Part shown: positions 1 through 22,900 of the stretch, one piece after another
Layout: every line of letters begins with the position of its first letter
How positions within the stretch are numbered: position 1 is the first letter of the stretch
DNA from: a virus
Reading direction: 5' to 3' (one strand)
Virus record (IMG/VR): IMGVR_UViG_3300013125_000052
Location: 1-22,900 of that record
DNA length: 22,900 bases
Translations under genes and position numbers: made by a program
The notes under the pieces: generated by a model
The model's input: only the letters and a program-made list of their open reading frames with translations
What the model was told of the DNA's origin: nothing
Databases searched by the model: none

Positions 1-951
1 GGTATTTTTGAGCAAACACCAAATAATCATTTAAAAGGACAAAATTGTCCATTTTGTTCTGGACACATTATGAATACAGATTATTTTATTAGAAAATCAA
101 AAAATATACATAATAATAAATTTATATATGATAAGACCATTTTTATAAATTCTATAACAAAGGTTACAATAACTTGTCCTGATCACGGAGACTTTAATCA
201 ATTACCGGGGTCTCATCTGAAAGGTATCGGATGCTCTAAATGTTCAGGTATGAAAAAATTAACAACTGATGAATTTATAAGAAAATCTAAAATTATAAAT
301 GATGATAAGTATGATTATTCACTAGTTAATTATATTAATGGCAAAAAGAAAGTTAAATTAATTTGCTCTATACATGGAGAATTTGAACAATCACCTAATT
401 TACATATTGGACATAAACAAGGTTGTCCAAAATGTGCTGGTAAAAATAGAACAACAGAAGATTTCATAAAATTAGCAAATGAAATTCATGATAATAAATA
501 TGATTATTCTTTATCAGAGTATAAAAAAGCAAATTTAAAAATTAAAATTATATGTTCTAAGCACGGAATATTTGAGCAAACACCAAATCATCATATAAAT
601 GGACAAAATTGTCCAATTTGTAATTTATCAAAAGGCGAAAATCAAATAAAACGGATATTAGAAGAAAAATGTCTTAAATATCACAGACAATATTCTTTTA
701 AAGAATGTAAATTTAAAAAGAAACTTCAATTTGATTTTTATATACCAAATTATAATACTTGTATTGAATATGACGGAATACAACACTTTAAATCAATAGA
801 ATTTTTTGGTGGTGATAAAACATTCAATGAAATAAAAGAAAAAGATAAAATAAAAACAGAATATTGTTTTAATAATAATATAAAATTATTAAGAATTCCG
901 TATTTTATGGATAATGAACAATATATTAATGAGATTGAAAATATCTTATAA
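1..951 (+). CDS. Zinc-ribbon-repeat endonuclease-like protein, 5' partial
   Basis: The reading frame is open from base 1, so the gene begins upstream of the window; the Met codon at 70 is probably internal. The visible part holds about four copies (the first cut by the window edge) of a repeat of roughly 60 residues: a FIxKaxxIHxxKYDYS-like segment, then CxxHGxFxQxPxxH, then CPxCxG. Each Cys/His set looks like a small zinc ribbon. The last 100 residues carry a Vsr-like or PD-(D/E)xK-like nuclease pattern: FDFYIPNYNTCIEYDGIQHF, then KTEYCFNNNIKLLRIPY. This domain order is common in phage homing-endonuclease-like proteins, where the repeats are thought to bind DNA. The family assignment is from recalled pattern. 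Which gene it targets is unknown. Confidence 0.7.
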   Translation, partial: GIFEQTPNNHLKGQNCPFCSGHIMNTDYFIRKSKNIHNNKFIYDKTIFINSITKVTITCPDHGDFNQLPGSHLKGIGCSKCSGMKKLTTDEFIRKSKIINDDKYDYSLVNYINGKKKVKLICSIHGEFEQSPNLHIGHKQGCPKCAGKNRTTEDFIKLANEIHDNKYDYSLSEYKKANLKIKIICSKHGIFEQTPNHHINGQNCPICNLSKGENQIKRILEEKCLKYHRQYSFKECKFKKKLQFDFYIPNYNTCIEYDGIQHFKSIEFFGGDKTFNEIKEKDKIKTEYCFNNNIKLLRIPYFMDNEQYINEIENIL

Positions 952-1062
952 TAAATTAAAATTATTTAATTACTTTAGCAATGATTTATTTGACAAATTA
1001 TATTTAGGTTCTTCATTATATCCACAGAATAGTAAGAAACCTTATACACAATATAAAAAAAC

Positions 1063-1737
1063 ATGAAAAGTTTAACCTACGATAATTTTTTAATTGACAA
1101 ACTATTAAAAGACAATAATGATATAATTAAAGAAGGATTAATTATATCAGTTTCATACACTATTTTTGCTGAAAAAATGTCAGATTTATTGAATAGATAT
1201 AATATAATTTTTTCAATTACTACAAATTCAGATGCAGTAAAATTAGAATTACAAGTAAAGAAAGATAAAAAATTATATGATGAATTTTATTCTTTATTAA
1301 ATTTAACAGGCTATTATATTTCATTATGGTATGATGATAATAATGAGAAGCATATAAGTGGTATTGATGTATCTTCATATATGAATAATAAAAATTTAAT
1401 AATATATTTTAATAAAAAGTATGATTTTGAAGATAATGGAATTAAAATCTATATGTATCATGTTACTGAATGGAATCATAGAAATTCGATTCTTCAAAAA
1501 GGAATTGTATCAAAAAGTGGAAAGCAAATTGACAATCATCCAGAAAGAATTTATTTATTTGATAGCTTAGATGATGCTAAATCTTTCTCTGAGAATTTAA
1601 TTAAACCTATTATATTTAAAGTGGATATGAGACTTGTTAATAAAATTAAATTATACATAGATCCAAAATTTCCGAACATTGATTCGTTTTATACTTATGA
1701 TAATATTCCTAAAACCTCTCTAACAGAAATTAAATAA
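1063..1737 (+). CDS. ADP-ribosyltransferase-fold-like protein with N-terminal targeting-like motif
   Basis: A 224-residue protein. The C-terminal half (about 128-218) shows YHVTEWNHRNSILQKGI, then HPERIYLFDSLDDA, then FYTYDNIP. This order (YHxT, IL..GI, IYLF...A, Y..d.IP) is what I associate with the small ADP-ribosyltransferase / KptA-like fold often seen in phages. The N-terminal 125 residues are not recognised. The protein begins MKSLTYDNFLIDKLL, similar to the N-termini of several genes at 4-9 kb and to the T4 capsid-targeting pattern MKTYQEF. T4 packages its own ADP-ribosyltransferase Alt, so a packaged host-modifying enzyme is an attractive but unproven idea. The 111-bp leader (952-1062) holds TTTGACAAA and an A-rich run before ATG, with no firm promoter. 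Confidence 0.5.
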   Translation: MKSLTYDNFLIDKLLKDNNDIIKEGLIISVSYTIFAEKMSDLLNRYNIIFSITTNSDAVKLELQVKKDKKLYDEFYSLLNLTGYYISLWYDDNNEKHISGIDVSSYMNNKNLIIYFNKKYDFEDNGIKIYMYHVTEWNHRNSILQKGIVSKSGKQIDNHPERIYLFDSLDDAKSFSENLIKPIIFKVDMRLVNKIKLYIDPKFPNIDSFYTYDNIPKTSLTEIK

Positions 1738-1748
1738 AAAATTAAAAG

Positions 1749-1771
1749 TATAAATACTTTATAAAAATAAA
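1749..1771 (+). promoter_or_regulatory. Candidate T4-type late promoter, copy 1
   Basis: TATAAATA at 1749-1756 matches the T4 late-promoter octamer. The 23 bp from here to 1771 are identical to 2144-2166. The core has dyad symmetry, TATAAA-TAC-TTTATA. It lies 20 bp upstream of the ATG at 1776, which leaves room for a short A-rich leader. The sequence is very AT-rich, so the octamer alone proves little; the 23-bp identity between two gene-upstream sites is the stronger argument. Confidence 0.45.
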
Positions 1772-1775
1772 AAAA

Positions 1776-2159
1776 ATGAGACATAAAGAAGAAATATTAA
1801 AAATGTTTTTCTTATCAGTTGATAATGATATAGATTCATGGTATAGAGATGGTTCATTAAATTTCATTAGTCCAAATATCAATGGTAATAAATTTATAAT
1901 AGATGATTTTCAATTCAACAATAAAATTGAATTCAAAACCAAAGATGATTTTATTTTTAATATTGGAAGATATTATATATTTTATAATACTAAATTATGG
2001 ATATATGTACAAAAAATAAAAAAACATTTGAAAAATAAAAATGAAGAAGTAATAAATAAAAAAGAAGATATAATTTTAAATTCAGCAATAAGTGAAATGT
2101 CAACGTATTATATAAAAGAAGTTCGTAAAGAAAAACTTAAAAATATAAATACTTTATAA
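1776..2159 (+). CDS. Unknown protein, 127 aa
   Basis: I do not recognise this protein. It is 127 residues, begins MRHKEEILKMFFLSVDND, is rich in Lys, Asn, Ile and aromatic residues, and has no clear signal peptide or transmembrane segment. A basic stretch (about 78-95) could be helical. The start is preceded by an A-rich leader just downstream of the repeated TATAAATA element. Its last residues (NINTL) and stop codon are encoded by the second copy of that element, so the 3' end doubles as a regulatory region for the downstream IF-3 gene. It is probably transcribed together with infC. Confidence 0.6.
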   Translation: MRHKEEILKMFFLSVDNDIDSWYRDGSLNFISPNINGNKFIIDDFQFNNKIEFKTKDDFIFNIGRYYIFYNTKLWIYVQKIKKHLKNKNEEVINKKEDIILNSAISEMSTYYIKEVRKEKLKNINTL

Positions 2160-2166
2160 AAATAAA
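2144..2166 (+). promoter_or_regulatory. Candidate T4-type late promoter, copy 2, ahead of IF-3
   Basis: TATAAATA at 2144-2151, inside a 23-bp segment identical to 1749-1771. The flanks upstream are also alike (AAAAATTAAAAG versus AAAAACTTAAAAA). It overlaps the stop codon of the preceding gene and lies about 20 bp before the IF-3 start. It would drive infC if this phage uses a T4-like late sigma system; the gp45-like clamp at 16.5-17.3 kb is compatible with that. Confidence 0.45.
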
Positions 2167-2185
2167 TTAAAAAATAAAAGGTTAA

Positions 2186-2716
2186 ATGAGGAAAGAAGAA
2201 ATTCAGCACAGAATTAATGGTAGATTACTTAGTGAACAAACTATCAGACTAGTAGGTGATAATATCGAAAATGGTGTGATTGACACTAAGTTAGCTTTAA
2301 AAATGGCAAGAGAAATGGAATTAGATTTGGTAGAAATTTCAAAGCCAAATGGTGGTATATCAATTTGTAAAATTATTGATTATCAGAAATTTCTGTATGA
2401 CAAGAAGAAAAAAGAGAAGGAGCAGAAGAAAAAACAAAAGCAAAATCAATCCGAAATTAAAGAAATTAGAATGACACCTAATACAGATGATCATGATTTT
2501 AATTTCAAGTTAGTTCATGCTAAGAAGTTTTTGAATGATAATGATAAGGTTTTAGTATCTGTATTTTTTAAAGGAAGAGAGATTACCTATAAAGAAAAAG
2601 GTGAAATGGTACTATTAAAATTTGCAGAAGAGCTTACTGGTATTGGTATACCTGAATATATGCCAAAATTAGAAGGTAAAAGAATGTTGATGATGATAAA
2701 ACCAGCAAAGAAATGA
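2186..2716 (+). CDS. infC: Translation initiation factor IF-3
   Basis: A full-length IF-3 of 176 residues (bacterial IF-3 is about 170-200). In bacteria IF-3 binds the 30S subunit, keeps it apart from 50S and checks initiator tRNA and start-codon pairing. The N-domain carries IRLVGDNIENGV, LDLVEIS and CKIIDYQKFLYD (about 20-72). A Lys/Gln-rich linker follows (about 73-89). The C-domain carries KEIRMTPNTDDHDFNFKL, VFFKGREI and PKLEGKRMLMMIKP (about 92-174), so the basic 30S-contact residues appear present. The wording is that of Bacteroidota IF-3, suggesting capture from such a host. Translation starts at ATG after an A-rich leader, unlike the AUU start of Escherichia coli infC. Its stop overlaps the next start (ATGA), so the two are probably co-translated. 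Confidence 0.95.
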   Translation: MRKEEIQHRINGRLLSEQTIRLVGDNIENGVIDTKLALKMAREMELDLVEISKPNGGISICKIIDYQKFLYDKKKKEKEQKKKQKQNQSEIKEIRMTPNTDDHDFNFKLVHAKKFLNDNDKVLVSVFFKGREITYKEKGEMVLLKFAEELTGIGIPEYMPKLEGKRMLMMIKPAKK

Positions 2717-3033
2717 ACTTAAATGCGGAGTATATTGTTTGTTCTGCCATATGGTTTGATGATAAAAAAAAGTATGAAAATCCACATTGTAAACCTAGAA
2801 ATATATTCACCGGATATGTTATTGCAGGATTGAGACATGCTAATTGTCTTGCTATTTATAATGTTTTAACTCATAACTTAGCACCAAAATCTGGAATAAA
2901 ACAAATACAAGGGTTTCTGACTTCATATAATAGATTTGTTGATAGAGCAGAAGCCAGTAAGATTGCGATAAGAGCTGAACAATTCATATCAACAGAGGAT
3001 GATTATAAATTAACTAGTGAAGATTTATATTAA
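2713..3033 (+). CDS. Conserved phage protein of unknown function
   Basis: A protein of 106 residues that starts inside the IF-3 stop codon (ATGA overlap). It begins MNLNAEYIVCSAIWFDD, then shows TGYVIAGLRHANC, QGFLTSYNRFVDRAEASKIA and a C-terminal SEDLY. I recognise this word order (YIVCSAIWF, GxVIxGxRHxNC, QGFLTS.xRFVDRxEA, SEDLY) from many tailed phages of different hosts, where it is annotated only as hypothetical. There are no transmembrane segments. The invariant-looking Cys, Arg-His and Asp-Arg residues suggest a small globular enzyme or binding protein, but no role can be given from sequence. Confidence 0.75.
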   Translation: MNLNAEYIVCSAIWFDDKKKYENPHCKPRNIFTGYVIAGLRHANCLAIYNVLTHNLAPKSGIKQIQGFLTSYNRFVDRAEASKIAIRAEQFISTEDDYKLTSEDLY

Positions 3034-3059
3034 AATTTTTTTTATATTATAACTTTTAT

Positions 3060-3067
3060 TATCTTTG
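3060..3067 (+). promoter_or_regulatory. Bacteroidota-type -7 box (TATCTTTG)
   Basis: TATCTTTG fits the TAnnTTTG -7 element of Bacteroidota primary-sigma promoters. It lies 22 bp before the ATG at 3089, in a 55-bp gap after the previous gene. The upstream -33 TTTG is not clear (only a T-run near 3036-3043), so strength is uncertain. If real, the gene at 3089 is read by host RNA polymerase, separately from the infC unit. Confidence 0.45.
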
Positions 3068-3088
3068 TATAACTAAAAATTATAAATT

Positions 3089-3691
3089 ATGATTACCACC
3101 ATTGTTATATTGTCTGTGATTGTTTTTATGATGTTCGTAAACAATTTTTTTCTATCTTCTGAAAATAAAAAGGCGAATGCTAAATACTCAGAATTAGCTC
3201 TCAAAGTTTCTAAATTAGAATCATTAAAACAGAATACATTGGAGCATTCTGCTTACAAAGAGAAATATGAAAGTCTCGTAAATGAATTCAATAAGTTAAA
3301 ACAAGATTCAAAATTAAGAAAAGGTTACTATAAATCTCAATTAACGTTTACTAATATTAATAAGAAAAAATTTGACTTTGATGTTTTAGTTTATGTTAAA
3401 GAACTAGATAAATATAAAAACGGTAAAAGTAAAATTGAATTTCTTTATATAGATATTATTTGGACACATTCGGAAATTGGACCTCAGAAAGAAAATGTAA
3501 CTAATTACGTTAGAAATCATTTCGAATCATTGGTTGATTCTACAAAAATAGAGTGGCTTGAAAGTGAAGAAGATATTAAAGAAATTCGGAAAAATAAAAT
3601 GAAGCATCTATCAAATATGATAGAGCAAAATAATAAAGAATTTGAAAATTTAGATGATAATAAAGTCATATTAAAAGAAGAAATAAATTAA
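3089..3691 (+). CDS. Membrane-anchored coiled-coil protein, unknown
   Basis: A 200-residue protein. Residues 2-23 are strongly hydrophobic (ITTIVILSVIVFMMFVNNFF), with no obvious cleavage site, and look like an N-terminal membrane anchor. About residues 25-75 have heptad-like spacing (KVSKLESLKQN, YESLVNEFNKLKQDSK), suggesting a coiled coil. A mixed region follows (80-150, with QLTFTNINKKKFDFDVLVYVKE), then a charged helical C-terminus. The anchor plus coiled coil resembles phage inner-membrane spanin-like or host-envelope proteins in plan only; there is no lipobox and no lysis neighbour. A likely host-type promoter lies directly upstream. Confidence 0.65.
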   Translation: MITTIVILSVIVFMMFVNNFFLSSENKKANAKYSELALKVSKLESLKQNTLEHSAYKEKYESLVNEFNKLKQDSKLRKGYYKSQLTFTNINKKKFDFDVLVYVKELDKYKNGKSKIEFLYIDIIWTHSEIGPQKENVTNYVRNHFESLVDSTKIEWLESEEDIKEIRKNKMKHLSNMIEQNNKEFENLDDNKVILKEEIN

Positions 3692-3713
3692 AGAAGATAA
3701 ATAGTTTGATCAT

Positions 3714-3995
3714 ATGATGGAAGAAATTAAAATATTATTTGAGAAATATAACTTTGATTATATCTGTATAAATCCAAAAGCTTTAGAATACTTAGATTGG
3801 GATTTTATACCTGAGGATATGTTTATGGATATAAAACGTGAGCCTGGGTATTTAGGTACTATTACGATTGGTAAAAATCATATAGATGTATTTTTTGATA
3901 AGGAAATTGAACGTGATGATGTAGTTTTTAAGTATAAAGATATTAAAAAAGAAAGAAAATATAAGATTAATAACCTTTTAAAAGAAGAAGAGTAG
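3714..3995 (+). CDS. Unknown small acidic protein, 93 aa
   Basis: I do not recognise this protein. It is 93 residues and begins MMEEIKILFEKYNFDYICINP; the second ATG at 3717 is an equally good start. It contains WDFIPEDMFMDIKREPGYLGTITIGKNHIDVFFDKE and ends in a charged tail. There are no transmembrane or signal segments. Spacing from the previous gene is 22 bp, so it is likely in the same transcript. Its TAG stop lies inside the stem of the terminator that follows, which is good evidence that TAG is a true stop in this genome. Confidence 0.6.
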   Translation: MMEEIKILFEKYNFDYICINPKALEYLDWDFIPEDMFMDIKREPGYLGTITIGKNHIDVFFDKEIERDDVVFKYKDIKKERKYKINNLLKEEE

Positions 3996-4016
3996 TCAAA
4001 TAACTACTCTTTTTTT
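3988..4016 (+). terminator. Rho-independent terminator overlapping a stop codon
   Basis: A stem of 9 bp, AAGAGTAGT (3988-3996) with ACTACTCTT (4003-4011), loop CAAATA, followed by a T run to 4016. The preceding gene's GAG-TAG end forms the left arm. It closes the plus-strand block just before the convergent minus-strand genes. Read from the minus strand the same hairpin is followed by TTCTTCTTTT, so it may work weakly in both directions. Confidence 0.8.
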
Positions 4017-4050
4017 GATGGACATTGATATCGCAAGATTCGTCGAGGAG

Positions 4051-4707
4051 TTATAAATTATATTTTTTAGCATTTTGTTTTAGAATCCAATTATCATACA
4101 ATTTTTTAAATTTTATCTTTGTTCTTGGGTGTAATTTTAAGGGTTCAAAATTATATTCTTTTGATCTTTCTAAACCATCTTGACATTCATCAGCAAAAAC
4201 TTCAAATGCTTCTGGATGAGTTGAAAAAAGCACATTTTGAAATTCAAATTTATTAGCTTCTTTTTGTAAATCACTTTCAACCAGCATACCGAACATCCAA
4301 GTATTAAATTTAATAGGTTTTTTATTAGCCTTATATATATTAATAAGACTTTGTATATCACTAAAGCCTAATTCTAACAATCTTTCTATAGATGATATGT
4401 CTTCCCAATTTTTCATTAAATCTTCTATAACATTATCGGGCACTACAGATAATTCTTCAACGTGAGTAAGAACTTTACGACGACCAGAAGGACCAATAGG
4501 ACCGTATCCGGATTCATATTCTAAATAATATTTACCATCATCTTTTTTGGTAATATCATTAAAAAGAATACCGCCATTGGTCTCAAAAGCCATAATAAAA
4601 GTAGTTAGTTTATTCTTTTCCATAAAACTAACTACTTTCACTAATTTCTTTAAGCTTTCTAACTTATCTTTTAAATAATTCTCGTATGTTTTAAGAAATT
4701 TAGACAT
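4051..4707 (-). CDS. Unknown protein with capsid-targeting-like N-terminus and KYNL C-terminus
   Basis: A 218-residue protein of unknown function. It begins MSKFLKTYENYLKDKLESL, close in pattern to the T4 internal-protein leader MKTYQEFIAEA, and ends AKKYNL, the terminal tetrapeptide shared with the genes ending at 8678 and 9544. The middle holds FETNGGILFNDITKKDDGKYYLEYESGYGPIGPSGRRK and an acidic helical region; no catalytic motif is visible. The start overlaps the stop of the upstream gene (ATG at 4707, preceding stop at 4700-4702), so they are translationally coupled. It converges on the plus-strand block at 3995. Confidence 0.65.
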   Translation of the reverse strand: MSKFLKTYENYLKDKLESLKKLVKVVSFMEKNKLTTFIMAFETNGGILFNDITKKDDGKYYLEYESGYGPIGPSGRRKVLTHVEELSVVPDNVIEDLMKNWEDISSIERLLELGFSDIQSLINIYKANKKPIKFNTWMFGMLVESDLQKEANKFEFQNVLFSTHPEAFEVFADECQDGLERSKEYNFEPLKLHPRTKIKFKKLYDNWILKQNAKKYNL

Positions 4708-5683
4708 AATTCATAATAGTTGCCACCAAAACTTTCATTTCATCAGTATTTCTAGCTAACTTTGAAAAATGTGGGAACGACCACATACTAAAATCAGAGA
4801 ATGACCATTTTTCATCTGTCATATAGACAAATATAGGTTTATTCATAAATGATTGTGTTTGTAATTCACCATAGGTTCCAGCAGCAGCTGCAGTATTTAG
4901 ACCTAAAACAATACTATCTGACAATCTAACTAAATGTTCATCACCAGGTTCAATACTAGTTGATAAAGTTTTTCTAATATGTGTTATCATTGGTTCGTAT
5001 TCTTCAGGTTCAGTTTCTGAAGCAAATGTTTTATATTGTTTAGCAGCTATATTAAAATCTTGATCTTTTGTTCTATCCACCTCTTTTCTAACTGGATTAA
5101 GAATTAATGGTTTATCATATAATTTTTTAGTCTTTGAAGGATTTTCAATAAATTGGTCTAAATAAATACCATCAACTACTCTTTTTGGTTCAACAGTACC
5201 AAATTCCTTAAGATCAATTTCAGGAAGTCCGGTTGCTTTGCCTGGATATTTTTCAAATTCATTTTCTACAACTATTCTCCAGCCAGCACCAACGTCTTTA
5301 GCTTTATCCATGCCACCAGCTAAATATAAAGCTTCTAATTTAAAACCAGGATAATTTTTATAAATATCATCTAATGAAGTTAAATCAAAGATATTCATTT
5401 TATCTATTAAATTAACATAAAAATCTTTTTTCTTATTAATAAGATACTTCCAAATTCTATCATCAACTATATTTCTAAATTTAAGTTTAAGTTTATCTAT
5501 CATATCCGTAAATAAACCCTCAGTTAAACTTTCATTTGCTAATGATAATTCTTCTAATAAATCTCTAAATTCAATAATATCTTCTGTTGGAGTATTTTTA
5601 AAAAAATCTAAAATTTTTGCAAATTCATTGAATTCTGATTCTGCTTTTTCATTTAGAAACTGGTTGTATTTTTTAAGTGTCAT
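4700..5683 (-). CDS. Nucleoside 2-deoxyribosyltransferase-like protein with long N-terminal extension
   Basis: A 327-residue protein. The C-terminal 210 residues look like the nucleoside 2-deoxyribosyltransferase-like fold: LYLAGGMD (119-126), GAGWR (132-136), ILNPVRKEVDRTKDQD (194-209), ITHIRKTL (233-240), LSDSIVLGLNTAAAAGTYGEL (254-274) and KPIFVYMTDE (282-291). Glu273 of GTYGEL sits where the family nucleophile Glu is expected, and Asp256 in the LSDSIV strand also fits. Such enzymes cleave or exchange the base of deoxynucleosides; here the substrate is unknown. The first 110 residues are extra. They start TLKKYNQFLNEKAE, which resembles the capsid-targeting pattern with an L-x-E site, and contain a helical EGLFTDMIDKLKLKF stretch. 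The fold assignment comes from motif order only. Confidence 0.55.
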   Translation of the reverse strand: MTLKKYNQFLNEKAESEFNEFAKILDFFKNTPTEDIIEFRDLLEELSLANESLTEGLFTDMIDKLKLKFRNIVDDRIWKYLINKKKDFYVNLIDKMNIFDLTSLDDIYKNYPGFKLEALYLAGGMDKAKDVGAGWRIVVENEFEKYPGKATGLPEIDLKEFGTVEPKRVVDGIYLDQFIENPSKTKKLYDKPLILNPVRKEVDRTKDQDFNIAAKQYKTFASETEPEEYEPMITHIRKTLSTSIEPGDEHLVRLSDSIVLGLNTAAAAGTYGELQTQSFMNKPIFVYMTDEKWSFSDFSMWSFPHFSKLARNTDEMKVLVATIMNYV

Positions 5684-5744
5684 ACTATTTTTATTTATTT
5701 TTATTATATATTAATTTTAAAAATTATATTTCTTTTGCATCAAT

Positions 5745-5999
5745 TTAATTATTATGTTTATTGTAATATTTATTAACAGTATAATTGAACCAATTTCTTG
5801 CAACCAAATTTGATTCAATTGTATAGATTAAAAGAGATTTCAATTTATTCAAAAATGTATTTGTATTCTCGTTCTGGAACATTACATTAGAAAAGGAGGT
5901 TCTAAGCAATCCATCTTCGTAATCAAATCCAGTTTGAATATCATCGTTCATATGTTTTAATTCATATAACTCTTTCACTTGCATGTCTTTTTCTATCAT
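5745..5999 (-). CDS. Unknown small protein, 84 aa
   Basis: I do not recognise this protein. It is 84 residues and begins MIEKDMQVKELYELKHMNDD, with a likely helical C-terminal half ending in an Asn/Tyr/Lys tail (NKYYNKHNN). No membrane segment or metal-binding pattern is visible. Its ATG overlaps the stop of the upstream gene (ATGA at 5996-5999), indicating translational coupling in the same operon. The 61-bp gap to the next gene downstream is A/T only, with A-rich leader features on the minus strand. Confidence 0.6.
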   Translation of the reverse strand: MIEKDMQVKELYELKHMNDDIQTGFDYEDGLLRTSFSNVMFQNENTNTFLNKLKSLLIYTIESNLVARNWFNYTVNKYYNKHNN

Positions 6000-6715
6000 T
6001 CTATTTTATTTATTTTATATTTTTCTTCAAAATCATCATCAAGTATTATATCATCTGGCGTGTTTATTAATTCATATTTGAAAAAATCTTTTAATAATTT
6101 CATTATTTTTTGGTAATCATAATCTATAGAAAAACTAATAATTCTTTCACCACAGACAAAAGAATAAATATTTTTATCTTTAATTATAGATTTCCATACT
6201 AGTTCAGCATCTTTTGTTCGATCTATACTATCTGATGATATATAATCTAATTCTTTAATCATTGTCTTATAACATTTTTTACCTACACCAATATTTTTTA
6301 ATATCTCTGCAATCTCTCCTATATGTATTCTATTAAAATTATCAATTTCTATTTCAATTTTAGGATATAAACTTCTTATAAATCCTTCAGGATAAACTAT
6401 TTTAATAAGTTTTTCGTTTTTATTATTATCTACTTTTTTCTTTATTTTACGAATAATACCGGTTATATAAAATGAAAAATGACAAGTATACCTCCAAATA
6501 TTACTTTTCTCAGATTCTAAATCAACATCAAAATATTCTATTTTTTTTATTTCGGTTTTAATATCATTAATCATTATATTTAATTCTTCTAATTCTCTTT
6601 CAAAAGTAATATTATCAGATAAAAAATTGTCATATTTCGTTAATCTGTCTAAAGAAATTGCATGTTCTAAACAAAATAATTTATAATTTCTTATTTCTCT
6701 AAGATTCACTTTCAT
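5996..6715 (-). CDS. Unknown protein, 239 aa
   Basis: I do not recognise this protein. It is 239 residues, mostly predicted helical and charged. It contains LTKYDNFLSDN at about residues 22-32, which resembles the N-terminal signature of neighbouring genes but is internal here. Later segments include FYITGIIRKIKKKVDN and FSIDYDYQKIMKLLKDFFKYELINTP. No catalytic motif is visible. It starts at ATG 6715 after an A-rich leader that lies in the upstream tandem repeat (6719-6780). Its stop overlaps the next start. Confidence 0.6.
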   Translation of the reverse strand: MKVNLREIRNYKLFCLEHAISLDRLTKYDNFLSDNITFERELEELNIMINDIKTEIKKIEYFDVDLESEKSNIWRYTCHFSFYITGIIRKIKKKVDNNKNEKLIKIVYPEGFIRSLYPKIEIEIDNFNRIHIGEIAEILKNIGVGKKCYKTMIKELDYISSDSIDRTKDAELVWKSIIKDKNIYSFVCGERIISFSIDYDYQKIMKLLKDFFKYELINTPDDIILDDDFEEKYKINKIE

Positions 6716-6718
6716 TAG

Positions 6719-6780
6719 TTTTATTTCGATTTATTTTTATTTAATATAGTAATCTTTTTTTATTTCGATTTATTTTTTAT
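6719..6780. repeat. Direct repeat of about 22 bp in an intergenic leader
   Basis: TTTTATTTCGATTTATTTTT occurs at 6719-6738 and again from 6758, followed by TAT or TTAT. Copies are about 39 bp apart. On the minus strand they read as A-rich leaders (AAAATAAATCGAAATAAAA) ahead of the gene starting at 6715. The second copy also covers the stop of the gene at 6777. The shared TCGA centre is unusual in this AT-rich context. It may be a duplicated leader or a protein-binding site. Confidence 0.6.
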
Positions 6781-7037
6781 AATTGCATACTATCTAATTG
6801 GTCTTTTAATTCTTCAATTTTTTTTGCCAATTCGTTATATTTTTCAACTCTTTCAGGATCTAAATATTCTGCATTTTTTGGAATAGTTTTAGTTTTAACT
6901 TCACTATAAATACCATATTTTTTAACAAATGGTTTTTTACCCTTTTTAGCATTCACATGATATTCAGCAGACCAATTATCTTTAGTATCTTTTAAATTTA
7001 CTATTGCATGTTCTCCAAATGTTTTTATTGATTTCAT
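6777..7037 (-). CDS. Unknown small protein, 86 aa
   Basis: I do not recognise this protein. It is 86 residues and begins MKSIKTFGEHAIVNLKD. A basic region follows (YHVNAKKGKKPFVKKYGIYSE, about 26-46), then a probable C-terminal coiled coil (RVEKYNELAKKIEELKDQLDSM). The beginning loosely resembles the shared N-terminal signature, without a clear L-x-E site. TATAAATA on the minus strand runs straight into the ATG (TATAAATATG), too close to serve as a promoter for this start. It lies 9 bp downstream of the gene at 7047. Confidence 0.6.
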   Translation of the reverse strand: MKSIKTFGEHAIVNLKDTKDNWSAEYHVNAKKGKKPFVKKYGIYSEVKTKTIPKNAEYLDPERVEKYNELAKKIEELKDQLDSMQL

Positions 7038-7046
7038 ATTTATAAA

Positions 7047-7571
7047 TTATTTTTTATTTTTATCACTCCAAATATAATAACCATTAAATTCATTTTCATA
7101 TGTCATTTCATTTAAAGTTGAAATGACATTTAATGTGGTGTCAAAAGTTATGGTTTGTTGAAATGAAAATTTTAATGCTTCTTTATCTATAAATGATAAA
7201 GGCTTCATCATAATACCAAAAACATTTAATGAATCCGGAATATCTCCATAAAATTCTGATAATGCAAAAGTTACCAAATTTTCTCTGATGTTTTCAATAT
7301 CTTCTTTATCAAAAATCTGACATTTAAAAACTACTCTTTCCGTTCCAAGAATATCACCACTCATATCATTAATTTTATAGAGATGTTTTTTCTTATCCAT
7401 TAGATCAATATACTGTTCATAACTTTTATAATAATCAATAAGAGTTTTAATATATTTAGAACCAGCCAATTTGATATTGTATAAAAACTCATCTAATTTA
7501 ACATTAGGAATCTGAAATTCATTAAGGGGACTCCATTCAGTAAATTTGGTTATATTTAATGCTTCTTTCAT
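7047..7571 (-). CDS. Unknown protein, 174 aa, with targeting-like N-terminus
   Basis: A 174-residue protein with no recognised family. It begins MKEALNITKFTEWSPLNEF; ITKFTEW followed by PLNEF resembles the neighbouring capsid-targeting-like leaders with an L-x-E site. The rest includes KYIKTLIDYYKSYEQYIDLMDKKKHLY (helical) and FKCQIFDKEDIENIRENLVTF, with several beta-like segments near the end (FSFQQTITFDTTLNVIST). Nothing suggests an enzyme or membrane protein. It starts one base after the stop of the gene at 7573. Confidence 0.6.
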   Translation of the reverse strand: MKEALNITKFTEWSPLNEFQIPNVKLDEFLYNIKLAGSKYIKTLIDYYKSYEQYIDLMDKKKHLYKINDMSGDILGTERVVFKCQIFDKEDIENIRENLVTFALSEFYGDIPDSLNVFGIMMKPLSFIDKEALKFSFQQTITFDTTLNVISTLNEMTYENEFNGYYIWSDKNKK

Positions 7572-7572
7572 A

Positions 7573-8349
7573 TTATTTTCTTTTTTTGCCTATTTTTTTT
7601 AGAACCTTCTCAATGTTATTATTGTAAATAGTTATGAATTTGACGAATTCTTTCATAAATTCTATATCTTCCGATTTTGATTCTGCCAATTGTTTCATTT
7701 TATTCATAACTGATTCTAAAGCAGATTCAGTTTTTGCTTCTTTAAATTCTTTTAACAAATTGTTTAATTCATCATATTTGAATTCAAGAATCAACATTTC
7801 TTCTTTCTTTCTATCAAGATATACTCTAAAATCACTCCACTCACCTTCTATTTCTTCCAAATTAGATTTTTTTTCAAATTCATTTACATCTTTCTCCAAT
7901 GCTATCAATTCTTCATCTGTCTTTACATTTTGAAATCTTCTATTGAAATCCTGAAGCTTATTTAAATAATAAGATCTTAAACTGAATTCGTCATCATCAT
8001 CGTCATAGTATGATTCAAATAGTGATTCATTTTCAACTTCAAATGAATTAAATTCTTTAATGTGTTTCATATTTTTATTTTCTTTTTTATCTTTTTCTTT
8101 TGCAATAAAATCATCTAACATATCGTTAAGTATTACTCTAACTAATTTTTGATACTCTTTTTCATCTTCAACTAAATTGACACCTTTATTTTTAATATCT
8201 TCTAAAAGGTCAGAAAATCTCTTATTATTTTTATAATATTTTTTTAATGATACCGGCTTAGCGCCCCTTTTAATATAAAAATTAATTATAGTATATAATT
8301 CTTTGAATATATCAGATTTTGCCTGTTTTATAATATTAGATGTTTCCAT
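7573..8349 (-). CDS. Unknown coiled-coil protein, apparent fusion with an internal start at 8070
   Basis: The ATG at 8349 (METSNIIKQAKSDIF) gives 258 residues; a TTG ten codons upstream (8379) is less likely. Residue 94 is a Met (8070) opening MKHIKEFNSFEVENESLFE, the same N-terminal signature seen at the starts of neighbouring genes, including an L-x-E site. The DNA before that Met is as A-rich as an intergenic leader and is translated as a Lys/Glu/Asn string (KEKDKKENKN). So either two genes have fused, or 8070 is the true or an additional start (165 residues). After a DDDDDE run the rest is heptad-rich and helical (LNKLQDFNRRFQNVKTDEEL, YDELNNLLKEFKEAKTE). No enzyme motif is visible. Confidence 0.6.
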   Translation of the reverse strand: METSNIIKQAKSDIFKELYTIINFYIKRGAKPVSLKKYYKNNKRFSDLLEDIKNKGVNLVEDEKEYQKLVRVILNDMLDDFIAKEKDKKENKNMKHIKEFNSFEVENESLFESYYDDDDDEFSLRSYYLNKLQDFNRRFQNVKTDEELIALEKDVNEFEKKSNLEEIEGEWSDFRVYLDRKKEEMLILEFKYDELNNLLKEFKEAKTESALESVMNKMKQLAESKSEDIEFMKEFVKFITIYNNNIEKVLKKIGKKRK

Positions 8350-8396
8350 ATCTTGTATATATATTTTTTTCTTTCTCAATTTTTATATATAGAAAC

Positions 8397-8678
8397 ATGA
8401 TAACTAAATTTAAAATATTTGAAAATCTCAAATATCAATATGAATTGATTGGCTATCCTGAAGGTAATATTATTACAGTTACACAGGATGAATTTGATGC
8501 CTTAAGAGAAGAAGATTTCGATATTCGTTGGGATGATGAACCTGATTATAAAGAGCAAAATTATGGACAATGGAGATTTATGAATGAAGAAGAAGAAGCA
8601 ATTATAGAATGGTTAGAGATTTATAGAAACACTGGAAATAAAGAACTTCCTGGTTCAATAAAAAAATACAATTTATGA
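8397..8678 (+). CDS. Unknown acidic protein with targeting-like N-terminus and KYNL C-terminus
   Basis: I chose ATG 8397 (MITKFKIFENLKYQYEL, 93 residues); the open frame runs further upstream to 8340 but overlaps the divergent gene and lacks a leader. The N-terminus fits the shared signature (ITKFKIFE). The protein is acidic (EEDFDIRWDDEPDYKEQNYG, NEEEEAIIEWLEIY) and ends IKKYNL, one of three proteins in the window with that tail. The function is unknown. Its stop overlaps the next start (ATGA at 8675-8678), coupling it to the zinc-finger protein. The divergent gap 8350-8396 holds ATATATATTTTTT and TTTTATATATAG tracts. Confidence 0.65.
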   Translation: MITKFKIFENLKYQYELIGYPEGNIITVTQDEFDALREEDFDIRWDDEPDYKEQNYGQWRFMNEEEEAIIEWLEIYRNTGNKELPGSIKKYNL

Positions 8679-9544
8679 AACACTTAAAAAAATTAAACGA
8701 ACTATTTGAGTCAATTGAAAACTCAATATCACTATGGGTTCAGCGTAATGAACATAAACTAAAAGAAGAATTGATAGAAGATTCAGATTTTGCTGAAGGC
8801 CATGTTTTTCAAGGAATATTGAATATATTATATGATGAGTGGCAAAAAAATAGTAATTTGTCTTATGATAAACTTATCGACTGGGTATCTAGCACTTATG
8901 GTGAATTACCTAAATTTGCAATGTATTTAGCCAGTTATAATTATCAAGTTGGTAATGGTGGCCATAGTCAATACTTTGATAATGGTTATGCAAGTTCTAG
9001 AACAAAAGGTTTCGGATCCTATGATAATATAGATTTACACAATGATTTCGAAGAAATGTTTAAAGAATTAAAAATGGATGAAATATTAGAGGTTGGAAAA
9101 AAAGCATTACAAATTATTCAGTCTTTTACCCTCGATTTTGATGATGACGTTGAAGAATGTTCAAATTGTAGCGGCAGTGGAAGAGAAGAATGTCCTGAAT
9201 GTAGCGGCTCTGGAAGTAAATCTTGTCCTGCATGTGGTGGTAGTGGTGAAAATGATGAAGGTGAAAAATGTGATGAATGTGGCGGTAATGGTGACGTAGA
9301 TTGTGATGAGTGTGGTGGTGAATGTGATATTAGATGTGGAGAATGCGACGGTGATGGTCAAGTGGTTGTTGCTGAAAATGTACCAATGATAGAAGGATGG
9401 GATAATTTAGATAATAGATGGTATGAGATTGATGATAAAGTAGTAGACCAATTTAATGCATATTTGAGAACTTTAACTTTAGATGGTGAAAAAATGGAAA
9501 AATTAATTTCATTAGCAAATTCTACTCAAAAGTATAATTTATAA
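8675..9544 (+). CDS. DnaJ-type zinc-finger protein with DUF4375-like N-terminal domain and KYNL C-terminus
   Basis: A 289-residue protein. It begins MKHLKKLNELFESIE, the shared targeting-like signature with an LFE site. Residues about 25-150 contain GNGGHSQYFDNGYAS, which resembles the DMP19/DUF4375 family. Residues 162-228 hold six CxxC pairs (C162, C173, C184, C199, C210, C221), most followed by GxG, plus Cys217. This is the cysteine-rich zinc finger of DnaJ, but without a J-domain. A C-terminal domain (about 230-289) ends STQKYNL. In DnaJ this finger binds zinc and unfolded substrate; here the partner is unknown. It is translationally coupled to the gene before it. Its end overlaps by 6 bp with the convergent gene at 9539. 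Confidence 0.75.
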   Translation: MKHLKKLNELFESIENSISLWVQRNEHKLKEELIEDSDFAEGHVFQGILNILYDEWQKNSNLSYDKLIDWVSSTYGELPKFAMYLASYNYQVGNGGHSQYFDNGYASSRTKGFGSYDNIDLHNDFEEMFKELKMDEILEVGKKALQIIQSFTLDFDDDVEECSNCSGSGREECPECSGSGSKSCPACGGSGENDEGEKCDECGGNGDVDCDECGGECDIRCGECDGDGQVVVAENVPMIEGWDNLDNRWYEIDDKVVDQFNAYLRTLTLDGEKMEKLISLANSTQKYNL

Positions 9545-9796
9545 AACAGAATTTATTCTTTCTAATTTAATTCTTCTTAACGATTTTGGTTTACATTTCT
9601 GTAATATATATTCTGCTAATCTGATTGCTTCTTCTTTTGAAAGAAGTCCACCAGTGTAACCATGTTGACCCCATTCTACACCAAAACTAAAACCAGTTTT
9701 ACCACCGCATCGTACTTCATTAGATTTAGATATTTCGATTTTACCAGCACCAACAACATCCAAATATAAATAATTTTTGTGCCAATCAGGTCTCAT
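9539..9796 (-). CDS. Unknown small protein downstream of the polymerase fragment
   Basis: I do not recognise this protein. It is 85 residues and begins MRPDWHKNYLYLDVVGAGKIEIS. It has a Gly-rich central stretch (RCGGKTGFSFGVEWGQHGYTGG), then SKEEAIRLAEYILQKC and a basic C-terminus. The Gly/aromatic pattern suggests a compact beta-rich fold followed by a helix. Its ATG overlaps the polymerase stop (ATGA at 9793-9796), so it is translationally coupled to that gene. Confidence 0.6.
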   Translation of the reverse strand: MRPDWHKNYLYLDVVGAGKIEISKSNEVRCGGKTGFSFGVEWGQHGYTGGLLSKEEAIRLAEYILQKCKPKSLRRIKLERINSVL

Positions 9797-11154
9797 ATTT
9801 GAAATATTGAATTTAATACAGATAATCTCTTATTTATGGTTGGAAGTCCAATTGGTTCAATGAATCTATTTATTACACTTAACATGCAAACATCAAATTG
9901 TTCATCATAATCTATTTTAACACCTTCTTTTTCAACTATTTCATATGGATGCATACTTCTCATATAGGCAAAAACATTATTCTTAGGATGATTGCAATAA
10001 TAATATTTTATTCTACCACCTCTAATATTATCATATTTAATTTTATATTCAGAATTCTTATTTAAAAGATAATTATGCAAAGCAGACGCTTTAACTCCAA
10101 AATGAGCACCTTTAACAGTAACAACACCAGTAACATCATCTATAATTTTAGATGAATAATTAGAACAACTTGTAGTCATACTAATATCTTCAATATCAGC
10201 CATCATAAATTGTTTTTTCAAATCCTTTACAAGTAAAAGTATTTTTCTAATATTAAGATTATTAGGATTTGCAAAAATATATTTTAAAAACTCATAAATA
10301 TTTTCTCTAACAAAAAGTGGTGTAGATGATTTAACAATTTCTACACCTTTTGGATAAAAATAACTTAAATTTTCATAGAAAATTCCATCCTCCCAAACCA
10401 CATTATTAATATAATTCTTTTTCTGAATATGTAGAGCTGATCTATTAATAGTTTCAAGTTCAAAATCATGTATATTTTTTACACCAAATTTAGCAGCATA
10501 TTCATCTAAATAAGTATTAAATAATTTTTTAATAATAACTCTATCAAGATGTAGAATGAAATCTAATTCATCACCTTTGAATCCGCAAGAATCTATCATT
10601 GGTTGAAATGAAATATATAAACTGTCCGTATCACCGTAAATAGTTATAGGTGAATCAGTTAGTATTTTTTCAACATTAGAAAAATCATGTATATCTCTAC
10701 GAAATAATACATTATAACCTTCAACAATTTTTTTATCTTCTTTTAGATCTGATCTCAAAAAATTAAGTTTAGTTATTAATTCATCAAGAGAATTATGTGC
10801 ATAATTAATATTCTCACCATCCCTATTTAATAAGTAATATTTGCCTTCTTTTTCGGCAATATATTCTATTCCTAATTTTTTATGTGCATCAATATCTAAA
10901 TGCCACTCTTTATAAAAATATTTTTCAATTTTTTTGAGCATATACTGAATTACGTCACGGCCCATAGCCGTAATAGCATTTGCAATATGTGAATTTGATA
11001 GAACAAATTTTGGATGTGCAAAAGCACCATATGTACCATTAATTACTAATTTTAGAGCAAGTTGCATCGCTTTTGCTCTATCATAATCCGCTTGTGTCTC
11101 TTCTATTTTTTTCTTTAATTCAGATATTTTCTCTCTTTTTTCCGCAGCAGTCAT
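9793..11154 (-). CDS. 43: Family B DNA polymerase, C-terminal half (T4 gp43-like)
   Basis: A 453-residue protein that begins just before the fingers helix of a family B polymerase. Residues 31-47 (QLALKLVINGTYGAFAH) are motif B, with Lys35, Asn39, Tyr42 and Gly43. Residues 173-178 (YGDTDS) are motif C, with the metal-binding Asp175 and Asp177. Later landmarks match T4 gp43: KKNYINNVVWEDGIFYE, KGVEIVKSSTP and a C-terminal FIEPIG...LNSIF that resembles the clamp-binding tail. The 3'-5' exonuclease domain and motif A (DxxSLYP) are absent and are not found upstream in the window, so the gene can only act with a separate N-terminal subunit. Split gene 43 is known in some Aeromonas T4-like phages. 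An endonuclease gene lies directly upstream. I chose ATG 11154; the frame is open for about 18 codons before it. Confidence 0.88.
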   Translation of the reverse strand: MTAAEKREKISELKKKIEETQADYDRAKAMQLALKLVINGTYGAFAHPKFVLSNSHIANAITAMGRDVIQYMLKKIEKYFYKEWHLDIDAHKKLGIEYIAEKEGKYYLLNRDGENINYAHNSLDELITKLNFLRSDLKEDKKIVEGYNVLFRRDIHDFSNVEKILTDSPITIYGDTDSLYISFQPMIDSCGFKGDELDFILHLDRVIIKKLFNTYLDEYAAKFGVKNIHDFELETINRSALHIQKKNYINNVVWEDGIFYENLSYFYPKGVEIVKSSTPLFVRENIYEFLKYIFANPNNLNIRKILLLVKDLKKQFMMADIEDISMTTSCSNYSSKIIDDVTGVVTVKGAHFGVKASALHNYLLNKNSEYKIKYDNIRGGRIKYYYCNHPKNNVFAYMRSMHPYEIVEKEGVKIDYDEQFDVCMLSVINRFIEPIGLPTINKRLSVLNSIFQI

Positions 11155-11191
11155 CTTTAAAATTCTTTTTATTTTATATAAAAAAATTAAA

Positions 11192-11779
11192 CTATAGTTT
11201 ATATAAAAATTTTAAGTTTCCAGAATTGAATATTCTTAAGTATCCCAACTCATCCATGATTTCAAATTCAGTCTTTTTAGAATCATATCCATTTTTAACT
11301 AAAATATCTTTTCTAAAATTAAATCTATTTAATTTATTTAAATTATTATCAATATAAAAATAATTAACTTCTGTTTTTTTACTCAAAATAAATCCTAATT
11401 TAAGGTATAAATCACCTTTACTATAACATCGATCTGCATATGATATAATTTCTTTTGGCATAAATTTTATCACAAAATATTTGAATAATCTAGATGCACC
11501 ACCAATTACGTTAACATTTAATTTATTACAAAATCTTAACATCTCATACTTATCAATTAAATTTATATTACCCAAATTTTTTCTATTTGCTCCAAATGTC
11601 ATTAAACTACACAATTCATTATTATAAAATAATCCTATTTTAAACTTAGAGCCAACAAAACCTTGAATATGATTTTGATTCAAAAAATCTTTAATCAATT
11701 TATTATCTGTAATTTCTTTTATCTCACATTTTCTAGCAAATATTTTATTTGGTGTTTTGTTCAGTTTATTTAATATCAT
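11192..11779 (-). CDS. Homing-endonuclease-like protein, C-terminal part after an amber codon
   Basis: A 195-residue open frame that continues, in the same reading frame, the gene stopped at 11816-11818. The codons between the amber and this first Met read DEWINKKEIIKS, which directly continues IHIW before the stop; the usual wording in this family is IHIWEDEW. The domain holds FLNQNHIQGFVGSKFKIGL, MTFGANRKN, EMLRFCNKL and GGASRLFKYFV, a C-terminal module seen in many phage endonuclease-like proteins. It ends in a TAG. On its own it is probably a remnant unless internal initiation or amber suppression occurs. It lies 37 bp upstream of the DNA polymerase half. Confidence 0.6.
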   Translation of the reverse strand: MILNKLNKTPNKIFARKCEIKEITDNKLIKDFLNQNHIQGFVGSKFKIGLFYNNELCSLMTFGANRKNLGNINLIDKYEMLRFCNKLNVNVIGGASRLFKYFVIKFMPKEIISYADRCYSKGDLYLKLGFILSKKTEVNYFYIDNNLNKLNRFNFRKDILVKNGYDSKKTEFEIMDELGYLRIFNSGNLKFLYKL

Positions 11780-11815
11780 AGATTTAATAATTTCTTTTTT
11801 ATTAATCCACTCGTC

Positions 11816-12790
11816 CTACCAGATATGAATTAATTGAATATCATTAAGTTCACACTCTTCAGTTTTATTTAAATGATATTTTCTATCTTTATAAATATCA
11901 GAATGCCAATAGACTCCATTATATTCAAATGCTAATTTTAAATCTGGTAAATATATATCTAATTCTTTAGATATTTCTTCTTTATAATTTCTTAAAATAA
12001 TTCCATTATAATTCAATTCTATAAATTTTGCAAGTTCCATTTCTCTTGCAGATTCTTTATAATCCAATTTATTACATATTGTGCATAATGTTGTTTTTTG
12101 AATCATCTTTCTCTGATATAAATTTTTACTACTTATATTAAAATAATGATCACAACCTTGATCGCACTTTATGTCTATAGTTCTATCGTCTTTTAAGTTA
12201 TATTCAATTATATTATAATTCTTTAATTTAAATAACGCATCTGATTCCCACCGTTTATATGTTAGTTCATAAAAGTCCTCAGACTTTGAAAAGTGATCAA
12301 CTCCCCAATTTTCTAAATTTGTTTTTATTATTTTTTTTCTTATATCAGATGAAGATAAAATTTCATTAACTCCATATTTATCAAATATAGTTTTATTTAT
12401 TTTTTCTTTAGTATTCTTTTCTAATAAAGTAGTTTTAACTCCATATTTTTCCATATTATTTTTTGATATTTTTTCTTTGCACTCATCTGTTTTTGAATAA
12501 TTGGTGGTACCATATCTATCTAAAGATGTTATTCTCCTTTTCAGATTTGAGCATTTTTTACATCCATAATATCCACATCTTTTTTCATTTTCTAAATATT
12601 TATGATATGCTATTTCCTTTTCTACACCGCATATATCACAAATAGCTGTAATTTTTTGATGAGAAACTGATGATAAATGTATAGGGTTAATTATTAATAA
12701 TTCGTGAAGATTTGTCTTATATCCTAATTTTCTATAATGAGTTATATTTCTATATGAAATATTTACAGTTATTTCTTTTTCTTTTATCAT
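11816..12790 (-). CDS. Homing-endonuclease-like protein, N-terminal part ending at an amber codon
   Basis: A 324-residue product up to an in-frame TAG. Order: a zinc-ribbon-like region (CDICGVEKE, about 50-58; CGYYGCKKCS, about 72-81); three or four repeats of the type RYGTTNYSKT / KYGVKTTLLE / KYGVNEILSS / NWGVDHFSKS, each preceded by a Lys-rich helix (DNA-binding modules of DUF7487-like type, from memory); then a Vsr-like nuclease core with ELDIYLPDLKLAFEYNGVYWHSD and KTEECELNDIQLIHIW. The nuclease core is almost complete, but the C-terminal module is cut off by the stop. The ATG follows TATAAAT directly. Whether it is active, suppressed or decayed cannot be told. Confidence 0.65.
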   Translation of the reverse strand: MIKEKEITVNISYRNITHYRKLGYKTNLHELLIINPIHLSSVSHQKITAICDICGVEKEIAYHKYLENEKRCGYYGCKKCSNLKRRITSLDRYGTTNYSKTDECKEKISKNNMEKYGVKTTLLEKNTKEKINKTIFDKYGVNEILSSSDIRKKIIKTNLENWGVDHFSKSEDFYELTYKRWESDALFKLKNYNIIEYNLKDDRTIDIKCDQGCDHYFNISSKNLYQRKMIQKTTLCTICNKLDYKESAREMELAKFIELNYNGIILRNYKEEISKELDIYLPDLKLAFEYNGVYWHSDIYKDRKYHLNKTEECELNDIQLIHIW

Positions 12791-12810
12791 ATTTATACAT
12801 TAAATTACAA

Positions 12811-12825
12811 AAGCACCATATGCTT
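12811..12825 (-). terminator. Weak terminator-like hairpin after the protease gene
   Basis: On the minus strand AAGCA-TATGG-TGCTT forms a 5-bp stem followed by TTG, with only four T residues in the run. It lies about 40 bp past the protease stop and before the endonuclease gene. It is short and could be chance in this AT-rich gap. Confidence 0.25.
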
Positions 12826-12863
12826 ATGTATAAATAATTTATAATATAGTTTATTATTTAAAT

Positions 12864-14078
12864 TCAGCGGTTTATCAATCCTACCTGCCAATAGGTTTTA
12901 CCTGAAATAGTTATTGAAACCTGATTACTCAATTCATTAACCGTATATTGCTCTATATTTTCGTTTGAAAAATTAGCACTTTCACCTTTCCAAGCTGAGA
13001 CTTTAATGAGATCGGCTACATGATCTATTCTACAAGCAACTCCAACAGTAGTACTACCAGCAAAGCATAATCCGATAATTTTCTTTGTACCTTCAATATC
13101 TGCAATCAAAGCTGAACCAGAATCACCATGCCAAATAGGATAATTACAAATACTAAAGGGTCTTGTTGAACCAGATGTTGCAACAAAACTAATGAGATCA
13201 GTAAAAGTAGCATTTGTATCTATACCTTGCCTATGATAAGGTCCTACCAATGTAGTATCACCTATAGATGATATTCTAAGTTTTGTAGTACCTTCACCTT
13301 TTCCTCCAGTTGTTCTACCAGCACTATATAAATAAGGATCAGTATCTAGAAGTGCATCTAATTCTTCCGTTGTTGCAAAATCTAATCCTAGTCCAGTAAT
13401 ACTATCACTTAATCCTTCTTGTTTATAAGATATTCCAGAATTAAATGTGCTTCCAGATCTAATTGTAATTAGAGCGACATCAACATAATTATATTCTTCA
13501 GAACTTATTGGATAATATCTTTTAACCAATCCTATTGGAAAATTATCGGTTAAACTTTCGTGTGGTTGACTTGCTGTATTTCCAGATATATTAGCAATTA
13601 ATCCTATCTGGCTTCTTTCTGAACATAAAAATGCATCATTTATTAAGACATGATTATTAGAAACACCAATTAAAGTATTGGTATTGGCATCTAATGCTAG
13701 AAATCCCAAGGTTCCAGTTGTTGCTGACATTGCTGGCATTGAACTACATGATACACCACCTTTCAGTGGTCTAGATGAATTTCTATTTGAAGGCGGAGTA
13801 ATTTGCCAAGAATAAAATGATGAATCACATATTAATTTTATATCACGTTCTACCACATCAGTAGATATTATATCTCCATTAATTTCTATGCTGGATGGTA
13901 ATAATTCATCTTCTGTTAATGATTCTTTTGGCTTCTTTTGTTTTACTGTAAAAACTATAGATTTTTCATCCGTCATAACACCATTTGAAATTTTAAAACC
14001 ATACCCAACAGAAATGATATTATCATTTGTGCCCTGATAGTAATCTTGAGTTTGTTTTAAAATTTCTTCGTGTTTCAT
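12864..14078 (-). CDS. Trypsin-like serine protease
   Basis: A 404-residue protein with a chymotrypsin-fold protease domain. The triad is visible: His143 in GVSNNHVL, Asp200 in VDVALI and Ser320 in GDSGSAL. Residues 1-100 form an N-terminal extension with VGYGFKI and KSIVFTVKQKKP; this resembles the propeptide-like lead of bacterial 'trypsin-like' proteins that start with ixVGxGxK. No signal peptide is present, so it acts in the infected cell or as a virion part. The last 50 residues (ENIEQYTVNELSNQVSITISGKTYWQVGLINR) look like a small added beta domain. It is the next gene after the Thr-rich protein (7 bp between them), so the two are probably expressed together. Its substrate is unknown. 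It is not the T4 gp21-type prohead protease. Confidence 0.85.
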   Translation of the reverse strand: MKHEEILKQTQDYYQGTNDNIISVGYGFKISNGVMTDEKSIVFTVKQKKPKESLTEDELLPSSIEINGDIISTDVVERDIKLICDSSFYSWQITPPSNRNSSRPLKGGVSCSSMPAMSATTGTLGFLALDANTNTLIGVSNNHVLINDAFLCSERSQIGLIANISGNTASQPHESLTDNFPIGLVKRYYPISSEEYNYVDVALITIRSGSTFNSGISYKQEGLSDSITGLGLDFATTEELDALLDTDPYLYSAGRTTGGKGEGTTKLRISSIGDTTLVGPYHRQGIDTNATFTDLISFVATSGSTRPFSICNYPIWHGDSGSALIADIEGTKKIIGLCFAGSTTVGVACRIDHVADLIKVSAWKGESANFSNENIEQYTVNELSNQVSITISGKTYWQVGLINR

Positions 14079-14085
14079 ACTATTT

Positions 14086-15057
14086 CTATCCTATATATAT
14101 AAATAATGTTTCAACATTCATTAGAGTTGTTGAGGTTGTAGTTGTTGGTGCTAATGTAGTGGTTGTTGTTGGTGCTAATGTAGTGGTTGTTGTTGGTGCT
14201 AATGTGGTAGTAGTTGTAGTCGGTGCTAATGTAGTGGTGGTTGTAATCAATATGGTAGTAGTAGTGGTTGATGCTAATGTAGTGGTGGTTGTAGTTGGTG
14301 CTAATGTAGTGGTGGTTGTAGTTGGTGCTAATGTAGTGGTGGTTGTAGTTGGTGCTAATGTGGTGGTTGTAGTTGGTGCTAATGTGGTGGTTGTAGTTGG
14401 TGCTAATGTAGTGGTTGTTATGAGTACTATTGTAGTTGTAGTTGTTGTCGTTGGAGTTAATGTAGTTGTAGTTGTTGTTGCTAAAATAGTAGTCGTAGTA
14501 GTCGTTAATGCTAATGTGGTTGTTGTTGTTGCTAAAATAGTTGTCGTAGTAGTCGCTAATGCTAATGTGGTTGTTGTTGTTTGAATAGGCGGAGATATCA
14601 TTATTGGTTCTATTGTGGTAGTTGTGGTTGCTAATGGTGCAACAGTAGTAGTTGTGGTTGTTGTTGCATCTTTAAAAGCATTATCATAAGATGCTATAAA
14701 TTTCATATTTGTCCAATCTGATGATGTACTTTCTAAACCATATACAAAGTTTTCTCTTCCTGGAATTGTTATCTGTGCTACATTAAGAATAAAATATTTT
14801 AAAAAACTATTAATCAACTCAACATTGCTTGAATTATTATTCAAATATTCAATTAAATTTTTACTATAGCCTTTACCACGAAGATTCACTGGAATAGTAG
14901 AGAAATCTATTTCCATTAAGGGTATAAATTCTAGTGAATTTTGCTGAAGAAAATCAATAATATTATTATAGATTGCAGGTCTGAATTTAAACTTAATTCT
15001 ATAATTATTTGTCCACGACCAACAATATGCTTGTATGAAAATTTCACTCATAAGCAT
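14086..15057 (-). CDS. Threonine-rich repeat protein, probable virion surface or fibre component
   Basis: A 323-residue protein. Residues 1-130 form a globular domain I do not recognise (SEIFIQAYCWSWTNNYRIKFKF, NLRGKGYSKNLIEYLNN, GRENFVYGLESTSSDWTNMKF). Residues 131-312 are almost entirely Thr runs broken by LAP, ILA, LAL or VAP (unit TTTTTLAPT, 8-10 residues), followed by an 11-residue hydrophobic end. Thr/Pro/Ala repeats of this type make extended, mucin-like stalks in phage structural proteins and can be O-glycosylated; that is family knowledge, not seen here. There is a choice of starts, MLMSE at 15057 or MSE two codons later. It stops with TAG. The downstream protease is 7 bp away. Confidence 0.75.
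   Translation of the reverse strand: MLMSEIFIQAYCWSWTNNYRIKFKFRPAIYNNIIDFLQQNSLEFIPLMEIDFSTIPVNLRGKGYSKNLIEYLNNNSSNVELINSFLKYFILNVAQITIPGRENFVYGLESTSSDWTNMKFIASYDNAFKDATTTTTTTVAPLATTTTTIEPIMISPPIQTTTTTLALATTTTTILATTTTTLALTTTTTTILATTTTTTLTPTTTTTTTIVLITTTTLAPTTTTTLAPTTTTTLAPTTTTTTLAPTTTTTTLAPTTTTTTLASTTTTTILITTTTTLAPTTTTTTLAPTTTTTLAPTTTTTLAPTTTTSTTLMNVETLFIYIG
14122..14667 (-). repeat. Degenerate minisatellite coding for Thr-rich repeats
   Basis: About 546 bp made of 24-30-bp units built on ACNACNACN...TTAGCACCA (plus strand: GGTGCTAATGTAGTGGTTGT). Near the C-terminal end units are almost identical; toward the N-terminal end they diverge into ACTACGAC and TTAGCAACA forms. Such arrays change length by slippage or recombination, so copy number likely varies between isolates. 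Confidence 0.9.
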
Positions 15058-15090
15058 ATATATTAAGAATAAAAAATAACTTTTTTACTC

Positions 15091-15621
15091 TTACAAAAAT
15101 AAACTTTTGATTGCTAAAATACCATTATCATTTATTAACCTTGTACCTATTCCAGCGAACTTTTCAGTTAATTTTGGAATTTCTTCGTAAATTTGAAATT
15201 TATTATCCTCATAATCATAATAAAACCAGTAATTAAAATTTTGATCGAAAACATAAACTGGTTTTTTACTATCAATTGCACAAGCTACTGCATAACCTGT
15301 ACCGCCTTGAACATTCTGATCATCTAAAATACCAACGGCAAAAATAGCATCAGAACTTTCAACTTGAAACCAATCTCTTGATATTAATTTTTTTACATAA
15401 GTCTCCAAATTACTAAGATTTCTAAATAATCTTTTATTTGCAATTTTTATATGCTCAAAACCTTCGTCTAATTGTTTTTGATTTAAAATTAATCTATTAC
15501 CTGATCTAGTATTATGTCCTTCAAAAGAATATGCAACTACCTTGAATCCCTTTTTTATAGATTCTATTTCAAATATAAAATCTGCACCTTTGGCACCACC
15601 GGTAAAACAAGTATAATTCAT
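15091..15621 (-). CDS. SLOG-superfamily (DprA/LOG-like Rossmann) phage protein
   Basis: A 176-residue protein. It opens FTGGAKGADFIFE (about 6-18), the Gly-rich nucleotide-binding loop of SLOG proteins. Later come SSDAIFAVG (about 89-97), QGGTGYAVACAIDSKKPVYVFDQ (about 104-126) and FAGIGTRLINDNGILAI (about 155-171). This order (GGAKGAD, D-I-FAvg, GGTGyAv..Ai...PVYVFD, aGIGTR) is one I know from phage genomes where function is undefined. The SLOG fold usually binds nucleotides or their derivatives and can sense or hydrolyse them. No second domain is fused. Its start overlaps the stop of the gene upstream (ATGA at 15618-15621). Confidence 0.65.
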   Translation of the reverse strand: MNYTCFTGGAKGADFIFEIESIKKGFKVVAYSFEGHNTRSGNRLILNQKQLDEGFEHIKIANKRLFRNLSNLETYVKKLISRDWFQVESSDAIFAVGILDDQNVQGGTGYAVACAIDSKKPVYVFDQNFNYWFYYDYEDNKFQIYEEIPKLTEKFAGIGTRLINDNGILAIKSLFL

Positions 15622-16265
15622 TTTGAATTTATAATATCTAATTTTGGTTTTCTAAAATAATTAATTACTGAAGGATCATCTTTTCCTGTTTCAATAATAT
15701 TATTCATTTTATCTACTATACTATCATCATTAATATCTAAAAGATCAAAAACACCTACTAATCTACAAGGATAATATCCTTCTCCATTAGGAACATCACC
15801 AAAAATATTACCTTTTTGAGGTTTTTTCTGAAAACCATTATAAAACTCAAGTTTCATGGTATCTAGATTAATAATATAAGCATATTCACAAAATAAAGAG
15901 TCCTCTATAAATTTATTATTAAATATATAATGCTCAATATTACCCTTATAAGTTTCATCTATCCAATCAGTTCCTTGTAATTCTCGAAATAAACAATATG
16001 GATCTGTCAGTTTTTGTTGACCCACACCTAAATTTGAATATTTTCGATATTTTTCAATAATTTTAGGATCTTTGATTTCGTTTTCTTTAATATTTTTGAG
16101 ATTCGCAATATTCTTCTTGAGATCATCCCAACCATCCTCTTTATTGACTTTAGATATAACATCTAATGTTTCTAAACCCAATCCATCTGGATATGAATCG
16201 AATTGATTATATCCTAATTTTACTTCTTTCTGATAAATTACACCAACTGAACCTCTTGTTCCCAT
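15618..16265 (-). CDS. Conserved protein of the MGTRGxxG type, unknown function
   Basis: A 215-residue protein beginning MGTRGSVGVIYQKEVKLGYN, then FDSYPDGLG. I recognise the MGTRGxxG...YNxFDSYPxGLG opening from hypothetical proteins in bacteria and phages; no activity is known to me. Later segments include CEYAYIINLDTMKLEFYNGFQ, PCRLVGVFDL and a Lys/Ile-rich end. The middle (about 70-110) is Lys/Asn-rich. It starts 5 bp after the stop of the gene at 16271 and is translationally coupled to the SLOG gene, so a linked role is possible. Confidence 0.65.
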   Translation of the reverse strand: MGTRGSVGVIYQKEVKLGYNQFDSYPDGLGLETLDVISKVNKEDGWDDLKKNIANLKNIKENEIKDPKIIEKYRKYSNLGVGQQKLTDPYCLFRELQGTDWIDETYKGNIEHYIFNNKFIEDSLFCEYAYIINLDTMKLEFYNGFQKKPQKGNIFGDVPNGEGYYPCRLVGVFDLLDINDDSIVDKMNNIIETGKDDPSVINYFRKPKLDIINSK

Positions 16266-16270
16266 AATCT

Positions 16271-16492
16271 TTATTTTTTAATATTATTAAGTTTTTCTAA
16301 TTTCAATTCTCTTTTTATTCTAACTGGAATATTTAATGAGAAATCATATGTTTCACTTCCTCTATTCAAAACATGAATATAACAATCTTCTCCACCATCT
16401 CTAACAATCAACCTAAATTCAGTATGTTCTAATTTAGATTCTCTAATTAAATAATCGATTAGATTTATAGTTGCTTCTGAATTCTTTGACAT
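16271..16492 (-). CDS. Unknown small protein, 73 aa
   Basis: I do not recognise this protein. It is 73 residues and begins MSKNSEATINLIDYLIRESKL. The middle has beta-like segments (FRLIVRDGGEDCYIHVLNRG, YDFSLNIPVRI) and the end is basic and helical. It lies between the sliding clamp (2 bp from the clamp stop) and the MGTRG gene, so it belongs to the same transcript. No motif suggests a function. Confidence 0.55.
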   Translation of the reverse strand: MSKNSEATINLIDYLIRESKLEHTEFRLIVRDGGEDCYIHVLNRGSETYDFSLNIPVRIKRELKLEKLNNIKK

Positions 16493-16494
16493 AA

Positions 16495-17256
16495 TTAGAC
16501 AGTTAATTCTAATGCTATTAATAGATTAGTATTTTGATTATCCACTAACAAGAATGTATCAAAAACATAAATATTAATTTCTTCATCAGTAAATGTAATA
16601 GATTTAAAATATTTTTTAGGAAATGTTATACTTAAATCATCGTGTTCAATATCACAAATCTTTAGATTCCAATTGTTTTCACCTATTTCAATTTCCTTAC
16701 TAATAACATTAAGAGTTAGAATATCGTTCTCGTTATCTATAGCCATCATTTTTTTAATTTTAGCATAGGAATTCTTATCTAGCATAAATTTAAAATCAAT
16801 ATTATCTTTATTTATAGTTTTATTAATTTTTTCTATATCAATAGATGTATTCATTGCTCTTAGATCGCCACCATTGATACTAAATTTGAGTTTAGAGTTT
16901 TTTAATTTAAAATTGTCTGCATATGTATCATCATTCATAAAAAACTCACACTTTATATCTTCTCTATAATCTAAGAAGTTTTTTAAAGAGCTTTCGAACT
17001 TAGTTCCATTAGTTATAATAAATCTTATCTCTTTTTGAATATCATCATCAAATGTGAAAAATTCGGAAGTATCATAGATAAAAGACTTAAATGCATTAAC
17101 ATTCATTTTTTCACCAACAATAGAATACAGCAACATTTTATCTTTACCAACCTTAATTAAGACTTCGTCATCTATTGATAAAAGATCATGAATTTTTTCT
17201 ATAAAAAGTGCTAATTGATTTATAGACATTGAAAATTTATAAGAAATATCAACCAT
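16495..17256 (-). CDS. 45: DNA polymerase sliding clamp (T4 gp45-like)
   Basis: A 253-residue protein with the size and alternating beta-strand/helix plan of a PCNA/gp45-type clamp monomer (T4 gp45 is 228). It opens KFSMSINQLALFIEKIHDLLSID, matching the first helix after strand one. The middle SYAKIKKMMAIDNENDILTLNV resembles the second-domain helix and strand. The end FDTFLLVDNQNTNLLIALELTV matches the C-terminal strand of gp45 (GEHANYVVALE). As a trimer it would encircle DNA and tether the gp43-like polymerase, whose C-terminal peptide is present at 9.8 kb. In T4 it also activates late promoters. The 81-bp gap upstream (17257-17337) contains a near-match ATATAAATC and a CTTAATTAAG palindrome but no firm promoter. 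Confidence 0.75.
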   Translation of the reverse strand: MVDISYKFSMSINQLALFIEKIHDLLSIDDEVLIKVGKDKMLLYSIVGEKMNVNAFKSFIYDTSEFFTFDDDIQKEIRFIITNGTKFESSLKNFLDYREDIKCEFFMNDDTYADNFKLKNSKLKFSINGGDLRAMNTSIDIEKINKTINKDNIDFKFMLDKNSYAKIKKMMAIDNENDILTLNVISKEIEIGENNWNLKICDIEHDDLSITFPKKYFKSITFTDEEINIYVFDTFLLVDNQNTNLLIALELTV

Positions 17257-17337
17257 ATAGTTTTTGATTTATATCTTATAGATAAAATAAAAATTAAAGA
17301 TTGATTTTTTATTTCAAAATTTTTCCTTAATTAAGTT

Positions 17338-19515
17338 TCATCTCGGATATCTTGAATTATTAATCTCTGGTCTACGTTTATATACTCTATTATAAGCACC
17401 AATTAATCCAACTGAATTATTAGATTTACTAACTACATTCTCTACAAATCTTAATTCATCCCCTTGTAAATTATTATTGGTCATCATATCTAAAAGATTT
17501 TTATAACCAACATTGTCAAAACATGTAGATAACGTTATTGTACTCATAACTACGTCATCATTTCCACTTTCAGCTTTATATGTTACATTACCTGAGAATG
17601 TTTCATGCTTACTAAATGTCGTTATCTCACTTATGTTTATATCGTTATGTAGAACCATTCTTCTACTTCTTATTGCCTGTTGAAATTCTTTATCTATAAT
17701 TAAATGTTTATCTTTATTTAATTTCAATCCTATTTTACCTACTATATCTTCTCTATTATGTTTATATCTTAAAAAAACAGAATTCGAATAATCATTATTT
17801 CCATCAAAAACATTAGGTAAATGTGCTAAAAACTCACCACCATAGGTATTCATTTCTAATACAACCTTAACTTTTTCCGGATCAAATAATTCAAATGCTA
17901 TTAAATAGAATATATGAGCGATTTCTCGTATAGAATACAAATTATTGCGATAAAGTCCAATCTGTTCTATTTTAAACAAATCATATAAGCTTTCATATTT
18001 ATATTTTTCAATTTCCTCTCTATCTCTTAACATTAATCTAAAGATATTAATAACCGAATAATCTTTTGCTAATCCTTCTGCTAAATCAAGCGATATCAGT
18101 ATATAATACTCCTTTGATTTGAATGGATTAAATAAACTAGTATCTCTTATAAATTTTAATGAATCATACGGTATATTTAATTTATTAAATTGTTGAATAT
18201 TCATATAATCAAAAGGTACTTGTTTACTCTTTAATAAATCAATAGTCTCTTTATTAAATAGAATTTTGTCACCAGTAACGAAGTGTAATCCATATTCTTG
18301 ATCGAACTTCTCTGCTGAACCAATAAGTTTTGTTTCTTCTTCTTGCCAATTTGTTACTACTGCTAATTCCGGAAGTGGTATTCCATTTACTCTTATCTTT
18401 CTTATGTTGTCTATATAAGTCTTTTCATCATTTACATCATATTTAACGCAATCTATAATATCATCATTGATGTGTTTTTTATAGAGTGTTATATCATAAT
18501 CTTCTCTTATAATTCTTAAGACCTGCGCTTTATTAAATCCAAATTTTTTGAGTTTAACATCAAGTATTTTAATTTTAGTATCTTCGCGGCCCGGTACCTG
18601 ATTCCAATAGACTCGCATAGCCTTATACGGATTTTTATTTGGATCATCATCGGGTAATTCAGCAAAAGTAAGTAATTCCCAGAACATATTAAATCCATTT
18701 GGTGTGGATGTAATAATAATTCTTGAATTATTAATTGAAGAAACAACAGGAATAATAGATCCATAATAATCTCTAATAAAATTATCAGGTATATGAGCGA
18801 ATTCATCAAGATATAAAAGGTCAATTGTAAAACCAATTGATGGCTCTTTTGTTCTATTTTCTGTCTGAATACGTGAATTATTTTCAAAAGCAACCTGTGT
18901 TTCATTCCAGTTAGTTACACCTTTCTTTAAGAAGAAAGGTAATAATTTATAAATATCTTTAATTTTTCTGATAATTTCTTTAACGGTTTTACCTTTATTG
19001 GCAACAATCATACATCCTTTATCATCATTAAATAAGACAAAATGTAAAATTACAATTGCTGCAGAAACAGTATTATGTGAAAGTATATCATTTGTGTAAT
19101 AACTCATTTCTGGAGTATCGATAGACAAATCAAACATAGACAATTTGCCTTTTAACTTCTTTATTGATTTAACTTTACTTTCACCTTTATTTGTTAATAC
19201 ATAATCATTATGGGATAAATCTATTAACATTTTTTGTTCGTGGTCTCTACAAAAAACAATATGTGTATCTGCTCCTTCTAATGATAAACCATTTTCTAGT
19301 TCTAATTTATATCTCTGAAATGGTTGGGTTATATTTATTTCTGTAACTGGAACCATACCATAATCAGTTTTCACCAATAATTCATTATCTAAAAAAATGG
19401 TATTCACAAATTTCTTTAATATATCATCCTCATTAGGATTAAAATTACGAAATTCGTACTTTTCAATTAGTTGAATAATAAAATATATAATATTTTTAAT
19501 AAAATTTTTAATCAT
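17338..19515 (-). CDS. terL: Terminase large subunit, C-terminal fragment preceded by split-intein C-half
   Basis: A 725-residue product. Residues 1-148 are an intein C-fragment ending YYTNDILSHN; Thr149 opens the C-extein TVSAAIVILHF, which completes the P-loop. TerL features follow: Walker B LLYLDEFAH with Asp237/Glu238, coupling motif TSTPNG (269-274), and the RNase H-like nuclease with Asp477 in ISLDLAEG, Glu555 in VVLEMNTYGG and Asp653/654 in ESGNDDVV. Joined to the N-extein (115 residues) it gives a 692-residue terminase, close to T4 gp17 (610). TerL is the packaging motor that translocates DNA into the prohead and cuts the concatemer. Without trans-splicing this fragment lacks Walker A and cannot power packaging. 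It ends in TGA, 81 bp before the clamp gene. Confidence 0.93.
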   Translation of the reverse strand: MIKNFIKNIIYFIIQLIEKYEFRNFNPNEDDILKKFVNTIFLDNELLVKTDYGMVPVTEINITQPFQRYKLELENGLSLEGADTHIVFCRDHEQKMLIDLSHNDYVLTNKGESKVKSIKKLKGKLSMFDLSIDTPEMSYYTNDILSHNTVSAAIVILHFVLFNDDKGCMIVANKGKTVKEIIRKIKDIYKLLPFFLKKGVTNWNETQVAFENNSRIQTENRTKEPSIGFTIDLLYLDEFAHIPDNFIRDYYGSIIPVVSSINNSRIIITSTPNGFNMFWELLTFAELPDDDPNKNPYKAMRVYWNQVPGREDTKIKILDVKLKKFGFNKAQVLRIIREDYDITLYKKHINDDIIDCVKYDVNDEKTYIDNIRKIRVNGIPLPELAVVTNWQEEETKLIGSAEKFDQEYGLHFVTGDKILFNKETIDLLKSKQVPFDYMNIQQFNKLNIPYDSLKFIRDTSLFNPFKSKEYYILISLDLAEGLAKDYSVINIFRLMLRDREEIEKYKYESLYDLFKIEQIGLYRNNLYSIREIAHIFYLIAFELFDPEKVKVVLEMNTYGGEFLAHLPNVFDGNNDYSNSVFLRYKHNREDIVGKIGLKLNKDKHLIIDKEFQQAIRSRRMVLHNDINISEITTFSKHETFSGNVTYKAESGNDDVVMSTITLSTCFDNVGYKNLLDMMTNNNLQGDELRFVENVVSKSNNSVGLIGAYNRVYKRRPEINNSRYPR
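19072..19515 (-). other. Split-intein C-fragment (IntC), 148 aa
   Basis: The core is about residues 41-148: beta segments NELLVKTDYGMVPVTEI and RYKLELENGLSLEGADTHIVF (block B, with the T-H pair), then DLSHNDYVLTNKG, and the terminal block G NDILSHN with penultimate His147 and the cyclising Asn148. The +1 residue is Thr. Block B lies here rather than on the N-half, so the split point is unusually early, as in AceL-TerL. The first 40 residues are extra: a hydrophobic helix (IKNFIKNIIYFIIQLIEKYEF) then an acidic patch. It is likely an association device with the matching tail of IntN. Confidence 0.88.
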
Positions 19516-19528
19516 AATATATTCTTTA

Positions 19529-20449
19529 TCATAATGGTAATTTTTTGAATTTATTTACCAATTTCATTATTTCATCGTCCATATCATAAGAATTGTTTTC
19601 ATATAAAGGAGATTCATCGTAACAATATGAATAACTTTCTTCATATCTTTTTTGTTTACTAAATGCTTGTTTTATTGCATCCTTACTTTCTTCTATATAT
19701 TTACTTGAATTTTCTTTAAAAATATTTTCCCAATTTTTATAATATTTATTTATTTGAGATATATTTATTTGATCAATATCATATAGAAGATTAAACTGAT
19801 TTGTCAAATCTAATAAATCATCCTTTACATATTCTTTTATCATCTTAATTGAATTGAAATTTGATAAAAATACTAACATTTTATATAACTCATTTTCATA
19901 AAATCTGTCATACATTTCTTCTAATGTTTTTAATTTAGAATATAAATAACCTTCATATGTCATATTAACTCTAGCATCTAATTCATGTTCAAAATTATAA
20001 TAAATATAATTCAAAAAATCATGTTTATACTTTTTTACTGAATTTTTAAAATTTTCAATATTTATCATTCTATTAAAAGAAGTGAAATATTTATCTTCTC
20101 CGGATATCAATTGATAATAATGCGAAAATTCATGAGATAGTAAAGTATAAATTTTATTTATATCAACATTATCATCTTCTATATAAATATTAATATCATT
20201 TTTTTTAAAATTTTCTTTAATAATTTCTTGTACTGATATTTGTGCATGATATACAGAAATAGTTTTAAGAATATTTCTATCAATATGAATTGACGACGTA
20301 AAACCATATTTTTCAGAAAAATCTATAAAATAATCATTATCTGATATATTATTTAATTTCTCATGTATATCTAACATTAGTAAAGAAACATATTCATCTA
20401 CCTTTTCAAATAATTTTAAATTGCTAAATTTATTAAAATTTTTAAGCAT
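19529..20449 (-). CDS. HEFSH zinc-metallopeptidase-like protein within the fractured terL locus
   Basis: I chose ATG 20449 (MLKNFNKFSNLKLFEKVDEY, 306 residues); a TTG three codons upstream (20458) is also possible. Residues 106-110 are HEFSH, the zinc-binding HExxH helix (LLSHEFSHYYQ). About 45 residues later FEHELDAR supplies a candidate third ligand in an ExxA-like context, as in gluzincin-type enzymes. The rest is helical and Tyr/Asn-rich, ending LVNKFKKLPL. The N-terminus resembles the targeting-like leaders of the 4-9 kb cluster, with LFE at 13-15. It overlaps the end of the endonuclease gene by 8 bp and stands 13 bp before the terL C-fragment, so it travels within the terL interruption. 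Its substrate is unknown; peptidase activity is inferred from the motif. Confidence 0.6.
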   Translation of the reverse strand: MLKNFNKFSNLKLFEKVDEYVSLLMLDIHEKLNNISDNDYFIDFSEKYGFTSSIHIDRNILKTISVYHAQISVQEIIKENFKKNDINIYIEDDNVDINKIYTLLSHEFSHYYQLISGEDKYFTSFNRMINIENFKNSVKKYKHDFLNYIYYNFEHELDARVNMTYEGYLYSKLKTLEEMYDRFYENELYKMLVFLSNFNSIKMIKEYVKDDLLDLTNQFNLLYDIDQINISQINKYYKNWENIFKENSSKYIEESKDAIKQAFSKQKRYEESYSYCYDESPLYENNSYDMDDEIMKLVNKFKKLPL

Positions 20450-21419
20450 TTTCTTCAATTTTTAATTTTAAAAAAGATAAACATCTATCTAATGTATCTT
20501 TTTTGCTCTTTCTATATTCAGAATCCCATATTGTTATAACTTCAAATCCTTCTTCTCTTGCAACTTCTAATTTTTTTCTATCTTTTTCCCAAATCTCCGC
20601 AGCTGTTACATTTTTTCTAAATGGATGTGGATATTCATCCGATTCAAACATTTCAGGGTTTGCATGATATTCATCACCATTATACTCTATAATCTTCTTA
20701 TTTGGCAAATCAACAAAATCGTATATCCAAACACCACCTTCCTTTTTATTCAATCTAAATTCTGAATTTTTAGTAGCAAAATATATCTTATTTTTTTTAT
20801 CAAAATCATAAAATTTTAATATAGAATAAAATAGCTCTTGTGACGCATTTGAATAGCCTTGTTTTAAATTTCCATTTTCATTTAAAGATTTCTGCCATCT
20901 CTCCTGTCTTTCAGTAAATATCTTTCTACCTTTTTCTTCACCGTATCTCTGAATGCATTTTTCTAATGTAAACGTTTTTTGTCTATCTGATAATTTCTCT
21001 TTTGCTTCATTATCAGACAGACCTTTATTTATCCAATAATCTAACCTAGTAGTATACGATTTTTTATCACAAACTTTTTTAATAAATTCATTTTTTTGAT
21101 TTTCATCTTTATAATTAACAAATTTTTCAGAAAAAGGGGAACATTTTTGTCTTTGTTCTAAAGTTGTTTTTGACTTATGATTCGGATTTTTTTCACCTTT
21201 TATTTTTTCAGAAAACATTTTTTTATATTTTTCTTCTTTCATATGTTTTCCACTATTTTTTGATGTATTTTTAGCATCAATTTCCGAATATAATGGCTCA
21301 CCTGGATACTTTTTTTTATAATCATCCGAAGTTAACCCATGAGACTTTAAATGTCTACCATAAATCCTTTGTGATTTAAATCCACATATTTTACAAGTTA
21401 TTAAATTATCGTTTTCCAT
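20442..21419 (-). CDS. Vsr-like homing endonuclease with N-terminal zinc finger
   Basis: A 325-residue protein lying between the two terL fragments. An N-terminal MucR/Ros-like C2H2 finger is seen (Cys9, Cys12, His23, His27; GRHLKSHGLTSDDYKKKYPG). A Lys-rich DNA-binding linker follows, with ...IKGEKNPNHKSKTTLEQRQ and LEKCIQRYGEEKGRKIFTERQ (the latter about 153-173). The C-terminal 110 residues form the nuclease: NSEFRL, VWIYDFVDLPNKKIIEYNGDE, YHANP and WEKDRKKLEVAREEGFEVIT. This fits the Vsr-like (EDxHD-type) homing endonucleases reported beside split inteins. It would cut intein-less terL alleles to spread the cassette; that target is inference. The 57-bp gap upstream has no clear promoter on the minus strand. 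Confidence 0.8.
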   Translation of the reverse strand: MENDNLITCKICGFKSQRIYGRHLKSHGLTSDDYKKKYPGEPLYSEIDAKNTSKNSGKHMKEEKYKKMFSEKIKGEKNPNHKSKTTLEQRQKCSPFSEKFVNYKDENQKNEFIKKVCDKKSYTTRLDYWINKGLSDNEAKEKLSDRQKTFTLEKCIQRYGEEKGRKIFTERQERWQKSLNENGNLKQGYSNASQELFYSILKFYDFDKKNKIYFATKNSEFRLNKKEGGVWIYDFVDLPNKKIIEYNGDEYHANPEMFESDEYPHPFRKNVTAAEIWEKDRKKLEVAREEGFEVITIWDSEYRKSKKDTLDRCLSFLKLKIEENA

Positions 21420-21476
21420 ATTTTTTTATTAGTATATATAAATATTTTCTGGTCGCTTTTAGTCAAAATGGAAAAA

Positions 21477-21986
21477 TTATTGTAATTTATATATTAAATT
21501 GTATAACATAATTTTAATTTTTTCTAATAATGTCAATTTTCTATCTTTTTTCAATTCATTATAGTACAAAAGCCCTATTGGAACTTTAATAGTATCGCCA
21601 GATTTTGAAATCACTAGTATATTGGTTATAAATGATATACATTTACCAGTCTGCCTGGATGCCATTAAAATACTTCTAGGATTCTTTGTATATAAGTCTA
21701 TAATATCCTTCTGATAATCTCGAAGCTTCATAGGTCCAATTGAACCATCTTCTCTTTTAATTTGACAATATCTTTCAGCAAAATAATGTATATTAATTTT
21801 ACATTTGATATACTCCTCAAATTCATCATCAGTCATTGCAAAAACTAAGTTTGCTTTTCGCACACCTCTAGTATTCGCGAACCACAATTTCTCATGTCTC
21901 TTGAGTACCTTACCTAAATTTTCTTTTTCCTCTATATTATTAACTATTTCAGTAGTTAATATAAATTCTTCTAACTTCTCCGCCAT
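21477..21986 (-). CDS. terL: Terminase large subunit, N-terminal fragment fused to split-intein N-half
   Basis: A 169-residue product. Residues 1-115 are the TerL N-terminus: an adaptor region (WFANTRGVRKANLVFAMTDDE), then FAERYCQIKREDG, MKLRDYQKDIIDLY (the Q-motif-like part of gp17 family ATPases) and LMASRQTGK, the Walker A loop up to its Lys115. Cys116 starts the intein N-fragment (CISFITNILVISKSGDTIK). The C-extein resumes at Thr149 of the gene at 17338-19515. Here the break lies inside the catalytic P-loop, where no folded ATPase could work without splicing. The gene starts one base after the gp25-like gene, with the same orientation. Confidence 0.92.
   Translation of the reverse strand: MAEKLEEFILTTEIVNNIEEKENLGKVLKRHEKLWFANTRGVRKANLVFAMTDDEFEEYIKCKINIHYFAERYCQIKREDGSIGPMKLRDYQKDIIDLYTKNPRSILMASRQTGKCISFITNILVISKSGDTIKVPIGLLYYNELKKDRKLTLLEKIKIMLYNLIYKLQ
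21480..21641 (-). other. Split-intein N-fragment (IntN), 54 aa
   Basis: It starts with Cys116, the first splicing nucleophile. CISFITNILVISKSGDTIK then VPIGLLYYNEL is block A. Block B is absent; it is on the C-half. The core is about 30 residues, similar in size to the 25-residue AceL-TerL IntN. A 24-residue basic and hydrophobic tail follows (KKDRKLTLLEKIKIMLYNLI), likely a helix that pairs with the IntC extension. Confidence 0.85.
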
Positions 21987-21987
21987 A

Positions 21988-22359
21988 TTATTCGAATATA
22001 AATTCTATGTTATAGCCCTTAATTACAAAATTTAGATACAAAATATCTCTTAATGTTCCTTCATATAATAAAACATCAAAAGTATAGCCTAATCTAATAA
22101 GTTCTGGAATATATTTTGTGATTTGTTCCTCAACTTTTTGTTTTAGATTACCTGTTGTAATTCTAGTCTGCCATAAATAATATTCTAGATTACATCCAAT
22201 ATCATTGTCACCTAGAACCTCACCTTTATTAGTAAAAAGTATCATTTCTAATTTCTGGACGATTACTTCTATTTCATCATCCTCAACAATTCTACCGGGT
22301 TCATATTTTGGATGACCTGGATATCTTATAACTAAATCTTTTACGTCTTTTAAAGCCAT
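21988..22359 (-). CDS. 25: Baseplate wedge protein, T4 gp25-like
   Basis: A 123-residue protein (T4 gp25 is 132). Landmarks of the gp25/GPW family: DLVIRYPGHPKYEPG, then VEDDEIEVIVQKLEMILFTNKGEVLGDNDIG (the helix-turn that includes the conserved NKGE..GD..G stretch) and LEYYLWQTRI. The C-terminal part YIPELIRLGYTFDVLLYEGTLRD, then LNFVIKGYNIEF, fits the final strands. gp25 sits in the baseplate wedge and contacts the sheath and gp53/gp6. The gene starts with ATG 22359 after an A-rich leader. It is followed directly by the terL N-fragment, which is good evidence for a structural/packaging operon. Confidence 0.85.
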   Translation of the reverse strand: MALKDVKDLVIRYPGHPKYEPGRIVEDDEIEVIVQKLEMILFTNKGEVLGDNDIGCNLEYYLWQTRITTGNLKQKVEEQITKYIPELIRLGYTFDVLLYEGTLRDILYLNFVIKGYNIEFIFE

Positions 22360-22363
22360 TTGA

Positions 22364-22399
22364 AACCTTATTTTTATTATATATATAAAAAATAAGGCT
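22364..22399. promoter_or_regulatory. Divergent control region with near-perfect inverted repeat
   Basis: CCTTATTTTT (22366-22375) and AAAAATAAGG (22388-22397) form perfect arms around TATATATA. Beyond them the symmetry continues loosely to both start codons. Each side reads AT-rich TATATATA(A) then AAAAATAAGG then the start of a gene (22359 minus, 22407 plus). The identical leaders suggest that the two genes share a type of promoter or a common bound protein. Confidence 0.5.
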
Positions 22400-22406
22400 T
22401 CTTAAA

Positions 22407-22697
22407 ATGGAAGATGATTTTAACTTTATATCAGTTATAGACTATCTCGGAGAAATTGGAGGTGGAGTTGCCGTTCTATTATCAATGAAAATAAAAGATA
22501 AAATATATCAGATAGGTTATTGGTTTGATCCAGATGATAATTATATGATTTCTGCTGATGAAAATTTTTTAAAAGATTATAATCTTAATAATATATACGA
22601 ATACAAAAACTATAAAATGCTAGCGTATTATATACACAGTTTCGTGTTGGATAATAAAAAAGAAATTTTTAAAGAGTTTTTAGATGAATCTGAATAA
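22407..22697 (+). CDS. Unknown protein, 96 aa
   Basis: I do not recognise this protein. It is 96 residues and starts MEDDFNFISVIDYLGEIGGG. It continues VAVLLSMKIKDKIYQIGYWFDPDDNYMISADENF and has a Tyr/Lys/Asp-rich end. It looks beta-strand-rich then helical; there is no clear signal or membrane segment. It is the only plus-strand gene beyond 9.5 kb and reads away from the gp25-like gene. It converges on the partial gene at 22699 with a single base between the stops. Confidence 0.55.
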   Translation: MEDDFNFISVIDYLGEIGGGVAVLLSMKIKDKIYQIGYWFDPDDNYMISADENFLKDYNLNNIYEYKNYKMLAYYIHSFVLDNKKEIFKEFLDESE

Positions 22698-22698
22698 A

Positions 22699-22900
22699 TT
22701 ATTTTCTAGGTGTTACACCTTTCCATATAATATTCACAGAACTGAATCCTGTTGAAGTCTTTGGATCCTCACTAAAAAAGACACCATTTCTATTACTCCA
22801 ACCACCTCTTAGAATAATCAATTCATTTTGTCCAATAACTATATCTCCTAGTACTGGATCTATACCTACCATTTTCTTTGCATCATATTGTTGTGTATTA
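22699..22900 (-). CDS. C-terminal part of a probable structural protein, 5' end outside window
   Basis: The minus-strand frame is open from the window edge to TAA at 22699-22701, 66 codons. It reads ...KKMVGIDPVLGDIVIGQNELI, then LRGGWSNRNGVFFSEDP and ends IIWKGVTPRK. The Gly-rich, beta-like composition (GDIVIGQNELIILRGG) suits a tail, baseplate or fibre protein, and it lies upstream of the gp25-like gene on the same strand. I cannot name a family. It was found by reading the frame because the start lies beyond the window. Confidence 0.7.
   Translation of the reverse strand, partial: NTQQYDAKKMVGIDPVLGDIVIGQNELIILRGGWSNRNGVFFSEDPKTSTGFSSVNIIWKGVTPRK

What the first reader, a model, noticed from the sequence alone, without database searches (positions are those of the whole stretch)
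17338..21986. Terminase large subunit split by a trans-splicing intein inside the Walker A loop
TerL stops after SRQTGK-Cys with a short intein N-half. A separate gene more than 2 kb downstream carries an intein C-half ending SHN and resumes TerL at Thr, so the join recreates SRQTGKT. Neither fragment can be an ATPase alone, so genome packaging would depend on protein trans-splicing. The early split, with block B on the C-half, matches the atypical class exemplified by AceL-TerL, which as I recall was found in phage terminase sequences from Ace Lake. The Thr +1 residue and the 40-residue C-half extension are distinctive.
Basis: partly seen in the sequence, partly recalled or inferred. Interest (0 to 1): 0.92.

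Follow-up and report, generated by a model that had tools for sequence, protein, structure and literature searches.

The report
Packaging motor gene split by intein
A virus of bacteria carries the motor that loads its DNA as two separate genes, each ending or starting in half of a self-splicing protein (an intein), so the working motor almost certainly has to be stitched together after translation; the same break recurs in many related large viruses, in some of them with the halves many kilobases apart or on opposite DNA strands.

Summary
The large terminase (T4 gp17 type) is split between Lys and Thr of the Walker A loop. The N-gene ends in a 54-aa intein N-fragment (Cys1). The C-gene starts with a 148-aa C-fragment ending SHN, then Thr. 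Between them lie a Vsr/EDxHD-like endonuclease gene and an unrelated ORF. The joined exteins (692 aa) align without gaps, 84.5% identical, to an intact intein-free relative.

The break is not local. All 80 best-matching loci (of 301 in IMG/VR) are split at this point. Gaps run from 18 bp with no endonuclease to 12 kb in a curated 735-kb phage; one 30-kb contig has the halves on opposite strands. All 48 distinct N-fragments start with Cys, and both halves are under purifying selection. Only protein trans-splicing explains the dispersed cases. Splicing itself is untested.

This is a Walker-A-site lineage whose two fragments carry conserved extra helices at the break. A marine relative has TerL in three pieces with two split inteins. 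Verdict: new variant of a known kind.

The parts
21642..21986 (-). TerL N-extein, 115 aa, ends ...MASRQTGK (Walker A up to Lys)
   Evidence: intact relatives continue directly with TVSAAI
21480..21641 (-). intein N-fragment (IntN), 54 aa, Cys1; stop codon at 21477-21479
   Evidence: Cys1 in 48/48 distinct relatives; dN/dS about 0.37
21480..21536 (-). predicted helix at the end of IntN (LTLLEKIKIMLYNLIYKLQ), conserved in helix-type split relatives, absent in contiguous and short split relatives
20442..21419 (-). intact 325-aa Vsr/EDxHD-like homing endonuclease candidate between the halves
   Evidence: Pfam ROS_MUCR and weak DUF559/MTES_1575, phrog_22677, conserved E/D..D..H..D residues, weak fold matches to Vsr and I-Bth0305I
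19529..20458 (-). 309-aa ORF of unknown family with HEFSH (HExxH) motif; passenger gene in the gap
   Evidence: no Pfam or PHROG match
19072..19515 (-). intein C-fragment (IntC), 148 aa, blocks B (ADTH), F (MFDL), G (SHN)
   Evidence: dN/dS about 0.16
19450..19515 (-). helical N-terminal extension of IntC (MIKNFIKNIIYFIIQLIEKYEF)
   Evidence: present in helix-type split relatives only
17341..19071 (-). TerL C-extein, 577 aa, starts Thr of Walker A; rest of ATPase plus nuclease domain; stop 17338-17340
21988..22359 (-). gp25-like baseplate wedge gene directly upstream of TerL-N (context)

Best explanation
TerL is encoded as two proteins, each fused to one half of a naturally split class-1-type mini-intein inserted between Lys and Thr of the P-loop. 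Shown: the anatomy, exact extein continuity with intact alleles, conservation of the key residues, purifying selection on both halves, and separation of the halves in relatives. Inferred: the two fragments find each other, helped by the paired helices at the break; they form a HINT fold; N-S acyl shift at Cys1, transfer to Thr+1, Asn cyclisation and O-N shift then give an unscarred 692-aa TerL able to bind ATP. The arrangement arose as a mobile 'fractured gene': an EDxHD-type endonuclease lies between the halves and is predicted to cut intact terL alleles. In several lineages the endonuclease was lost, or the halves moved apart, while the split intein stayed, because TerL depends on it.
For: Exteins join to 692 aa, gapless 84.5% to intact L059 (692 aa), same junction SRQTGK|TVSAAI. 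Profile hits to known split/mini-inteins; an AlphaFold model of the fused form matches mostly inteins in Foldseek's top 50. Cys1 48/48; terminal Asn 53/54, penultimate His 45/54. dN/dS: IntN 0.37, IntC 0.16, TerL 0.13. All 80 best relatives split at the same point. Halves 12.4 kb apart in curated LR756501, 12.3 and 9.0 kb in G016 and G015, with oppositely oriented genes between; opposite strands in G010. Endonuclease-free splits with 18-112 bp gaps in six lineages. The element is patchy on the TerL tree, at least 5 changes. No Rfam intron.
Against: No experiment. Penultimate His is Leu in the LR756501 group and the end is SSQ in LR756500, so some members may splice differently or poorly. The AlphaFold model is middling (pLDDT 69; last 29 residues under 50). 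IntN alone finds no PDB match. The opposite-strand case rests on one contig, of which only the C-half side is confirmed by another contig.
Confidence: 0.88

Rival explanations
1. Splicing is dead; the two TerL fragments assemble non-covalently into a working motor, with the intein remnants serving only as a dimerisation tag.
For: Splicing was not measured; the helices could act as a dimeriser; some members lack the penultimate His.
Against: A bulky insert between Lys and Thr of a P-loop should destroy ATP binding; Cys1 is invariant in 48 of 48 and the terminal Asn kept in 53 of 54, which a mere tag would not need.
Confidence: 0.06
2. The halves are joined at RNA level (group I/II intron) or by read-through/frameshift, or the split is a sequencing or assembly artefact.
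For: terL genes of other huge phages (Jug) are split by group I introns (PMC12363816).
Against: No Rfam intron match; near-identical contigs from other metagenomes; halves 12 kb apart with oppositely oriented genes between, or on opposite strands, in relatives; intein motifs flank the break exactly.
Confidence: 0.02
3. The fragments are decaying remnants and another terL does the work.
For: The window's genome is only partly held; some huge phages carry an extra TerL-like ATPase ORF.
Against: Purifying selection on both halves; no further terL in the 159-kb relative; the extra ORFs have SRQMGI[ST] without the Walker Lys and are truncated.
Confidence: 0.03

Closest known systems
AceL-TerL / GOS-TerL / Cat (atypical split inteins in phage TerL)
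   Same: Natural split inteins in a phage TerL, break near the N-terminus of the HINT fold; profile match to CatC (E 3.9e-6).
   Different: Other insertion site (EFE|C..SHN|CEF, not K|C..SHN|T), Cys+1, shorter fragments (25/104 and 37/115 per PMC11766414; here 54/148), no paired helices, separate clade.
Fractured genes with split inteins and EDxHD endonucleases (Dassa et al. 2009, named from citing papers and own knowledge; text not held)
   Same: Essential phage gene split by an intein, with a free-standing Vsr-like homing endonuclease between the halves.
   Different: TerL P-loop site; in several lineages the endonuclease is absent or the halves are dispersed up to 12 kb or onto opposite strands.
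Contiguous TerL mini-inteins of Ackermannviridae (Shigella phage Ag3, Dickeya phage Ds23CZ) and Vibrio phage VPALA
   Same: Same site K|C...SHN|T, related HINT sequence, same clade against AceL/GOS type.
   Different: Contiguous 159-173 aa, no break, no long helices.
AceL NrdHF split intein in a fractured gene (PMC7891396)
   Same: Metagenomic phage gene split by an intein with an endonuclease between; trans-splicing was proven there.
   Different: Class 3 chemistry, GIY-YIG endonuclease, 98/48 split, different host gene.

Membership tests
class 1 intein | Cys/Ser at position 1 | tested here: met
   Cys1 in the window and 48/48 distinct relatives
class 1 intein | block B histidine and C-terminal (His)-Asn followed by Cys/Ser/Thr | tested here: met
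   window ADTH, SHN|T; family variants NLN, SLN, SSQ
class 1 intein | HINT fold | tested here: met
   profile hits to four solved intein families; supported by Foldseek on a middling model
class 1 intein | splicing activity | not testable with these tools
   needs an experiment
naturally split intein | two separate genes, each fused to part of the host protein | tested here: met
   80/80 best loci split
fractured gene | free-standing homing endonuclease between the halves | tested here: met
   window 20442-21419; most relatives have one in the gap
EDxHD/Vsr-like homing endonuclease | Vsr-like fold with E/D..D..H..D residues | tested here: inconclusive
   conserved residues; weak Foldseek hits 1vsr, 3r3p, 1cw0, E 0.05-0.15 on a pLDDT 64 model; no PDB sequence match to these
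AceL/GOS-TerL lineage | break near the N-terminus of the HINT fold (short IntN, block B on IntC) | tested here: met
AceL/GOS-TerL lineage | same TerL insertion site with Cys+1 | tested here: not met
   AceL/GOS-type loci read EFE|C..SHN|CEFLGS
AceL/GOS-TerL lineage | groups with them in a tree | tested here: not met
   Walker-A-site and EFE-site inteins separate at 100/100
T4 gp17-type TerL | Walker A SRQxGKT plus ATPase and nuclease domains | tested here: met
   intact relative aligned to gp17 3ezk at 7e-46; joined exteins match it gaplessly

The most novel reading that the evidence does not exclude
In this huge-phage lineage the split intein is no longer a selfish insert but a fixed way of making TerL: the fragments carry their own helical docking pair, persist without the endonuclease, and tolerate being encoded in different transcription units, so packaging-motor assembly could be timed or gated by meeting of two separately expressed proteins.
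Probability: 0.2. Interest if true: 0.8.

Novelty: new variant of a known kind. Interest (0 to 1): 0.66.

Why it matters
It shows a large, widespread family of natural split inteins at the P-loop of an essential motor, with genomic arrangements (12 kb apart, opposite strands, no endonuclease) that make protein trans-splicing the only plausible route to the enzyme. It gives many new natural fragment pairs with an apparent built-in docking element, useful for testing how atypical split inteins associate and as ligation tools. It also warns that TerL searches in large phages can miss or truncate the marker gene.

Tried and rejected
Pfam intein model alone is below cut-off for the window. A single C-half sequence against the PDB gave nothing; the profile did. 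The IntN profile finds no PDB chain, and IntN and IntC profiles do not match each other. Alignments A1 and A3 misplaced the IntN rows and were not used for folding; A6 was. The fused model used L050 with its TAA codons read as Gln, only as a linker device. The endonuclease has no PDB sequence match to a nuclease. Group I/II introns: none found. Vibrio phage nt-1 and Tegunavirus TerL looked like hits but are of intein-free length. First intein tree had a truncated window row and was redone. The Dassa 2009 paper was not held. Al-Shayeb 2020 does not contain the word intein.

Full report
What is there. On the minus strand, gene 21477-21986 encodes 115 aa of a T4 gp17-type large terminase up to MASRQTGK, then 54 aa beginning with Cys. 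Gene 17338-19515 encodes 148 aa ending ILSHN, then TVSAAI and the remaining 577 aa of TerL. PHROG terminase families match both. The 1,961 bp between them hold an intact 325-aa endonuclease-like gene and a 309-aa ORF with an HExxH motif. Two other metagenome contigs carry the same DNA at 99.98-100%.

It is an intein. Pfam alone is weak. A profile of the C-halves finds the gp41-1 intein (2.4e-6), the Cat consensus of atypical TerL inteins (3.9e-6), VidaL and NrdJ-1. A fused model, built from relative L050 whose halves lie in one frame with four TAA codons between them, has mean pLDDT 69; Foldseek's top matches are nearly all inteins. Cys1 is present in 48 of 48 distinct N-fragments, and terminal Asn in 53 of 54 distinct C-fragments of the helix type (the pattern used also required the block B His, so that one is not an independent count). 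Median dN/dS is 0.37 for IntN and 0.16 for IntC, against 0.13-0.14 for TerL.

The junction is exact. Joining the exteins gives 692 aa, aligned without a gap at 84.5% to the intact TerL of L059, also 692 aa; all empty-site relatives read GKT at this place. An intact relative aligns its SRQTGKT with gp17's SRQLGKT. So the break lies between Lys and Thr of the P-loop.

Distribution. Two protein scans and one profile scan of IMG/VR gave many relatives; the profile scan found 301, and the 80 best are all split at the same point, none with more than 23 open codons before the C-fragment helix. Intact and split alleles are interleaved on the TerL tree, with at least 5 changes, as expected of a mobile element. 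The gap holds an EDxHD-like endonuclease, a DUF7487-type endonuclease, both, other genes, or nothing: 18, 42, 76, 90, 91 and 112 bp in six lineages. Two unrelated LAGLIDADG inteins without Cys1 occupy the same site in other phages.

Dispersed halves. In the curated 735-kb phage LR756501 (Al-Shayeb et al. 2020, PMC7162821, which does not mention inteins) the halves are 12.4 kb apart. In G016 they are 12.3 kb apart and in G015 9.0 kb, with genes of both orientations between. In G010 they lie on opposite strands, over 22 kb apart; another contig confirms the C-half side only. These cases exclude read-through and cis RNA splicing. Rfam finds no intron.

Second terL. In a 159-kb relative only the two halves are found. 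In LR756501 a third match has SRQMGIT, no Walker Lys and no nuclease domain; LR756500 and G019 carry similar ORFs. None can replace TerL as an ATPase, judged by the missing Lys.

Relation to AceL-TerL. Using CatC letters as query I recovered 125 natural relatives (80 kept). Those read (22) are inserted at EFE|C...SHN|CEFLGS, between ATPase and nuclease parts, with Cys+1. In an intein tree the Walker-A-site inteins (helix-type split, short split, contiguous) separate from them at 100/100; the helix type forms one group at 93/97. So the window intein works like AceL-TerL but is another lineage at another site. AceL-TerL fragments are 25/104 aa and GOS-TerL 37/115 (PMC11766414); here 54/148, the excess being a helix on each side of the break, conserved across the split family and absent from short split and contiguous relatives.

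Mechanism. Shown: anatomy, conservation, selection, dispersal. Inferred: helix-aided association, HINT folding, canonical class 1 splicing with Thr+1, restoration of the P-loop. The endonuclease is inferred to spread the arrangement; its assignment to the Vsr/EDxHD kind rests on conserved residues and weak fold matches. Losses of the endonuclease with retention of the split indicate that the split intein is needed for TerL rather than for mobility.

A three-piece terminase. In L203, L191 and L221 TerL is in three genes joined by two different split inteins, one at the Walker A site (IntN 39 aa, IntC 115 aa, Ser+1; EDxHD-type endonuclease, a remnant in L221) and one at the EFE site (GIY-YIG-like endonuclease ORF seen in L203, assigned by eye). 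This was only partly followed.

Noticed in passing
L203 985-4299, L191, L221: Marine T4-like TerL in three gene pieces with two different atypical split inteins (Walker A site and EFE|CEF site), each with its own type of endonuclease.
   Followed up: partly
L057 8346-9377, L069 365-1399, L176 and L189: Unrelated contiguous LAGLIDADG inteins with Ala or Met at position 1 occupy the same Lys|Thr/Ser P-loop site of TerL: an insertion hotspot.
   Followed up: partly
LR756501 699854-701026; LR756500 (L082); G019 345974-346873 (L255): TerL ATPase-like paralogues with SRQMGIT/SRQMGIS, lacking the Walker Lys and nuclease domain, kept in several huge phages.
   Followed up: partly
window 2186-2716 (+): Phage-encoded translation initiation factor IF-3 (Pfam IF3_C 4e-31).
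   Followed up: no
window 9793-12790 (-): C-terminal half of a family B DNA polymerase followed upstream by a homing endonuclease of the DUF7487/phrog_3339 kind broken into two ORFs; the same endonuclease kind sits in the TerL gap of relatives such as L044 and L037.
   Followed up: partly
window 19529-20458; L068 8384-9001 and 9017-9598: Different passenger ORFs in the TerL gap share HExxH motifs (HEFSH, HELSH, HELKH), perhaps metalloprotease-like.
   Followed up: no
window 14086-15057 (-): Very Thr-rich repetitive protein next to a protease-like ORF at 12864-14078.
   Followed up: no
LR756501 around 626357-627205 (L101): Ribonucleotide reductase ORF with an intein that appears to hold an HNH-like endonuclease, close to the TerL N-half.
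   Followed up: no
LR756501 and LR756500 C-fragment ends: Intein C-termini NLN|T and SSQ|T deviate from SHN|T; whether they splice is unclear.
   Followed up: no
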